From Halovenus aranensis (lineage in GTDB: Archaea > Halobacteriota > Halobacteria > Halobacteriales > Haloarculaceae): a stretch of DNA of 64,000 nucleotides. The stretch covers positions 1 through 64,000 of the forward strand of contig NZ_FNFC01000013.1 of assembly GCF_900100385.1 (NCBI RefSeq), read 5' to 3'. Position numbers and translations under genes: made by a program. Shown in pieces: positions 1 through 64,000 of the stretch. Within the stretch, counting starts at the first letter, position 1, and every line of letters starts with the position of its first letter. Below the pieces are notes generated by a model that worked only from the letters and a program-made list of their open reading frames with translations, did not search any database and was not told the DNA's origin.

Positions 1-279
1 CCAGATGTACATCGCGTAGCGGTCGAACGAGTGGTAGAACGTGGTTGGATCAGGCGGCGCGTCCGGGTTAATGCCGAGGCGGTCGCAGACCGCTGGCATG
101 AGACTTAGCCGATCGACGAGTTCGGCGTAGGTGTGGCCCTCCTCCTTTCGAATACAGTGAGCAACGATGTGGGCCTCGCGGGCAAGCCCGCCCGAGTCGG
201 GCTTGCCCGCTCGGTTTCCCAACGCTTGTTTGGCTACACGTAGTGCTGTCTCAACGAGGTCGAGCAAAGCGACGCCCAT
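1..279 (-). pseudogene. IS5-like transposase, N-terminal remnant (runs off window)
   Basis: Reading the minus strand from an ATG at 279 gives an open frame to the window edge, with the composition and wording of haloarchaeal IS5-type DDE transposases: a helical start, then a segment around YAELVDRLSLMPAVCDRLG and DPTTFYHSFDRYAMYIW. Only the first ~93 residues are in the window, so the DDE triad is not visible. The same frame continues upstream to an ATG at 342 but is broken by TAA and TGA at about 313-316 and 304-306. The N-terminus therefore either starts at 279 or has decayed. Called a remnant rather than an intact gene because of those stops. Family assignment is from memory of haloarchaeal transposases, not a search. 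Confidence 0.55.
178..210. repeat. Perfect 13-bp inverted repeat inside transposase frame
   Basis: Positions 178-190 and 198-210 are perfect inverted copies separated by 7 bases, forming a GC-rich hairpin. It lies inside the transposase reading frame, where it encodes a Gly/Ala/Lys/Pro-rich stretch. It could be coincidental coding sequence or a fold-back in the transposase mRNA. Confidence 0.6.
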
Positions 280-424
280 AATCGCCTTCTCGACCTCATC
301 TTCTCAAACTCGTTACGGAGTGATCCTGTCGCCGTCTTCCATTTTCAATAGAGCAGAATAAACGGGAGCTGCAAGCTTCGAGCCACAGAAAGCATTTACA
401 CCGACCAGTCGAATTTCCGCTGTG

Positions 425-1324
425 ATGCCCTCCAGACGCGCCTATCTGGCGACCCTCGTCACCGGCTTCGCCGGGTGTGCCAGTAACTCGCCTGACGCGA
501 ACGGCTCCCCGACGGAGTCCACACCATCCGATGCGACTCCCGCCTCAACCGAGACGGCGACATCCGATACAGATTCACCACCTCCGGTGACTGTCGAGGC
601 CGCGGGTGTCCAGTACGCTTACCGACACATCGAACAGGTAGACTGGAACGGAATCCAGTCGGCAGACGGCCAGTTCGTGCTCGTCACGGTGAACGCAGAC
701 GGCACAGAGTCCGTCCCGAGTCCGACGGCAGTCCGTCTCGTCGCCGACGGCGAGTCATACGAGCCAGTAGTGCTTGCGAGGAATCCCCTCGACCTCGAGG
801 TATCTATCGACCGGAACCCGAGGCAAGCGGATACTGGGGCCCGGGAGTTGCTCGTGTTCGACGTGCCCGCCCACCTCGACACGGCGCCGTCACTCCGACT
901 CGACCGAGACGGTGACTCGTGGGAGTGGGGTCTCGATACCGAGAAGGCAACGTCTCCGCCGCCGGCCTGGGAGTGGACTGCCAGCGCGCCGGAGACGGTC
1001 GTGGCCGACGAGACGTTCGCCATCACGATTGCTGGGGAAAACGTCGGCGACGGACCTGGGACGTTCCGCGGCGCGGTGAATTTCTCGTATCCGATGTACC
1101 GACCGAAGGCGTTCGATATCGCGCTTGACGCCGGCGAGTCCGGCGAGGCCACGGTCTCAGCGAGTGCCGACGGTGCCGAGCCGGGAACCGACCTGAGCTA
1201 CGGCGTCCGGACGCCAGCAGGGGAGTCAACAGTTGCCGTCACTGTCGAGGCCGAGTCGGCCACAGGCGAGAACGAGACCAGCGCTCACACCCTCGCAGGG
1301 AGCGGTCCCGGCCGGGATGGGTAA
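425..1324 (+). CDS. Tat-type secreted lipoprotein, unknown function
   Basis: The N-terminus has a twin-arginine (SRRAYL), a short hydrophobic stretch and a lipobox ending at Cys18 (FAGC). A Ser/Thr/Pro/Asp-rich linker follows, then a folded region of about 230 residues. This pattern indicates a Tat-exported, lipid-anchored protein on the outer face of the membrane. The middle and C-terminal parts look beta-rich and Ig-like, with alternating hydrophobics and phrases such as ITIAGENVGDGPGTFRGAV resembling CARDB-type adhesion or receptor modules. No enzyme motif is visible. A GTG three bases upstream is an alternative start; ATG 425 puts the arginine pair at residues 4-5. It stands alone between the transposase remnant and acs. 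Confidence 0.75.
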   Translation: MPSRRAYLATLVTGFAGCASNSPDANGSPTESTPSDATPASTETATSDTDSPPPVTVEAAGVQYAYRHIEQVDWNGIQSADGQFVLVTVNADGTESVPSPTAVRLVADGESYEPVVLARNPLDLEVSIDRNPRQADTGARELLVFDVPAHLDTAPSLRLDRDGDSWEWGLDTEKATSPPPAWEWTASAPETVVADETFAITIAGENVGDGPGTFRGAVNFSYPMYRPKAFDIALDAGESGEATVSASADGAEPGTDLSYGVRTPAGESTVAVTVEAESATGENETSAHTLAGSGPGRDG

Positions 1325-1357
1325 CTGTGTTAGAAAGCTGTTATATCTAACTCAGCG

Positions 1358-1365
1358 CTTAATAG
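1358..1365 (+). promoter_or_regulatory. TATA-like box of acs
   Basis: CTTAATAG lies 31-24 nt before the ATG at 1389, the spacing expected for a leaderless haloarchaeal transcript. No Shine-Dalgarno sequence precedes the start. Confidence 0.5.
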
Positions 1366-1388
1366 ACTGGCCCGAGAACGGCCGCTGT

Positions 1389-3350
1389 ATGAGCGACGAA
1401 GCACAACTGGAGGCCCGACTCGAAGAACAGGACACGTTCGACCCACCGGAAGCGTTCGTCGAGCAGGCAAATGTCTCTGACGAAGGCATCTACAAGGAGT
1501 TCGAGGAGAACTGGCCCGAGGCCTGGGAGCGCGCCGCCGACCTGTTGACCTGGGAGTCGGAGTGGGAGGAGGTACTCGACGACGAGAACGAACCCTTCTA
1601 CGAGTGGTTCGTCGACGGTGAACTGAACGCCGCCGCCAACTGCGTTGACCGACACCTCGACGGCCGCGGCGACGAGGCCGCAATCGAGTGGGTCGGCGAA
1701 CTGGGGGAGACACGCACATACACATACGAACAGCTCCACCGCGAGGTCAACGAGTTCGCCGCCGCGTTGCGCGAGACGGGTGTCGGCGAAGACGATATCG
1801 TCACGCTGTACATGCCGATGATTCCCGAGTTGCCGGTCGCGATGCTCGCGTGTGCCCGTATCGGGGCACCACACTCCGTTGTCTTCGCTGGCTTCTCGGC
1901 CGATGCACTCGCCGAGCGGATGAACGCCGCCGACTCCGAGACGCTAGTCACCTGTGACGGCTACTACCGTCGCGGCGACGCGCTCGACCACCTCTCGAAG
2001 GCCCGCGAAGGGTTGGCCGATGTCGACGGCGACGTGACGACAATCGTCGCCGACCGACTCGGTGACGACGCCGACAGCGATATCGCCGACGACGAGCACG
2101 TCTACGCCGAGTTGGTCGCAGACCACGAGGGAGCGACCGTCGAGCCGGTCACCCGCGACGCCGAGGATATGCTCTTTTTGATGTACACCTCCGGCACGAC
2201 CGGCAAACCGAAAGGCGTGAAACACACCACCGGCGGCTACCTCTCGTATGCCGCCTGGACGAGTCACGCGGTACTCGACATCAAGCCCGAGGACACCTAC
2301 TGGTGTTCGGCAGACATCGGCTGGATTACCGGTCACTCGTATATCGTCTACGGCCCGCTCGCGCTCGGGACGACGACGGTCATGTACGAGGGGACACCGG
2401 ACTACCCGGAGAAAGACCGCCTCTGGGAGATCGTCGAGGAGCACGAGGTGACCCAACTGTACACCGCACCGACGGCGATTCGGGCGTTCATGAAGTGGGG
2501 GCCGGAGTACCCCGACGCTCACGACCTCTCGTCGCTGCGCCTGCTCGGGACTGTCGGCGAACCGATCAACCCCCGCGCCTGGAAGTGGTACTACAAACAC
2601 ATCGGAAACGAGTCGTGTCCGGTCGTCGATACGTGGTGGCAGACCGAGACCGGCGGTATGATGATAACGACGCTGCCGGCGCTGGGGACGATGAAACCCG
2701 GCTCTGCGGGGCCGCCGCTTCCCGGTGTCAGTGCGGATATCGTCGACGCAGGCGGCGACCCCGTCGAGGCCGGAAAGGCCGGCTACCTCGTCGTCAACAA
2801 ACCCTGGCCGGGGATGTTGCGAACCCTCTATGACAACGACGAGCGGTTCATCGACGAGTACTGGCGGGAGTACTCGCTCCCCGAGCGTGACCAGTGGGTC
2901 TACTGCCCCGAAGACGGCGCAAAGCTCGACGACGACGGCTACATCACGGTACTCGGCCGGGTCGACGACGTACTCAACGTCTCGGGCCATCGGCTCGGGA
3001 CGATGGAAATCGAGTCCGCTATCGTCGGCGTCGAGGGCGTCGCCGAGGCCGCCGTCGTCGGCGGCGACCACGAGATGAAAGGCGAAGCCGTCTACGCCTA
3101 CGCTATCACCGAGGACGAGCAGGACGAAACCGACGCGTTCCGCGAGGAGATAATCGCGGCCGTCGAGGACGCTATCGGCCCGATTGCGCGTCCGGAAGCG
3201 GTCGTCTTCACGCCCGAACTTCCCAAGACGCGCTCGGGGAAAATCATGCGCCGGCTGCTCGAAGATATCGCCAACGGCGACGACATCGGGAACACGAGCA
3301 CACTCCGGAACCCGGATGTTGTCGACGACATCCAGGAGAAAGTCGAGTAG
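1389..3350 (+). CDS. acs: Acetyl-CoA synthetase (acetate--CoA ligase, AMP-forming)
   Basis: Encodes a 653-residue protein of the usual length for AMP-forming acetyl-CoA synthetases, which convert acetate, ATP and CoA to acetyl-CoA, AMP and PPi in the cytoplasm. Visible motifs are the ATP-binding loop TSGTTGKPKG near residue 266, the adenylate-forming WWQTETGG near 416, the hinge region with GRVDDVLNVSGHR, and the C-terminal PKTRSGKIMRR whose lysine is acetylated in bacterial homologues. The frame stays open upstream into the end of the lipoprotein gene; ATG 1389 is chosen because homology begins there and a TATA-like box sits at the leaderless distance. It likely feeds acetyl-CoA to central metabolism and to the PHA pathway encoded later in the window. 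A related acyl-CoA specificity such as propionate cannot be excluded. Confidence 0.93.
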   Translation: MSDEAQLEARLEEQDTFDPPEAFVEQANVSDEGIYKEFEENWPEAWERAADLLTWESEWEEVLDDENEPFYEWFVDGELNAAANCVDRHLDGRGDEAAIEWVGELGETRTYTYEQLHREVNEFAAALRETGVGEDDIVTLYMPMIPELPVAMLACARIGAPHSVVFAGFSADALAERMNAADSETLVTCDGYYRRGDALDHLSKAREGLADVDGDVTTIVADRLGDDADSDIADDEHVYAELVADHEGATVEPVTRDAEDMLFLMYTSGTTGKPKGVKHTTGGYLSYAAWTSHAVLDIKPEDTYWCSADIGWITGHSYIVYGPLALGTTTVMYEGTPDYPEKDRLWEIVEEHEVTQLYTAPTAIRAFMKWGPEYPDAHDLSSLRLLGTVGEPINPRAWKWYYKHIGNESCPVVDTWWQTETGGMMITTLPALGTMKPGSAGPPLPGVSADIVDAGGDPVEAGKAGYLVVNKPWPGMLRTLYDNDERFIDEYWREYSLPERDQWVYCPEDGAKLDDDGYITVLGRVDDVLNVSGHRLGTMEIESAIVGVEGVAEAAVVGGDHEMKGEAVYAYAITEDEQDETDAFREEIIAAVEDAIGPIARPEAVVFTPELPKTRSGKIMRRLLEDIANGDDIGNTSTLRNPDVVDDIQEKVE

Positions 3351-3398
3351 CATCGGTGCGAAGACACAAGCCCACCCCGACAGTACTACAGCACGACA

Positions 3399-3881
3399 AT
3401 GTACGACCACATCCTCATTCCGACCGACGGGAGCAACGTCGCCCAGGCAGCAGTCGACCACGCCCTCGATATCGCCGAGCAGTACGGCGCGGCCGTTCAC
3501 GCGCTGTTTGTCGCAGACACCGACGCCATCGCGTACGGTCTCGGTGCCGACCAGGTCGATAACATCCGCGCCGGCGAGTTCGGCGACATGGACGAACTAC
3601 AGGCAGATGCCGAGGAGGCGACCGGCCACGTCGCGCGTCTCGGCGAGGACCGCGGGCTGACGGTTCACGAACACCACGCCGGCGGGAAACCTCACAGCGT
3701 CATCAGCGAGTACGCCGAGGAAGAAGATATCGACCTCGTGGTGATGGGAAGCCACGGCCGCGCCGGCGTCAGACGGGCACTGCTCGGTAGCGTCACCGAG
3801 CGGACGCTCCGGTCGACGAACGTACCGGTGCTCGTCGTCGACTATCGCGGCGTCGACGATAGCGCCACCGACGAGGAGTAA
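3399..3881 (+). CDS. Universal stress protein, UspA family
   Basis: A single 160-residue Usp domain. It opens with [12 protein letters not shown] and ends with the nucleotide-binding glycine motif of ATP-binding Usp proteins, seen as [33 protein letters not shown] in successive short blocks. Cytoplasmic, probably dimeric; the exact cellular role of haloarchaeal Usp proteins is not known. It follows acs by 48 nt in the same direction and may be cotranscribed with it. Confidence 0.92.
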
Positions 3882-3902
3882 CCGTCAAAAACAGTCGGGC
3901 TT

Positions 3903-4067
3903 CTATTCGGCCCGGTCGATGTCGAGTTCGTCCTCGATATCCCGCACCCACTCCGACTCCGAGAGCTCCTCCATCTGCTCGCGGAAGTGTCGCTCGCAGA
4001 CGCCGACGCGAATTCCTTCTCGCTCGACGACGATATCCGCACCCGACTCACAGTAGTGACATTCCAT
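3903..4067 (-). CDS. Small zinc-finger-like protein (54 aa)
   Basis: A short frame starting [14 protein letters not shown] and ending DELDIDRAE. It carries a CxxC pair at residues 3 and 6, plus a cysteine (about 24) and histidine (about 27) in VCERHF, so Cys-Cys-Cys-His could bind zinc. The acidic composition and stop/start architecture match neighbouring real genes. It sits convergent with the Usp gene (stop codons about 20 nt apart) and divergent from dcd. Function unknown; comparable mini zinc-ribbon proteins are common in haloarchaea. Confidence 0.75.
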
Positions 4068-4128
4068 ACACGTTCAAATACGGGCTCTGGCTAATTGAAC
4101 CCTGCGGCTCTGTCAACAGGACCGAGAC

Positions 4129-4135
4129 CTTTTAC
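4129..4135 (+). promoter_or_regulatory. TATA-like box of dcd
   Basis: CTTTTAC lies 31-25 nt upstream of ATG 4160, with no ribosome binding site, consistent with a leaderless transcript. Confidence 0.5.
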
Positions 4136-4159
4136 TCGGTGGTCCTCCGTGCTCAGTGT

Positions 4160-4747
4160 ATGATACTCTCGGATGGCGACATCCTCCGTCGGCTCGAAGC
4201 AGGGGAGTTGGTTATTGAACCGCTGGACGACCCCGAATTGCAGGTCCAGCCCGCAAGCGTCGACCTGCGGCTGGGACGGGAGTTTCTGGAGTTCGAGCAC
4301 ACGAACATCCCCTGTATCCATCCCCAAAGCGAGGCCGAAATCGACGAGTACGTCACGGAGACGGTCATCGAGGACGACGGCGAGTTCATCCTCCATCCGG
4401 GCGATTTCGTGCTCGGGACCACGAAAGAACGCGTCGAGATTCCGCCCGACCTCATCGCCCACGTCGAGGGCCGGTCCTCGCTTGGCCGGCTCGCGATTGT
4501 CGTCCACGCTACGGCCGGCCTCTGTGACCCCGGGTACCAGGGCCAGATTACGCTCGAGCTGTCGAATCTCGGCGCGGCCCCGGTCGCGCTCGAACCCGAT
4601 ATGCGCATCTCTCAGCTGACCTTTACAGAGCTGCGGTCGCCGGCAGAACGGCCCTACGGCGAGGAGCGCGGCTCGAAATACCAGGGCCAGTCCGGCCCAC
4701 AGGCCTCGCGTATCGGCGGTGACCGCGAGTTTGGCGGCGACCAGTAA
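4160..4747 (+). CDS. dcd: dCTP deaminase
   Basis: A 195-residue member of the dUTPase/dCTP deaminase trimeric family. It deaminates dCTP to dUTP, and in bifunctional archaeal versions may also hydrolyse it toward dUMP for dTMP synthesis. Family motifs are visible in order: [12 protein letters not shown] near residue 30, [11 protein letters not shown] near 105 containing the conserved [24 protein letters not shown] near 120, and the C-terminal Tyr/Gly-rich segment ending [12 protein letters not shown]. Monofunctional and bifunctional forms cannot be separated here. The frame is open 21 nt upstream; ATG 4160 is chosen for the TATA spacing and the family-typical MILSDGDI start. Confidence 0.93.
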
Positions 4748-4789
4748 CGTGTCGTACCCGACACAGTCTAAACCGAGCAGTTCCTACCG

Positions 4790-5167
4790 GTGAGTGTGAC
4801 TACAGAGTCCGACATTCCGGTTTATGACGGCCAGTCTGGCGTCGAGACGGCCTACGCGCGGTCCGAGCGTGAGCGGCAACCGTTCTTCGGTATCGAACGA
4901 TACGAGGAGGGGTATGCGGTCACGTTCGACCTGCTCCCGGCAGAGGCGACACTCACACCGAGCGCGCAGGAAACTGTTGCAACCGAACTGACTGCCGAAC
5001 TCGAAGCTATCGTCGCCGACCCCGACTACCCGACAGACGAGGTGAGTAAGTCAGTCAACGACTCGCTGGGGAACATCTCGCTCCTTGCCTCGGAACGCGG
5101 CGCACGCCGCGTTGGGAACGTCCTTGCGCCGGTCGTCCTCGATGAGACGAACTGGGTCGAAGACTGA
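4790..5167 (+). CDS. Conserved haloarchaeal hypothetical protein (125 aa)
   Basis: A 125-residue soluble acidic protein with a GTG start at 4790 (a second in-frame GTG is 6 nt on). It has an FFGIERYEEGYAVTFDLLP core and a helical C-terminal half. No family is recognised, and there are no cysteine motifs, nucleotide-binding loop or membrane segment. Codon use matches the surrounding genes, and the frame is free of stops from start to the terminal TGA. It lies between dcd and the ThiR-like regulator, in the same direction, with short spacers on both sides. Confidence 0.7.
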   Translation: MSVTTESDIPVYDGQSGVETAYARSERERQPFFGIERYEEGYAVTFDLLPAEATLTPSAQETVATELTAELEAIVADPDYPTDEVSKSVNDSLGNISLLASERGARRVGNVLAPVVLDETNWVED

Positions 5168-5235
5168 GCTGTCTGTCGCTAACGCCCGCTCCGGAGAACC
5201 AATTACTAAGAGGCTGCCAGCGGAACTATCTGGCG

Positions 5236-6138
5236 ATGAAATTCATCGAGGAACTCGTGGTCGAGGAATTTCTGCCGACGTTTCGCTCGATGCTGGCCGA
5301 GGCACTCCGGGAGCGGGGGCGAACCCAAAACGAGGTCGCGGAATTGCTCGGCATCAGCCAGAGCGCCGTTTCGAAGTACGTCCACGGCGAGGTCGAACGC
5401 AACGAGCGACTGCTGAACGAGTCACAGGTACAGGACCTCGTCGAGCGGCTGGCCGACGGCCTCACCGACGGCGAGATGACGCCCGTCGAGGCACTCGTCG
5501 AGACGGAGGTGTGTATCCGCCAACTCGAACGCGGCGGCACCCTCGCAGAACTCCACACGGAGGCGGTCCCCGCACTCGCCGCCGAGGGCCACGTCGACAT
5601 CCACGACCCCGACAGCCGACTCCGCGAGGCCGGCCAGGTCCGGGCCTCCGTCCGGCGGGGGCTCCGGGTCATCCAGAACACCGAGGGGTTCGCACGCATG
5701 ATTCCTGCCGTCGGCTCGAACCTCGCCGAGTCGCTCTCGACGACCGACACAATCGAAGACGTTGCGGCCGTCCCGGGGCGTATCATCGACGTACACGGCC
5801 GGGTCACGATTCCCGGCGAACCAGAGTTCGGTGTCAGCCAGCACGTCGCCACCGTGTTGCTCGCGGCGCGCGAGAACGGCAGCGACCACCGCGCCGCGCT
5901 GAACGTCACCTACGACGAGGACTTACTCGCCGCACTCGAATCGACCGGAGCTGTTACCGCCGAGTTCGACGCTGAAGAACCCGTCGAGACGGCCATCGCC
6001 GCGGCACTCGCGGAGACGCCTGACGCCGACGTGCTCTATCAGGCCGGCGGGTTCGGTATCGAGCCAATTCTCTACCTGCTCGGAGCCGACGCGCCCACGA
6101 TTGCGACGACGGTTCGGGAGGTCCTCAGCGACCAGTAA
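5236..6138 (+). CDS. thiR: ThiR-like thiamine regulator: HTH plus ThiN domain
   Basis: Residues about 20-60 form a Xre/Cro-type helix-turn-helix (RGRTQNEVAELLGISQSAVSKYVHG). Residues about 120-300 match the ThiN domain, which is a thiamine-phosphate synthase in ThiDN fusions but a ligand-binding module in archaeal regulators; the end reads ADVLYQAGGFGIEPILYLLG. Known archaeal ThiR proteins of this architecture repress thiamine biosynthesis and transport genes when they bind thiamine phosphates. Here the fused HTH argues for a regulator rather than a catalytic ThiN. Its ATG follows the preceding gene by 68 nt, and its TAA overlaps the start of the next methyltransferase by one base, so the two are translationally coupled. 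Confidence 0.85.
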   Translation: MKFIEELVVEEFLPTFRSMLAEALRERGRTQNEVAELLGISQSAVSKYVHGEVERNERLLNESQVQDLVERLADGLTDGEMTPVEALVETEVCIRQLERGGTLAELHTEAVPALAAEGHVDIHDPDSRLREAGQVRASVRRGLRVIQNTEGFARMIPAVGSNLAESLSTTDTIEDVAAVPGRIIDVHGRVTIPGEPEFGVSQHVATVLLAARENGSDHRAALNVTYDEDLLAALESTGAVTAEFDAEEPVETAIAAALAETPDADVLYQAGGFGIEPILYLLGADAPTIATTVREVLSDQ

Positions 6139-6806
6139 TGGCCGACCGAACGCCTCTCGACGGCACCTTCTACGAGAGAGCCGCCGGGCTCTACGACCTC
6201 GTTGCCACGGCACCCGGCGTCCGGTCCTGGCGGGTCCGGGCCGTCGACGCGCTCGACCTCTCGCCGGGCGATACCGTCGTCGAGATGGGCTGTGGGACGG
6301 GCGCGAACATCCCGTATCTCCGCGAGCAGGTCGGTACCGAAGGCCGAGTTATCGGGGTCGACCTCGCGGGCGCGATGCTCCGGCAGGCTCAGGCTCGAAC
6401 CGAGCGTGCCGGCTGGGAGAACGTCTCGGTCGTTCGAGGGGACGCGACCACCCCTCCCGTCGGTACGGCTGACGCGCTGCTGGCGACGTTCGTCGTCGGT
6501 ATGCTCGAAGACTCCACAGAGGCGGTCGAAACGTGGCTACAGTGTGTCGGAGCGGGCGGGCGGCTCGCGTTACTGAACGCTGGACGGAGCCCGCGACCGG
6601 CGGCGATGCCGCTCAATCTCTGTCTGCGCCTGTTCGTCAGACTCGCCGCGCCCGGAAACCGGCTCCGTCGCCGGTCGCCGCTACGCGCTCTCGAAGAACG
6701 GTGGAGACGTGCTCGGGAGGCTCTGTTTTCCGAGACTGTCGACCACCGCGAGCAACGCCTGGGTGCTGGACTCGTCTCACTCGTCAGCGGCCGCGTTCCG
6801 GAGTGA
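6138..6806 (+). CDS. Class I SAM-dependent methyltransferase
   Basis: A 222-residue UbiE/COQ5-like methyltransferase. SAM motif I is VVEMGCGTGANIPYL near residue 50, followed by an acidic motif II (VIGVDLAGAML) and motif III around GDATTPPV. The C-terminal third is Arg-rich and lacks the usual UbiE substrate region, so the substrate is not predicted. The start codon overlaps the TAA of the ThiR-like gene (TAATG), implying coexpression. Confidence 0.8.
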   Translation: MADRTPLDGTFYERAAGLYDLVATAPGVRSWRVRAVDALDLSPGDTVVEMGCGTGANIPYLREQVGTEGRVIGVDLAGAMLRQAQARTERAGWENVSVVRGDATTPPVGTADALLATFVVGMLEDSTEAVETWLQCVGAGGRLALLNAGRSPRPAAMPLNLCLRLFVRLAAPGNRLRRRSPLRALEERWRRAREALFSETVDHREQRLGAGLVSLVSGRVPE

Positions 6807-6919
6807 CCGCCGACAGTGATTATTGTGAGTCTATATCGCCGTGACAACAGCAGACGGATTTCACACGGTGAGACACGACTAGTGTGACGTGATCACGAAA
6901 AACACCGCAATAATCAGTA

Positions 6920-8002
6920 TCAGGCGGTCACGCTCACTTCGGGCATGTCGAGAAATGCCGTTTCATAGCCAGCGTGTCGGGCGACCTGTGGCGGCGAATC
7001 GACGGTGACCGTTATCTCGTCGCCCGACTCGATGCTGTCGAGGACTGCGCCGTAGTGATAGCCTCGGTTGGGGCCGACAGTGTTCGCCAGTGACCCCTCG
7101 AAGACGCTCTCGCCGTCGCGCTCGACGGTCACAGAGAGTGACATCAGCGGCAGGACGTACCCGTTGTACGGCGTCCGTGGGGAGACAGCTAAATACGTCC
7201 CGTCGGCCGACCCGGATGCCGCGATGACGAACTCCGCGTCACCGCTAGTTCCTTCGCCGAGTACCCGCCCGGGGAGTGCGTCGGGAGTCGGCGCAAACGA
7301 GAGCGGCTGCATCGACATTTCCATCGGTGGCACTGCGTCCGCGGCCCCGCGGCGTTCGAGCGGCTGAGCACCCGTCGGCCTGACCTTGATTTCGTTGCGC
7401 GTGCTGCGGGTGAAATCGAAGTCGAACCGGACGGTGCCGGGCGAATCAGAGAGCTGCTGTAACGAGCCGAGCCGGGTGGCTGTGGTTTCGCCCATGTCGA
7501 TGGCAAGCGTGAACTCCTCCTGTGCCGGGAACTCGATGTTGTCGCCGAAATGCGCGCCCATCTGCTGGGAGAGCATCGGCCACATCGCCCGCTCGGTGAG
7601 GGTCTCGCCGTCGCGTTCGACCGCGACTCGGAGCCCCGAATCGACCGGCAGAACCGTCCCCGTCTCGGTGTCCCAGACCGACGCCATCAGGTGAATCGCG
7701 TTGTACTCGTCCTCGACGCCGACCCGCTGTGTCCGTTCTCCCGTCACTGTCCAGAACCGCTCGGCGTACGTGTACGACAACCCCACCGTCCGGCCGCCCT
7801 CCTGGGCGGTACCAATCATCTTCATCCCCGAAAAGTGCGCCTGGTGATAGACGGCATCCGAGCGACTCCACGGCGGTCCGGGGTCGTCGAACTCTGACCC
7901 CGACTCTGGCGAGGAATCGTCGCCACCGAGACAGCCAGCCAGTGCCGCCAGTGCCGCGGCACCGCCGGTGCGAAGAACGCGCCTGCGTCTCATATCTCTC
8001 AT
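6920..8002 (-). CDS. Tat lipoprotein with P19/Tp34-like domain
   Basis: The N-terminus has an arginine cluster (RRRRVLR), a hydrophobic stretch and a lipobox ending LAGC, typical of Tat lipoproteins. Residues about 60-200 resemble the P19/Tp34 periplasmic iron-uptake family. The clearest part is MWPMLSQQMGAHFGDNIEF, equivalent to the family's MPM...HYG.N metal-site region, and a Met-containing SGMKMIG segment lies earlier. The remaining ~150 residues form a second beta-rich module. In bacteria P19 proteins bind copper and iron outside the membrane; an iron or copper role here is inferred. A start nine bases further in (ATG 7993) is equally possible. No permease or ferroxidase gene lies beside it. 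Confidence 0.72.
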   Translation of the reverse strand: MRDMRRRRVLRTGGAAALAALAGCLGGDDSSPESGSEFDDPGPPWSRSDAVYHQAHFSGMKMIGTAQEGGRTVGLSYTYAERFWTVTGERTQRVGVEDEYNAIHLMASVWDTETGTVLPVDSGLRVAVERDGETLTERAMWPMLSQQMGAHFGDNIEFPAQEEFTLAIDMGETTATRLGSLQQLSDSPGTVRFDFDFTRSTRNEIKVRPTGAQPLERRGAADAVPPMEMSMQPLSFAPTPDALPGRVLGEGTSGDAEFVIAASGSADGTYLAVSPRTPYNGYVLPLMSLSVTVERDGESVFEGSLANTVGPNRGYHYGAVLDSIESGDEITVTVDSPPQVARHAGYETAFLDMPEVSVTA

Positions 8003-8119
8003 TGTGGGACTGACTCGGTTAACGACTCTGGTACGACCGTCGAAGGGCGACTGGCCGACAGCACACCAGAGCACCGAGAAGGGTGAGTTATTTTGTGGTC
8101 GGGTGTCGAAGTTCTCGGT

Positions 8120-8545
8120 ATGGGAATCGCGGTCGAAGGCAACGACGAGGCCACAGTTACACTTGCACTCGCGCTGTCGGCACTCCGCGAGTGCGAGGAC
8201 CCGGCGGCGGTTGTCGCCGACGCCCGGGAATGGAGTCGCCACGTCGTCATCGTCGACCGCTACCCGGCCGCAGTCAAAGAGTTTGCCGAGGACCACGACA
8301 TCCCGTCGACGGAGACCTTCGACGGCGATAAGTGGGAGACGATGGAGGCGGTCGGCGCTTCGACACACACCCCCAGACGCGTTTTCGTCGGTGTCACCGA
8401 CGGCGACCAGACGATTGCGATGCACCTCGACTGGGAGTACCGACCAATCGAGGAAGCCGCCGAGAAGGCGCACTGGACGCTGAAACGACACTCCCAGAGT
8501 CAGTCCGGCTTCCGTGACCGCCTCGAACGCCTGTGGCCGTTTTGA
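8120..8545 (+). CDS. Conserved haloarchaeal hypothetical protein (141 aa)
   Basis: A soluble acidic protein that alternates predicted helices and strands. It starts MGIAVEGNDEATVTLALAL and ends with an Arg/Trp-rich tail (RDRLERLWPF). No catalytic motif or domain is recognised. ATG 8120 is preferred to the GTG/ATG positions in the preceding 27 nt because the sequence before it is not protein-like. It is divergent from the P19-like lipoprotein gene, with 117 nt between the starts. Confidence 0.7.
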   Translation: MGIAVEGNDEATVTLALALSALRECEDPAAVVADAREWSRHVVIVDRYPAAVKEFAEDHDIPSTETFDGDKWETMEAVGASTHTPRRVFVGVTDGDQTIAMHLDWEYRPIEEAAEKAHWTLKRHSQSQSGFRDRLERLWPF

Positions 8546-8605
8546 TTACTTTCCGTGTCCTGCTGGTCCCGAGATATTTAGGCCGCTGGCTGTATGTGAC
8601 GACCA

Positions 8606-9661
8606 ATGCGCACAGCAATCCTCCGCGAGTACGGCCAGCCGCTGGATATCACCACAGTCCCAGCCCCCGAACCAGACCCCGACGGCGTGGTCGTCGAAAT
8701 CGAGGCCTGTGGGCTCTGCCGGAGCGACTGGCACGCCTGGCAGGGCCACGGCGAGTGGAACGACGACCAGGTCCCGACCGGGCAGGTACTCGGCCACGAA
8801 CCCGCCGGGACCGTCGCCGCCGTCGGTGACCACGTCGAACGGTTCGCGGTCGGAGACTGCGTGGTAGTGCCCTTCTCACTGGGTGACGGCACCTGTCACA
8901 ACTGTCGGTCGGGCCACGGCAACGTCTGTGAGAACGGCCTCGCGCTGGGGTTCGAACCCGACGCACCCGGTGCCTTCGCCGAACAGGTCGCCGTCCCCGA
9001 GGCCGACTACAATCTCGTCCGCTTGCCGGAGGAACTCGACCCGCGCGATGCGGCCGTGCTCGGCTGTCGGTACATGACGGCCTACCACGGGCTCGTCGAC
9101 CGAGCGGGAATCGAAAGTGGCGATTGGCTGGCCGTCCATGGCTGTGGCGGCGTTGGCCTCTCGGCGGTCCAGCTCGGTGACGCTCTCGGCGCTCGCGTCG
9201 TCGCGGTCGACCCGAGTCAGGCCGCCAGAGACCGCGCCCGCGACCTCGGCGCACAGACAGCTATCGACCCCGAAGAGACCGACCCGGTGGCGGCGATACG
9301 CGACCAGACCGGTGGCGCGGACCTCTCGGTCGATGCGCTGGGTATCGCCGAGACGTGTCAGAACTCGGTTCGGTGTCTCCGCGAGCGAGGGACACATCTC
9401 CAGCTCGGACTGACGACCGACGCCGAGCGCGGCGAAGTCGCCCTGCCGACCGACTGGATGACCCGCTGGGAGATTTCGTTCCTCGGCTCGCGCGGGATGC
9501 CGCCCACGCAGTACGGCGCACTGTTCGACGTTATCGCCGCAAGCGATATCGACCCCGGCGCGCTGGTCGGGCGCGAAATTGGACTCGAGGCCGTCTCCGA
9601 CCGACTGGCCGCGATGGGGAGCTACGAAACCGCAGGTGTCGAGGTCATCACGTCGTTTTGA
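8606..9661 (+). CDS. Zinc-dependent alcohol dehydrogenase (MDR family)
   Basis: A 351-residue medium-chain dehydrogenase. The catalytic-zinc region shows CGLCRSDWHAW near residue 37 and LGHEP near 62. The structural-zinc cysteines appear as CHNCRSGHGNVC near 95-106. The Rossmann nucleotide-binding stretch is VHGCGGVGLSAVQLG near 175, followed by VVAVDPS, an acidic residue suggesting NAD(H). Such enzymes oxidise alcohols to aldehydes or the reverse; the substrate is not predicted. A TATA-like GATATTTAGG sits about 35 nt upstream, so it is probably monocistronic. Confidence 0.88.
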   Translation: MRTAILREYGQPLDITTVPAPEPDPDGVVVEIEACGLCRSDWHAWQGHGEWNDDQVPTGQVLGHEPAGTVAAVGDHVERFAVGDCVVVPFSLGDGTCHNCRSGHGNVCENGLALGFEPDAPGAFAEQVAVPEADYNLVRLPEELDPRDAAVLGCRYMTAYHGLVDRAGIESGDWLAVHGCGGVGLSAVQLGDALGARVVAVDPSQAARDRARDLGAQTAIDPEETDPVAAIRDQTGGADLSVDALGIAETCQNSVRCLRERGTHLQLGLTTDAERGEVALPTDWMTRWEISFLGSRGMPPTQYGALFDVIAASDIDPGALVGREIGLEAVSDRLAAMGSYETAGVEVITSF

Positions 9662-9918
9662 GCCACAACGGGCATATGGAGGCCTTACACGGCTAGAACG
9701 CGGTCAGTACAGCCATCTTTTTCATCGTCGCCTTTCCTCGCTCGCTCCGCTCGCTGCGGGAACGCTCCTTGAAAAACATGGGTGAAAAAGGCCGACGACT
9801 CGTCACTGCGTTCCTCGTCGTCGGTGAAACGCCTCGCTTCGCTCGGCGTACGCTGCGATACCGGATCACTCAATATACACCGCTATCGACCGCTTGAAAT
9901 CAGGTTTCTGACACGCTG
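9662..9918. other. Intergenic spacer with repeat-like sequence
   Basis: No full-length gene is seen. The stretch is unlike its surroundings: it has CTCGCTCGCTCCGCTCGCTG-like repeats and several short palindromes. On the minus strand, 9779-9693 is a 28-codon frame rich in Ser-Glu-Arg that ends KKMAVLTAF. I recall such tails recurring at many haloarchaeal loci, which would make this a dispersed repeat rather than a gene. Confidence 0.4.
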
Positions 9919-10416
9919 CTACAACAGGAACTGCTCTGTATCGGCGCTCATGTCGGTGAACTCGTCGGCGGCCTCGACGAGGGTGTCGGCCGCGGACTCC
10001 TCGAAACAGCAGACCTCGACCCGGACGCCTTCGTGCTGGAGGTGCCGGACCAGCCGGGTGAAGTCGCCGTCACCGGTACAGAGGACAATCGTATCGACGT
10101 GATTCGCCAGCGTGACCGCATCGAGGCTGATGCCCACGTCCCAGTCGGCCTTCTTCGAGCCGTCGGCGAACGTGCGGATGTCTTTGATACGGGTCTCGAA
10201 GCCGATGTCGACGAGCGCGTCGAAAAACGATTCCTCTTCCTCGGCGTCGGCACGGATGACGTACGCGATAGCACGCGTCAGCCGCCGGTCGTCGACCGCG
10301 TCGTCGAGCAAGGCTGTGTAGTCGATATTTCGGGAGTAAATGCTCTGTGCGGAGTGATAGAGGTTCTGTGAATCCGCCAACACTGCGACTCGTTGTGCCG
10401 GATGAATCTCGCTCAT
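9919..10416 (-). CDS. NYN-domain (LabA/PIN-like) putative ribonuclease
   Basis: 165 residues of the NYN/LabA-like branch of the PIN nuclease superfamily. The acidic active-site positions are visible as the Asp in VAVLADSQNLYHSA (residue ~15), the Asp in KKADWDVGISLDAV, and the Asp residues in LCTGDGDFTRLVRHLQ. These proteins bind Mg2+ and are predicted RNases; partners in archaea are unknown. The start ATG 10416 begins MSEIHPAQRV; the open frame upstream of it is not protein-like. It is followed downstream by the repeat-like spacer. Confidence 0.88.
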   Translation of the reverse strand: MSEIHPAQRVAVLADSQNLYHSAQSIYSRNIDYTALLDDAVDDRRLTRAIAYVIRADAEEEESFFDALVDIGFETRIKDIRTFADGSKKADWDVGISLDAVTLANHVDTIVLCTGDGDFTRLVRHLQHEGVRVEVCCFEESAADTLVEAADEFTDMSADTEQFLL

Positions 10417-10459
10417 ACCAGTTCGTGGACCGGCGAGGATAAAAGGCGTTGTCCACCGC

Positions 10460-11314
10460 CTACATCGAGCGGAGGCGTTCGATGCGCTTCTCGGTCGGCG
10501 GGTGGCTCGCGAACAGCGTCGCAAAGAGACCGCGCTCGCCACCGAAGATGCAGAGGGCGCTGACGCTCTCCTCTGCTTTCATCTCCTTACCCTGGGCACC
10601 GGTACTAATTTTCTCCAGTGCGCGGGCCATCGCGTCGGGATTGCGTGTGTGCTCGGCGGCGTCTGCATCGGCCACGTACTCGCGGTATCGCGAGATAGCC
10701 ATCAGGAACACCGTCACAATCATCTGGGCGACCATGCTGGCGAAGTAGCCGACCATGATGCTTGCAATGTCATTCTCGCCGCGGAAAGCGACGACGACGT
10801 AAGTGACCCAGCCAACGAGGGCGGCGATAGACTGGCCCATCACCATCATCACCGTGTCGCGGTTGTCGAGGTGGGCCAGTTCGTGTGCGATGACGCCCTC
10901 GAGCTCGTCGTGGTCGAGCAGCTCGATAATTTCTGCCGAGATGACGACGATGCCGTCTGCCCGCCGGCCGACAGCGAAGGCGTTTGGCATTCCCATATCG
11001 GCGACCATCAGCTTGGGTTTATCGAGGTCCATCTCGTCACAGAGGCGCTCGGTCGAGCGGTGTATCTCGTCGAAGCGATACCCCGCTTCGGGCCGCTCTG
11101 GCATCTCCTCGGCACCGACGCCACGGACTGCGGACCACCGACCGAACTTGTAGAGGATGAACGGGTAGCCCACCATCCCGAGGCTTAACAGAATCAACAC
11201 TGGCGCCCCTGTACCGTAGGCGGCCAAGACGAATCCGGCGACGGCCAGATAGAGACCGAAGAGAATGGTCCCGACGACCGCCATCCGGATTCTAAGTTGT
11301 GTGTGTCCTACCAT
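10460..11314 (-). CDS. htpX: HtpX-like membrane zinc metalloprotease
   Basis: 284 residues. Two N-terminal transmembrane segments are followed by the peptidase M48 zinc site HELAH near residues 138-142 (EGVIAHELAHLDNRD), two more hydrophobic segments, and a downstream glutamate in SRYREYVADADAAE. The C-terminus ends LFASHPPTEKRIERL, as in HtpX. It probably degrades misfolded membrane proteins at the cytoplasmic face. ATG 11314 is preferred to ATG 11338 because it gives the typical short start. It is divergent from the dap operon and downstream of nothing obvious in its own direction. Confidence 0.9.
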   Translation of the reverse strand: MVGHTQLRIRMAVVGTILFGLYLAVAGFVLAAYGTGAPVLILLSLGMVGYPFILYKFGRWSAVRGVGAEEMPERPEAGYRFDEIHRSTERLCDEMDLDKPKLMVADMGMPNAFAVGRRADGIVVISAEIIELLDHDELEGVIAHELAHLDNRDTVMMVMGQSIAALVGWVTYVVVAFRGENDIASIMVGYFASMVAQMIVTVFLMAISRYREYVADADAAEHTRNPDAMARALEKISTGAQGKEMKAEESVSALCIFGGERGLFATLFASHPPTEKRIERLRSM

Positions 11315-11486
11315 CAGAGGGGGATATGATGCCGGCACTCAAAAAGGAACCGCTCGCCGGTATCTCGGACGGGCGCCGTCGACCGACGAGGCGTCGCTAC
11401 CGTTCTCGCGACGGTGAGTCACAACAGGTAAGTTCCTGGGATACGCCATCACGAGTATGCAACGCGCCGCGTGTCTCTCCGGAGTC

Positions 11487-11553
11487 GCCGGGTCTGACAG
11501 CGGCGTGCGTGCCGACTCGAAAGCTAAACGTCCGCAGTGAGTCGGCTCCCGGC
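11487..11553 (+). other. Nested inverted repeats upstream of dapA
   Basis: An 8-bp stem (11511-11518 with 11539-11546) sits inside a 6-bp outer pair (11487-11492 with 11548-11553), so the 3' halves are almost contiguous. A TATA-like GCTAAA lies within the loop. This could be an RNA hairpin in a dap leader or a regulator site. There is no known archaeal lysine riboswitch to compare with. Confidence 0.3.
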
Positions 11554-11627
11554 AGGCCTGGCACGCCTGTCGCGGGTCACCTTTCTCGACGCGAGCAGTT
11601 CCCAACTGACCCACACTATCCAGACAC

Positions 11628-12539
11628 ATGACACAATCCACTGCGGACGCGACGCTCACCGGCGTGTATCCGGCGATGTGCACGCCGTTTCACGACGATG
11701 GAAGTATCGATTTCGACCAGTTACGAACCGACGCACAGCGACTCGAAGCGGCGGGCGTCGACGGCCTCGTTCCCATGGGGTCGACCGGCGAGTCTGCCAC
11801 GGTCAGCCACGACGAACACGTCGAGGTAATCGAGGCGGTCGTCGGGGCCGTCGACGTGCCCGTGGTCGCGGGGGCGGGCTCGAACAACACGAGCGAAGCA
11901 CTCTCACTCTCCCGGCGAGCCGCCGACGCTGGCGCTGACGCGCTCTTGCTCATCTCGCCGTACTACAACCGACCCCAACAGCGCGGCCTCCGCGAGCACT
12001 ACGAGACGATTGCCGACGCCATCGACCTCCCGCAGATTGTCTACAACGTCCCCTCGCGGACGGGTCGCAACCTCGACCCCGAGACAGTCGTCGAGCTGGC
12101 AGAACACGAACGCATCCAGGGGTACAAGGCCGCCGGCGGCGACCTCGGACAGGTCGGCCACATAATCGAACGAACCCGCGACGAGCAGTTCGACGTGCTC
12201 TCGGGCAACGACGCCGAGACGCTCCCGATACTCTCGATGGGTGGCACGGGCTGTATCAGCGTCGCCGCGAACGTCGAACCCCGACGACTCTGTGCCCTCG
12301 TCGGTGCCGCACGGAGCGGTGATTACGACCGGGCCCGACAGCTCCACCACGACCTCGGCCCACTCTTTCGGGCACTGTTTATCGAGACCAATCCCGTTCC
12401 GGTCAAGGCCGCGATGGCAATCAGCGGTCACGGGAATGGCAACCTCCGGCAGCCGCTCGCTGAACTCGCCGAGGAACACAGAGAACCGCTCGAATCGGTC
12501 CTCGACCGGTACGAACCCCTGCCAGGGGGTGAGAACTGA
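11628..12539 (+). CDS. dapA: 4-Hydroxy-tetrahydrodipicolinate synthase
   Basis: 303 residues, family-typical length. Condenses pyruvate with aspartate semialdehyde, the first committed step of diaminopimelate/lysine synthesis. Motifs are GSTGESATVS near residue 47, YNVPSRTGRNL near 138, and the Schiff-base lysine at about 167 in GYKAAGGDLG. It opens a four-gene operon in which each stop overlaps the next start: here TGATG at 12537-12541. The gap upstream is ~310 nt to htpX and contains the nested inverted repeats. Related aldolases of the NAL subgroup are possible in principle, but the dapB-dapD-lysA context settles the assignment. Confidence 0.95.
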   Translation: MTQSTADATLTGVYPAMCTPFHDDGSIDFDQLRTDAQRLEAAGVDGLVPMGSTGESATVSHDEHVEVIEAVVGAVDVPVVAGAGSNNTSEALSLSRRAADAGADALLLISPYYNRPQQRGLREHYETIADAIDLPQIVYNVPSRTGRNLDPETVVELAEHERIQGYKAAGGDLGQVGHIIERTRDEQFDVLSGNDAETLPILSMGGTGCISVAANVEPRRLCALVGAARSGDYDRARQLHHDLGPLFRALFIETNPVPVKAAMAISGHGNGNLRQPLAELAEEHREPLESVLDRYEPLPGGEN

Positions 12540-13312
12540 TGGTGACACGGCTCGCGCTCAACGGCGCGACCGGACGAATGGGGACAACAGTTCGGGATGC
12601 GGCGGGGGCGCGCGAGGCCCTCTCGGCCGTTTTGGGGGTCGCTCCCGAGGCTGACGGGGAGCTGGTCGTGACACCGACCGAGCGCCGCGATGCACTCGTC
12701 GCTCACGACGTGGACGTCGTCGTCGACTTCTCGACTGCCAAGGCGGTGCCGGCGCTGGCCCAGGACTGTGCCGACGCCGAGGTCGCACTCGTCAGCGGGA
12801 CGACGGGGCTCGGAGACTCGGCTCTCGATGCCATCGAGGCCGCGAGTGCGGAGATACCGGTGGTACACGCCCGGAACTTCTCGCAGGGCATCGTCGCCCT
12901 CCGACGCGCTCTCGACGCGGCACTCGACGCTGTCGGCGACTACGACATCGAGGTGGCAGAGACACACCACCGCGGCAAGCAAGACGCCCCGAGCGGGACC
13001 GCGACGACACTCGTCGAGACCGTGACCGACCATCGCACGGTCGAGACCGTCAACGGCCGAGCTGGCACACACGTTCGCGGCGAGACGGAGGTCGGGGTCC
13101 ACTCTCGCCGTGCGGGCAACGTCCGTGGCGAACACGAGGTGATGCTCGCCGATAACGACGAGGTACTGAGGCTCTGCCACCGGGCCGAAGACCGTAGCGT
13201 CTTCGCGGCTGGTGCACTCACGGCGGCAGACTGGCTCGCCGGCCGCGACCCCGGCCGGTACGATATCGAAGACGTACTCACGGGCAACGAAGACGACTCT
13301 GACAGCCAATGA
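12539..13312 (+). CDS. dapB: 4-Hydroxy-tetrahydrodipicolinate reductase
   Basis: 257 residues. Reduces the DapA product to tetrahydrodipicolinate with NAD(P)H. The N-terminal dinucleotide motif is NGATGRMG (residues about 7-14), and the substrate-binding signature is THHRGKQDAPSGTA near residue 142. The start codon overlaps the dapA stop (TGATG) and the stop overlaps the dapD start (ATGA at 13309-13312), indicating tight translational coupling. Confidence 0.95.
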   Translation: MVTRLALNGATGRMGTTVRDAAGAREALSAVLGVAPEADGELVVTPTERRDALVAHDVDVVVDFSTAKAVPALAQDCADAEVALVSGTTGLGDSALDAIEAASAEIPVVHARNFSQGIVALRRALDAALDAVGDYDIEVAETHHRGKQDAPSGTATTLVETVTDHRTVETVNGRAGTHVRGETEVGVHSRRAGNVRGEHEVMLADNDEVLRLCHRAEDRSVFAAGALTAADWLAGRDPGRYDIEDVLTGNEDDSDSQ

Positions 13313-14139
13313 CAGCACTCGAATCTGACATCACAGGCCTCTGGAGGCGGTACAGCGAGGGAGATATCGACGCGAGCACCGACGACCTGGACACACTCGA
13401 TGCGTTTCTGGACGCACTCAAAGCCGGCGAGGTTCGGGCCGCCGAACCCGTCGACGGCGAGTGGCAGGCAAACGAGTGGGTCAAGCAAGGTGTCTTGCTC
13501 ACGTTCGGACTGCGAGAGATTTCCCAGTGGGAGTACGGCCACACCTACAACGATGTACTCCCGCTCGCGGACACCGACTCGTTCGCGGAGCGAGGCACCC
13601 GAAACACGCCAGACGGCACCGTTGTCCGCCGGGGGGCACACGTCGGGAGTGACGTGATTCTGATGAGTCCGTCTTTTCTCAACATCGGCGCGTACGTCGG
13701 CGACGGGACGCTCGTCGATTCCTGTGACACCGTCGGCTCCTGTGCACAGGTGGGGTCGGACGTGAAACTCGGCGCGAACGCCCTCGTCGGCGGGGTCCTC
13801 GAACCCGTCGAGGAGACACCAGTCGTCATCGAAGACGGCGTCACCCTCGGGGCCGGCTGTCGCGTCACCTCAGGGTTCGTCGTCGGCGCGGACTGTGTCG
13901 TCGGCGAGAACACACTGCTGACGCCACGGATTCCGGTGTACGACCTCGTCGACGAGGAAATCCGCTACGGTCGGCTTCCCCCCGAACGACGCGCCTTTAC
14001 CCGATACGTCGAGTCGTCGCTCGGCGACCACGACCTGTTCGAGGGCGGTGCCTACAAGCCCGCGGTCGTGGCGACGGCACTGGGCGAGGAGACCGTCGAG
14101 GCCGTCGAACGGGAGGACACTCTCCGGGAGCAATCATGA
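13309..14139 (+). CDS. dapD: Tetrahydrodipicolinate N-succinyltransferase
   Basis: 276 residues with the left-handed beta-helix hexapeptide pattern in the middle (short repeats such as NIGAYVGDGTLVDS and VGSDVKLGANALVGG). Uses succinyl-CoA to succinylate tetrahydrodipicolinate, so the organism would use the succinylase branch, which further requires DapC, DapE and DapF. DapD is a trimer in other organisms. It overlaps dapB and lysA by four bases on each side. Confidence 0.92.
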   Translation: MTALESDITGLWRRYSEGDIDASTDDLDTLDAFLDALKAGEVRAAEPVDGEWQANEWVKQGVLLTFGLREISQWEYGHTYNDVLPLADTDSFAERGTRNTPDGTVVRRGAHVGSDVILMSPSFLNIGAYVGDGTLVDSCDTVGSCAQVGSDVKLGANALVGGVLEPVEETPVVIEDGVTLGAGCRVTSGFVVGADCVVGENTLLTPRIPVYDLVDEEIRYGRLPPERRAFTRYVESSLGDHDLFEGGAYKPAVVATALGEETVEAVEREDTLREQS

Positions 14140-15371
14140 CCACTGGGCCACGCGTTCGGCGGCTCGCCGACTGGGACGACGACCGCTTGCTCGCCCTCGC
14201 TGCCGAGCACGGGACGCCGCTGTACGTCCAGGACCTTGGCCGGGTCCGCGAGAACTACCGGCGAGTCGAGCGTGCCTTCCCCGACGCGTCGGTCATGTAC
14301 GCCGCCAAGGCTCACACCGGCCGCGCCGTCCTCTCGACGCTGCTCGACGCCGGCGCGAACATCGAGTGTGCCGCACGCGGCGAGTTACAGCGGGCAATCG
14401 AGGCCGGCGCGGACCCGAACACCCTCCAGTACACCGCGGTCAATCCTCCGGACGCAGACCTCGCGTATGCCGCCGACATCGGGGCCCACCATCCAGGGCT
14501 GACAGTTACTGCCGGCGCGACGGACACCTTCGACCGCCTCGCAGAGCGGGGCTACGACGGGCGCGTCGCCATCCGCGTCAACCCCGGCATCGGCACCGGT
14601 CACCACGAGAAAGTCGCGACCGGTGCGGACGCGAAGTTCGGTATCCCGGCTGCCCGTGTCGGTGAGGTCGCGGCCGACGTTGCCGAACGATTCGACCTCG
14701 TTGGGATACACGCCCACGTCGGCAGCGGCGTCTTGCACGAGGACCTCGACGACCACTGCCGGGCAATCGAGGTCGTCGCCGACCTCGCGCGCGAAGCGGC
14801 CGACGCGGCCGGAACCGCCCTGGAGTTCCTCGACATCGGCGGCGGCTTCGGGGTTCCGTACCGCGAGGAGACCGCCCCACTCGACATGGAAGCGGTCGGC
14901 GAGCGCGTTCGGCGGGCGGTCGGCGACCTCGAGGCGTCGCTGAAGCTCGAACCCGGACGGTACGTCGTCGCTGACGCCGGCCTCATTCTGACAACAGTGA
15001 ACACGCGCAAGGAGACGGAGACGGCGACGGTTGTCGGCGTCGACAGCTCGCTTGCGACGCTGGTCAGACCGGCGATGTTCGACGCCTACCACCCGATTCG
15101 CAACGTCAGCACACCAGAGCGCGGAGCCGAGCCGGTCTCTGTCGGCGGCCCGTGCTGTACGAGCGCCGACGTGTTCTGTACGGACCGACCACTCCCAAGG
15201 CCCGAGCGAGGGGACGTGCTGGCAGTCGGAATGGCCGGGGCATACGGCTACGAACTGGCAAACCAGTTCCACTCTCAGCCCCGCCCGGCCGAGGTCGTCA
15301 TTGACGGCGACGAGACGCGAGTGGCCCGCCGGCGAGAGACACTCACAGACGTAACACGCCTCGAAGAGTAG
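14136..15371 (+). CDS. lysA: Diaminopimelate decarboxylase
   Basis: 411 residues. PLP enzyme making lysine from meso-diaminopimelate. The PLP lysine lies in MYAAKAHTGRAVL near residue 58; HVGSG near 194, GGGFGVPY near 237 and EPGRYVVADAGLIL near 273 mark the barrel. The second-domain cysteine is seen in GPCCTSADVF, and GAYGYE is close to the C-terminus. It is the last gene of the operon. dapF and dapE, which I would expect to follow in many haloarchaea, are not there; the next gene is a membrane protein after 171 nt. Confidence 0.94.
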   Translation: MTTGPRVRRLADWDDDRLLALAAEHGTPLYVQDLGRVRENYRRVERAFPDASVMYAAKAHTGRAVLSTLLDAGANIECAARGELQRAIEAGADPNTLQYTAVNPPDADLAYAADIGAHHPGLTVTAGATDTFDRLAERGYDGRVAIRVNPGIGTGHHEKVATGADAKFGIPAARVGEVAADVAERFDLVGIHAHVGSGVLHEDLDDHCRAIEVVADLAREAADAAGTALEFLDIGGGFGVPYREETAPLDMEAVGERVRRAVGDLEASLKLEPGRYVVADAGLILTTVNTRKETETATVVGVDSSLATLVRPAMFDAYHPIRNVSTPERGAEPVSVGGPCCTSADVFCTDRPLPRPERGDVLAVGMAGAYGYELANQFHSQPRPAEVVIDGDETRVARRRETLTDVTRLEE

Positions 15372-15378
15372 ACGGCCC

Positions 15379-15418
15379 GAAACGGCTTTTATCGATAGGC
15401 CGGCGAACAAGCCGTTTC
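15379..15418 (+). terminator. Hairpin just after lysA
   Basis: A perfect 10-bp inverted repeat (15379-15388 and 15409-15418) with a 20-nt loop begins 8 nt past the lysA stop. A short T run lies at the end of the 5' arm rather than after the stem, so it is not a classical intrinsic terminator. It could instead protect or process the operon's 3' end. Confidence 0.4.
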
Positions 15419-15542
15419 CTGAGGGGCGTTCACATAGCAGCCCGAGGACGGCGTACAAGATACAGAGAGGACAGTCAGCACAGCAGTTGCGTTTCTTACA
15501 GAGAGACTTCGGTGACTGATTTATGTTCTTGTCGAATCAATT

Positions 15543-16292
15543 GTGGCTATATCTGTGATACTAACGTTGGCAATTGTGGTTCTCGTTGTGGTGGTAAGTC
15601 TGCCAATACTACTATTCGGGGGCACACACCTCTACAGAGCGTTCCGTCTCAGACAGAACGACCCGGATGATATCCAGACTGTCAGAACAGCCAGCGACGG
15701 TCTCGTCGAGTTCACCGGAACGGCGGCGGAACTCAACGGGACTGTAACAGGAAAGTACTCCGAGCAGGAATGTCTGGCGTACGCGTGGGAGCATCAGGAC
15801 AGAGACGCGGGCAACACCGGCGATAACCGGGAGTCGAACTATCATCTGGAAGACAACGGTACTGAAGGCAAACCGTTTTATGTTCGCGATGAGACCGGAA
15901 CGGTGGCGGTTGACCCCACAGGAGCGAACATCTACGGCGAGGAAGACGAGTGGAAAAACCGGGAGCGAATACACACGGAACGGCGAATCGAGGCCGACGA
16001 CCGACTCCACGTTTACGGTCACAAGCAGGATATTGTCCAGCGACGGGAGGGTCTCGGGACCGAGTCTACCTACGTCGGGAGCAACACACACGGAATGGGC
16101 AAACTCGAAAAGATACGAACTCGCCCACACCTGGCCGTGGGACACATACTGGGGATTAGTTCCGACCTACACGTCACTGTCGGGGACGAGTCAGACGCAA
16201 TCAAGCGGTTTGGTTTCATTGGTGCGTTTTTTACCGCTCTCGGCCTGGTTCAGTTCGTCGTCGCGGGATTGGTTATCTTTGCGTCTCTCTGA
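15543..16292 (+). CDS. GIDE-domain membrane protein
   Basis: 249 residues. One N-terminal transmembrane helix (about residues 5-27) and one at the C-terminus (about 226-246) flank a soluble domain. The soluble part resembles the GIDE module, first described in a mitochondrial E3 ligase (Mulan) and widespread in bacteria and archaea without the RING. The best matching block is PFYVRDETGTVAVDPTGANI near residue 110. No RING finger follows. The start is GTG 15543, with ATTTATG about 20 nt upstream. It is orientated like lysA but is probably a separate unit after the hairpin. Function unknown. Confidence 0.7.
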   Translation: MAISVILTLAIVVLVVVVSLPILLFGGTHLYRAFRLRQNDPDDIQTVRTASDGLVEFTGTAAELNGTVTGKYSEQECLAYAWEHQDRDAGNTGDNRESNYHLEDNGTEGKPFYVRDETGTVAVDPTGANIYGEEDEWKNRERIHTERRIEADDRLHVYGHKQDIVQRREGLGTESTYVGSNTHGMGKLEKIRTRPHLAVGHILGISSDLHVTVGDESDAIKRFGFIGAFFTALGLVQFVVAGLVIFASL

Positions 16293-16725
16293 TAGGTAGG
16301 GTGCGGTAAGTGTCGTCAGTTGTCCCGTCTGCTCACGACTCAACGTGTGTTGTCGTCTATCAGCCCTCGTGCCATACCCACAGCTTCGAACTGCTCGTAA
16401 CCGTCGGAACAACACGAACGAAACGCCGGGACGGTCCACTGGTATCTCGCCTGCGGACCCGTTCCAGCCGTAGTAGCCGGAATCAGTCCATATTTGGTCG
16501 GAAACACAATCTAAGAGACAATTCAAACGTTTACCGTGAGTTGTCGGTTCTCTATTCACAGCACAGTAATGATAGAAAATCGAGCAATCGTACGAGATAC
16601 ACGCCCTCCATCTTGGATACCAGTGCAAATATCATATTTATCGGGAGCGTCCTCAGTGGTCAGTCCACATCTCTACTGATCGCTTTTCGAGGAACCACAC
16701 GGAGGTGTGCTGATTCGCTACGGCG
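16293..16725. other. 433-nt convergent spacer, AT-richer, no gene seen
   Basis: The spacer lies between convergent genes and is visibly less GC-rich than the rest of the window. Long frames exist on both strands but are Ser/Arg-rich and not protein-like. No tRNA, RNase P or SRP RNA signature was recognised. A CATATTTATC box near 16634 could be a promoter of an unrecognised RNA. Confidence 0.4.
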
Positions 16726-17538
16726 TCACTCTGGAGCGGCACACTGGCCGCTGTACTCGGCGTCTTCGACCGACTCGATGCGTGGATTCTCGCCACAGAC
16801 CGGGCAGTCTGGAGCCGGCGCGACCGGCACTGTTTCGGTCTCCAGTGACTCTCCGTCGTAGACGAGCAGTCGACCGTCGAGTGTCTCACCCTGGTCGAGC
16901 AGGAGCTTCACGACCTCTGTGGCCTGTATCGCGCCGACGGTTCCCGGCAGGACGCCGAGCACGCCCGCGGTGGCACAGTCTGGGACTGCGCCGTCTGGCG
17001 GCGCTTCGGGGAAGATACAGCGATAGCAGGGCTGGCCACCCCTGAACGTCGTCACCTGGCCCTCGAAGCGGTAGACCGCCCCGTGGCTGAGGGGGATATC
17101 CGCCAGCACGCAGGCGTCGTTGAGGAGGAATCTGGTCGGGAAGTTATCCGAGGCGTCGACGACGAGGTCATGCCCCTCGACGAGGGACACGACGTTCTCG
17201 CTCGTCACACGCATTTCCCGGGGGGTCACGTCGATATCGGGGTTCAGGGCGTCGAGGAACGCGGCGGCGCTGTCGACTTTCGGGCGGCCGACGTCATCGG
17301 TGCCGTGGATGACCTGGCGCTGGAGGTTGCTCAACTCCACCGCGTCGTCGTCGGCGACGGTGAGCTGGCCGACGCCGGCGGCGGCGAGATACTGCAACAC
17401 CGGCGACCCCAGACCGCCGGCACCCACCACCAGCACTGACGAATCGAGCAGTGCCCCCTGTCCCTCGGGTCCCACGTCGTCCATGATGATGTGACGCGAG
17501 TACCGGTCGAGTTGCTCGGGGTCGAGGTCGAGGCTCAT
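16726..17538 (-). CDS. ubaA: E1-like SAMP-activating enzyme (UbaA/MoeB/ThiF family)
   Basis: 270 residues. Adenylates the C-terminal glycine of ubiquitin-like SAMP/MoaD proteins and so serves protein sampylation, molybdopterin synthesis and tRNA thiolation. The nucleotide loop GAGGLG is at residues 39-44. The presumed catalytic Cys is at 188 in PDCATAGVLG, the same number as reported for the Haloferax volcanii enzyme. Zinc cysteine pairs are CYRC at 171/174 and CPVC at 245/248. ATG 17538 begins MSLDLDPEQLDRYSRHI, the conserved E1-like start. It is divergent from the YbaK-like gene, with 92 nt between starts. Confidence 0.93.
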   Translation of the reverse strand: MSLDLDPEQLDRYSRHIIMDDVGPEGQGALLDSSVLVVGAGGLGSPVLQYLAAAGVGQLTVADDDAVELSNLQRQVIHGTDDVGRPKVDSAAAFLDALNPDIDVTPREMRVTSENVVSLVEGHDLVVDASDNFPTRFLLNDACVLADIPLSHGAVYRFEGQVTTFRGGQPCYRCIFPEAPPDGAVPDCATAGVLGVLPGTVGAIQATEVVKLLLDQGETLDGRLLVYDGESLETETVPVAPAPDCPVCGENPRIESVEDAEYSGQCAAPE

Positions 17539-17630
17539 ACCGGGGGGTGGAGCCGGCCGGTAAAAAGGACCGCGGGACAGTCGAACACTGTCGCCGATAC
17601 CACTACGTACCAGCCCGCCGAATACGGCAT

Positions 17631-18098
17631 ATGAACGAGCGCGCGGCCAGGTTCGGCGAGCGAGCCGCCGAGACGTACGGACTCGACATCGCGGTTGAGG
17701 AGTTTCCCGAGGGGACCAAAACCGCCGAGGACGCTGCCGCGGCAATCGGCTGTGCGGTCGCACAGATTGCGAGCGCTATCGTACTGGCCGCGGACACGCC
17801 GGTCGTGGTCGTCACCAGCGGCGCGAACCGCGTCGATACCCGCAAGCTGGCGACGCTACGGGGCGTCCATCAGGCGCGGATGGCCGACCCCGAGGAAGTC
17901 AGGGACGCGACGGGGTACGCCATCGGCGGGGTCCCGCCGCTCTGTCACGACGACGACCTCCCCGTCTATCTCGACGAGACGCTCACCGACTTCGAGACGG
18001 TCTGGGCTGCCGCTGGGACGCCGGAGGCGGTCTTTCCAATCGCGCCCGAGGCAATCGTCGAGCACGCAGACGCGGAAGTCGCCGACGTGGCCGAGTGA
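17631..18098 (+). CDS. YbaK/EbsC-type aminoacyl-tRNA deacylase
   Basis: 155 residues of the YbaK/ProX editing family, which hydrolyses mischarged aminoacyl-tRNAs in trans. The lysine of the active site is within EFPEGTKTAEDAAAAIG near residue 25, and the conserved SGANRVDTRKLA and GYAIGGVPPLCH blocks follow. The substrate (Ala/Cys-tRNA-Pro or others) cannot be told. Its TGA abuts the stop codon of the convergent oxidoreductase with no spacer (18098/18099). Confidence 0.85.
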   Translation: MNERAARFGERAAETYGLDIAVEEFPEGTKTAEDAAAAIGCAVAQIASAIVLAADTPVVVVTSGANRVDTRKLATLRGVHQARMADPEEVRDATGYAIGGVPPLCHDDDLPVYLDETLTDFETVWAAAGTPEAVFPIAPEAIVEHADAEVADVAE

Positions 18099-19265
18099 TT
18101 ACGAGGATTCGACGGCCATCCCTTCACGAACCTCGAACGATTCGTCGCCGTCGAAGCGGGTCGGGTCAAATGCCGGAATCCCGTCGCCGCCGAGTATGTC
18201 GTCGGCCAGCCTGCGCCCGATTGCCGGCGAGCGCATGAACCCCTGGCCCTGAAAGCCCGTCGCGACGTAGACGCGATCGCGGACCGCGCCGACGAGCGGG
18301 TCTCTGTCGGGTGTCGCCGTACACAGCCCCGCCCAGGCCCGGTCGACATCGAGTTCGCACTCGGGCAGTCTGTGGGTCACGCGGTCGCCGAGACTGCCCG
18401 AGAACCCCTCGTTTGGTGCCCGGTCGTAGCCGTTCGGGTCGGCCTCCCACGGTTCGGTGCCGTCCCCGGCGAGCAGCCCCTCGGAGTGGGGACGCAGGTA
18501 ACAGTCCCCGCTCGTGTCGTAGACCATCGGCTCCCAGTCCCCGAGCGAAACCTCGCCGACGAGCGCCTGGACGCGGTATGGCTTCATCGCAATCTCGACG
18601 CCAGCACCTGCGAGCAGTTGTTTCGAGTGTGCGCCCGCAGTCACGACCAGGTCGTCGACCTCGCGTCGACCTTCACCGGTCTCTACTGCCGGCGAGTCGG
18701 TCGCTAGCTGGACTGGGGTCTCCTCTTCGATTGTCACGCCCTCGGCACGGGCCTGGTCGGCGAGCCACTCGGTGTAGGCCGCGGTGTCGGTGTAGCCAGC
18801 GCCCGCGGTCAGGCCGGCCACGGCGATGTCGTCGGTTCGAAGCGCTGGGAATCGCTCGGCGACCTCGCTCGCGTCGAGTTCAGTCGCTTCGACGCCGAGT
18901 TTCTGCATCCGTCTGATACCGTCTCGTACGAGGTCGATTTTCGGCTCGTCGCCTGTCTGTGCGAGCCAGAGGTACGGACAGGAGGTGAAGGGTGCACCCG
19001 CCTGGGCGAAGGAACGGAAGCGCTCGATTGCTTCCCGGCCAAGCGTCGCGTTTGGCTCGGCAGCGAACGCGTCGTAACAGACGCCGGCCGCCCGCCCGCT
19101 CGACTCGTTCGCGACAGTACCTGCCTCGTAGACCGTAACCGTCGCGCGCTCACGGGCCAGAAACAGTGCCGCTGTGAGGCCAACGGCACCGGCCCCGACG
19201 ACGGCGACCTCGCGGCCGACGCCGCGGTTCTGGCGTATCGGGTCCGCAGAGAGTGTCTCGTCCAT
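18099..19265 (-). CDS. FAD-dependent D-amino-acid/glycine oxidase family enzyme
   Basis: 388 residues of the DAO superfamily. The FAD dinucleotide loop VVGAGAVGLTAALFLARE lies near residue 21, followed by the adenine-ribose acidic strand (VTVYEAG). The C-terminal FAD motif is VYVATGFQGQGFMRSPAIG near 345. Members oxidise secondary amines such as glycine, sarcosine, proline or D-amino acids; the substrate is not determined. The start ATG 19265 begins MDETLSADP; the sequence upstream is not protein-like. The threonine aldolase gene starts divergently 88 nt away, and glycine metabolism could link the two. Confidence 0.85.
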   Translation of the reverse strand: MDETLSADPIRQNRGVGREVAVVGAGAVGLTAALFLARERATVTVYEAGTVANESSGRAAGVCYDAFAAEPNATLGREAIERFRSFAQAGAPFTSCPYLWLAQTGDEPKIDLVRDGIRRMQKLGVEATELDASEVAERFPALRTDDIAVAGLTAGAGYTDTAAYTEWLADQARAEGVTIEEETPVQLATDSPAVETGEGRREVDDLVVTAGAHSKQLLAGAGVEIAMKPYRVQALVGEVSLGDWEPMVYDTSGDCYLRPHSEGLLAGDGTEPWEADPNGYDRAPNEGFSGSLGDRVTHRLPECELDVDRAWAGLCTATPDRDPLVGAVRDRVYVATGFQGQGFMRSPAIGRRLADDILGGDGIPAFDPTRFDGDESFEVREGMAVESS

Positions 19266-19353
19266 ACGCCCCGTGGGTCCGGCCGGGGCAAAAACGTGCG
19301 TACTCCGGGGTGAAAACCGCGGCATTTAGTGGCGGGGAGTGATATGGACAGTC

Positions 19354-20361
19354 ATGATTGACCTGCGAAGCGACACGGTCACGCTCCCGAACGACGAGAT
19401 GCGTGAGGCGGCGCGCGACGCCGATGTCGGCGACGACGTATACGAGGAAGACCCTACCGTCAACGACCTCGAATCCCGCGCGGCCGACGTACTCGGCAAG
19501 GAGGCGGCGCTGTATGTCCCGACCGGGACGATGGGCAACCAGATTGCGGCCCGCACACACACCGAGCGCGGACAGGAACTGCTCTGTGAGGTCGAGAGCC
19601 ACATCTACAAGTGGGAACTCGCAGGCCTGGCCCAACACGCCGAGGTCCAGACCCGGACAATCGAGGGCGACGACCGGGGGGTCATCCGGCCCGAGCAGGT
19701 CCGGGCGGGCTACGTCGAGGAGGACCTCCATCGGCCGGGAACAGGTCTGCTCACCCTCGAAAACACCCACAACAGCAAGGGCGGGACGGCAATCTCGGGG
19801 GACGCGATAGCGGCGGCGGCCGAGGCTGCTCACGACCTCGACGTGTCCGTCCACCTCGACGGAGCGCGGCTGTTCAACGCCGTCACGGCGCTCGACACCA
19901 CCGCCGCCGACCTCGTTGAGCCGGTCGATACGGTGATGTTCTGTCTCTCGAAGGGGCTGGGTGCGCCAGTCGGGTCGATGCTGGTCGGTCCCGAGTCGTT
20001 CATCGACCGGGCGCGCCGTATCAGAAAGCTTCTGGGTGGCGGAATGCGCCAGGCTGGTATCATCGCCGCGCCGGGGCTCGTCGCCCTAGAGAACCGTCAT
20101 CGACTCGCCGACGACCACGAGCGCGCCGAGCGACTGGCTGTGGGCCTCGACGACTTGCCCGGACTGGCCGCCGACCAGCCCGAGACCAACATCGTGCTGG
20201 TCGAGACCGACGCACCCGCAAGCGAGTTCCTCGACGCCTGTGAAGACGAGGGCGTACTCGGCGTTCCATTCGACGACCACGTCGTCCGCTTCTGTACCCA
20301 CTGGAACGTCGACGACGAGGACATAACAGAGACCATCGCCGCAGTCGAGCGAGCCGTATAA
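19354..20361 (+). CDS. Low-specificity L-threonine aldolase (PLP)
   Basis: 335 residues of the fold-type I aldolase family. It begins MIDLRSDTVTLPNDEM, the conserved start, with GDDVYEEDPTVN near residue 28. The PLP aspartate lies in HLDGARLFNA near 167, and the Schiff-base lysine near 200 in LSKGLGAPVGSML. Cleaves threonine or allo-threonine to glycine and acetaldehyde. ATG 19354 is preferred to the start 15 nt earlier on homology grounds. A CATTTAG box is 31-25 nt upstream (leaderless). Related beta-elimination lyases share the fold. Confidence 0.9.
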   Translation: MIDLRSDTVTLPNDEMREAARDADVGDDVYEEDPTVNDLESRAADVLGKEAALYVPTGTMGNQIAARTHTERGQELLCEVESHIYKWELAGLAQHAEVQTRTIEGDDRGVIRPEQVRAGYVEEDLHRPGTGLLTLENTHNSKGGTAISGDAIAAAAEAAHDLDVSVHLDGARLFNAVTALDTTAADLVEPVDTVMFCLSKGLGAPVGSMLVGPESFIDRARRIRKLLGGGMRQAGIIAAPGLVALENRHRLADDHERAERLAVGLDDLPGLAADQPETNIVLVETDAPASEFLDACEDEGVLGVPFDDHVVRFCTHWNVDDEDITETIAAVERAV

Positions 20362-20391
20362 CTTATTCTGAAAGGCCCCATTCGGCCGTTA

Positions 20392-20928
20392 ATGGCGGTC
20401 GCCCAACAGAGCAAACGGGACGTGGAGTCAGTCCTCCAGCGCCTGAACGAGGACTACAGCGAGTTCCGAGTCGTCGAGAAGACTTGGGAGCGGACTGACT
20501 CAGACTACGAACGAGTTCGCAGGCAGTTCGAGCGCAACGGCTTGGGCGGGGCCGGTGTCTGGCTGGTAAACGACGCCGGCGAAGTCCTCCTCGTCCGCGA
20601 TGAGGGTGACGACGGTTGGTCCGACCCGGGCGGGAAACGAGAGCCCGGCGAGAGCTACGAGTCAGCAGCCAAGCGGGAACTCGAAGAGGAGACCGGCGTC
20701 ACCTGCCAACTGACCGGTCTCTGTGAAGTCCATCGTATCGAGAACGTGAACGTCCAGCGAGACGCCCCGTCGATATTCGAGCCACTCGTGATTTTCGACG
20801 GGGTGTACGAGAGCGGCGAACTCGACGCCCGCGACGGCGAAATCGCCGAAGTCGGCTGGTTTGTCCAGCCTCCCGAGCACGTCCTGTACCCAGAGGTCGC
20901 AAAACGCTCCTACCCGGCGACCTCGTAG
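20392..20928 (+). CDS. NUDIX hydrolase
   Basis: 178 residues. The 23-residue Nudix signature is complete: it starts GKREPGESYES near residue 83 and ends RELEEETGV, with its catalytic glutamates intact. An N-terminal helical extension of about 45 residues precedes the domain. Hydrolyses a nucleoside diphosphate linked to another moiety; substrate unknown. It follows threonine aldolase by 30 nt but has its own TATA-like GTATAACTTA about 35 nt upstream, inside the end of the aldolase gene. Confidence 0.9.
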   Translation: MAVAQQSKRDVESVLQRLNEDYSEFRVVEKTWERTDSDYERVRRQFERNGLGGAGVWLVNDAGEVLLVRDEGDDGWSDPGGKREPGESYESAAKRELEEETGVTCQLTGLCEVHRIENVNVQRDAPSIFEPLVIFDGVYESGELDARDGEIAEVGWFVQPPEHVLYPEVAKRSYPATS

Positions 20929-20990
20929 GCGGCGGAAACCCCGCCCGGATTTATCAACTGCTAAGTGGACCCTCCTCTGACTTTCGGGGC

Positions 20991-21974
20991 ATGGGAACAG
21001 TCATTCTCGACGCAGACGCCGTTACGGAGAGTACACAGATTACAGAGGTAATCGACGCAGTCGAAGGCGCGTTCGGAGCGTACGCCCGCGGCGACGTACA
21101 GATGCCTGCCAAATCCTACGTCGACCTCCCGCAGTACAACGGCGACTTCCGGTCGATGCCGGCCTACATCGAGACCGACGACTGGGACGCCGCCGCCGTC
21201 AAGTGGGTAAACGTCCACCCCGACAACCCCGACGAGGAGGGGCTGCCGACGGTGATGGGGACGCTCATCTACTCCGACCCCGAAACCGGCTTCCCGCTCG
21301 CCGTGATGGACGCGACCGACCTGACCCGTCTGCGAACCGGGGCAGCCGCGGCGGTCGCGACCCGTCACCTCGCCCGCGAGGACGCGGCCTCGCTCGGGCT
21401 GGTGGGTGCCGGGGTTCAGGCGCACTCTCAGCTGGAGGCCATCTCGCGGGCTCGTGATATCGAGACGGTTGTCATCAGCGACCTCGACGACGAGGTTCGT
21501 GCCGCGTTCATCGAGGAGTACGGCGACGAGTTCGACGTACAGGAGGGTGACGTTGCCGAAGCGGCCGCCTGCGATGTCGTCTCGACGACGACGCCAGTCC
21601 GTGACCCAATCGTCGAGGCGGTCGGCGACGAGACACACGTCAACGCGATGGGTGCCGACGCCGAAGGGAAACACGAGATTGCCGACGAGGTTCTGCAAGA
21701 GGCGAAACTCGTCATCGACGACCACGAACAGTGCACCCACTCGGGGGAAATCAACGTCCCCTGGAGCGAGGGCGTCCTCGACGACGACGACATCCACGGC
21801 GAAATCGGCGACGTGGTCGCCGGGAAAATCGACGGCCGAACGGCCGATGACGGCGTGACGGTCTTCGATTCGACCGGGCTGGCGATTCAAGACGTTGCCG
21901 CCGCACACGTGGTCTATCACGACGCGGTCGCCGGCGACGCCGGGGCCGAGTTCGACATGGTCGGTCAGGAGTAA
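20991..21974 (+). CDS. Ornithine cyclodeaminase/alanine dehydrogenase family protein
   Basis: 327 residues of the OCD/mu-crystallin family. The family block GLPTVMGTLIYSDPETGFPLA is near residue 83 and TGAAAAVATRHLA near 117. The Rossmann stretch LGLVGAGVQAHSQLEA is near 135. The archaeal branch includes an NAD-dependent alanine dehydrogenase; ornithine cyclodeaminase and ketimine reductase activities are alternatives. Preceded by an AT-rich GGATTTATC about 40 nt upstream. Confidence 0.85.
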   Translation: MGTVILDADAVTESTQITEVIDAVEGAFGAYARGDVQMPAKSYVDLPQYNGDFRSMPAYIETDDWDAAAVKWVNVHPDNPDEEGLPTVMGTLIYSDPETGFPLAVMDATDLTRLRTGAAAAVATRHLAREDAASLGLVGAGVQAHSQLEAISRARDIETVVISDLDDEVRAAFIEEYGDEFDVQEGDVAEAAACDVVSTTTPVRDPIVEAVGDETHVNAMGADAEGKHEIADEVLQEAKLVIDDHEQCTHSGEINVPWSEGVLDDDDIHGEIGDVVAGKIDGRTADDGVTVFDSTGLAIQDVAAAHVVYHDAVAGDAGAEFDMVGQE

Positions 21975-22020
21975 CGGTCGCTGCCGAATTCGGCGACAAA
22001 CGTGTGAGAATTCACACTGG

Positions 22021-22026
22021 TTTTAT
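22021..22026 (+). promoter_or_regulatory. TATA-like box of usp gene
   Basis: TTTTAT at 30-25 nt before ATG 22051; leaderless spacing. Confidence 0.45.
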
Positions 22027-22050
22027 GCCCCGTTGTACCGAAGGGAAGGT

Positions 22051-22464
22051 ATGTATCGCGTACTGATTCCGGTCGACGATAGCGAATCGCGGGCCCTGGC
22101 ACAGGCGAACTACGTCACATCACTCCCGAACGCGGACGAGGAAATCGAGGCCATCCTGTTGTTCGTATTCACGGACGACTCCTCCGGTGACGTACCGCGG
22201 TCGGTGACGCGGGTCCGGTCAGTCCGCCGAGCGCGCGAACACCTCGAAGACCACGGCGTCGAGGTGACGGTACACGAAGACAGCATGGAAGCGGTCGACA
22301 ACATTCTCCGACACGCCGAGGAGGAGGACGTGGACTCGATTGTCCTCGGCGGCCGCAAGCGCTCGCCGGCGGGCAAGGCCCTGTTCGGGAGCGTCACACA
22401 GCGGGTCATCCTCAACACCGACAAGCCTGTCGTCGTCACCGGCGAGAACCACGACGAAGAGTGA
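22051..22464 (+). CDS. Universal stress protein (short variant)
   Basis: 137 residues, a single Usp domain starting MYRVLIPVDDSESRALAQA. The glycine-rich nucleotide loop is GGRKRSPAGKALFGSVTQRV near residue 105, close to the ATP-binding consensus, followed by ILNTDKPVVV. ATG 22051 begins the conserved first strand; the open frame upstream belongs to unrelated sequence overlapping the preceding gene. It stands between the OCD-family gene and the Taw2-like gene, all in one direction. Confidence 0.88.
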   Translation: MYRVLIPVDDSESRALAQANYVTSLPNADEEIEAILLFVFTDDSSGDVPRSVTRVRSVRRAREHLEDHGVEVTVHEDSMEAVDNILRHAEEEDVDSIVLGGRKRSPAGKALFGSVTQRVILNTDKPVVVTGENHDEE

Positions 22465-22513
22465 CCGGCGAGGACAGGATATATACCGACAGCAACCGGA
22501 CTCTGGGCCGGGA

Positions 22514-23542
22514 ATGAGCGACCAGTCTCTCGCCGCCGTCGTGACAAAACAGCGGACCCAGATTGCACTCTCGTCGCTCAGACAGGAGGGCGTCTACGAT
22601 GAGGGCCGACACATCACCGAACACGACGACGGCACCGTCGCGATTCCGGTTACCGACCCGCCCGCACAGACTGACGTACTGGAGGTGGTCCGGACGACCG
22701 GCGAGACGCGGCTCCGGACGCTCGAAGACCACCTTCGACAGCGGGGGTGGACCGACGGCGAACTCGACGCCGTACCGGGGTCGTGGGCGGTCATCGGCAG
22801 CGTGATTCTGGTCGATACGTCTGACACCCCGCGACCGGCGGAGGTCGGCGATGCACTGCTCGCGATGCATGGCCACGCCGATACCGTGCTCTCGCGCGAC
22901 GGTATCGCCGGCGTCCACCGCGAGCCCTCTGTCGAGGTCATCGCCGGCGAGGGCGACACCCATACCGTCCATCGGGAACACGGCACGACCTACGCGCTCG
23001 ACCTCTCTGAGGTCATGTTTTCGCCGGGAAACAAGGCCGAACGCGCACACATGGGCGAAACTGTCGACGACGGCGAGCGCGTTCTCGATATGTTCGCAGG
23101 TGTCGGCTACTTCACGCTCCCGATGGCACGCGGGGGCGCTCACGTCACGGCCATCGAACACAATCCGACTGCGTTCCAGTACCTCGTCGAGAACGTGGTC
23201 CGCAACGGCGTCCAGGACAGCGTCGAGACCTACCGGGCGGACTGCCGAGATGTCGTCGCCCGCGGCGTCGAGGCTGCCGACCCCTTCAGCTTCGAGCGTG
23301 TCGTCATGGGCTACTACGACGCCTACGAGTACCTCGACAGCGCGTTGAGCGCCCTCGAATCCGACGGCACAGTCCACATGCACGAGGCCACCCCGGAGGC
23401 AGAACTGCCCGACCGCCCGGTCGACCGCCTCCACGCGGCCGCCGAGCGCAACGGCCGACGGGTGTCGGACTGCGAGGTGCGCGAAATCAAGGGCTACAGC
23501 GAAGGCGTCACCCACGTCGTCGTCGACGCGACCGTACGCTAA
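22514..23542 (+). CDS. taw2: Taw2-like tRNA wybutosine enzyme (Trm5/Taw2 family)
   Basis: 342 residues with the Trm5/Met10 fold. The N-terminal half contains a beta-domain, and the entry loop reads VMFSPGNKAERAHMG near residue 172. The SAM site LDMFAGVGYFTLPMA near 196 carries the GYF form seen in Taw2 rather than the GPF form of Trm5. Taw2 transfers the aminocarboxypropyl group of SAM to 4-demethylwyosine at position 37 of tRNA-Phe. The final block has EIKGYSEGVTHVVVD. Trm5 (m1G37 methyltransferase) is the alternative. TATA-like GATATATACC lies about 33 nt upstream. Confidence 0.75.
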   Translation: MSDQSLAAVVTKQRTQIALSSLRQEGVYDEGRHITEHDDGTVAIPVTDPPAQTDVLEVVRTTGETRLRTLEDHLRQRGWTDGELDAVPGSWAVIGSVILVDTSDTPRPAEVGDALLAMHGHADTVLSRDGIAGVHREPSVEVIAGEGDTHTVHREHGTTYALDLSEVMFSPGNKAERAHMGETVDDGERVLDMFAGVGYFTLPMARGGAHVTAIEHNPTAFQYLVENVVRNGVQDSVETYRADCRDVVARGVEAADPFSFERVVMGYYDAYEYLDSALSALESDGTVHMHEATPEAELPDRPVDRLHAAAERNGRRVSDCEVREIKGYSEGVTHVVVDATVR

Positions 23543-23594
23543 TCCATGGCAGACGAGACGAACGTTGAAGTGTCGACACCGAGAACCCGGGAGC

Positions 23595-24215
23595 GTGAAC
23601 GAACGCCGCGCAGTTCGGGACGCCTACGACGAGATGGCCGACCACTACTACGACGAGTACACGAAGCCAGTGAGCGAGGACGGACCGGCCGAACCGGTCG
23701 AGCAATTCTGTGAAGTCCTCGACCCCACAGACCGCCTCCTGAGCGCGGGCTGTGGCGCTGGCGACGCGCCTCTCGCTGCCGGAGGTGCGGCCGCTGTTGG
23801 CCTCGATTTCTCCCGGGAACAGTTGAGCCTGGGCCGAGCAGACCACGAGGCCGCGCTCGTCCAGGGGGATATGACCGCCCTCCCATTCGCCGACGACACC
23901 TTCGACGCCGTCGCCGCACTGTATTCGCTGATTCATATTCCGCTGGAGGACCACCAGTCGACACTCGCCGAGTTCGGACGCGTCCTTCGCCCTGGCGGCA
24001 CACTGCTGGTGACCGAAGGGGCCAGCGAGTGGGAGGGGGCCAATCCCGACTGGCTCGACAGCGGCACCGAGATGCGCTGGTCGATTGCCGGCCGAGAGGC
24101 GACCGAGGAGGCGTTGCGGAGCGTCGGCTTCGAGATAGCTGGCGTCTGGAGCGTCCGCGACCCGACCACCGAGGACGGCGAGAAGCCGTTCTTCCTGGCG
24201 GAACTCGGTGTCTAA
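23595..24215 (+). CDS. Class I SAM-dependent methyltransferase
   Basis: 206 residues. SAM motif I is LLSAGCGAGDAPLA near residue 50, followed by GLDFSREQL, then DMTALPFADDTFDAVAALYS, the Methyltransf_11 pattern. It starts with GTG 23595 (VNERRAVRDAYDEMADHYYD); an internal ATG 39 nt on is possible but would drop part of the first helix. Small-molecule methyltransferase of unknown substrate. It follows the Taw2-like gene by 52 nt. Confidence 0.8.
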   Translation: MNERRAVRDAYDEMADHYYDEYTKPVSEDGPAEPVEQFCEVLDPTDRLLSAGCGAGDAPLAAGGAAAVGLDFSREQLSLGRADHEAALVQGDMTALPFADDTFDAVAALYSLIHIPLEDHQSTLAEFGRVLRPGGTLLVTEGASEWEGANPDWLDSGTEMRWSIAGREATEEALRSVGFEIAGVWSVRDPTTEDGEKPFFLAELGV

Positions 24216-24290
24216 CTGCCGTGTGTTCCTTGTCGTGGCGGCCTGGCCCGTATCACAAACGCTAATTCGATTATATTCGAAGCGAGAAGT

Positions 24291-24910
24291 ATGCCCGAGT
24301 CCCCGCGTTCACAACGCAACCTTACGCGTCGTCGCTTCCTCGCGACAGGAGCGTCGGTCGCCACCGCCGCCCTCGCCGGCTGTAACGGCCTTCCCGGCGG
24401 GTCGAAGACATTCGAGACAGCCGTCCACGAAAATTCGGGGGACGAACTGTCGTGGGATTTTCCAACCCAGTCCGAGGCAGAGAGTGTGGGATACGTGGAA
24501 ATTGGCAGAGAACCAACGTTCGATACAGACGACCCAATCGCCTCGCGAGGCTTTCATTTCAACGCAAGCGTCGACCCGACTCTTCGTACAAGCTGGAACA
24601 GTTCACCGGGACGTTCGCGGCGCCGCCCACCTACGGCGACCACCTCACCTATCTGGTGAGTCCACCGCGCCAGAGCGACGCATTTCGCACGTACTACCAG
24701 TACCCCGATGGGCCAACGAGAAGCAGGCAGTTCGTGGTCGAAATGCGGAATCTCGGTATCGAGGGGACCGTCGAGTTTCCGTTCGTCATCCGCAACGCGA
24801 AAGGCCTGCCTGACAAACTGGAGTGTTCGTTCTCGGTTCAAGCGTCCGACTCGGGGCTGTTCGTTGAGACAGCAACTGCATCGGCGACGGGAACCTTCGA
24901 ATTTCGATGA
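24291..24910 (+). pseudogene. Tat lipoprotein broken by a one-base frameshift
   Basis: The first 95 codons from ATG 24291 encode a twin-arginine signal (TRRRFLATG), a lipobox ending at LAGC and a soluble start; the frame then runs into non-protein sequence and stops at 24659. The sequel is in another frame from 24578 (DSSYKLEQFTGTFAAPP) to TGA 24910 and reads as normal acidic protein. Inserting one base at about 24576-24577, in the CCC run after GTCGAC, joins both into a ~207-residue lipoprotein. The cause is a recent mutation or a sequencing error; programmed frameshifting is unlikely without a slippery site. Family unknown. TATA-like GATTATATTC lies about 25 nt upstream. Confidence 0.8.
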
Positions 24911-25238
24911 GTCCCGCTGACAGGATATAAAAGAGCAGCTGTGAGGCGACGACCTCCTGATGGTTGCGGATGAGGAAGACAATGCCCTCACCACCGAGCG
25001 CGACCAGCAGGAACGTGACCGCCGCGCTGATGACAGAGAACTGGAGGACGACGGCGGCCTCACGGTAGGCCTCCTCGACGGTGACGACGGTGGTGACAAA
25101 GGCGAGTGCCATCACCAGCACGTATATCGGGAGGCGGCTGCTGACTCCCGTTACCTCGCCGCTGAGCAGACCGACAAAAACGTGCGTCAGACAGCGGTCA
25201 GGCCACTGGCAGCTACGAGAGGACGAAGACGCCGACAC
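24786..25238 (-). CDS. Small membrane protein with overlapping antisense tail
   Basis: Up to 150 residues, with three hydrophobic segments: about 32-52 (LPIYVLVMALAFVTTVVTV), 63-85 (VVLQFSVISAAVTFLLVAL) and 98-112. The start is probably GTG 25238, overlapping the end of the zinc-ribbon gene by 26 nt. The last ~40 residues, after ILSAGLIEIRRF, are antisense to the frameshifted lipoprotein and do not look like protein. The natural C-terminus may therefore be lost, perhaps by a deletion joining the two convergent genes. Function unknown. Confidence 0.55.
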   Translation of the reverse strand: MSASSSSRSCQWPDRCLTHVFVGLLSGEVTGVSSRLPIYVLVMALAFVTTVVTVEEAYREAAVVLQFSVISAAVTFLLVALGGEGIVFLIRNHQEVVASQLLFYILSAGLIEIRRFPSPMQLLSQRTAPSRTLEPRTNTPVCQAGLSRCG

Positions 25239-25608
25239 CGATGGCAGCGCTCGTCAGCGAGACGAGCAACATCCGTGACATTCCGGGTGGCTGCCCGAGT
25301 TGGCGACCGAGTATCCGACGAATGGGGGGCAACGCGACGATGCCGCCGAAGACCAGAAAGCCACTCGCAGGGTTGGGGACCACCGCGAAGCCAGCGACGA
25401 CGAGTATCCAGCCAAGGGCGTAGCCGAGTCGGGTCAGTAGCTCACTCCCGGAGCTGGTCTCGTCGGCAGACTCCGCAAGCTCCTGGGCGTGACGTTTCAT
25501 ATACCGGTAAAGTGCCTTGGCAGCGGCTTCGTTCTGAGGCGCGCCACACGCCTGACAGAAGTTAGCGCCGTCGGGTAGCTCTGCCCCACATTCGCGGCAC
25601 TCGTCCAT
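25213..25608 (-). CDS. Zinc-ribbon membrane protein
   Basis: 131 residues. It begins with a CxxC...CxxC zinc ribbon (MDECRECGAELPDGANFCQACGAP). A helical linker follows, then two predicted hydrophobic regions (about 66-90, possibly a hairpin, and 113-131). A GTG one codon earlier is an alternative start. The 3' end overlaps the next membrane protein gene, suggesting an operon. Many haloarchaeal genes share this zinc-ribbon-plus-TM design; no function is assigned. Confidence 0.8.
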   Translation of the reverse strand: MDECRECGAELPDGANFCQACGAPQNEAAAKALYRYMKRHAQELAESADETSSGSELLTRLGYALGWILVVAGFAVVPNPASGFLVFGGIVALPPIRRILGRQLGQPPGMSRMLLVSLTSAAIGVGVFVLS

Positions 25609-25658
25609 CACTCACCACTGCGTGGGGTCCCGTGGTGAATCTTTCCCTGTCGGGCGAC

Positions 25659-26945
25659 CTACACCTGGTCGAGCCACTCGGCGACGCGGCTCTCGGTCGT
25701 CTCTGCAATATCTGCCAGTTCGGCGGCCTCGTAGTCCGCAAGCTCGGACACGCTTTCGATGTCTGCGTCCCGGAGCCGCTCGGCGTACGTCGGTCCGATG
25801 CCATCGACCGATTCGACCGCCGTACTGTCGGCGTCTGGCTCGCTGTCCTCGACGTCGTCGTCGGAGACGCGGTGATACCAGTCACAGACCTCGGGCCAGA
25901 CCTCCTCGTGGGTGGACGAGGAGACAGACAGCCCGATGTGTCCGGTGGGATACTCGATGATGCGAGTGTCGTCGCTGCCGACGACTTCGTTAAAGGGCTT
26001 GGAGGCGTCGGCCGGGATGAGGTGGTCGTACTCGCCGAGAATCTGGAGAATTGGCACGTCGATACTCGTAATGTCGACGTGTTCGCCGTCGAGTTCGAGT
26101 TCGGTGTGATACAGTTCGTTGTTCTGGTAGATTTTTTCGAGGAACTCGACGTAGGCGGTCCCCGCGAGGTCGATTCCCTCGTCGAGCCACCGCTCCATGC
26201 GCGAGAAGTTCGCCACGAAGGCGTCACTCTCGAGGTTCTCGTACATCGTGACGTACTTGCTGACATAGTTGTCGACCGGGTCCATCAGCGCGAAGCCGGT
26301 GTCGAGGAACTCCGCGGGGACGTTGCCGTACGTGTCGACTACGTCCTCCGGGTCGTAGTACTCCTCGCTCCCCCACTCTTCGAGGACGCCACCGGTCTGG
26401 TCGAAACAGAGCCCTGCCGCCATCAGACCCAGCGCGTTGACCTTCTCGCCGTGGAGGGCGGTGTACATCGTCGTCATCGTCCCGCCCATGCAGTAGCCGA
26501 GGATGTTGATAGCATCCTGGCCCGAGCGGTCACGGACCTCGTCGACGCAGTTGTCGATATAGCGGTTGACGTAGTCCTCGAGCCCGAGATGCTGGTCGAG
26601 CCGGGAGGGCTCGTTCCAGTCAATCATGTACACGTCGTGGCCGGCATCGAGTAACTGCCGGATGACGCTCCGGTCGGGTTGTAAGTCGAGGATGTACGGC
26701 TTGTTGATGAGCGCGTACACGATGAGAATCGGCACCTCGTTTTGCTCGTCGGTACGGGACTCGTAGTGCAGGAGTTCGAGCTTGTTCTCCTCGTAGACGA
26801 CCTCGCTTGGCGTCTGTCCGACCTCGATAGTTTCCATCTCGACAGCCCGCTCGGGGGCGATACGGGCTTTCTCTGTCGCATCAGCCATCGCTTCCATCGC
26901 TTCGGCCTGTGCGTCCAGTGCGGCTGCGAAGGGGTTGAACGACAT
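25659..26945 (-). CDS. phaC: PHA synthase class III catalytic subunit with helix-hairpin-helix tail
   Basis: 428 residues. Polymerises (R)-3-hydroxyacyl-CoA into polyhydroxyalkanoate on granules with PhaE. The lipase-like box GYCMGG carries the nucleophilic Cys152. The aspartate ([14 protein letters not shown]) and histidine ([10 protein letters not shown]) of the triad follow. The last ~57 residues (372-428) form an extra module, [19 protein letters not shown] and a second half, which is a helix-hairpin-helix pair of the type usually seen in DNA-binding proteins. Class III synthases of bacteria lack it. It lies 2 nt downstream of phaE, so the two are cotranscribed. Confidence 0.95.
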
Positions 26946-26947
26946 CG

Positions 26948-27484
26948 TTACTCCAGTTCCTCGATGATGCGGTCGAGTTTCTGTTCGACGGCGTGTTGGC
27001 GGCGTTCGAGTTCGACGAGACGCTCGCCGACCTCGACAACGTCGTCACGGGTCGCCATCCCGAGCTGTGCGAGATTCTCCTGGGTGACATCGTCGACTTC
27101 CTGCTGTGCCTCCATCAGAATCTCGACAAGTTCGCCGTTGGCGGCGGCGAATGCGCTCGTCGACATAATCTCTTTGAACGACTCGTTTGCCGACTGAAGC
27201 CAGAGGTCACGGAACTCCTCGGCGTCGACGTCCTCGCCCTCGACGGCGTCGCCGGTCCGCTCGACCATCTCTTCGGCCGTGTCCATCCATACTTCGTAGG
27301 CGCGGCGGTAGCCTTCGATACCGTCGGTGACCTCCTCCTCCGAGAGCGTCGACCCGTCGAAGGCTCCCGTCCACGACTCCATCATCGCCGTCTGCGCCTC
27401 GACGTTGCGCTCGATGGAGTCTGCGACTGCCTCGTTCATCTGTTCCATCAGTTGACTCCAGTCCTGTGACTGCTCTTCGCTCAT
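26948..27484 (-). CDS. phaE: PHA synthase class III subunit PhaE
   Basis: 178 residues, almost entirely helical, with a heptad-rich C-terminal coiled coil ([22 protein letters not shown]). It contains the family block [19 protein letters not shown] near residue 100. PhaE is required to activate PhaC and place it on the granule. ATG 27484 starts [15 protein letters not shown]; the codons upstream in frame are not protein-like. The gap to the AbrB-type gene upstream is 164 nt, so phaEC may have its own promoter. Confidence 0.92.
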
Positions 27485-27648
27485 TGTACACCTAACTACG
27501 GAGACAAGACACAAGACTCCAGCGATTTTCATAGCCTACCACTGTGTGCCATTAAATTCCTCACGGACCCACCTGACGCGAGAGTCCCGGACGACAGGTT
27601 GGTCAGCGTTGCGACTCGAGAGCAACAGCGACCCAAAAACAGGCGCCG

Positions 27649-27951
27649 TCAATCCTCTCGTTCTCGCTTGACCGGGACCACGACAGCTTGGACGATATCG
27701 CCCTCTTCGATGTCGAGTGCCTCTCGCTCGGCGTCGGGAATCGAGATGCGACCGCCACTCTGGACGCGCGTTTTGAACGTCGCCGTCTGGCTCATCGCGC
27801 CGAGCTGGTTCATATCCATGCCGCCAGACATGCCAGCCCCGAGCATCTGTTTGAACAGTTCCTGTTGAGTTTCGACAGCCTGCTCGCCCGTTTCGGTGAA
27901 CATCTTGAGGAAATCCTGTGGCCCACTGGGCATGTCCCTGTCGTCTGTCAT
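27649..27951 (-). CDS. PHA granule-associated AbrB-domain protein (PhaR/PhaP-like)
   Basis: 100 residues. The N-terminal half is an amphipathic helix (FLKMFTETGEQAVETQQELFKQM) like phasins. The C-terminal half (TFKTRVQSGGRISIPDAEREALDIEEGD) is an AbrB/SpoVT swapped-hairpin DNA-binding domain. In Haloferax mediterranei a phaRP-EC cluster encodes an AbrB-type PhaR, which represses phasin and synthase genes and binds granules, and a phasin PhaP; this protein seems to combine features of both. A TATA-like box lies at the leaderless distance, and a palindrome occurs further upstream. Same direction as phaEC. Confidence 0.78.
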   Translation of the reverse strand: MTDDRDMPSGPQDFLKMFTETGEQAVETQQELFKQMLGAGMSGGMDMNQLGAMSQTATFKTRVQSGGRISIPDAEREALDIEEGDIVQAVVVPVKRERED

Positions 27952-27976
27952 CGACTTTCTGTTGCTCCGCTCGACG

Positions 27977-27983
27977 TATAAAC
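27977..27983 (-). promoter_or_regulatory. TATA-like box of the AbrB/phasin gene
   Basis: Minus-strand GTTTATA, 32-26 nt before ATG 27951; leaderless spacing. Confidence 0.55.
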
Positions 27984-28068
27984 ATTGGGAGCGCCGCCGA
28001 CAGCGGCCGCGTATCGTCCGAGCGGCCTGCCGCGGTGGCTGTCTCTCACGACTGTAATTCCTTTTAGT

Positions 28069-28088
28069 GTTATATGTGAACATACAAC
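28069..28088. promoter_or_regulatory. Imperfect palindrome between divergent PHA genes
   Basis: A 20-bp dyad, GTTATATGTGAACATACAAC, symmetric at 16 of 20 positions (half-site GTTnTATGT). It is placed between the promoters of the AbrB/phasin gene and phaJ. A dimeric AbrB-type regulator is the obvious candidate ligand. Binding has not been shown from sequence alone. Confidence 0.5.
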
Positions 28089-28171
28089 TCATTCGGACGA
28101 CAAAACGGCACTGACAACGAGAGACGAAGGCGAGAACAGATGATTATTGCGTTCGATAACTAGCCTCGGAG

Positions 28172-28178
28172 TTTATAA
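28172..28178 (+). promoter_or_regulatory. TATA box of phaJ
   Basis: TTTATAA, 33-27 nt before ATG 28205; one of the strongest TATA matches in the window. Confidence 0.6.
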
Positions 28179-28204
28179 CGTCAAATCCCCTACGCTGGTG
28201 TGTA

Positions 28205-28813
28205 ATGAGTTCAGAATCTCAACAGAGTGCATTTCTCGATACCTGGACTGACACTTCCGTACACATGTTCGAGAGTGTGGTCGCGGCAAACCGCGCCGCA
28301 CTCGCGGCATTCGGACTCGACGCTGACGGTACAGACGAGCGAGAGACGACTGACCGAATCGAAGCCGACGAGGACCTTCCGGAGTGGGACACAGAGACGA
28401 CAGCCAGTGCTCCCGACGACGTGTCTGTGGGTGACCGATTCGAGTTCAGCAAGACGATTTCTGACGGCGACGTCCGTGAGTTTGCGGCCGCCAGCGGCGA
28501 CACGAACCCACTCCATCTCGACGACGAGTTCGCCGAGAAGACACGATTCCAGGGCCGAATCGCCCACGGGACGCTGGTCGGCGGACTCATCAGTGCCGCA
28601 CTGGCTCGGGTTCCTGGTCTCGTCATCTACCTCTCACAGGACCTAGAGTTCCACAACCCGGTCCGTATCGGCGAACATCTCACTGCCTCCTGTGAGATTA
28701 TCGAAGACCTCGGCAACAATCAGTACCGCCTCTCTACGCCAGTCCACAACGAAGACGGCGAGACTGTAATCGAGGGCGAGGCGGTCATCCTCATCGACGA
28801 ACAGCCTGAATAG
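28205..28813 (+). CDS. phaJ: (R)-specific enoyl-CoA hydratase, MaoC family
   Basis: 202 residues. The MaoC/hot-dog domain occupies about residues 75-200. The catalytic hydratase-2 signature AAASGDTNPLHLDDEFAEKT has the Asp and His, then GRIAHGTLVGGLISAAL. It hydrates enoyl-CoA from beta-oxidation to (R)-3-hydroxyacyl-CoA, the PHA precursor. The N-terminal ~70 residues are an extra acidic segment not present in bacterial PhaJ. It is divergent from the AbrB/phasin and phaEC genes, completing a PHA locus. Confidence 0.88.
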   Translation: MSSESQQSAFLDTWTDTSVHMFESVVAANRAALAAFGLDADGTDERETTDRIEADEDLPEWDTETTASAPDDVSVGDRFEFSKTISDGDVREFAAASGDTNPLHLDDEFAEKTRFQGRIAHGTLVGGLISAALARVPGLVIYLSQDLEFHNPVRIGEHLTASCEIIEDLGNNQYRLSTPVHNEDGETVIEGEAVILIDEQPE

Positions 28814-28863
28814 CTCGTTGTGTCGGTCGTTGCTGTCGACTCCTTCCAACTGGAGAGTCACGC

Positions 28864-30165
28864 CTACTGTTTGCCGTCGTAGACGCCGTCTTTGTCGAGT
28901 CGTGCTCGCTTGCGAACGACCGATGGCGTCCGGCAGCGTCCCGGCTCACCGGTCGCCTGCGGAATCGTACAGTTGTTACAGCTCTCACAGAGCGCGCGGT
29001 TATCTCCGTCGAGCAGCCGCGCACCCAGCCGTGGCTCGGCGTAGAACGGTCGGGCCATGCCGGCCATGTCACACGACTCACCGAGCAGTCTGTCGCAGTG
29101 GCGTCGCTCTCTCAGCCCTCCCTCACAGAGGACCGGCACGTCGACTGCGTTGCGAACGGCCCGGCAGAAATCGGCGTTCCAGCCGGGTTCGCGGTCGAAC
29201 CACCTACTTTCGAGCCGGTTGGCTACCTCGACCGCCCGCGCTCGCCAGCGCCCACCGAAGACGGCGGCGTACTCGCTCTGGAGGTCTTCGGCCGCCCATG
29301 CCTTGTCGGGAAAGGCCCCACGGATGACGCTCATGTCCCAGTAGACCGACACCTCGACCGGAACGAGCGCGTCGTAGCCAGCATCGGCGAGTCGTCGGGC
29401 CATATCGAGACTCTCCTCGCGGGTCAGGTGTTGACGGACGAACGGCGGCGATGCCGTCTCGACCGGGACCTTGGTCACCAGCGGTACGTCTCCGGCGTGT
29501 TCGCGGACGGCATCGCGAACCGCGAGCAGGAACTGGACGCCGTCCCCGAACTCGTCGTCGCGGTCGTTGTAGTACGGCGAGAGGAACTGCTGGATGATGC
29601 CCATGTTCGCCCCCGAGAGATGAATCCCGTCGTAGCCGGCATCGACCGCGTACCCCGCGGCCCGCCCGAATGCCTCGGCCAACTCGCGGACCTCGTCGGT
29701 CGAGAGCACATCGGGCTGGAGGTTGATGAGCCCCGCGCGGTCGGCGAGCCTGAGCTGCCAGGGCGGGCGCGATACCGCCTTCTGGACTGCGTTCGGGTTG
29801 CGCTCCCTGTAGCCGGCGTGCCACATGCTCATCCCCCGGAGGCCGCCGTGGGCGAGCTGGATGAACAGCCTCGAGCCGTGGTCGTGAATCCGGTCGGTCA
29901 GCCGCGAGAGCCGGTCGACGAACGTGGGGTCATGCACGCGGGTCATGTTCGGAGCAGCACAGCCCCCGTCTTCGGTGACAATGCTTGCGCCCTGAAAGAT
30001 GAGACCAACACCCGATGCGGCCGTCGGTTCGAGTTCCGAAATGAAGCGGTCGACAGCGTCGGGGCCGTTGCCGGCACATTCGAGCAAGGGCGCGCGATAC
30101 AGCCGGTTCGGTATCTCGACGCCGCCGAGCGTGACCGGGTCGGTAAGCTGTGTGCTCTGTGGCAT
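28864..30165 (-). CDS. NADH:flavin oxidoreductase, old yellow enzyme family
   Basis: 433 residues of an FMN-dependent TIM barrel. The N-terminal block has PVTLGGVEIPNRLYRAPL, and residues near 110 include FIQLAHGGL. The middle has AAGYAVDAGYDGIHLSGAN, the usual H-x-A/G-N substrate region, here HLSGAN. The C-terminus has a short cysteine cluster (CESCNNCTIPQATGEPGRC) that resembles the 4Fe-4S motif of the 2,4-dienoyl-CoA reductase/trimethylamine dehydrogenase branch. The large domain of those enzymes that binds FAD is absent at this length. Substrate unknown. Its start lies 3 nt after the Cgi121 stop. Confidence 0.85.
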   Translation of the reverse strand: MPQSTQLTDPVTLGGVEIPNRLYRAPLLECAGNGPDAVDRFISELEPTAASGVGLIFQGASIVTEDGGCAAPNMTRVHDPTFVDRLSRLTDRIHDHGSRLFIQLAHGGLRGMSMWHAGYRERNPNAVQKAVSRPPWQLRLADRAGLINLQPDVLSTDEVRELAEAFGRAAGYAVDAGYDGIHLSGANMGIIQQFLSPYYNDRDDEFGDGVQFLLAVRDAVREHAGDVPLVTKVPVETASPPFVRQHLTREESLDMARRLADAGYDALVPVEVSVYWDMSVIRGAFPDKAWAAEDLQSEYAAVFGGRWRARAVEVANRLESRWFDREPGWNADFCRAVRNAVDVPVLCEGGLRERRHCDRLLGESCDMAGMARPFYAEPRLGARLLDGDNRALCESCNNCTIPQATGEPGRCRTPSVVRKRARLDKDGVYDGKQ

Positions 30166-30167
30166 CG

Positions 30168-30656
30168 TTATCGGTCGACGACGAGCATTGCGACTCGCTC
30201 GCAGACGAGGTCGGCGAGGCCGCCCGCCGTCGCGTCGAGTTCCTGTTCGCTGATGTCGAAAAACGACCGCACGCGCTCGGGGTCGTACTCGCCCAGCGTC
30301 TCGGCGGGTTCGAACAGGTGTCGGAGGTCCGTGGCCGCCTGCGTCTCGTTTCCGCCGACCACCACGGCGACGACTGGCGAGGCTCCCTCAGAGACACCTA
30401 TCTCGAGTGCGTCTCGAATCTGTCGCCGCCCGGCCGCGTACAGCAGTATCTCGACACCCGGGTCGTCGGCGATGGCGTTCCCGCGGTCTCGCTCGCGCCG
30501 TGCAACCTCTGTCGCACGCTCGAGGTGTGCCCGGCCGACGACGTAGCGCGCATCGAAGGCCTGGACGGTCGCTCCGTGGTCGTCGGCAATCGAGTCGAGA
30601 CGTGTGATGAACTGGTCGATGTCCGCAACGTCGGCCCTCCCCTCGATTACCTGCAT
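30168..30656 (-). CDS. cgi121: KEOPS complex subunit Cgi121
   Basis: 162 residues. Cgi121 belongs to the KEOPS complex that installs t6A37 on ANN-decoding tRNAs; it binds Bud32 and the tRNA 3' end. It is recognised by the block LLYAAGRRQIRDALEIGVSEG near residue 75, followed by SPVVAVVVGG. The start codon overlaps the hel308 stop by one base, and the flavin oxidoreductase starts 3 nt after its stop, giving a hel308-cgi121-oxidoreductase operon. The other KEOPS genes (kae1-bud32, pcc1) are not in the window. Confidence 0.85.
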   Translation of the reverse strand: MQVIEGRADVADIDQFITRLDSIADDHGATVQAFDARYVVGRAHLERATEVARRERDRGNAIADDPGVEILLYAAGRRQIRDALEIGVSEGASPVVAVVVGGNETQAATDLRHLFEPAETLGEYDPERVRSFFDISEQELDATAGGLADLVCERVAMLVVDR

Positions 30657-32899
30657 CAGAAATCACCCAGGTTCGACTGGTCCTGTGTGGTCGTTGGCTC
30701 GTCTGTCTCGTCATCGTCGACGGTCACGTCGGCGTCGGGTTCGACGCTTTTCATCGATGGGTCGCGGTGACCGGCGTTTTCCAGAATCGTCTCGGCGGTC
30801 TTCTCACGGCCGCGAAGCGCCGCCAGCACTCTCGATTTGTCGGCCTCGCGCAACTCTGCACGGGTTTCGATACCGGTCTCGAACAGCCGTCGTGCGCGCT
30901 TGCGGCCAACGCCTCGCACGCCCGCGAGGTCGACCAGTTCGGCACGGACACCGTGTTCGACCCTGGTGCGCGCTTCCCGGATGTCTGGTCCCAGTCCGAG
31001 GTCGCGTTCGGTGGCGAGTGACTCGGCGGCCCCGAGCAGCCACTGTGCGGTATCGACCTTCGACCGGATGTCACCGGGGCCGATACCGTAGCGCTCGGTA
31101 ATCTCGTCTTCCTCTTTCTCGCTGGCCCAGTCTTCGAGCAGGCGGGCCGTCTTCAGCGCCGACAGCCAGTCCTCGAACCCGTCCTCGAACTCGGATGGGG
31201 TTGCCCCAAGCAACTCTTCCTCGCGCTCGTAGGCGAGCATCGTGAACTCTTCCTCGTCACCAGAACGCAGGTATAGCTCGTACATATCCGGTGTCCGACT
31301 GACGAGGTGATACAGTCCTAGCGCCGTGGGTTCCTCAGCGTCTTCGAGACCGTGGAGAATCTCGGCCGCGCTCATCGGGTCGAGGTAGAGCCGCGAGACG
31401 GTGTGACCCAGGTTCGTCGCCGTGAGGTCAGTCCCCTCCCGCGTAAGAAAGCCGTTCACATCGAGATAGTCGATGACATCGTCGACGACCGTCTCTAAGC
31501 GGCCGCGCTCGCCGGTCTGCTCGGCATAGAGCGTACTTTCGAGGAAATCGAGCAGGCCGCCCCGAGAGTTGGCAAAGCCAGAGGCGACGGTGGCGAGGAT
31601 GTGCGTGCGCAGCGCCGGCTCGGCCGCGAGCTTCGACTCGACGGGTTCCGGCTCGGCCCAGACGTACCGCTCGAACAGTTCGTCGAGTTCGTCGTGGCTC
31701 TTTGCCACCAGCACAGCCTCGCCGTAGGGGTCCCGGCCCGGCCGGCCAGCACGACCCATCATCTGGTGGACTTCGAGTACCGAGAGCGGTTGCATCCCGC
31801 CTGCCGTCCCGTCGTAGCGCCGCCAATCGCGGACAACAACCCGGCGGGACGGCGTGTTGACGCCAGCCGCCAGCGTCGGCGTCGCACAGACGACCTTGAT
31901 AAGCCGGTCGCGAAACGCCTCCTCGACGAGGCTGCGGTGGTCTCGCGCCAGCCCGGCGTGATGGAACGCGGCTCCCTGTTCCACGGCGTCGGCGAGGTCG
32001 CCACTCGTCTCCGTGTCGCTGACTTCACGTATCTCGTCGGCGACTGCGGTGAGTTGTTCTTTCTCGGCGGGCGAGCAAAACGGCTCTGTCGTACTGCCCA
32101 GCCGTCGAGCCGCCGACTCGGCGTTGCGCCGGGAGTTGACGAACACGAGCGTCGAACCGTCTTCTTCCAGCGTGTCCCGAACGATTGCGGCAGGCTGGTC
32201 TTCGTTCCCGCGTACAGGAACGCGGCTCTGGGTCCCGTCTTCGAGGTGGAGCGCGTCGCCGAAGTGAACGCCCTTCTCGAGCTCGATTGGCCGCCAGGTC
32301 GAGTCGACGAGGTCGGCGTCGAGCCAGGCCGCGAGTTCGTCGGCGTTCCCTATTGTCGCCGAGAGCGCGACTGTCTGTAGGTCTGGGTTGAGCGACTGGA
32401 GTTTGGCGAGGGTTACCTCCAGTGTCGGCCCGCGGTGGCTGTCGTCGACGAGGTGGACCTCGTCGGCGACGACACACGAGAGGTCCTCCAGCCAGGGTGC
32501 GTCGTTGCGCACGAGGGAATCCACCTTCTCGCTGGTCGCGACGATGATGTCCTTGCCAGCGAGCCAGCCGCCATCTGACTCGTAGTTGCCCGTCGAGACG
32601 CCCACGTCGAGCCCGTACTCCTCGAAGGCGGCGAACTCCTCGTTTTTCTCGGTCGCGAGTGCCCGTAGCGGGACGATATACAGCGCCTTCCCGCCGCCGT
32701 CGGCGATGCTCGACAGCATCGCGAGCGTCGAGACGAGCGTCTTCCCGCTCGCGGTCGGGATGGCGGCGACGAGGTTATCGCCCTCGGTGACGCCGCGCTC
32801 AACGGCCTCGGCCTGTGGCGGATACAGGGCGTCGATTCCCTCAGATTCGAGATACCCCTGGAACCAGTCTGGCACCCTTGGGATGTCCGCAACGTCCAT
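30656..32899 (-). CDS. hel308: Hel308-type ATP-dependent DNA helicase
   Basis: 747 residues, superfamily 2 Ski2-like helicase acting at stalled replication forks with 3'-5' polarity. Motif I is AIPTASGKT at residues 46-54, motif II DEVH in [11 protein letters not shown] near 146, motif III SATIGN, and motif [12 protein letters not shown]. The C-terminus carries a winged-helix region and a helix-hairpin-helix ratchet ([20 protein letters not shown] near 640). The last residues, DQSNLGDF, resemble a PCNA-interacting end. ATG 32899 is preferred to TTG 32905. It is divergent from secG, with 91 nt between starts. Confidence 0.94.
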
Positions 32900-32990
32900 T
32901 GACAACTCTTTGGGCCGTCTCGCTGTTTAAAGGTTCGTTCGACCGGTCGGGGTCGAAACGTTTAGGAGGACAGGCAGGAGAGATACAGCC

Positions 32991-33152
32991 ATGAGTTCAC
33001 AAGAGAGTGGCTCGGGGCTCATGTCGAGTGCCGGCCTCGTTCGGTACTTCGACTCCGAGAAAAACCAGGGCCCGGTCCTGGACCCGAAAACTGTCGTTGC
33101 ATTCAGTGCGCTGCTCGGGACGCTCGTGTTGATGTTGAACGCCTTCGCGTGA
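32991..33152 (+). CDS. secG: Preprotein translocase subunit SecG/Sec61-beta
   Basis: 53 residues starting MSSQESGSGLMSSAGLVRYF. A soluble cytoplasmic N-terminus with the archaeal Sec61-beta GLxRYFDSE block and DPKTVVAFSALLG near residue 31 precedes a single C-terminal transmembrane helix ending LMLNAFA. It completes the SecYEG channel. TGA at 33150-33152. The length is as expected for archaeal Sec61-beta. Preceded by a purine-rich stretch (AGGAGGACAGGCAGGAG) that might serve in initiation. It is divergent from hel308. Confidence 0.92.
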   Translation: MSSQESGSGLMSSAGLVRYFDSEKNQGPVLDPKTVVAFSALLGTLVLMLNAFA

Positions 33153-33331
33153 GGAATCGCCTCGCATAGCAGTTTCTTCGCTCGTCGCCTGGACACGCTC
33201 AGTGCCGTCTCACGCCGGCCCTGCTGTCTCTTTCTTTCGCTTCTCGCTACATATGAGAGTGGTTGACGGAGAACAGTTATTACGGTCATATTCCATGTGT
33301 GTGTGCATGGAAGACACGGCGCAATGATCTA

Positions 33332-33339
33332 CAGGAGGA
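33332..33339 (+). promoter_or_regulatory. Strong Shine-Dalgarno before the transducer gene
   Basis: CAGGAGGA lies 8 nt before ATG 33347. Most start codons in the window lack such a site, so this transcript probably has a 5' leader. A ten-codon upstream frame (33295-33327) ends shortly before the site. Confidence 0.55.
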
Positions 33340-33346
33340 TACTCTG

Positions 33347-35734
33347 ATGAGTGAGAACGATCCAGCACGCTCGATATCGATTGGCCGAGGAATAGAGATG
33401 CTTCGCGGTGCCCTGGCGACGGTAACGCCGGGCTTTATCAGGCGAAATCTCACTGCGAAATTACTTACAATTCTGTTGCTCGGGACGCTCGTGAGCGGCG
33501 GTGCGGTGATGGTGCTGTACGGCAACATCGACGATGGCCTGACAGAACAGGTCGACTCACAGGTACAGTCCGACGCGACGCTGCACGCAGACCTCTATGA
33601 CGAGTGGCTTACCGAACAGTGGAGCGCGCTGAGCACGGCGAGCGCCGAGGGTGATATCCTTTCCGACAACCAACAGCGACTCAACGCCTGGCTCAGCGAT
33701 ATCAACCGAAACCTCGCCGAGGAGGTCTCACAGGTGTACGTAATCAGCGCGGACAGCGGCGAGATTCTCGGCAGCGCTCCCACCGGTGACAGCGGTGTGA
33801 ACCTCTACGAACAGGGCCTCTCTCCGGACAAGGTCGGTGAAACCGTCTTCATCTCCGACCCCCTTACACTGCCCGGAGAGGAGACGAAAACGACACTTAT
33901 CGGCAGCCGGGCGTCCGTCGGGCGATTCGTCGCGGCGGCGGTGCCCACGAACACGACGCTCGTGCCGACACAGGATTTCGATGGCAGCGAGACGGTGTTA
34001 CGGTCACTCGATGGGCAGCGGTTGCTCGGCCCGACCGATGAGCAGCGACAGGCGTTCGTGAGTGACCTCGAGACGAACACATCCGTGACGCAGATGACCG
34101 ACGTGAGTGGCATGGTCGCAGGCACCCGAACTCTGTCACACGCCCTCGACGGAGGCTTCGCTCGTGACAGATACGTCCCCAACGAGACGCTCGGAACAGT
34201 TGTCGTCCACACGGTGCCACAGGACCAGGCCTTCGCGCTTCGGGACCAGATTTCCAGTGACATTCTGTTTGCCTTCGGCGTCTCGTTCGTGTTACTCATC
34301 GCGACGGCGCTGGTCTCGATGCGGTCGGTCACCGGCGCAATCGACGACCTCTCAGGGCGGACACAGCAGATAAGCGAGGGTGAGTTCGACGTAACGGTGT
34401 CCACCTCACGCGCCGACGAGATTGGGACACTCTATCGCTCAGTCGCGGAGATGAGAGACTCGCTGAGCGAGCGCATCGAGGAGGCACAGTCAGCGATGGA
34501 ACAGGCTGAAGACGCCCGGACAGACGCCGAGCAGGCCCGAGAAGACGCCGAACAGGCACGCCTCGAAGCCGAGCGGGTGAGCGAGCGACTCGAACAGAAA
34601 GCCGAGGAGTACTCCGAGGTGCTCACGTCCTTTGCCGACGGCGATCTGACGGTCCGGATGGATACAGAAACCGATAACGAGGCGCTGACCCGCATCGCCG
34701 AGTCGTTCAACGAGATGGCGGCCGACCTGGAGGAGACTATCCTCCATATCCGCGAGTTCGCTAGCGAGGTCGACGAATCGAGCGACCACATCGCAGACAG
34801 TGCCCAGGAAATCAAACAGACCAGCGACGACGTGAGCCGCTCGATGCAACAGACAGCCGAGGACGCCGAACGACAGAACGAGGACATTCAGCGGGCCTCC
34901 GACCGCGTCATGGACCAGTCGGCCTCTATCGAGGAGGTTGCCGCCTCTGCTAACGAAGCCGCCACCCAGTCTCGGCGCGCGGCGGCACTCAGCGACGACG
35001 GGCAAGAGTACGCCGACGAGACGACACGAGAGATGACGACCATCCGGACGCGGACCGAGGAGATGGTCGAAGAAGTCGAGCAACTCGAAGACGAAGTCGC
35101 CGCCATCGGTGACATCGTCGCACTCATCGAGGATATCGCCGAACAGACGAACATGCTGGCGCTCAACGCCTCTATCGAGGCTGCCAGGGCCGGGGAAGCC
35201 GGCGAAGGCTTTGCGGTCGTCGCCGACGAAATCAAGAGCCTCTCGGAGGAGACCCAAGACGCCACCGACGAGATAGAGGAACTCGTCGGTCGTGCCCAGC
35301 GTTCGACGGACGACGTTGTCACCGATATTCAGGGGATGCGCGAGAGCGTCGAGACCGGCATCGAGACCGTCGAGGGGACCGTCGACGTCTTCGAGAACAT
35401 CGCCACGGCTGTCGAGGAGGTCGACCAGACCATCCAGTCTATCAGTGAGGCCGTCGACGACCAGGCGAGCGCGGCCGAAGAAATCGAGTCACTCGTCGGC
35501 GATATCGGCGAGGTCAGCGAGGCGACGACGGCAAACGCAACCGACGTGGCGGCCGCTGTCGAGGAACAGACCAGTGCCGTCTCGGAGGTCAGCCGCCAGA
35601 TAGAAGGCCTCTCCGAGCAGGCGACCACGCTCCAGGAGATGACCGACGAGTTCCAGACCGGCAGCCAGGACGCCTCCGTCGACCCGACCGAGGCAACGTC
35701 GGAGACTGTAACAGACGAGGGGACCGACGACTGA
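33347..35734 (+). CDS. Haloarchaeal methyl-accepting transducer (Htr)
   Basis: 795 residues. TM1 is about 37-58, followed by an extracellular region to about 303 that resembles a dCache-type sensor ([11 protein letters not shown] and later short loops). TM2 is about 304-328, with a HAMP domain after it ([15 protein letters not shown]). A second HAMP-like coiled segment near 430-470 precedes the MCP signalling domain, whose hairpin [22 protein letters not shown] lies near 592. The stimulus cannot be read from sequence. It would pass signals to CheA/CheW and thus the archaellum switch. The preceding Shine-Dalgarno decides ATG 33347. The C-terminal tail is Thr/Asp/Glu-rich. Confidence 0.92.
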
Positions 35735-35763
35735 CCGGCGGCGGTGAGTCCACCGAGCGTATA

Positions 35764-35771
35764 TTTTTATA
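35764..35771 (+). promoter_or_regulatory. TATA box of the MinD-like gene
   Basis: TTTTTATA, 31-24 nt before ATG 35795; leaderless spacing, so the gene has its own promoter despite following the transducer closely. Confidence 0.55.
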
Positions 35772-35794
35772 CTGGGGGGCGAACACCGCATACT

Positions 35795-36520
35795 ATGACG
35801 CGAATCGTCGCAGTCGTTGGGACGGCTGGGGGTGTCGGTACGACACGACTGACTGTCGAGTGTGGGGCGACGCTCGCACGAGCCGGCCGTGATGTTGCAC
35901 TCGTCGACGCGGCCTTCGGGACTCAGGGCCTTCGCTCGTACGTCGACGCCGACGTGGATGCCGACGTGACGGCGCTGTTGACTGAGGAGGCGTCTCTCGG
36001 CGACGTGTTGTACGACATTCCTGTGGATACCGAGGGCCGGCTGGCGGCCGCGCCGGCCCGGGCACCCTTCGAGCGCCTCGCGCGGGCACAGACCGTTGGC
36101 GCGGCGAAACTCCTCGAACGGCAGCTCGCGGCGTCGTCACTCTCGTACGACGTCGTGCTCGTGGACACGCCGCCGCTGGCCGGCAATCACGCCGTCGCGG
36201 CGGTCAACGCCGCTGAGCGGGTCGCGCTCGTGACCGAAGACACGTCCCGCGGGAGAGACGGGCTGGCGCTGTTGCGCGGTCGGCTTCGGGATATCGGCGC
36301 GTCGGGAGACGCGGTGCTCCGGAACCGGGCGACGGAACAGCTCTCGGAGGGGGTCGGGATACCGGAAAGCGAGGAGACGACGGCTGCTGGGGCACCTGTC
36401 TGCACGACGCCAGACGCTGAGTTTGCCCCCGCTGTCGCGACCGCTGTCGAGTCGATGCTCGATATCTCGCTGGACCTCGACTTTCCAGCTGGCAGCCGGC
36501 TCGAGAACCTTCGCGGATAA
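35795..36520 (+). CDS. MinD/ParA-like protein with degenerate P-loop
   Basis: 241 residues with the overall MinD/ParA layout: a first strand and glycine loop, an acidic second strand (VALVDAAFGTQGL), then a DTPPLAGNHAV switch II region near residue 127. The loop reads VVGTAGGVGTTRLTVE, where active ParA/MinD proteins have KGGxGKT; both the deviant signature lysine and the P-loop lysine are absent. ATP hydrolysis is thus doubtful, though nucleotide binding may persist. It lies 60 nt after the transducer. A possible role in placing receptor arrays or archaella is inference. No C-terminal amphipathic MTS is seen. Confidence 0.75.
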   Translation: MTRIVAVVGTAGGVGTTRLTVECGATLARAGRDVALVDAAFGTQGLRSYVDADVDADVTALLTEEASLGDVLYDIPVDTEGRLAAAPARAPFERLARAQTVGAAKLLERQLAASSLSYDVVLVDTPPLAGNHAVAAVNAAERVALVTEDTSRGRDGLALLRGRLRDIGASGDAVLRNRATEQLSEGVGIPESEETTAAGAPVCTTPDAEFAPAVATAVESMLDISLDLDFPAGSRLENLRG

Positions 36521-36549
36521 ATCGGCCCAGTGAGGGCCCGAAATATAGC

Positions 36550-36565
36550 AACTACTAAGATAGTT
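36550..36565. promoter_or_regulatory. Short inverted repeat upstream of acyl-CoA dehydrogenase
   Basis: AACTACTAAGATAGTT, a 5-bp dyad (AACTA/TAGTT) starting 42 nt before the ATG and overlapping the expected promoter region. It is weak and could be chance. Confidence 0.3.
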
Positions 36566-36591
36566 ACACCGCCTACACTAGATAGCGACTC

Positions 36592-37758
36592 ATGAATTTT
36601 GATGACGACCCGACGCACTCGCTCATTCGGGATACAGCGACCGAGATAGCCGAGGAGTACGGGCCTGCCTACTGGCGGGAGAAAGAGGAAAACGGGGAGT
36701 TCGGCGAGGAGTTCTGGGACGAACTCGCCGAGGCGGACTTCCACGGGCTGATGATTCCCGAGGAGTACGGCGGTGCAGGCATGGGGATGCAAGAGATGGG
36801 CATCGCCATGGAGACGCTCTGTGCGGAGGGTTGTGGGATGGCTGGCACCTGGTATCTCGTCTTGACCGCCGGGATGGCCGCTGTCGGCATCAACAAACAC
36901 GGGACCGAGGCTCAAAAAGAAAAGTACCTGCCGGATATCGCGGCGGGCAAACGGAACTTCTCCATCGGCATCACCGAGCCAAAGGCCGGAACGAACACGT
37001 TGAACGTCGCCACACGCGCCGAGAAAGACGGCGACGAGTACGTTCTCAACGGCGACAAGGCGTGGATTACCTTCTCCGACCGCGCGGAGAACATGATTCT
37101 GGTCACGCGGACGACCCCGCTCGACGAGGTCGAACAGCCGACCGATGGCATCAGCCTGTTCATTCTCGACATGGATAGTCCGAACATCGAGGTTTCGCCG
37201 ATTCCCAAACACGGTATCAACTACTCGAAGTCCTGTGAGGTCTTCATCGAAAACCACCGAGTTCCCGAGGAGAACCTGCTCGGCGAGGAAGACAATGGCT
37301 GGTGGGCACTCGTCGACACGCTCAACCCCGAGCGTATCGGCTTTGCGGCCGCCGCGACCGGTATCGGTAAGCTGGCCGCCGACACCGCCATCGACTACAC
37401 GAACGACCGTGAGGTCTTTGGCGCACCAATCGGCACCCACCAGGCGGTTTCGTTCCCCATCACGAAGGCATACGCCCAGATGGAGACGGCGGCCCTGATG
37501 CGCCAGAAGGCGGCCTGGCTCTACGACCAAGGCGAGGAGTGTGGCTACGAGACCAACGTCGCCAAAGCCGTCGCCGTCGAGGCAGGCATCGAGGCGGTCA
37601 AACAGTCGATGCAGGCCTTCGGCGGTTGGGGGTACGCGAAGGAGTACGACGTCGAGCGCTGGTGGCGTGAGGTCAACCTCACGCGGCTTGCGCCCGTCTC
37701 TCAGCAGATGGCTTACAACCACATCGGCCAGCAGATTGGTTTCCCCAAATCCTACTAA
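36592..37758 (+). CDS. Acyl-CoA dehydrogenase
   Basis: 388 residues, FAD-dependent, first oxidative step of acyl-CoA breakdown. Family signatures are [23 protein letters not shown], matching the ACADS_1 region near residue 126, and [21 protein letters not shown] near 342, matching ACADS_2. [17 protein letters not shown] is near 270. Chain length and specificity are unknown. Its stop is followed 22 nt later by the carboxylase alpha gene, so a joint operon for short-chain or odd-chain acyl-CoA handling is likely. Confidence 0.93.
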
Positions 37759-37780
37759 CCCTCCCTTTCATCTCACAACT

Positions 37781-39586
37781 ATGTTCGAGAAAGTGCTGGT
37801 CGCCAACAGAGGCGAAATTGCGGTTCGCGTCATGGCGGCCTGTGAAGAGCTTGGTATTGATACAGTCGCAGTCTACAGCGACGCCGACAGGGACAACGGC
37901 CACGTCGAATACGCCGACGAGGCGTACAACGTCGGCCCTGCCCCTGCGAGTGACTCCTACCTCGACCAGGAGACTATCGTCGAGACGGCACTCGAAGCGG
38001 GTGCCGATGCAATCCATCCGGGATATGGCTTTCTGGCAGAAAACGCCGACTTCGCCCGTCGAATCGAAGAGACCGAGGACCTGACGTGGGTCGGCCCGCC
38101 GAGCGATGCGATGGAGCAACTCGGCGAGAAGACCCGCGCCCGACAGGCGATGCAGGCCGCAGACGTGCCTGTCGTTCCAGGGACGACAGAGCCTGTCGAC
38201 TCGCCCGAGGAGGTCCGGGAGATTGGCGAGGAGTTCGGCTATCCAGTCGCCATCAAAGCCGAGGGTGGCGGCGGTGGCCGCGGCATGCAGATTGTCAACG
38301 ACCCCGAGGACGTCGACGACGCCCTTGAAACGGCCAAACGCGAGGGGAAAGCCTACTTCGATAACGACTCCGTCTACGTCGAGAAGTACCTGGCGGCACC
38401 CAAACACATCGAGGTTCAGATTCTCGCCGACGAACACGGCAACGTCCGCCACCTCGGCGAGCGTGATTGCTCCCTGCAGCGTCGCCACCAGAAGGTCATC
38501 GAGGAGGCACCGAGTCCGGTACTCGACGAGGACCTGCGCGAGCAGATTGGTGACGCCGCCCGTCGCGGGGTACGCGAGGCCGGCTACACCAACGCCGGCA
38601 CCGTCGAGTTCCTCGTCGAGGACGGCGAGTTCTACTTCATGGAGGTCAACACGCGTATTCAGGTCGAACACACCGCTACCGAAGAGGTGACGGGAATCGA
38701 CATCGTTCGCTGGCAACTCCGTGTGGCGGCCGGTGAGGAACTGGATTTCTCGCAGGACGACGTCGGTATCGAAGGTCACGCCATCGAGTACCGCATCAAC
38801 GCAGAGAACCCCGCAGACGACTTCGCACCGACGCCTGGCACACTGGAGACATACGACCCGCCGGGGAGCATCGGCGTCCGCCTCGACCACGCGGTCAACC
38901 AGGGCGACGACATCGGCGGCGACTACGACTCGATGATTGCCAAACTCATCGTCGCTGGCGAGGACCGCGACCACTGTATCGAACGCTCGAAGCGCGCGCT
39001 CGAACACTTCGAGGTCGAGGGCGTTCACACGATTATCCCGTTTCACCGCCTGATGTTGACCGACGAAGCCTTCGTCGAGGGGAGCCACACCACCAAGTAC
39101 CTCGACGAAGAACTCAGCGAGGGTGAAATCGCCGATGCCGTCGAACGCTGGGGAAGTGAGCCCCTGGCAGGCTCCAGCGAGAGCAGCGAGACCCACGAGC
39201 TCACAATCGAAGTCGACGGCAAGCGCCACGACGTCGTACTCGAAAACCTCCCACAGAGCGCTGGTGGTGCGACGACCGACGACACCGACGATACGGACAA
39301 AGACGAGTCCGACGACACCGCAAGCGGCACAACCAGCAGTTCTTCCGGTGACGACGAAGCCGCGACGATGACCGACGGTGCCATTACCGCGGAGATGCAG
39401 GGAACAATTCTCTCGGTCGACGTTGCGGTGGGTGACGACGTTGCAGAAGGCGACATCATCTGCGTGTTAGAGGCGATGAAGATGGAAAACGACGTGGCCG
39501 CCCCTGCGGGGGGAACTGTCGAGAGTGTCGAAGTCGAGTCAGGTGAGACGGTCGACATGGGTGACCCCCTCATCGTCCTGGAGTGA
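37781..39586 (+). CDS. pccA: Acyl-CoA carboxylase alpha subunit (biotin carboxylase + biotin carrier)
   Basis: 601 residues. The biotin carboxylase domain spans about 1-450, starting [17 protein letters not shown], with the ATP-grasp loop [13 protein letters not shown] near 165 and [17 protein letters not shown] near 287. A charged acidic linker rich in Asp/Thr follows. The biotinyl domain has its lysine at 567 in EAMKMEN. In haloarchaea this type carboxylates propionyl-CoA (and possibly acetyl-CoA) as part of propionate assimilation; it is named pccA on that basis. The beta subunit gene begins 5 nt after its TGA. Confidence 0.93.
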
Positions 39587-39590
39587 TATC

Positions 39591-41297
39591 ATGAGAGTAC
39601 GCGTCTCCGAGGACACGACCGAACAGGAAGCTGAGATTATTGGCGAGGCGATGGCCACACAGTACTACGACGACGTGACCGTCGTGGCCGGCGACGACGA
39701 ACTCGCCGAGGTTCCGTATCTCGGACCCGGACACGTTCCGGGACCCGACGCGGAGATGGGACCGACAGAGCGCGAGGAAGCGCTCTGGGAAGAAATCGCC
39801 AAAATCAACGAAGGCGGACCCGAAAAGTACAAAGAACAACTACCCGAGCAAGGCAAGGAGTTCGTCCGCGACCGCATCGACCTGTGGTTCGAGGACGGCT
39901 TCCTCTTCGAAGACGGGCGGTTCGCGGAGTTCGACGCCGACGATAAACTCCCGGCAGATGGCCTCATCACGGGCGGTGCCGAGTTCGAGGGCCGAGACAT
40001 CCACTTCATGGCAAACGACTACACGGTCAAACGCGGCAGCATGGCCGCTAAGGGTGTCGAGAAGTTCCTTCGGATGCAACAGCGCGCGCTGAAAACCGGC
40101 CGTCCGGTTCTGTATCTAATGGACTCCTCCGGTGGCCGTATCGACCAGCAGACCGGCTTTTTCGCCAACAGAGAGGGCATCGGGAAATACTACTACAACC
40201 ACTCGATGCTCTCGGGACGTGTCCCTCAGATTTGCGTTCTCTACGGGCCATGCATCGCTGGCGCGGCCTACACGCCCGTCTTCGCTGACTTCACCATCAT
40301 GGTTCGAGACATGTCCGCGATGGCGATTGCGAGCCCGCGGATGGTCGAGATGGTCACCGGCGAGGAGATCTCGATGGACGACCTTGGCGGCCCGGATGTC
40401 CACTCGCGGTACTCGGGCAGTGCCGACCTGGTGGCCGACGACGAGGAACACGCACGGGAGTTAGTCGCCCAACTGGTCACCTACCTGCCGGACAACAGCG
40501 ACAAACAACCGCCACAGACCGAGGGCCGCCATCCGGCGACCTCACCCAAAGACATCGACAGCATCATCCCACAGGAACCAAACCGCGGCTACGACATGAC
40601 CGACCTCATCGACTGCGTGGTCGACGCCGGCTCGTGGTTCGAGCTCCAGCCCGACTTTGGCCCGGAGATGCTCACCGGCTTTGCGCGAATCGACGGCCGG
40701 CCTATCGGCATCGTCGCCAACCAGCCCGCACAGCGAGCCGGAGCTATCTTCCCCGACGCCGCACAGAAAGCCGCCGAGTTCATCTGGAAGTGCGACGCGT
40801 TCAACGTTCCGCTGTTGTACCTCTGTGACACGCCTGGGTTCATGGCCGGCTCACAGGTCGAAAAAGACGCTATCCTCGAGAAGGGCAAAAAGATGATTTA
40901 CGCGACCTCGTCGGCGACCGTGCCAAAGCAGTGTGTCGTGGTCCGGAAGGCCTACGGCGCAGGAATCTACGCCATGTCTGGGCCAGCCTACGACCCCGAG
41001 TCGACGATTGCACTCCCATCCGGCGAGATTGCTATCATGGGGCCAGAGGCGGCAATCAACGCGGTCTACGCGCGCAAGCTGGCGGAGATCGACGACCCAG
41101 AGGAGCGCAAACAGCGCGAGCAGGAACTCCGTGAGGAGTACCGCGAGGACATCGACGTTCACCGGATGGCCAGCGAAGTTGTCATCGACGAAATTGTCCC
41201 ACCGAGCACGCTCCGGGAGGAACTCGACGCCAGGTTCGGGTTTTACGAGACTGTCGACAAGGACCTACCAGACAAGAAACACGGCACCATCCTCTAA
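39591..41297 (+). CDS. pccB: Acyl-CoA carboxylase beta subunit with fused PccX/epsilon-like N-terminus
   Basis: 568 residues. The carboxyltransferase domain occupies about 60-568, with crotonase-like halves and blocks GRDIHFMANDYTVKRGSM near 134 and LCDTPGFMAGSQVEKDAI near 405. The first ~45 residues (MRVRVSEDTTEQEAEIIGEA and then VTVVAGDDELAEV) look like the small epsilon or PccX subunit, which is a separate gene (pccX) between pccA and pccB in Haloferax mediterranei. No separate pccX is present here. A fusion therefore seems likely. Its partner alpha gene lies immediately upstream. Confidence 0.92.
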   Translation: MRVRVSEDTTEQEAEIIGEAMATQYYDDVTVVAGDDELAEVPYLGPGHVPGPDAEMGPTEREEALWEEIAKINEGGPEKYKEQLPEQGKEFVRDRIDLWFEDGFLFEDGRFAEFDADDKLPADGLITGGAEFEGRDIHFMANDYTVKRGSMAAKGVEKFLRMQQRALKTGRPVLYLMDSSGGRIDQQTGFFANREGIGKYYYNHSMLSGRVPQICVLYGPCIAGAAYTPVFADFTIMVRDMSAMAIASPRMVEMVTGEEISMDDLGGPDVHSRYSGSADLVADDEEHARELVAQLVTYLPDNSDKQPPQTEGRHPATSPKDIDSIIPQEPNRGYDMTDLIDCVVDAGSWFELQPDFGPEMLTGFARIDGRPIGIVANQPAQRAGAIFPDAAQKAAEFIWKCDAFNVPLLYLCDTPGFMAGSQVEKDAILEKGKKMIYATSSATVPKQCVVVRKAYGAGIYAMSGPAYDPESTIALPSGEIAIMGPEAAINAVYARKLAEIDDPEERKQREQELREEYREDIDVHRMASEVVIDEIVPPSTLREELDARFGFYETVDKDLPDKKHGTIL

Positions 41298-41345
41298 CCC
41301 CCGCGGCTCAGCAGTCTCGGTAGTTTCTATAACGTAAAACAGTCT

Positions 41346-41382
41346 TTGAGTTATCAGAGCTTTTTATGTGAGGGATACTCAA
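41346..41382. promoter_or_regulatory. Inverted repeat flanking the TATA box of the winged-helix gene
   Basis: TTGAGTTATC (41346-41355) and GATACTCAA (41374-41382) are inverted copies with one base missing. They flank CTTTTTATG (41360-41368), a plausible TATA element 49-41 nt before the ATG. Such placement would suit repression, possibly autoregulation by the gene's own HTH. Confidence 0.45.
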
Positions 41383-41408
41383 GCTAGCATAGCGACCAGT
41401 TTCGACCC

Positions 41409-41870
41409 ATGGCACGACTGTTCCCCTCGCGAACGGAGTCCTCCACAGACCGAGACGACGACCCCGCTGTGTTCTACGTCGACGACGAGCGGACAGCGGA
41501 AATGATATCCACACTCTCCGGTGAGACGGCGCTGACAATTTTCCGGATGCTCAGCGACGATGCTCTAACTGCCTCTGAGATTGCCGACGACCTTGACCTC
41601 TCGGTTCAGAACGCGAGCTATCATCTTGACAATCTTCAGGAGGCCGACCTCATCGAGGTCATCGACACCTGTTACTCCGAGAAGGGGCGAGAGATGGAGA
41701 TATACACCGTCACCCGAGAGCCGAAGATACTGGTCCTTGGCTCGGAAGACGAGGGGAGGACCCTCCGGCGTGCATTCACAGCACTCGCAGGCGCAATCGG
41801 CATCCCTGCGGTCGCGCTCGCGGTCTGGAGTTCGCTATCACAGTTGGGTCGGCTACTCGTCGAGCGCTGA
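41409..41870 (+). CDS. Winged-helix regulator with C-terminal membrane helix
   Basis: 153 residues. The ArsR-type winged helix spans about 35-105 (ETALTIFRMLSDDALTASEI, then QNASYHLDNLQEADLIEV), ending in a beta wing (GREMEIYTVTREP). A hydrophobic C-terminal segment (about 125-145, AGAIGIPAVALAVWSSL) could anchor it to the membrane, a design seen in several haloarchaeal one-component regulators. It follows pccB by 111 nt in the same direction. The last 18 nt overlap the convergent membrane protein gene. Target and ligand unknown. Confidence 0.8.
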   Translation: MARLFPSRTESSTDRDDDPAVFYVDDERTAEMISTLSGETALTIFRMLSDDALTASEIADDLDLSVQNASYHLDNLQEADLIEVIDTCYSEKGREMEIYTVTREPKILVLGSEDEGRTLRRAFTALAGAIGIPAVALAVWSSLSQLGRLLVER

Positions 41871-42719
41871 CCCCAGCGAGTTGTCGACGTACTGGTGGAC
41901 GAACAGGCCAGAGTAGAGGGCAGTTACGGTCAAATCGAACAGGAACCGGACACTGCCACCCACCGAGAGGCCAAACGAGCGGATGACGACCGTGGTGTCG
42001 TTGAACTCGAAGGAAAGCGCGACCGGTGCATCCGAGCCGGCGAGTGTCGTATCGAGCGCCGTCCCGAGTGCGAGTAACGCGACGAATCCGGCGAGAACGA
42101 ACGCGACCTTCAGGCGATGTACACCGGTTAGCCGCCAGCTCACCCGAACCGAGTCAAGCGGGCCGTACCCGCCGACGAAACACGCTTCCGGGACGAAACA
42201 ACTCTTGAGAAGCGCGTAGACGACTGCCAGCACGAGCACAGCGAGTGCACCGAAGTCAGCGACGACCGGGTCGACACCTGCAGTACTCGTCAGGGTCCGT
42301 GCGGCCGGTAACACGACCGAGACGACGAAGACGGTAAAGAGCGCGATACCGAGTACGAGTGCAAACGCTGCGCCGAGAAAGGCAGGCAGCCGAACGAGAG
42401 CGAGCCGAAGTGCCCGCCGGGATGGGACGGCGTCACAGCCGAGCAACCCCTGTGCGACGATACCGATGTAGCCCCGGCTAAAGAAGACACCAACCACACC
42501 GGCCACTGCCAACAGAAGCGCAAGCGCGGGCGAGACGACCAGCGTCGCGAGCTGTATCACCCCAACCGCACCCAGCACCAGCACGACAGACGGTCTAGCG
42601 ACTGGGATTGTCGTACTCCAGGAGAACGCATCGACCAGCGACCGGTGTACCACCTCGTGGTCGACATCCTGACACCGGAAGCAGCCACAGCCGTCGACGT
42701 CCTCGTGTTGCCGAATCAT
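41853..42719 (-). CDS. Polytopic membrane protein, unknown function
   Basis: 288 residues with about five to six hydrophobic segments after an N-terminal soluble part with a His/Cys motif (HEDVDGCGCFRCQDVDHEVVH). It has a DUF7847-like layout: repeated long hydrophobic helices with a conserved-looking SVRVSWRLTGVHRLK loop near 200. No catalytic signature. It starts 3 nt after the stop of the upstream LolA-like gene, so the two are an operon. The 3' end overlaps the winged-helix gene by 18 nt, antisense. Confidence 0.75.
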   Translation of the reverse strand: MIRQHEDVDGCGCFRCQDVDHEVVHRSLVDAFSWSTTIPVARPSVVLVLGAVGVIQLATLVVSPALALLLAVAGVVGVFFSRGYIGIVAQGLLGCDAVPSRRALRLALVRLPAFLGAAFALVLGIALFTVFVVSVVLPAARTLTSTAGVDPVVADFGALAVLVLAVVYALLKSCFVPEACFVGGYGPLDSVRVSWRLTGVHRLKVAFVLAGFVALLALGTALDTTLAGSDAPVALSFEFNDTTVVIRSFGLSVGGSVRFLFDLTVTALYSGLFVHQYVDNSLGSALDE

Positions 42720-42722
42720 CGG

Positions 42723-43964
42723 TCACCGGGTGCGTTTACGCCCTGCCTCCTTTGGCGCGTGTTGGCACTCGATGGACGTGGCGACATCGATAAGCGTCTT
42801 GGCTGCTGGCGGTCCTCGAATCCGGTAGGTGAGCGGGCCACAGTCGCGGACGACTGCTGTCCCCGTGTCCGTGACGACAAGTTCTCCGTCAAACGCTGCC
42901 ATGCTCTCGCGCCGAATCTCGACGTTGTGATAGAACAGCGACGAGTCGCGTTCAGAAACCTGTACCGACAGCTGTGTCCCACTATTCGCGTCGGTGTAGA
43001 GTAACAAGACGGCAGCCGTCTCGTTTTCCGAGGCGACCGTTGCGCGGTCGAACGCGTAGCCGTCCGGAACCGTTAGCTCCGGTAGCTCGAATGGAACGGT
43101 CGCACCTGCTGCGCGCGCGCTGCTGAACAGCCTGGTATCTACGGCCGCATGCCTTCCCTGGTCTGTCTGTTTTTCCGGGGCCGATTCGTCGGCACTGCCG
43201 GACTCGCTCTCGTTGCTCTCATCAGGTTCCCCGAGTGCGGGGCGGGTGTTTTCGACGGCAGGACCGACAGTCAGTTGCTTGTACTCCCTGGTCGCTGTTG
43301 CCAGCACGGTTCCGTCTTCGTCAGTCCACTCGACGGTCTGTTTGATGGGATAATGTGTCTTCGTATCAATCCACCAGGTCTCTCGTGAGAGATACCACTC
43401 TCGGTGTGTGGCCTCGTGAAGCGGGACGTGGTACTCGATGTCGCCGGCATCGATGTCGAGTGAGAGTCCCGCAGTGGTCTCTTTGGGCGCTACCAGTTCG
43501 ACGATATACGCGCTTCGCCCGTCGACCTCGCCCATCCCGACGTAGTTGCTCTGATAGTGAGCCAGTACCTCTTCTGGCGACGCACCAAGCGTCCGGAGTT
43601 CGTCGAACCAGAACTGGCTCAATTCGCTGTTTCGAACCCGCTCACCACCGTTGCCGGACTGGCCTGTAGACGAACCCTCGACGACGACCTGCTCGTCGGT
43701 CCCGTTTTGTTGATCGAGAACTTCGATGTATCCCTTCCGCGTGGCGGTCCGATGGACCGCGACGGTTTGTGTCACTGTCCCGCCGGGATTGGTTATGGTC
43801 TGCTCGTGAATGGCCCTGACAGGGTCTTCTTCGAGCGACTCGACTGCCTTCTCGACCAGTTCGGAGGCGTCCGGCTCTGCGTCGCTCGGTCCGACTCCGG
43901 CGGGGAGGACGAAGAGAAGACTAAACGCCACTCCAACCGCGACGAGACGGAACCGATCGACCAT
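42723..43964 (-). CDS. LolA-like exported protein, unknown function
   Basis: 413 residues. The N-terminal signal-like segment (FRLVAVGVAFSLLFVLPAG) is followed by a domain resembling the LolA/RseB half-barrel, with lines such as RETWWIDTKTHYPIKQTVEWTDEDG near 200, typical of haloarchaeal outer-surface LolA-type proteins. After an acidic/Gln-rich linker (about 235-285) comes a second beta domain. Probably a surface or pseudo-periplasmic protein. ATG 43964 is preferred; a TTG two codons upstream is possible. The promoter region has a perfect short palindrome overlapping its TATA box. Confidence 0.72.
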   Translation of the reverse strand: MVDRFRLVAVGVAFSLLFVLPAGVGPSDAEPDASELVEKAVESLEEDPVRAIHEQTITNPGGTVTQTVAVHRTATRKGYIEVLDQQNGTDEQVVVEGSSTGQSGNGGERVRNSELSQFWFDELRTLGASPEEVLAHYQSNYVGMGEVDGRSAYIVELVAPKETTAGLSLDIDAGDIEYHVPLHEATHREWYLSRETWWIDTKTHYPIKQTVEWTDEDGTVLATATREYKQLTVGPAVENTRPALGEPDESNESESGSADESAPEKQTDQGRHAAVDTRLFSSARAAGATVPFELPELTVPDGYAFDRATVASENETAAVLLLYTDANSGTQLSVQVSERDSSLFYHNVEIRRESMAAFDGELVVTDTGTAVVRDCGPLTYRIRGPPAAKTLIDVATSIECQHAPKEAGRKRTR

Positions 43965-43988
43965 CCTCAAGACGAGTTACAGAATAAC

Positions 43989-44003
43989 AAACATAAAATG
44001 TTT
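43989..44003 (-). promoter_or_regulatory. Palindrome overlapping TATA box of LolA-like gene
   Basis: AAACAT-AAA-ATGTTT, a perfect 6-bp dyad with a 3-bp spacer. On the minus strand it reads ATTTTATG, a TATA-like element about 25-39 nt before ATG 43964. The overlap suggests either promoter symmetry by chance or an operator. Confidence 0.45.
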
Positions 44004-44046
44004 GGGTGTGTTTCTCGCTCAGAAGTGCCGAAAAATGGACACAGCG

Positions 44047-45951
44047 TTACTCTTTCTGTGCAATTGCGACACGCGAGTCATCAGTTAACGCAAAGAGTAC
44101 CGTCGTCCCATCACGGGACGCGGTAGTGCTGAACGTCAGTGAGTCGACAGTGACTGCATCCCCCGGCGGTGGAACCTGTGCTGACCCGACCTCTGTGCCG
44201 TTACGCGTTACCGTGAGGCTGAACCCGTTCTCGGTTGGAACAAGCACGATTCGGTTGCCAGCGAGAGTTACTGACGCACGTGAGGGGGCAGACGTGAACG
44301 ACCGTTCGCGCGTCGTGTCGGTTTCGAGGTCGACAACGTATACCGAGTCGTTGCCGACGACGTTCCAGCCGGTCCGCTCGGCCCGGACGGTCTCGCGCCA
44401 CCCGACGCCGCCGACCGGTATCGTCGCCGTCCCGTCGTGTTCGAGCACCTCGTCGCTGACAGTCACACTCCAGACGTATCGCCGTTCGCTCACGACGACG
44501 AGCCCGCTGTCTGTCGTCTCCGTCCGCCCGCTGGTGGCGTCTTCGGCGTAGCTCACGTGGTAGTCACCGACCGTGACCGCACCCTCTGGCACGGCATCAC
44601 TCTCCATCCCGAGTGAGTTCCCCGCGACACTCGGCAACGCGATGACCACCGTAACGAGGACCAGCGCGGCAAACAACAGTCGGCGCGATGTTACCGGCAC
44701 ACCGACACCGTCGGGCGCAATCAATACTGCCCCGGGGAGGGCAAGCGCCGGCACGACTGCGGCGACCGACAGCACGGTCATCGTGTCCGTCCCGAAAAGC
44801 GCGACCACGCCGGCAGCGACCCCGACACTCCCGAGCAGCCAGAGAACGGCGACCCCACGAACAGCGGTCGCGACGCGGTCGGTCGCAGCGTTGTTCTCGC
44901 TCGTGGCGACGTAGGTGATGAGCATCGCCAACACGAGGACGAAGACGATACCGATGCCCTGGTATCGGGTGAAGGTCCCGCCGTCTGCCGTCGATAGCTC
45001 CCACAACCCCTGGACTGTCGCCACCAGCACGGTCGCGCCGAACAGGCGTGCCGGGTCCGGCAGGCTGTCGCGGTGCCACAACAGACAGAGCGCGAGTGCG
45101 ACACCGATGAGGAAGCCAAGCAGGTGTGCCTGGACGTTGACACCTGCCCACGCGGGCGGTTGCGGCGGCCCACCCTCCGCGGTTGCCCGGAGAACAGGCG
45201 TCAAAAACGTGTTTAACAGCGTGCTCACCAAACTCGCGCCAAGCAGCGCGACGGCCGTAAGCACCGGATACCGCAGGAGGACGAACCCAAGAAAGGCAAA
45301 CACTGTCCCAGAGAACCCGAGCGACCAACCCAGCGCGTACAGTGAGGTGAGTAAGCTGACCGCGAGGACGACTCCAGGGAAGACGACCAGCGCGCGCACG
45401 ACCGGTCGGTCGCGGAGACGAGAGCCGTCTTCGGTGTCGGTTTCCTCTGGGGCTGGCGTGTCGGGGTCGCCGCTCGGAATCCCTGTGGTGGGGCTCGTAT
45501 CGAACTCGGCCGGTTCTGGAGAGTCGGGCACACGGCTGTCGCCGGAGCCGACGGGGGACCGTGTCGCCGTTCGCTCGTAGGGGTAATGTCCCCAGATAAA
45601 CTCCGCGAGTGGCGCGAGCACCACCGTAGTGAGCATGTTTCCGAGCAGATGTGAGGGCGACGCGTGGGCGAACGCGGAGGTAATCATCCCCGTTACGTAG
45701 GGGTACGCCCAGTTTCGGAAGGCGACGACGACGGGCTCGTTCCAGTGTCGAAGGCCGCTCTGTGCGAACAGATAGAACGCGAAGACGCCGACGATGACGA
45801 CCAGACTCCCCCAGGGGACCCCATAGAGGAACCGGTCGGTGAGCACGCGCCGAACCCGCTGTCTGCCCGCGAGTGAGACGCCAAACAGAACCGCCACGAC
45901 CGCAGTGACAGCGACACCAACCCGTGTCAGTGTCGCGACATCGACTACCAT
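44047..45951 (-). CDS. Rhomboid-family intramembrane serine protease with C-terminal domain
   Basis: 634 residues. The rhomboid fold shows HLLGN at 101-105, GFSG with catalytic Ser214 at 212-215, and the catalytic His276 in NVQAHLLGF. An acidic Pro/Ser/Thr-rich loop of about 55 residues (about 127-181) is inserted between transmembrane segments before the serine helix. Several more membrane helices follow to about residue 450. A beta-rich C-terminal domain of about 160 residues without cysteines comes last, probably outside. Substrates unknown. It is divergent from the CorC-family gene. Confidence 0.85.
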   Translation of the reverse strand: MVVDVATLTRVGVAVTAVVAVLFGVSLAGRQRVRRVLTDRFLYGVPWGSLVVIVGVFAFYLFAQSGLRHWNEPVVVAFRNWAYPYVTGMITSAFAHASPSHLLGNMLTTVVLAPLAEFIWGHYPYERTATRSPVGSGDSRVPDSPEPAEFDTSPTTGIPSGDPDTPAPEETDTEDGSRLRDRPVVRALVVFPGVVLAVSLLTSLYALGWSLGFSGTVFAFLGFVLLRYPVLTAVALLGASLVSTLLNTFLTPVLRATAEGGPPQPPAWAGVNVQAHLLGFLIGVALALCLLWHRDSLPDPARLFGATVLVATVQGLWELSTADGGTFTRYQGIGIVFVLVLAMLITYVATSENNAATDRVATAVRGVAVLWLLGSVGVAAGVVALFGTDTMTVLSVAAVVPALALPGAVLIAPDGVGVPVTSRRLLFAALVLVTVVIALPSVAGNSLGMESDAVPEGAVTVGDYHVSYAEDATSGRTETTDSGLVVVSERRYVWSVTVSDEVLEHDGTATIPVGGVGWRETVRAERTGWNVVGNDSVYVVDLETDTTRERSFTSAPSRASVTLAGNRIVLVPTENGFSLTVTRNGTEVGSAQVPPPGDAVTVDSLTFSTTASRDGTTVLFALTDDSRVAIAQKE

Positions 45952-46112
45952 ATCTGCCCATGAGAACCCGTGGATAGTGAAAGGTTGGGTCCGATTCGGA
46001 GGGGGTAGACGAGTCACGACCTGTGGTGCCGACACCTGCCACCACAGTCAGCGACGGAGACAGTGACACAAACCGGTCGTCCTCGGTTACCGGGGGTTAC
46101 TTCTCTGTTCAC

Positions 46113-47513
46113 ATGGTAGGCGGTAATATGTGGATATCCCTGCTCACAGCACTACCCGGGGGCCGTCTCTTGCAGTACAGTGTGCCAGTCACTGGTGTCG
46201 AACTGGGCCAGACGGCGGTCACCGGTATCGGTATCGGCTTGATTCTGCTCCTCCTCGTCGGGTCGGGCTTTTTCTCCTCGTCCGAGATAGCGCTGTTCTC
46301 TCTGCCCAACCACCAGATTGACGCGATGGTCGAGCAAGGCTTGCGCGGCGCACAAGCGGTCAAGTCACTCAAAGAGAAACCTCACCGTCTGCTCGTGACA
46401 ATTCTCGTGGGAAACAATATCGTCAATATCACGATGTCTTCGATCTCGACGACTATCGTCGGCTTTTATTTCGATGCAGGCACGGCAGTTATCGTCTCGT
46501 CACTCGGCATCACGTCGATGGTGCTGGTATTCGGCGAGAGCGCACCCAAGTCGTATGCCGTTGAAAACACCGAACTCCACGCTCGGCGTGTCGCCATAGG
46601 GCTCACAGTTGTCGAAAAGGTGCTCTGGCCACTCATAACGGTATTCTACTATCTGACGAATCTTGTGAACCGTCTCACCGGCGGGAGTCCGTCTATCGAG
46701 TCGACGTACGTCACGCGGGACGAGATTCGGAACATGATTCAGACCGGCGAGCGCGAGGGTGTTCTCGACGAGGAAGAACGCCAGCGCCTCCAGCGTGCCC
46801 TGCGATTCACCGACGCCAGCGCTAAGGAGGTAATGACCCCTCGCCTCGACATGGCAGCTATCTCCACGGAGGCGACCGTTGAGGAGGCCATCAAGGAGTG
46901 TATCAAATCAGGACATGCCCGCCTGCCCGCGTATGAGGGCTCACTCGACAACGTAATCGGTGTCTTCGACATCCGTGATTTGGAATACTCCAACTACGAC
47001 GTATTCACCGACCGCAAGGTCGAAGACGAGGTCAGTCAGACACTCCACGTTCCCGAGTCCAAGGACGTCGACAAGCTCTTCTCGGAGATGCGTGAGAATC
47101 GGATGCACATGGTCATCGTTGTCGACGAGTTTGGTGCTACCGAGGGCCTCATTACGATGGAGGACATGACAGAGGAAATCGTCGGCGAGATACTAGCAGG
47201 TGACGAAGAGAGTCCGATCAAGTTCGTCGACGACGACACTGTCCTTGTAAACGGCGAGGTCAACATCGAGGAAATCAACGAGGCGCTCGATATCGTACTG
47301 CCAGAAGGCGAGGAATTCGAGAGTATCGCAGGCTTCGTGTTCAATCTCGCGGGCCGCCTGGTCGAGCAAGACGAAGAGTTCGACTACGAGAACGTCACGC
47401 TTCGAGCCGAACAGGTAGAGAACACCCGTATCCAGAAAGTCCAGGTGGCAGTCGACCGCGACACCGCCGAGTCAGTCGACGAAGAACCGCCAGGTGAGAG
47501 CGACTCCGACTGA
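46113..47513 (+). CDS. CNNM/CorC-type transporter protein, DUF21-CBS-CorC_HlyC
   Basis: 466 residues. The DUF21/CNNM membrane domain occupies about 20-200 (SGFFSSSEIALFSLPNHQID near 50). Two CBS domains follow (VMTPRLDMAAIS near 245 opens the pair), and a C-terminal CorC_HlyC domain ends the protein. Homologues export or transport Mg2+ and related cations, with the CBS pair sensing Mg-ATP. The start is ATG 46113; ATG 46128 (MWISLL) is a good alternative. A similar but shorter protein is encoded 1.3 kb downstream, past the tandem Usp gene. Confidence 0.85.
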   Translation: MVGGNMWISLLTALPGGRLLQYSVPVTGVELGQTAVTGIGIGLILLLLVGSGFFSSSEIALFSLPNHQIDAMVEQGLRGAQAVKSLKEKPHRLLVTILVGNNIVNITMSSISTTIVGFYFDAGTAVIVSSLGITSMVLVFGESAPKSYAVENTELHARRVAIGLTVVEKVLWPLITVFYYLTNLVNRLTGGSPSIESTYVTRDEIRNMIQTGEREGVLDEEERQRLQRALRFTDASAKEVMTPRLDMAAISTEATVEEAIKECIKSGHARLPAYEGSLDNVIGVFDIRDLEYSNYDVFTDRKVEDEVSQTLHVPESKDVDKLFSEMRENRMHMVIVVDEFGATEGLITMEDMTEEIVGEILAGDEESPIKFVDDDTVLVNGEVNIEEINEALDIVLPEGEEFESIAGFVFNLAGRLVEQDEEFDYENVTLRAEQVENTRIQKVQVAVDRDTAESVDEEPPGESDSD

Positions 47514-47647
47514 CCAGCGGTGTCTCGCCGGTACTGTCACGTGAACATAACCGATAGTAACCTCACCCTGAGACAGTCGGCACCTCGTACCACCGAGAAA
47601 CGGCACAAACCATTAGGGTATCAGATGACGAACGACCAGTTAGACAA

Positions 47648-48517
47648 ATGTACGAGAACGTCCTGCTCCCGTACGACGGTAGCGATGGTGCAGCCGAGGT
47701 ACTCCATCACGCCAGCGAGATTGCCCACTGGGCCGACGCGACGATCACCGTCCTCTATGTTGCCGACACTGCACGTGACAGTGTCACAGTCGTCGAAGGC
47801 CAGACTGTCGACGTCCTCGAACGACAAGGCAAAGACATTCTCGAGGAGGCCGCAAAAACGCTTGATACCCTCGGGAACACGTACAAGACAGACGTAGTCC
47901 AGGGTAATCCAGCCCCGACCATCGTCGACTACGCCGAACGATACGACCAAGACATCGTCGTGATGCCAACTCACGGCCGTGACGGGGTTTCACGCTACCT
48001 CCTCGGAAGTGTCTCCGAGAAGGTCGTCCGTCTCTCGTCGGTTCCTGTACTCACAGTCCGCATGCAACCCGACGAACAACTAACATTCCCTTACGAGAAC
48101 GTCCTCGTTCCGACCGACGGGAGTACCGCAGCGACACACGCCGCGGAGTCTCTGGTCGAACTCGCGGCGGCGCTGGATGCGACTGTGCACGTCCTGTCTG
48201 TCGTGGACGATACTGTCGGTGAAGCGGATGTCCGTTCGACGGCTTCCGAGACAGAGAGCGAACAAGTCACGACCGACGCCGTCGAAGCTGTCGTCTCAAC
48301 GGCCAACGCCTGCGGAGTGGCGAATACTGTCCGTCATATCGAGTACGGCTCGCCCGTCGAGGAGATACTCGAGAGCGTCGAATCACACGAGATAGACGCT
48401 GTCGGGATGGGGACGACGGGAAAACGCGGGACTGACCGTATCCTTCTCGGAAGTGTGGCAGAAAAAACCGTCCGCTCCGCACCAGTGCCTGTGATGACTA
48501 TCGCGGACTCAAACTGA
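47648..48517 (+). CDS. Tandem universal stress protein (two Usp domains)
   Basis: 289 residues. Two Usp repeats: the first starts MYENVLLPYDGSDGAAEV, the second near residue 151 with YENVLVPTDGSTAATHA. Each ends in a glycine loop: THGRDGVSRYLLGSVSEKV near 110, and GTTGKRGTDRILLGSVAEKT near 260. A fused homodimer is the likely structure. It sits between two CNNM/CorC-type genes, all in the + direction, though with separate gaps. Confidence 0.9.
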   Translation: MYENVLLPYDGSDGAAEVLHHASEIAHWADATITVLYVADTARDSVTVVEGQTVDVLERQGKDILEEAAKTLDTLGNTYKTDVVQGNPAPTIVDYAERYDQDIVVMPTHGRDGVSRYLLGSVSEKVVRLSSVPVLTVRMQPDEQLTFPYENVLVPTDGSTAATHAAESLVELAAALDATVHVLSVVDDTVGEADVRSTASETESEQVTTDAVEAVVSTANACGVANTVRHIEYGSPVEEILESVESHEIDAVGMGTTGKRGTDRILLGSVAEKTVRSAPVPVMTIADSN

Positions 48518-48587
48518 GATTCGACGGCTCCCTGGCCATATCGAACGCATCTCGTGACCTGGCGGTCCGAATGGCCCGGGAAGATTG

Positions 48588-48716
48588 CTACGTAGTCGCT
48601 ACGATATAGCCGGCTGCACCTCCGAGCACAATAACCAGCACTGCGAGGACCAGTAGTATCACGGGGAGCAGACTGGCCTCAGGGGCCGACTCGTCGCTGC
48701 TTGACTTTTCTGCCAT
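48588..48716 (-). CDS. Small single-TM membrane protein (42 aa)
   Basis: An acidic Ser/Glu-rich N-terminus (MAEKSSSDESAPEASLLP) is followed by one hydrophobic helix (VILLVLAVLVIVLGGAAGYI) to the C-terminus. The design is common among haloarchaeal small proteins of unknown role. Its 3' end faces the tandem Usp gene. Confidence rests on the clean hydrophobic helix and acidic head, not on homology. Confidence 0.6.
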   Translation of the reverse strand: MAEKSSSDESAPEASLLPVILLVLAVLVIVLGGAAGYIVATT

Positions 48717-48854
48717 GGTCTGAAATTGGCTCCGTGACACTAAAAATTGGGCCGTTCTCAGCCTGGGACCCACCGCCATTTTACCACTGTGAGACGCTTC
48801 CAGCACGCGCCGTTTCACATACTAATTTATGTCTCCTGTCAGTACCGTCGGATA

Positions 48855-49919
48855 ATGGGCCCTCTGGAAATCGGCTTACGGATATTCGGCGGTATCGTTC
48901 TCATCGGTGTTAACGCCTTCTTCGTCGCCATCGAGTTCGGGCTGACCCGCGCCCGACAGTACCCAAAATCGGAGTTCGACACGCCCGGACTCGAACTGGC
49001 CTGGGAGATGACCAACGACCTGGAGTTCTACCTGACGACCTGTCAGGTCTGGATTTCCGCCACGAGTATCGCGCTCGGTATCATCGCCGAGCCGGGGCTG
49101 GCGGCGCTGTTCGAGCCGCTGTTCGAAAACAGCGCACTCGCTTCAGTCGGCGCTGGCTCGCTGCTTGGCTTCCTGCTCATTAATCTCGTCCACCTGACAC
49201 ACGGTGAGCAGACGCCGACCTACCTTGGCGTCGAGCGTTCGAAACAGGTCTGTCGGTACGGTTCGCGGCCGCTGTACTGGTTCGCGAAGGTTCTCGCCCC
49301 GGCAATCTGGGTCGGTGACTCGGTCGCAAAGGGAACACTTGGCCTGTTCGGCATCGAGATGACCCAGTCTTGGACCGAGACCGGCGAAGACGTCATCGAG
49401 ACACGGGCCGACCTCCGGAACCGGATCGGCTCGGCCCTCGAAGAGGGCGGCCTCCCCGAGGAGCGCCGCGAGGAAGTGATGAACGCCCTGACCGTCGGCG
49501 AACAGTCGGTCCGTGAGGTGATGGTCCCCCCAGAGGAGGTCGTCGCGCTGTCGACCGAAGACGGCGCGGCCAACTTCGAGAAGATGGAAGAACACCCACA
49601 CACGCGGTACCCCCTCATCGGTGACGAACTGAATGACTTCCGTGGCATCGTCTACACGCCAGTGTTGTTCAGGCGACGAGACGAACTCTCGAACGGCTCG
49701 CTCGACTTCGCGGAACTCGCGGCACCGACGATGACGCTCTCGCCGGACACGGACGTAAGCGACGCCATCGACCAGTTCCAGGCAGAGCGCCAGGAACTCG
49801 CGCTGGTCATCGAAGACGGCGAGGTGGTCGGCATGGTGACCGTCACCGACCTGCTCGAAACGATTATGGGCGATATCGCGGACCCTCTCGACGAGGAGAC
49901 CCGCGACATGCTACACTGA
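48855..49919 (+). CDS. CNNM/CorC-type protein lacking CorC_HlyC domain
   Basis: 354 residues. The DUF21/CNNM membrane domain (VNAFFVAIEFGLTRARQYP near 17, HLTHGEQTPTYLGVERSKQV near 115) is followed by a CBS pair to the C-terminus (VREVMVPPEEVVAL near 218). It lacks the CorC_HlyC domain of its neighbour at 46113. ATG 48855 gives the usual short cytoplasmic lead. Cation transport is inferred from the family. Confidence 0.85.
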   Translation: MGPLEIGLRIFGGIVLIGVNAFFVAIEFGLTRARQYPKSEFDTPGLELAWEMTNDLEFYLTTCQVWISATSIALGIIAEPGLAALFEPLFENSALASVGAGSLLGFLLINLVHLTHGEQTPTYLGVERSKQVCRYGSRPLYWFAKVLAPAIWVGDSVAKGTLGLFGIEMTQSWTETGEDVIETRADLRNRIGSALEEGGLPEERREEVMNALTVGEQSVREVMVPPEEVVALSTEDGAANFEKMEEHPHTRYPLIGDELNDFRGIVYTPVLFRRRDELSNGSLDFAELAAPTMTLSPDTDVSDAIDQFQAERQELALVIEDGEVVGMVTVTDLLETIMGDIADPLDEETRDMLH

Positions 49920-49933
49920 GAACGCGGTCGCCG

Positions 49934-51628
49934 CTACTCGTGGAGGCCGCCGACGGATTCGTAGAACGAGGAGGTGAGCGTGTCGGCCATCTCCTCGTCG
50001 CGGTCGATACGGACCTCGATGACGTGAGGCTCGTCGGCTGCTTTTCCGGTTTCGAGCGCGTCGGCGAAGGCGTCGGCCTCCTCGACGCGCGTGCCGACGG
50101 CACCGAAGGCCTCGGCGATTTTCACGAAGTCGGTGTCGTGGAACTCGACGCCGGCAATCGTGTGCTCGCCTTGCATCTGGCGGACCATCCCGAGGCTGGT
50201 GTCGTTCAGGACGACAAACGTCGGCGCGACGCCGTGTTCGACGGCCGTCTCGACACTGTTCATCGTCATGGCGAAGCCGCCGTCACCGGCGACCGAGATG
50301 ACGTCGTTGTCGGTCGTCAGCGCCGCAGAGACCCCCGCGGGCACCGACCAGCCCATGCCGCCGACGCCGCCGCTGCCGAAGTAGGTCCGGACTGCGGGCG
50401 TCTGGAGGTAATAGAGCAGCCAGAAGCGGTTGTTGCCCGAGTCGGCCGTGACGATTGTGTCCTCGTCGACGACGGCTTCGATTTCCTTGATTGCGCGCTG
50501 TGGCTTGACCGGCGAGGCATCCGAGTCACACTCGGGGGCGTGGAACCACTCGCGTGCCTCGCTGGCGCGGTCGAGCGCCCAGTCGTTCTGACCCCCGCCT
50601 GCCTCGGCCAGCGCCTGGAGGCTTTCTTTGGCGTCGCCAATCAGGCCCACGTCGGCCGGATAGACCCAGCCAGCGTTGCGCGTGTCGATGTCTGCGTGGA
50701 TGATTGTCTGCTCGTCGGGCCGGATGAACTCGGGAGCCTGCCAGTTGGTGTCCATCGGGTTCATCCGACAGCCCACCACGAGCAGTGTGTCGGCCTCGCT
50801 GACGACCTGATTGGCTCCTTCGTGGGCGAACGACCCCATGACACCGACTGCTCGGTCGTCGGTCTCGGGATAGGTCGATTTCCCCAGGTAAGACGTGGTG
50901 ACGGCACAGTCGTATGCCTCGGCGACTGCGGCGAGTTCGTCGTAAGCCTGTGCGGCGTGAACGCCGTTGCCCGCGATGATGACCGGGCGCTCGGCCGCCT
51001 CCAGCGCCTCGACGGCCGACTCGGTGTCGGATGCGGTCGGGGCGGAGTCCCACGTCTTGGTCTGTTCGGTACTCTCCCAGGTCGGCGGAATCGGGTCCTC
51101 GGGCATCTCCTCGGTAATTGCGTCGCCGTCGAGGATTATCGCCGTCGGGCCGGGCCGACCCGCGACAGCGTGTTTGAACGCGAGCTGTGTCGACCGGAGC
51201 GTCTCCGTCGGCGTTCGGGGGAACCACCACTCCTTGGCGACGCCGTCGAGGATGCTGGGGAGGCTAAAGCCGCCGTAGTCACCGCGGGCCTGCTGGTAGG
51301 GCGCGAGCGTCGAGTACTCGCCACGCTCGGATGCCTCGGTGAGGACGACCATCGGCGACGAGGAGAGTCTGGCCTCCATCTGTCCCATCATGCCCAGGCT
51401 CCCAATCCACGGCCCCTGTCCGGTCAATACGCCGGGGTTCCCGGTCAGGCGGCCGTGCATCTCGGCCATCACGCTCGCCTCTCGCTCGTCACGGGGACGG
51501 ATGACATCGACATCGGATTCGGGGAGATACTCCAGCAGTTCGATGACGCGACCGCCAGGGTAGCCGAAGACGTACTCGGTGTCCAGTTCTTCGAGTGTCG
51601 TGACCAGTGCGGCTGCTGTCGAGGTCAT
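49934..51628 (-). CDS. ThDP-dependent decarboxylase/acetolactate synthase-like enzyme
   Basis: 564 residues of the ThDP enzyme superfamily. The N-terminal PYR domain includes EYVFGYPGGRVIELLEY and RDEREASVMAEMHGRLTG, with the catalytic glutamate within RDEREAS (about 51). The C-terminal PP domain has the ThDP motif GDGGFAMTMNSVETAVEHG near 440 and NDTSLGMVRQMQGE. Sequence style is closer to acetolactate synthase-like decarboxylases than to IlvB; no IlvN partner is present. The stop region adjoins the CNNM gene (convergent). The start overlaps the stop of the EthD gene by four bases (ATGA), so they are coexpressed. Confidence 0.85.
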   Translation of the reverse strand: MTSTAAALVTTLEELDTEYVFGYPGGRVIELLEYLPESDVDVIRPRDEREASVMAEMHGRLTGNPGVLTGQGPWIGSLGMMGQMEARLSSSPMVVLTEASERGEYSTLAPYQQARGDYGGFSLPSILDGVAKEWWFPRTPTETLRSTQLAFKHAVAGRPGPTAIILDGDAITEEMPEDPIPPTWESTEQTKTWDSAPTASDTESAVEALEAAERPVIIAGNGVHAAQAYDELAAVAEAYDCAVTTSYLGKSTYPETDDRAVGVMGSFAHEGANQVVSEADTLLVVGCRMNPMDTNWQAPEFIRPDEQTIIHADIDTRNAGWVYPADVGLIGDAKESLQALAEAGGGQNDWALDRASEAREWFHAPECDSDASPVKPQRAIKEIEAVVDEDTIVTADSGNNRFWLLYYLQTPAVRTYFGSGGVGGMGWSVPAGVSAALTTDNDVISVAGDGGFAMTMNSVETAVEHGVAPTFVVLNDTSLGMVRQMQGEHTIAGVEFHDTDFVKIAEAFGAVGTRVEEADAFADALETGKAADEPHVIEVRIDRDEEMADTLTSSFYESVGGLHE

Positions 51629-51945
51629 TGCTCGTCGACGTGGACGTTCTCTTCGACAATCATCCGCGGCCCGACACCGACGTCGATGAACTCCTCAGCG
51701 TCGGCTTGTACCTCCTGACCGATTTCGGAGTCGAAGGCTGCCCCGAGTGCAGCCATATCCTCGAACCCGAGTTCGAGCACGCCGTCGTACTCGGCCTTCT
51801 CGGGGTCGGTCGGGACCGACGTGCTGTAATACTGCAGCCCGGGTAGTTGCTTCGCGAGCTCACCGTGTTCGCCCTGCCAGCGCTCGACGAACTCCTCGTG
51901 ACTCATCCCGTCTTTCCGGTGGAGAAAGTCGACTATCTTGACCAT
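51625..51945 (-). CDS. EthD-family ferredoxin-like fold protein
   Basis: 106 residues. The EthD pattern (MVKIVDFLHRKDGMSHEEFV, then WQGEHGELAKQLPGLQYY) is a dimeric alpha/beta barrel family of uncertain biochemical role, sometimes linked to degradation pathways. It is translationally coupled to the ThDP enzyme downstream. That coupling suggests it acts on the same pathway, perhaps on the substrate or product. Confidence 0.85.
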   Translation of the reverse strand: MVKIVDFLHRKDGMSHEEFVERWQGEHGELAKQLPGLQYYSTSVPTDPEKAEYDGVLELGFEDMAALGAAFDSEIGQEVQADAEEFIDVGVGPRMIVEENVHVDEQ

Positions 51946-52038
51946 ACGAGTTGGTTGTCACGCGCGGGCGACTTTGCTGTTCTGGTCCGTCTCTTGGTGC
52001 CGTGTCACATGCAATGCAGAGATTTCTGCCGGCACCCC

Positions 52039-52245
52039 TCAGGCGAACACACGGTTGTAGAGAACGCCCAGGACTACGGTGAACACGAGCGCCAGCACGG
52101 CGACGACCACGACTTGGGCGGCCAGCGTATCGGCGACGGTAACGGCAATGAGCGCAGCACCGCCCGCCGCGAACACTCGACTCACGACACGCGCGCCGCG
52201 CGAGTCGATTCGTGTCGACTGAAGAAACGACGCGTCAGAAGACAT
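52039..52245 (-). CDS. Small two-TM membrane protein (68 aa)
   Basis: 68 residues starting MSSDASFLQSTRIDSRGARV, with two hydrophobic segments (about 24-42 and 46-64) ending VLYNRVFA. Position, composition and clean membrane pattern support a real gene. Function unknown. It lies between the EthD gene and the HPP-Usp gene, all in the minus direction. Confidence 0.65.
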   Translation of the reverse strand: MSSDASFLQSTRIDSRGARVVSRVFAAGGAALIAVTVADTLAAQVVVVAVLALVFTVVLGVLYNRVFA

Positions 52246-52339
52246 TACACACGCCCTCGTTCCATGATAGCGAAACGTTCGGGCGGTCGATTGTTAACGG
52301 TTTCCTCCCCGGCCGCCGACGGGACCGTACCGGACGCAC

Positions 52340-53818
52340 TCAGTGTCGGTCGACGACGCCGACATCGGTGTCGAGGCCGTCGTCGATGCGCTCGAAAGTC
52401 GGCGGGGAGAGGAGCCGAGAGGCAACACTCCGGTCCTGGCTCGCGCCAATCAGGACGAGGTCGTACTCGTGTGCATGGCGGTCGAGGAACGTTTCGACAC
52501 TGGACTGTGAGACACGCGTCTCGATGGTGCCATCGAACGGCTCGACGATATCGGCGAGCATCTCCTCTGCCTGCCGGCGCTCTCGTTTGCCCGAGACACA
52601 GGCACCGACGCTGACCTCGCCGGTATCGCCTGTCAGACGCGTGGCGAAATCGACCATGTTGTGTGCGACTCCACCCGCCTCTCTGACGGGAACGAGCACC
52701 CGTCGCCAGCGCGTGCGCCCACCCTCTGACTGGTGTAGGAGTACGTCTACGTCTCCCTGAAAGAGTTCACGGGTAAACTGTGTCACACTCCCGAAGTCCG
52801 AGGCGGCAGGCGACACCACCAGGTCGCAGTTCGCTTGCGATGCGGTCTGTAGCACTGTCGACCCCAGGGTCGACCCCGACGCTGCGACGACCACCTGACA
52901 GGGGACATCGACCTGCGTTTCGATTCGCGTCGCCTGTCGTTCGAGGGTCGCGACCGACTCGCTGACGGCCTCGCGCGGCCCCATCTCGCCGTCTGGTCCC
53001 TCCGCTGTCGGTTCCCCCTCCAGCACCGGACCGGTCTTGACGAGTTTCGTGCTGCCGTGGTCTTCCAGGAGTGACCGCTCGGCACGAGCCATCCACTCTT
53101 GGTCAACGACGTCGAGCAAAACGACCTTGCCAGCGCGGTGGGCCGCCGCGAGACGGGCGGCGAGCATCGCGGTCGCGCCGGGGTTCGGCCCGCGCATCGG
53201 TACGAGCACGCGGTCGTCACCGCTGGTCGTCTCATACAGATAGTGGGCGCGTTGTTCGTAGAGATACCGCCGCCATCCTTCGAATCCAACCGCGACGATT
53301 GCGCTGCTGAGGGCGGCGCTGAACACGAAAAACAGGGGATGTGCCACCCGCGTGTGGACGAACAGCGTCACGAGGGCCATCGCGAACGCCGAAGGCTGCT
53401 CGACCCCGAACAGCCACGTCGCGAGACCGGTGATAAAAATCGTCAGTGCCGCGGCGGTCGCGTTCACCTCGTTGGCCGGTGTCGTGTACAACAGCCGACT
53501 CGTCACCTCGACAGCGACCCAGCCACAGGTGGCACCCACTGTGAGGCCGCCGACAAACCGTAGCGGCGACGCGTACCGTCCCTCGGGGTTGGCAAAGAGC
53601 GTGTACGCTCCCGACGCAAGCGGCGGATACACCAGAAAGGAGAGCGGCCCCACTCTGTTCGAGAGCGCCGTCACGAGCGCCACGAGCAGCGGAACGACGA
53701 ACAGAATCGAGAGATGGACAACTGTGTTGGTCCGTTCGAGCCACCGTCGCAGGTCACGCGACTCGCGGTGCTGGGCCTGTCGAACGCGACTGAGAATCGA
53801 TTGCAAACGCCGCCCCAT
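52340..53818 (-). CDS. HPP-family membrane protein fused to Usp domains
   Basis: 492 residues. The N-terminal HPP domain has about four to six transmembrane helices (VVHLSILFVVPLLVALVTAL near 33, FLVYPPLASGAYTLFA near 63, EQPSAFAMALVTLFV near 140). Two cytosolic Usp-like domains follow (VLVPMRGPNPGATAMLAAR near 204 and VLVPVREAGGVAHNMVDF near 378). HPP proteins include bacterial and plastid nitrite transport; a transporter with a nucleotide-sensing tail is plausible but not shown. The Usp glycine loops are degenerate (VVSPAASDFGSVTQF). Starts with ATG 53818 (GTG one codon earlier possible). Confidence 0.8.
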   Translation of the reverse strand: MGRRLQSILSRVRQAQHRESRDLRRWLERTNTVVHLSILFVVPLLVALVTALSNRVGPLSFLVYPPLASGAYTLFANPEGRYASPLRFVGGLTVGATCGWVAVEVTSRLLYTTPANEVNATAAALTIFITGLATWLFGVEQPSAFAMALVTLFVHTRVAHPLFFVFSAALSSAIVAVGFEGWRRYLYEQRAHYLYETTSGDDRVLVPMRGPNPGATAMLAARLAAAHRAGKVVLLDVVDQEWMARAERSLLEDHGSTKLVKTGPVLEGEPTAEGPDGEMGPREAVSESVATLERQATRIETQVDVPCQVVVAASGSTLGSTVLQTASQANCDLVVSPAASDFGSVTQFTRELFQGDVDVLLHQSEGGRTRWRRVLVPVREAGGVAHNMVDFATRLTGDTGEVSVGACVSGKRERRQAEEMLADIVEPFDGTIETRVSQSSVETFLDRHAHEYDLVLIGASQDRSVASRLLSPPTFERIDDGLDTDVGVVDRH

Positions 53819-53867
53819 CACGTTCTTTCAGGTGAGCGAAACGATAAAATCTTCCGGAACCCGCGGC

Positions 53868-55121
53868 TTAGAAGTCACGTAGCCGAGACTGAATCCCCGC
53901 GACCAGCGCTGACTTCCGCCGGAGTGCCCCGAGCGAGACCGGCAGCTGTGGGGCGAGAGTTCCGACGGCGTCGTGGAACGTTTCTGCGGTCGCGGGCTCG
54001 CCCTCGAAGGCGTGGCGGATGCCCTCTCGGATTTGCCAGACGCCGACCGGTGCCCAGTAGCCGTCACTGGCGTGTCGAACCACCAGACACGTCGCCTGGC
54101 GGTCGATTTCGTCGAGATGTTCGAGCACCGCCAGCCGCGAGGCGTGATACGCGCCGGCGGTCTCCTCGACGTAGCCAGTTCGCCCCTCGTAGCTCTCGTA
54201 ATCTGCCGCGAGATAGTAGTCACCGTCGGGATTCGGGTTCCAGATACTGCCCGGTGCCTTCAACTCGACCAGCTCGAACTCCCAGTTGCCCGGGGCAAGA
54301 ATCACCCAGTACTGGTTGCCGATGTACTCGTTGTAATAGACCTGTACTTGGTCGAGACTCGAGGCGTTGCGAAGCGAGCCACGCAGATACTGGCCGACGG
54401 TGTCGTCGACTGCAGTGATAGACCACCGCGTCGGGACGAGCCGGCGGTTGTGGCCCTGACCGAGTGCGCCGGCCGAGAGAATCGTGTTGATGTCGTAGAC
54501 ATCGAAGCCGCGCCGGTAGAGGTAGGTTATCGCGCCCTCGGCGGCCCAGTCGTCGTCTTCCAGCGTCTTCTCGACCGGACGCGGGACTGACGGGTTCTCG
54601 GCAAGTGTGGCGTCGGTCGCTCGCGCCCGCGGGCCGGTCGGTGTCGAAATATCGTCGAGTGAGAGGTCAACCTCGGGCGCGCTGTCGAGGCCGACCTCGA
54701 CGTCGACGGGTTGGTCGGCGATGGCGACCTCCCGCTGGACACCGACGAAGCCGTCCCACACGTCCTCGACGTTTACCTGGGCAGACCGCGTGGAGTTGAG
54801 TAAGCCCGTTCGGCGCTGGAGCACGTCGTCGATAGCCAGCCCCTGCTGGTACCACTCGCCGCTCGTGGCGTACCGAGTAGCGTCGGCTTCGCGGTCCATC
54901 GGCGAGAGCAACCCGGTCGACACGTCGGGGTAGTTCGAACGACCGACGAAAATCTCGGGCGCCGTCGACCCGAACAGCGAGTCCCCCTGCACCACCTGCT
55001 CGAACTGCCGTTCCACGTCGTCGAGGTGGTCCGTAATCTCGTAGGACTTCTCGCGGGCGAGACGCCGACGTTCCGCATCCTCGTCACGCTCGAACTCGTC
55101 GATGAACTCCTCCAGACGCAT
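53868..55121 (-). CDS. nreA: DNA repair protein NreA with PIP box
   Basis: 417 residues. The family core is visible as PEIFVGRSNYPDVSTGLLSP near residue 55, and TRWSITAVDDTVGQYL near 230. The protein ends GIQSRLRDF, whose QSRLRDF matches the PCNA-interacting QxxLxxF motif that in Haloferax volcanii NreA is needed for its repair function. It therefore likely acts with PCNA in repair of DNA damage such as mitomycin lesions. It is divergent from the PGF-CTERM phosphoesterase gene. Confidence 0.92.
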   Translation of the reverse strand: MRLEEFIDEFERDEDAERRRLAREKSYEITDHLDDVERQFEQVVQGDSLFGSTAPEIFVGRSNYPDVSTGLLSPMDREADATRYATSGEWYQQGLAIDDVLQRRTGLLNSTRSAQVNVEDVWDGFVGVQREVAIADQPVDVEVGLDSAPEVDLSLDDISTPTGPRARATDATLAENPSVPRPVEKTLEDDDWAAEGAITYLYRRGFDVYDINTILSAGALGQGHNRRLVPTRWSITAVDDTVGQYLRGSLRNASSLDQVQVYYNEYIGNQYWVILAPGNWEFELVELKAPGSIWNPNPDGDYYLAADYESYEGRTGYVEETAGAYHASRLAVLEHLDEIDRQATCLVVRHASDGYWAPVGVWQIREGIRHAFEGEPATAETFHDAVGTLAPQLPVSLGALRRKSALVAGIQSRLRDF

Positions 55122-55323
55122 CTACGCTGGTGTTGGGTAGTCGACGGTATGAATCTACTGTCGACGCCTGCCGCTGGACGGCGGCCGTACTGAGGACGAG
55201 ACAGAGCTCCTGTCTACCCCTGCACTGCAGGCAGTCTGGTCGCCCTCGTGGCGCTGGCTACAGTGTGCCATTGAGACATATATTTAGATTGTGTGGGATA
55301 TGTATAGTAAATCCTCAAGAAAT

Positions 55324-57558
55324 ATGTGGCGCCTGGCGCTTGAGACGAACGTAATGTGGACTCTCAGCCGCGTGGTCGAGTCGAACCGAGAAGCGAGAAC
55401 AGGTCTGTTGCTCGCGGGGGCCGTGTTAGCGGCGCTTTTTCTCACTGTTTCCGGGGCCGTCGCCGCCGACGGGGCACCGGACCAGCGCGCTGTCGCGGAC
55501 CTGAATGGGTCTGTCGACACTGGCACGAACCTCACGATTATCCAGTACAACGATATCCAGACAGCGATGGCCGACAACGAGTCGATGGCACGACTTGTCG
55601 GCGCAATCAACGACCGCAAGGCGGCGCTCGATAACCCGACGCTCGTCGTCGGCGGTGGGGACGAGGTGAGCCCGAGCTCGCTGTCGGCAGTCTCGGAGTG
55701 GCGCGTTCCGGTCGACGCGCTGAACGTGTTGAACCCTGCAGCAGAGGTCCTCGGAAACCACGACCTCGACTACGGCTTCGGGGCCGTCGAGAACTTCACC
55801 GAGGAGTCTGAGTTCCCGTGGCTCGTCGCAAACATCAGAGCCGAGGACGGCGGCAACGTTCCGGGGACACAGAACTACACGACCGTCGAACGCGGGGGCG
55901 TCACAATCGGGATTCTCGGCCTCGTCGACGACGCCATCGACCCAAAGACAGCGGTCGACTTCGAGGAACAGGGGTACGAGGTGACCGACTGGTCACAAGC
56001 CGGTAGCGAGGTCGCGACGACGCTCGAAGAGGAGGAAAACGTCGACGTCGTCGTTGCACTCACCCACACTGGCGTCCCCGAGTCGAAAGAGATCGCCAAC
56101 AACACCGACAACATCGACGTTATCGTCACCGGTGACGACGAGGTACTTTACGGGCCTCAGGTCACCTCTGGAACCGCTATCGTTGAGGCCGGCGGCGAAG
56201 CGACACACCTCGGCGAGGTCAACCTCACTGTCGGTGACGACGCGGTCGGCTTTGACGGCGGCAGCCTCTACAACCTTGAGGAAGGGAGTTGGTCGATGAA
56301 CGAGACGGCAGACGAGGTCGTCCAGGCTGGCCGTACCGAGGACCTCACACAGGTCGCCGGTGAAGCGACTGCCTCCCTCGACTCGACGTTCGGAAACTAC
56401 GCCGACGACACCGGCTGGGGCCGGGTTATCGGCGACGCGTTCCTCGCTCAGACCGGTGCCGACCTGGCGATGACAAACGCTGGCGGCATCCGTGGGAACT
56501 TCATCATCGACGAGGGCGAGGTTACCTACGACGACATCTACACGTCGCTTCCCTTCGGAAACACGCTCGTGACAAAGGCGATGACCGGCCAGCAGATCGT
56601 CGACTACCTCTCGCGGACTGCCGCCCCCTTCGACAACGACTTCGGCGTTCAGCCGGAGCTGCAGGTCGGTGGCCTCTCCTACGAAGTCGTCGACCGTCCC
56701 GACCCCGAGCGAAAGGTGACTGATGTCTACGTCCAGGGAGACCCTATCGACCTGGGAAAGACCTACGAGGTTGCTGTCAACTCCTACATGGCCGGCGGTC
56801 CGATGCTCTCGGAGCTCGAAACGGTCGATGAAAACCTCACGCTGTACGGCACCGCAGTCGTCAACTACGTCGAACAGCAGGGAACGATAACGCCACCTGA
56901 GGAGGACCGAATCCGCCGGACAACCCGCTCACTCGGGAAGGCCGATATCTCGCTCGACGGTGACGTGGCGACACTCGAATACGACGTGCCCGACGCCGTC
57001 GATTCCATCGAGCGGTCGTCGTTCACCGTGATGAACGAGACTGCGGGACAGCTCGCTGTCCAGTCAGCCGAACTCACCGACAACACGCTCCGTCTGTCGG
57101 TCAACCAGGCTGCTCTGGTGGCACTTTCGGAACGCAGTGACACCGTTCAGATGTACGGCACATACAACGACTCCGTGATTGACCCACAGCGCAACGGGTT
57201 CGACACGTCGCGGCTGAACGGTGACGCAATGATTTCCGAGGCGACGCTTCTCGAAAACGAACTCGCGGACGCCCGAGCGACACTCGAGGCGCTCGAGGAG
57301 GATATCGTCGACAAAAACGACGAAATCGCGGAGCTAGAGTCCCAGCTAAGCGACCTCAAATCCCAACTGAGTGACCGCGACGACGAAATCGCAGACCTCG
57401 AAGCACAGCTGGAGGAGAAAGACGAGCGCATCGCAGAACTCGAGAGTGACAGCTCCGAAACCGACGACTCCGATTCGAGCGGTCCCGGATTTACGCCTGC
57501 CATTGCGGTCCTCGCAGCCCTTGGCGGGACGCTGCTTGCGATTCGCCGACGACGGTAA
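55324..57558 (+). CDS. UshA-like metallophosphoesterase, PGF-CTERM surface protein
   Basis: About 744 residues. After a signal sequence (TGLLLAGAVLAALFLTVSG), a calcineurin-like domain and a 5'-nucleotidase C-terminal domain follow. GNHDLDYGF is intact. The first metal motif reads YNDIQTA where the family has NDxH, and the later GGHTH site reads VTGDDEVLYG. A coiled coil (about 640-715, DLKSQLSDRDDEIADLEAQL) and a C-terminal PGF-CTERM segment with a hydrophobic helix and RRRR end it, predicting archaeosortase processing and cell-surface attachment. The N-terminal start is unsure (ATG 55300, 55324 or 55354); a TATA-like ATATATTTAG is at 55279. Confidence 0.85.
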   Translation: MWRLALETNVMWTLSRVVESNREARTGLLLAGAVLAALFLTVSGAVAADGAPDQRAVADLNGSVDTGTNLTIIQYNDIQTAMADNESMARLVGAINDRKAALDNPTLVVGGGDEVSPSSLSAVSEWRVPVDALNVLNPAAEVLGNHDLDYGFGAVENFTEESEFPWLVANIRAEDGGNVPGTQNYTTVERGGVTIGILGLVDDAIDPKTAVDFEEQGYEVTDWSQAGSEVATTLEEEENVDVVVALTHTGVPESKEIANNTDNIDVIVTGDDEVLYGPQVTSGTAIVEAGGEATHLGEVNLTVGDDAVGFDGGSLYNLEEGSWSMNETADEVVQAGRTEDLTQVAGEATASLDSTFGNYADDTGWGRVIGDAFLAQTGADLAMTNAGGIRGNFIIDEGEVTYDDIYTSLPFGNTLVTKAMTGQQIVDYLSRTAAPFDNDFGVQPELQVGGLSYEVVDRPDPERKVTDVYVQGDPIDLGKTYEVAVNSYMAGGPMLSELETVDENLTLYGTAVVNYVEQQGTITPPEEDRIRRTTRSLGKADISLDGDVATLEYDVPDAVDSIERSSFTVMNETAGQLAVQSAELTDNTLRLSVNQAALVALSERSDTVQMYGTYNDSVIDPQRNGFDTSRLNGDAMISEATLLENELADARATLEALEEDIVDKNDEIAELESQLSDLKSQLSDRDDEIADLEAQLEEKDERIAELESDSSETDDSDSSGPGFTPAIAVLAALGGTLLAIRRRR

Positions 57559-57661
57559 CGCTCTGGCAGCGCGGGAGCCGTATCCGCGAGGTAGTGCGCT
57601 CCCGACCTGGCTGTGGCGTTTGCTAGACCTATACAGTACTGGGCCACGTGGTTTCGGGTGC

Positions 57662-59113
57662 ATGAGCTACGAAGGTCCGACCAGCCTGTACATCGATGGC
57701 GAGTGGACGAACGCTGCGGGCGGCGAGGAACTGGAGTCTGTCGACCCGGCGACAGAAGACGTCTACGCGACGGTCGCGGCGGCGACGGCCGAGGACGTCG
57801 AAACGGCCGTCGAAGCGGCCCGCGAGGCCGTCGAGACGGGAAGCGAGTGGCGGACGATGGCTCCGTCAGAGCGTGCGTCCATGCTGCACGACTTCGCTGA
57901 CGCACTCGAGTCCTGGCGCGAGGAGATTACACTTGCCGAAGCACGCGACAACGGCAAGACCCAGTTCGAGGCCAAACTCGAACACGGGATGGTTATCGAC
58001 ACACTCCGATACTACGCCGGCTGGGCAGACAAGGTAGAGGGAAGCCAGATTCCCGTCGAAGGCAACCGCATCGACTACACGCTGCGCGAGCCCGTCGGCG
58101 TCACGGGCCACATCGTTCCCTGGAACTACCCCTTCCAACTCGCGGGTCGGTCGATTGCGCCCGCGCTGGCCTGTGGCAACAGCCTCGTCGTGAAACCGTC
58201 CAGTCAGACGCCGCTGTCTGCGCTGTACTACGCGAAAGCCGCCGAAGAGGCGGGCCTGCCCGACGGCGTCATCAACGTCCTCCCCGGGCGGGGCAGCGTT
58301 GCCGGCAGTGCGCTCGCGGAACACGACGACGTCGACCACCTCACCTTCACCGGCAGCACCGAAATCGGGACCGAAATCGGGGCCACGGCCGGCGAGCAGG
58401 TCACGAACGTCACCCTCGAACTCGGCGGGAAAGGCCCACAGGTCGTGTTCCCAGACGCCGACCTCGGCGCGGCCGCCCAGGGTGTCCGCTATGGCATCTT
58501 CATGAACTGCGGCCAGATGTGCTGGGCTGGCTCGCGGCTGGTCGTCCACGAGGACGTTCACGACGACCTCGTCGAGATGGTCGTCGACCAGGCCGAATCC
58601 ATCCCGCTCGGTGACGGAATCACCGACAACGCCCAGATGGGACCGATGGTCAGCGAGTCCCAGCGCGAGGAGGTCCTCGACTACATCGAGACGGGCAAAT
58701 CGGAGGGTGCGACCGTCGCCACCGGCGGCGGCGTCCCCGAGGGCAAAGACGAGGGCTACTTCGTCGAGCCGACGGTGTTCACCGACGTGACAAACGACAT
58801 GACCATCGCCCGCGAGGAGATTTTCGGCCCGGTCCTATCGGTTATCGAGGTCAGCGACGAGGAGGAGGCCCTCGAAGTCGCCAACGACTCGCCGTTCGGC
58901 CTGATGTCCTGTGTCTGGACGAACGACCTCTCGCGCGCTCACGAGTTCGCGCGTGACCTCGAATACGGCATGGTCAACGTCAACGAGACGCCCAACACGT
59001 TCCCACAGACTCCCTTCGGTGGCGTCAAAGAGAGCGGCACCGGCCGCGAGCAGGGTAAGTACGCCATCGAGGAGTACACCCGCGTCAAGAACGTCAACAT
59101 CAACCTCGGCTAA
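57662..59113 (+). CDS. NAD(P)-dependent aldehyde dehydrogenase
   Basis: 483 residues, usual for the superfamily. The cofactor-site block PWNYPFQLAGRSIAPALACG is near 157. The glutamate motif LELGGKGPQVVF is near 252, and the catalytic Cys287 lies in FMNCGQMCWAGSR. The C-terminal PFGGVKESGTGREQG is present. Betaine-aldehyde or other aldehydes are possible substrates; this is not resolved from sequence. The phosphoesterase gene ends about 100 nt upstream. A CCTATACA box lies 34-27 nt before ATG 57662. Confidence 0.93.
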   Translation: MSYEGPTSLYIDGEWTNAAGGEELESVDPATEDVYATVAAATAEDVETAVEAAREAVETGSEWRTMAPSERASMLHDFADALESWREEITLAEARDNGKTQFEAKLEHGMVIDTLRYYAGWADKVEGSQIPVEGNRIDYTLREPVGVTGHIVPWNYPFQLAGRSIAPALACGNSLVVKPSSQTPLSALYYAKAAEEAGLPDGVINVLPGRGSVAGSALAEHDDVDHLTFTGSTEIGTEIGATAGEQVTNVTLELGGKGPQVVFPDADLGAAAQGVRYGIFMNCGQMCWAGSRLVVHEDVHDDLVEMVVDQAESIPLGDGITDNAQMGPMVSESQREEVLDYIETGKSEGATVATGGGVPEGKDEGYFVEPTVFTDVTNDMTIAREEIFGPVLSVIEVSDEEEALEVANDSPFGLMSCVWTNDLSRAHEFARDLEYGMVNVNETPNTFPQTPFGGVKESGTGREQGKYAIEEYTRVKNVNINLG

Positions 59114-59245
59114 CTCGACAGCAGTATCCGACTGCTCGGTATCGCCCTGTCCCATGTCTGACGACGTGGCCGACTCTCGTACGAGCTTCGTGCTGACTGG
59201 CGTCTGAGAGGACACCTCCACGGTAACTCGACACAGCGCCCGTTC

Positions 59246-59647
59246 TCAGTCGAGAACGCTGTCGGTGAGCCAGCACCCATCGAGCGGTTCCCTGTCACAG
59301 ACAGAGAGCGCGAACTGGTAGCTGACTGTCCGGCCCGCAGAGCCAGTAAGTGCCACCCGTTGTTTGGCCTGCTCGCCGGACCGCTCGACCGGGTCGGTTT
59401 CCGCCTCGACGTGGTCAATCATCGGCGCGTACCGCGGTCCCTCGACCATTCTGACGAACCGGTCGAGTGGGCCGGTCACACGACGGTTGGCTGGCGATGC
59501 AAAATTGTATGCGGTCTTGATACCGGCGTTCTCGACCGGGTCGTCGTTGTCAGCAAGCGCCTCGAGCTGTATCTCCACGACTGTCTCCGGCCCGTGCCTT
59601 GGGTCGGGTGTCGGGAGGTCAGAGACGGGATAATCTGAGTGTGTCAT
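59246..59647 (-). CDS. DUF4864-like protein (133 aa)
   Basis: 133 residues matching the DUF4864 layout: VVEIQLEALADNDDPVENAG, then YNFASPANRRVTGPLDRFVRMVEG near 57, the most family-like block (residues known as FASPxNR...). An NTF2-like small beta-sandwich fold is expected. Function unknown. ATG 59647 starts MTHSDYPVSDLP; the open frame upstream is not protein-like. It is convergent with the aldehyde dehydrogenase gene. Confidence 0.75.
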   Translation of the reverse strand: MTHSDYPVSDLPTPDPRHGPETVVEIQLEALADNDDPVENAGIKTAYNFASPANRRVTGPLDRFVRMVEGPRYAPMIDHVEAETDPVERSGEQAKQRVALTGSAGRTVSYQFALSVCDREPLDGCWLTDSVLD

Positions 59648-59937
59648 CGTAGAACCCGCGTTGGATTCTAGTATACTGGCTGGAGCCTCTTCAACCGCCT
59701 GTCCGTGTCTGAGACGACAGTATCCACACTCTGTACGTTCACACAACTGTAGACAGTCCCTCACGGTGATTGCTATCTCAGACTTCCCGACAGGTTGTAG
59801 TCACTCTGCGTGGCACAATCAGCCACCGGCGCTGGACTCCGGACAAGCGTCGACGGCGGTCAGGCACTCGAACAGCCAACGTAGCGACTACGGGCGGTCA
59901 AAAAATAGGAATGCTGGCGACAACCGCGCGCTCGCGG
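59648..59937. other. 290-nt spacer, no gene seen
   Basis: The sequence between the DUF4864 start and the acidic small-protein stop holds no convincing frame on either strand. It would include the promoter of the DUF4864 gene (minus strand). Confidence 0.4.
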
Positions 59938-60072
59938 TTACTCGTCGTCCTCGTCGCCGCCGTCGGTAACGAGTTCTGCGTCGGCACTCGATTCCTTGTT
60001 GAGGAACTCGGGCTCGTACTCCGTCTCTGTCTCGTCGCTATCGTCGGCGCGGTATGAGTGTCCGTGACACAT
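59938..60072 (-). CDS. Small acidic Cys/His-start protein (44 aa)
   Basis: 44 residues starting MCHGHSYRADDSDETETEYE and ending in an Asp/Glu run, about 39% acidic. The MCHGH start, with one cysteine and two histidines, is distinctive and may bind a metal. I recall haloarchaeal mini-proteins beginning MCHG with a similar acidic tail. Start codon ATG at 60072, stop TAA at 59938-59940. Function unknown. Confidence 0.65.
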   Translation of the reverse strand: MCHGHSYRADDSDETETEYEPEFLNKESSADAELVTDGGDEDDE

Positions 60073-60198
60073 GGTTCACCATAGCATACGACTGTATACA
60101 TTTCAAAGCTTCGCCCGTCGGGGTAGAACTGTTCAGACCCGCGATTTCACTCTCTGCGTGTTCATAGAGTGGACAGCTTCGCCCCGGCCCGGTACCGA

Positions 60199-60399
60199 TT
60201 ACATGTACACGTCGTAGAGCCACTTCACGCCGAAATAACAGAACCACGTCATGTAGATGGTCAAGATAATCAGCCAGACAGTGAACTTGACCATCGGGTC
60301 CGGATAGACGACGTACGCGAACACGAGGAGAAGGGCAGTTGCAAGCAGTGCCAGCCCGTCCAGACGGTCGACGGACGGCATTTCCATCGACGTGTGCAT
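60199..60399 (-). CDS. Small two-TM membrane protein (66 aa)
   Basis: 66 residues (MHTSMEMPSVDRLDGLALLA) with two hydrophobic helices, LALLATALLLVFAYVVYP near 17 and VKFTVWLIILTIYMTWFCYF near 38. ATG 60387 (MEMPSV) is an equally good start. Lies divergent from the thioredoxin-like gene. Function unknown. Confidence 0.65.
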   Translation of the reverse strand: MHTSMEMPSVDRLDGLALLATALLLVFAYVVYPDPMVKFTVWLIILTIYMTWFCYFGVKWLYDVYM

Positions 60400-60509
60400 A
60401 CATCTGGTTGTCGTTGCGGCAGTATCAATGGCGCGGTCCGCGGTTGCACGAAGCGGAACCGAACGAAGCAGATTTAACAACACGCAGGCAAACTCACAAA
60501 CGATACAGT

Positions 60510-61037
60510 ATGCGTCGTCGTGAAGCACTCGCCGGACTGGGCGCGCTCGGAGTGTTCGGCGGCGGTGCAGCCGTCGCTTTCGGTGGACTCGATTTCGCGG
60601 GCGGTGACGGCGGAGTCGAGCCGGTCGAACTCCCCCGGTTTGAGGCACCAGGGAGCACTGCCGGCACAGAGGTCGTCCCCGAATCGGACCGGGTGACGTT
60701 CGTGACGATGTTTGCAACGTGGTGTCGGACCTGTCGCCGCGAGATGGACTCGCTCAACGACGCCGCGGCCGCCGTCCCTGCGGACGTTCAATTCGTCTCG
60801 GTGACTAACGAACCGATCGGCGAGACGATTCAGCCCGCCGATGTCGTCGACTGGTGGCGCGAACACGACGGCAACTGGCCGGTCGCCCACGACGAGGACC
60901 TCGAACTGACGAAGGCACTTGACGCCTCGGGTGTCCCCTACTCGGCGGTCATCGACGCCGACAATCAACTCACCTGGGCCGATGGTGGCTACAAGGAGAC
61001 AGCGACTATTCTGCGCCGTATCGACGAGGCACGGTAA
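60510..61037 (+). CDS. TlpA/thioredoxin-like protein, membrane-anchored
   Basis: 175 residues. The N-terminal RRREALAGLGALGVFGGGAA is a Tat-like signal or anchor. The thioredoxin fold follows with the redox motif WCRTC near residue 70, then FVSVTNEPIGETIQP and SGVPYSAVIDADNQLTWADGG near 140 containing the cis-proline. Likely an extracytoplasmic thiol:disulfide reductase. Its TAA overlaps the start of the ccdA-like gene by one base (TAATG), so the two are coupled: the electron donor is CcdA. Confidence 0.88.
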   Translation: MRRREALAGLGALGVFGGGAAVAFGGLDFAGGDGGVEPVELPRFEAPGSTAGTEVVPESDRVTFVTMFATWCRTCRREMDSLNDAAAAVPADVQFVSVTNEPIGETIQPADVVDWWREHDGNWPVAHDEDLELTKALDASGVPYSAVIDADNQLTWADGGYKETATILRRIDEAR

Positions 61038-61714
61038 TGTCACTCACAGCAGAAGCCGGTTTTGCCTTCGGGGTTGGTATGACGGCGTTTTTCTCACCGT
61101 GTGTCGTCGCACTCCTGCCCGGCTACATCGGCTACTACGTGGCGACTGTCGACGGAGAGCGAGCGCCACTCGCGGGTGCACTTGCCCGCGGTGGCGCGGC
61201 GAGTCTGGGTGCTGTGCTCGCCTTTGCGGTGCTGTCGGTCGTTGCCCTCGCTGCCGGTGAACTGCTGGAGCGTGCGATTCCGTTGCTCGAAGTGCTCGTT
61301 GGCGTCTCTCTGGTCGTGTTCGGTGTGTTCGTCCTCAGAAAAGGGGCGCTCTCGTTTACCGTCCCGCTCCCGGAGCGACGCGCCAGCGTCCTCGGATTCG
61401 CGCTCTTTGGCGTGATGTACGCACTCGCTGCGACGGCGTGTGTACTCCCGCTCTTTCTGTCGGTCACCGTCCTTTCTTTCGAGTTCTCTGTCGGCGGGAC
61501 CGCGGTCGTGTTGGGTGCCTACGCCGCCGGGTTCGCCGTGCTCATGCTCGCGGCGACGGTGATGACGGCGGTCGGTCGCCAGGCGCTGCTCGATACGGCT
61601 CTCGCACGGGCCGGCACGCTGACGAAAGTCGCCGGTGTCGTGCTGATTCTCGCTGGAGTCGCCCAACTCGCAATCGCTTACAGCGTCGAACCGGCCGAGA
61701 CGATTCCGTTCTAG
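61037..61714 (+). CDS. ccdA: CcdA-type thiol:disulfide electron transporter
   Basis: 225 residues with six hydrophobic segments and the DsbD/CcdA redox cysteines: the first in FFSPCVVALLPGYIG near residue 20, the second in AATACVLPLFLSV near 134. Moves reducing equivalents from cytoplasmic thioredoxin to extracytoplasmic thioredoxin-like proteins, as needed for cytochrome c maturation. Paired with the upstream TlpA-like gene. The last 4 nt overlap the convergent methyltransferase gene. Confidence 0.9.
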   Translation: MSLTAEAGFAFGVGMTAFFSPCVVALLPGYIGYYVATVDGERAPLAGALARGGAASLGAVLAFAVLSVVALAAGELLERAIPLLEVLVGVSLVVFGVFVLRKGALSFTVPLPERRASVLGFALFGVMYALAATACVLPLFLSVTVLSFEFSVGGTAVVLGAYAAGFAVLMLAATVMTAVGRQALLDTALARAGTLTKVAGVVLILAGVAQLAIAYSVEPAETIPF

Positions 61715-62478
61715 GGCCGGGCGACGACGACCAGCCGGTTCGACTCCCGCGTCAGGGGTGCCCCGTCCAGTCCGCCGTAGAGAGCCACCTCGGAGAAGCC
61801 GACGCGTTCGAGCAGACAACGCAACTCCGCGGGGGCGTACAACCGCAGGTCCCACTCCACCTCCCCGAGATGCTCGTAGTCGTCGCCGTCTTGCTCGAAG
61901 AGGCCGAACGTCGTCTCCATCCGCCCAGTCGAAGGCGTGTACTCGTTTCGCTCGACGTAGAGCGTTCCGTCGTCGAGGCCGGCGTGGGAGTCGCGGTAGT
62001 TGCCGAGGGTGTACTCCTTGTTCGAGAGCTCCATCACGAGCGCGCCGTCGTCGGCGACCCGCTCGCGAAAGCCGGCCGCGACTGCCTCGTTGGTTGCCTC
62101 GTCGAAGTAGCCAAAGGCCGTCCACATGTTCGTCACGAGACCGTACTCGCCGTCTCTTGCCCCGAGTTCGCGCATGTCGCCGACCTCGACGGTCACCGCG
62201 TCGGCCACCCCAGCCTCGCCGGCCCGCTCTCTGGCGGACTCGACGTAGGCCGGCGAGATATCGAGGCCGCGGACGGTGAGCCCGCGCTTGCCGAACTCGA
62301 CGGTGTGTCTGCCGATGCCACAGGCCACATCGAGAACGGAGTCGGGGGAGACACCGTGGTCGTCGAGCAGGTCGAGTAACTGGTCGACTTCTTCGTCGGT
62401 GCCTTCGACACGACCCTGCATCGTCCGCTCGAACACGTCGGCGTGTTCGACGAACATCTCTTCTGTCCAGTGTGTCAT
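61711..62478 (-). CDS. Class I SAM-dependent methyltransferase
   Basis: 255 residues. SAM motif I is VLDVACGIGRHTVEFGKRG near residue 43, followed by VRGLDISPAYVESARERA, then VEVGDMRELGARDGEYGLVTNMW. The remainder has an EYTPSTGRMETTFGLFEQDG region. Small-molecule methyltransferase of unknown substrate. The TAG stop overlaps the CcdA stop region by 4 nt, antisense. Confidence 0.82.
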   Translation of the reverse strand: MTHWTEEMFVEHADVFERTMQGRVEGTDEEVDQLLDLLDDHGVSPDSVLDVACGIGRHTVEFGKRGLTVRGLDISPAYVESARERAGEAGVADAVTVEVGDMRELGARDGEYGLVTNMWTAFGYFDEATNEAVAAGFRERVADDGALVMELSNKEYTLGNYRDSHAGLDDGTLYVERNEYTPSTGRMETTFGLFEQDGDDYEHLGEVEWDLRLYAPAELRCLLERVGFSEVALYGGLDGAPLTRESNRLVVVARP

Positions 62479-62541
62479 GGTCGTTGTAACGAATGACTGA
62501 CACTTGAGCGTTGCTCCGGTATGTCACTCTGTCGCATCCGC

Positions 62542-63600
62542 TCACTCGACGGTGACGATGTGTGCGTCTTCGGGCTCGAAGCAGAGGGGAACAGTTCCCG
62601 AGAGGGCGGCGTCGGTCCGGGCGAGCAGTTCCTGGCCGTGCCAGTCGAGGTGAAGCCGCGTCGTCCAGCCGAGGAACTCGGCGCTCTCGACGTCTGTCAC
62701 GAGCTGATTCGTCCCGCCGTCGCGGCTGAACTGTTCGGGCCGGACACAGGCGACTGCAGTATCGCCACGCGCGGCGTCACACGCAGATTGAACAACGACC
62801 GTCGTCGGCCCCAGGTCGATACTGATGCGTTCGCCGTCGCGGCCCGTGACCGTGCCCGAGAAGACGTTGTTGTCGCCGACGAATTCGGCGACAAAGCGCG
62901 TCGCCGGTCGGTCGTACACGGCCCGGGGTGTACCGACCTGTTCGGCCGCGCCGTCGTGCATGACTGCCATTCGGTCGGAGATTGCGAGTGCCTCCTCTTG
63001 GTCGTGGGTCACGTAGACCGTCGTGATGTCGAGTTCCTGCTGGAGCGTTTTCAACTCGACGCGCAGCCGCTCCCGGAGCCGAGCGTCGAGTGCGCTCATC
63101 GGTTCGTCGAGCAAGAGCAGGTCCGGGCCCGGTGCGAGTGCGCGCGCGATGGCGACACGCTGGCGTTGTCCACCCGACAGTGCTGTCGGGTCGCGCTCCT
63201 CGAACCCATCGAGTCCGACCAACTCTAGTAGCTCCGCAACACGCTCTTCACGGCTCATGCCGCCCGGCGGCTCCTCGAAGTTGAGGCCGTAACCGACGTT
63301 CTCGCCGACGGTCATGTGGGGAAACAGCGCGTAGCTCTGGAAGACGACGCCGATGTCTCGGGCCTCCGGCGGCACGCCGGTCACGTCGCGCCCGCGGAGG
63401 CGAATCGAGCCCTCGGTCGGGTCTTCGAACCCCCCCAGCAGGCGCAGCGTCGTCGTCTTCCCACAGCCCGACGGCCCGACCAGCGTGAAGAACTCGCCTT
63501 CCGAGACGGTAAACGAGAGGTCGTCGACGGCGGTCGTCGTCTCGTAGCGTTTGGTGAGTCCCTCCAGCGAGACCACGGGCTCAGAGGCCACGGTGGTCAC
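62542..63600 (-). CDS. ABC transporter ATP-binding subunit
   Basis: 352 residues. Walker A GPSGCGKTTTLRLLGG near residue 43, Q-loop VVFQSYALFPHMT, signature LSGGQRQRVAIARALAPG, Walker B LLLLDEPMSALDARLRERLR, and a C-terminal TOBE region. Belongs to the group importing Fe3+, thiamine, spermidine or sulfate; the substrate is not determined. It probably starts with GTG 63600 (GTG 63591 possible) and overlaps the upstream permease end by 20 nt. Confidence 0.9.
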   Translation of the reverse strand: MTTVASEPVVSLEGLTKRYETTTAVDDLSFTVSEGEFFTLVGPSGCGKTTTLRLLGGFEDPTEGSIRLRGRDVTGVPPEARDIGVVFQSYALFPHMTVGENVGYGLNFEEPPGGMSREERVAELLELVGLDGFEERDPTALSGGQRQRVAIARALAPGPDLLLLDEPMSALDARLRERLRVELKTLQQELDITTVYVTHDQEEALAISDRMAVMHDGAAEQVGTPRAVYDRPATRFVAEFVGDNNVFSGTVTGRDGERISIDLGPTTVVVQSACDAARGDTAVACVRPEQFSRDGGTNQLVTDVESAEFLGWTTRLHLDWHGQELLARTDAALSGTVPLCFEPEDAHIVTVE

Positions 63601-64000
63601 CTCCGAGCCGGTCGATGACGACGAAACTGACGCTGGTGACGACGAGCAAGACGACGCCCATAGCGGTCGCCGGTCCGAGCCGACGACCGATGAACCGTTC
63701 GATTGCGACCGGCATCGTGAACTGGTCGGTCCCGGTCGCGAGGATGACCGTCGAGGAGAACTCGCCGATAGAGAGTGCAAAGGCAAAGGCCGCGCCGGCG
63801 ACGACACCCGGCCACACCAGCGGCAACTCGATGTCGAGCAACGCGCGAGTCCGGGAGGCTCCCAGCGCCCGCGCGGACTCGACGAGCTGGTCGTCGAGGT
63901 TCTCTAAGCCTGGCGCGACGGTGCGGACGACGAAGGGGTAGCCCGCGACGGCGTGGGCGGCGACGATGGCGAGTGCACCGCCGACAGCGACGCGTGTGTC
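63581..64000 (-). CDS. ABC transporter permease, C-terminal part (cut by window end)
   Basis: The last ~139 residues of a permease, open to the window edge. The EAA loop reads ESARALGASRTRALLDIELP, and several membrane helices follow (VVAGAAFAFALSIGEFSSTVI, TAMGVVLLVVTSVSFVVIDRL). The GEFSSTV pattern is typical of iron/thiamine type ABC permeases (ThiP/FbpB). The thiamine possibility is attractive given the ThiR-like gene elsewhere, but the distance makes this only a suggestion. It ends at TGA 63581-63583. Confidence 0.85.
   Translation of the reverse strand, partial: DTRVAVGGALAIVAAHAVAGYPFVVRTVAPGLENLDDQLVESARALGASRTRALLDIELPLVWPGVVAGAAFAFALSIGEFSSTVILATGTDQFTMPVAIERFIGRRLGPATAMGVVLLVVTSVSFVVIDRLGGDHRGL

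Follow-up and report, generated by a model that had tools for sequence, protein, structure and literature searches.

A candidate surface phosphohydrolase of haloarchaea with a remodelled, probably re-tuned UshA-type metal centre

The open reading frame at 55324-57558 (+) of the window, the whole 64,000-nucleotide stretch of Halovenus aranensis DNA that was analyzed, encodes 744 aa in which a two-domain UshA/CD73-type protein is followed by a coiled coil and a PGF-CTERM tail. Residue mapping, conservation and a predicted fold place it in a haloarchaeal clade whose dimetal centre has been remodelled, and make it fairly probable that the protein is an active metal-dependent ecto-phosphohydrolase of UshA/CD73 architecture. 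In the proposed centre, three ligand positions would have passed to oxygen donors (H43 to Q79, H252 to D271, and Q/H254 to E273), and the catalytic His/Asp dyad would be retained together with the bridging Asp, the Asn and the one His left, so the centre is probably re-tuned rather than broken.

Gene, predicted fold and surface anchoring

Residue numbers are counted from the ATG at 55324, the start given in the first-pass annotation, but the ATG at 55354 is the more likely translation start, because a methionine at window Met11 is common to the Halovenus relatives L034, L033 and L035 and the L033 reading frame is closed a few residues upstream of it. The likely coding sequence thus spans 55354..57558 (+) and encodes 734 aa; the nearest named relatives are those of Halovenus salina (80%), H. 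rubra (71%) and H. carboxidivorans (67%). Inspection of the translation by eye suggests a Sec-type signal peptide region (55354..55470, +) with a basic n-region, a hydrophobic core and an AVA-A cleavage-like site. It is followed by a metallophosphoesterase (catalytic) domain (residues 62-349; 55507..56370, +) that matches Metallophos PF00149 in Pfam (4.8e-6; 27.6 bits against a cut-off of 21.5), and by a 5_nucleotid_C substrate-binding domain (56392..56799, +) that matches PF02872 above its cut-off (2.8e-31) and is also supported by residue mapping on UshA and by conservation. This order, Metallophos then 5_nucleotid_C behind an apparent export signal, is that of the UshA/CD73 two-domain 5'-nucleotidase family, and the score against the UshA equivalog PRK09558.1 of NCBIfam (123.2 bits) lies below the curated cut-off of 600.

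AlphaFold2 models built with eight sequences had a pLDDT of 73.4 and a pTM of 0.57 for residues 50-640, and models of residues 62-349 reached 77.4 and 0.83; the loop after motif II (residues 115-124) stayed below a pLDDT of 50 in both. When compared by VIA-align, the whole model matched UshA 4wwl with Z 28.3 and an rmsd of 3.6 over 447 residues (1ho5 likewise gave Z 28.3), and the catalytic domain matched 4wwl with Z 30.1 and an rmsd of 2.8 over 279 residues. The modelled fold is therefore the same as that of solved UshA/CD73 members. Most CD73 chains, NadN, YfkN and CpdB-type chains matched the catalytic domain within about two Z units, and SoxB scored 27.0; because these chains score so close to one another, the fold alone cannot name an activity.

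Residues 640-716 (57241..57471, +) are predicted to form a coiled coil stalk: coiled-coil families match in this stretch, and a heptad test found 77% of the a/d positions to be hydrophobic, a value reached by 0 of 2000 shuffles. The PGF-CTERM anchor (57469..57552, +), made up of PGF, a hydrophobic stretch and RRRR, scores 29.4 bits against TIGR04126 (cut-off 24.5), and the same genome has a gene for archaeosortase A (ArtA, TIGR04125; 273.7 bits against a cut-off of 75) and exceeds the PGF-CTERM cut-off at eight places, this protein included. The coiled coil and PGF-CTERM anchor read in the first-pass annotation are thus borne out, and its view of a surface protein gains support from the anchor, the ArtA gene and the signal peptide seen by inspection; the protein is probably secreted and surface-anchored. 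PGF-CTERM processing and lipid attachment are described for H. volcanii substrates in a published study (PMC7157517). At C55:89587-90786, the ArtA gene of the genome adjoins an open frame that ends in the genome's best PGF-CTERM match.

The metal site and its haloarchaeal clade

Metal-site motifs were placed by MAFFT alignment with E. coli UshA from MG1655, in whose published structures residues 41, 43, 84, 116, 217, 252 and 254 are the metal ligands and 117/120 the catalytic dyad. At UshA positions 41/43/84/116/117/120/217/252/254 the protein has D/Q/D/N/H/D/H/D/E, against D/H/D/N/H/D/H/H/Q in UshA. Motif I (YNDIQ, residues 75-79; 55546..55560, +) contributes D77 at D41 and Q79 at H43; motif II (GGGDEV, residues 110-115; 55651..55668, +), placed by alignment and conservation, has D113 at D84; motif III (GNHDLDYG, residues 144-151; 55753..55776, +) has N145 at N116 and the dyad H146/D149 at H117/D120; motif IV (ALTHTG, residues 245-250; 56056..56073, +) has H248 at H217; and motif V (TGDDEV, residues 269-274; 56128..56145, +) has D271 at H252 and E273 at Q254, flanking an invariant D272. 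Profile alignments agree for motif I against 1ush and for motif V against 2z1a (GGHSHT) and 5h7w (GGHTNT), so the first-pass reading, in which NDxH became NDIQ and GGHTH a GDDEV region while GNHDLDYG was kept, is confirmed.

The canonical dimetal ligand set of the UshA/CD73 family is D-x-H, D, N, H and H-x-(H/Q/N). The protein departs from it by the equivalents of H43Q, H252D and Q254E, and the family's GNH[D/E] His/Asp catalytic dyad is present as H146/D149. The last motif position is His in GGHTH members, but Gln254 in UshA itself and, by the 5h7w profile alignment, Asn in the cobra enzyme; a Glu at this position is, on such sequence comparisons, a conservative change. In the substrate domain, R390, F411 and Y488 align with R410, F429 and F498 of UshA, and F356/Y359 replace R375/R379; in the published structures all five UshA residues bind substrate, with R375/R379 contacting phosphate. 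Because R410, F429 and an aromatic at 498 are kept and R375/R379 are not, a nucleotide-like substrate is likely, held by a different phosphate grip.

The extent of this pattern was examined in a class-wide search of 391 genomes, 327 of which had some family match, with two candidates scored per genome, so that extra copies could have escaped it. The top-scoring block, which extends to E 1.7e-84, comprised 64 places in 63 genomes, and 56 of the 64 were fetched; adding L034, L036 and the Halarchaeum locus L106, and removing duplicates, gave 58 distinct full-length rows. L001, L004, L005 and L019 duplicate clade rows, and L033 is the same gene as L004. L064, which is without the N-terminal motifs, was dropped; the partial weaker matches G354:C92 (with an internal stop) and G280:C28 were left out and may be broken members; and L081, whose motifs are of the canonical DTH/GSHSG type, is absent from the motif and alignment tables. 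The clade rows were picked by D41 and Q43, which makes their conservation circular for those two letters, and all full-length sequences retrieved from the top-scoring block carry both.

Across these rows, Q79 and E273 are found in 58 of 58, and position 271 holds D in 55 rows and H in the other three (L048, L062 and L063). In addition, D113, N145, H146, D149, H248, R390 and F411 are invariant in all 58 full-length rows, position 488 is Y or F, and motif I reads YND[I/V]Q in 57 rows and YNDLQ in Halarchaeum L106. Among 38 other rows, position 252 is His in 30, the exceptions being a sister clade, L084, L094 and L096, position 254 is H, G, A, Q, N, D, E or S, and counts at 41/43 are unreliable, as the MAFFT alignment of motif I is two columns off in haloarchaeal rows of the DTH type. 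The haloarchaeal rows L094 and L096 have DTH in motif I and an Asp at the H252 position (GDDAAEQ) that is separate from the clade's on the tree. The first-pass suggestion of a common haloarchaeal variant agrees with these data, as the changed motifs mark a haloarchaeal clade of 58 rows that spans at least seven of the order's family codes. Over 579 codons compared with L034 (H. salina), there are 42, 39 and 192 differences at positions 1, 2 and 3; these are mostly third-position changes, therefore they indicate purifying selection, and by this comparison the gene is not decaying.

Surface anchoring is common in the clade but is, as far as tails can be read from sequence, no defining trait: a simple pattern applied to 57 rows found 22 PGF-CTERM-like tails, two with EF-hand/dockerin-like repeats and 33 with neither, a rough count since the pattern misses some (L016 scored 'none' and its end looks EF-hand/dockerin-like by eye). 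In genome G073 there are two clade copies with the Q/D/E pattern, L053 and L079, whose long frames (1007 and 1214 aa between stops) have their extra length before the nucleotidase domain. A phylum search of 392 genomes found 73 with a match at 1e-50; the 13 genomes above 750 bits are all in the window's order, and the 20 matching genomes outside the order reach at most 213.3 bits. A scan of viral contigs found two distant loci. A plasmid search matched 302 records, and of the three matches whose motifs were read one, L106:2206-5415 of Halarchaeum sp. CBA1220, is in the clade; this member, of 1069 aa, is encoded by a 603-kb plasmid of non-mobilizable type, so the clade gene can occur on secondary replicons.

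In a tree built by a quick method, which left out nine columns of ligands and dyad and comprised 58 rows of the clade, five of the sister and 15 of the other 33, the clade falls on one side of a branch with an SH-aLRT of 87, and clade plus sister with 99; there are long branches among the outgroup rows of this tree. The exact split between clade and sister is not firm, because an earlier all-column tree gave 0.534 for the clade alone. The D/H change at 252 occurs once inside clade plus sister and three times over the whole tree.

The sister clade (L065-L069) consists of proteins of 919-1211 aa, four of the five with EF-hand/dockerin-like repeats near the C-terminus when judged by eye. They have Gly for H43, Pro for H217 and QNH for GNH (QNHELDYD). 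Their motif V has Asp at 252 (5/5) and either Q, H or D at 254, and the metal centre is thus gone only in part. These sequences suggest that the sister proteins are likely pseudo-phosphoesterases; replacement by Gly or Pro, which would be unable to hold metal, is absent from the pattern of the window's clade.

The gene lies between an Nre gene upstream on the minus strand and an aldehyde dehydrogenase gene downstream. Of the loci compared, L033 and L034 have the same flanks, and weaker matches to the aldehyde dehydrogenase family occur near L017 (36%) and L084 (47%). When 29 clade loci with their flanks were compared, no cluster of neighbours exceeded four loci besides the gene itself and an antisense frame of it, in a crude test that picked the longest frames and in which antisense frames can hide real genes. 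Operon context was therefore rejected as a clue to the substrate. Elsewhere in the window, at 60339-61714 (+), a thioredoxin/TlpA-like ORF with a twin-arginine-like start overlaps by one base, as seen by eye, with a CcdA/DsbD-like membrane ORF.

Proposed activity and competing readings

In the proposed mechanism, site 1 would be formed by D77, Q79, D113 and E273 and site 2 by D113, N145, H248 and D271, and a metal-bridging water would attack a phosphate ester gripped by R390, with F411 and Y488 of the C-terminal domain stacking on either side of a nucleoside-type group. This domain is assumed to rotate the substrate to the metals, as in UshA-type enzymes. After export, the protein would be cut and lipid-anchored by ArtA, the coiled coil would hold the enzyme off the membrane, and phosphate or nucleosides could be released from outside nucleotides. 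With an oxygen-rich ligand set, Mn2+, Mg2+ or Ca2+ may also be preferred over Zn2+. Both Mg2+ and Ca2+ are abundant in brines, and it is possible, if somewhat doubtful, that the clade replaced the His-rich UshA centre with one of oxygen ligands (D,Q,D,E plus D,N,H,D/H) that uses the Mg2+/Ca2+ of the brine, or Mn2+, in place of Zn2+, perhaps with a changed substrate. A link to the Mn2+/Co2+-dependent polyphosphate-degrading activity of Haloferax volcanii was not adopted, as its authors think this activity likely cytosolic and the accessible part of their report does not name the gene (PMC13318637).

The first-pass annotation had proposed changed or lost catalysis. A changed metal site stands, in the form of a clade-wide motif swap, but loss is unsupported, because the substitutes can hold metal, two of them are invariant in 58/58 rows and the third (271) is only D or H, and the equivalents of the dyad, N116 and H217 are invariant. 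There are also precedents, as D[V/I]Q is the usual motif I of the active ADPRibase-Mn family and NadN has Asp at the 252 position. Some observations count against an active centre: the D/H change at 271 is a single event, the two phosphate-contacting arginines are gone, and the published MDP motif has a fixed His at the H252 position. Moreover, D252 alone marks no active centre, because the apparently broken sister clade has it in 5/5, and the abundance of D and E in haloarchaeal proteins makes chance a likelier source of two acidic replacements.

Conserved pseudoenzymes exist, and it is conceivable, but rather unlikely, that the fold has been kept for a nucleotide-like ligand or a surface partner, with catalysis lost and the acidic pocket serving binding, salt adaptation or folding. 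Changes at three ligand positions and at two phosphate-contacting arginines would fit such a protein, as would a sister clade that has broken ligands, shares D252 and is still kept in the five fetched genomes. Against it stand the metal-capable nature of all replacements, the restriction of position 271 to D or H, the invariance (58/58) of the D84 equivalent along with those of the dyad, N116 and H217, and the reported function of D[V/I]Q in ADPRibase-Mn (PMC4334965).

It is improbable that the clade performs a different chemistry, at a mononuclear or Ca2+-type centre and without phosphomonoester hydrolysis, like the peptide epimerase MslH. The oxygen-rich ligand set of the protein is compatible with this idea, and SoxB, which acts on sulfur compounds, has the same two-domain fold. 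MslH itself has rearranged ligands and is reported to work as an epimerase with one Ca(II) (PMC10406935). However, the nucleoside-stacking aromatics F411 and Y/F488 are kept together with R390, and full sets of possible ligands are present at both metal sites. That the protein is an ordinary UshA-type 5'-nucleotidase whose substitutions have no functional meaning is highly implausible: it has the UshA/CD73 fold and domains, position 254 is variable among family members and 43 is also E (in paralogues of the same genome) or Y (in Azospirillum L105), but the changes co-occur and are fixed across a deep clade, and His at 252 is kept in 30 of the 38 other rows.

If the re-tuned centre is active, this clade would be a natural metal-switching experiment within a well-studied group of enzymes, whose canonical, remodelled and apparently dead forms occur together in a single archaeal class. 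It would also be a candidate for haloarchaeal phosphate uptake from outside nucleotides. For annotation, names like 5'-nucleotidase should not be copied onto the clade without a test.

Comparison with known enzymes

A search of the literature on haloarchaeal nucleotidases and altered metal ligands (titles, abstracts and open PMC text) found no description of the Q, D and E combination fixed across a clade. A counterpart to motif I, likened by motif form, is the D[V/I]Q shared with the ADPRibase-Mn-like family (ADP-ribose/CDP-alcohol diphosphatase; 2NXF). This family presumably has no PF02872 C-terminal domain, and its final motif, GHX[H/X], is not found in the protein, which has GDDE; GHDE occurs in 3 of the 58 clade rows only. 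In the published motif of the MDP enzymes the H252 position is a fixed His, within GHX[H/X] (PMC4334965). The D[V/I]Q of motif I is reported to be conserved in ADPRibase-Mn, where a docking model has metal 1 coordinated by the Gln carbonyl and ADP-ribose hydrolysis is modestly affected by Q27H (PMC4334965), and the zebrafish enzyme is described as Mn2+-dependent, with about 25% activity on Mg2+ (PMC3407115). In MslH, a peptide epimerase with a calcineurin-like fold, Glu, Asn and two His bind one Ca(II), and to its authors' knowledge it is the only Ca(II) enzyme of its fold (PMC10406935).

Two paralogues in the same genome, L002 (C42) and L003 (C26), belong to the same two-domain family (PF02872 above cut-off) at 28% and 27% identity. 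They carry YSD[L/I]E with GGHVH/GGHEH, that is, Glu at position 43 and a normal motif V, and so have another variant centre. The NAD nucleotidase NadN of H. influenzae (3ztv) shares the fold (Z 27.0) and has Asp where UshA has H252, within an ungapped alignment (IDVIVTGDSHYLYG vs IDVIVTGDDEVLYG), a comparison that covers motif V; unlike the window protein, it has His at the E273 position.

UshA is the 5'-nucleotidase/UDP-sugar hydrolase of E. coli, and the protein shares its two-domain architecture and predicted fold with this enzyme (1ush, 4wwl) and with human CD73. In UshA-type enzymes, the substrate is reported to be bound in the C-terminal domain and then rotated to the metals (PMC10454023). 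The residues kept from UshA are D41, D84, N116, H217, the H117/D120 dyad, R410, F429 and an aromatic at 498; unlike UshA, the protein has Q, D and E for H43, H252 and Q254, has lost R375/R379, and carries a haloarchaeal coiled coil and PGF-CTERM tail.
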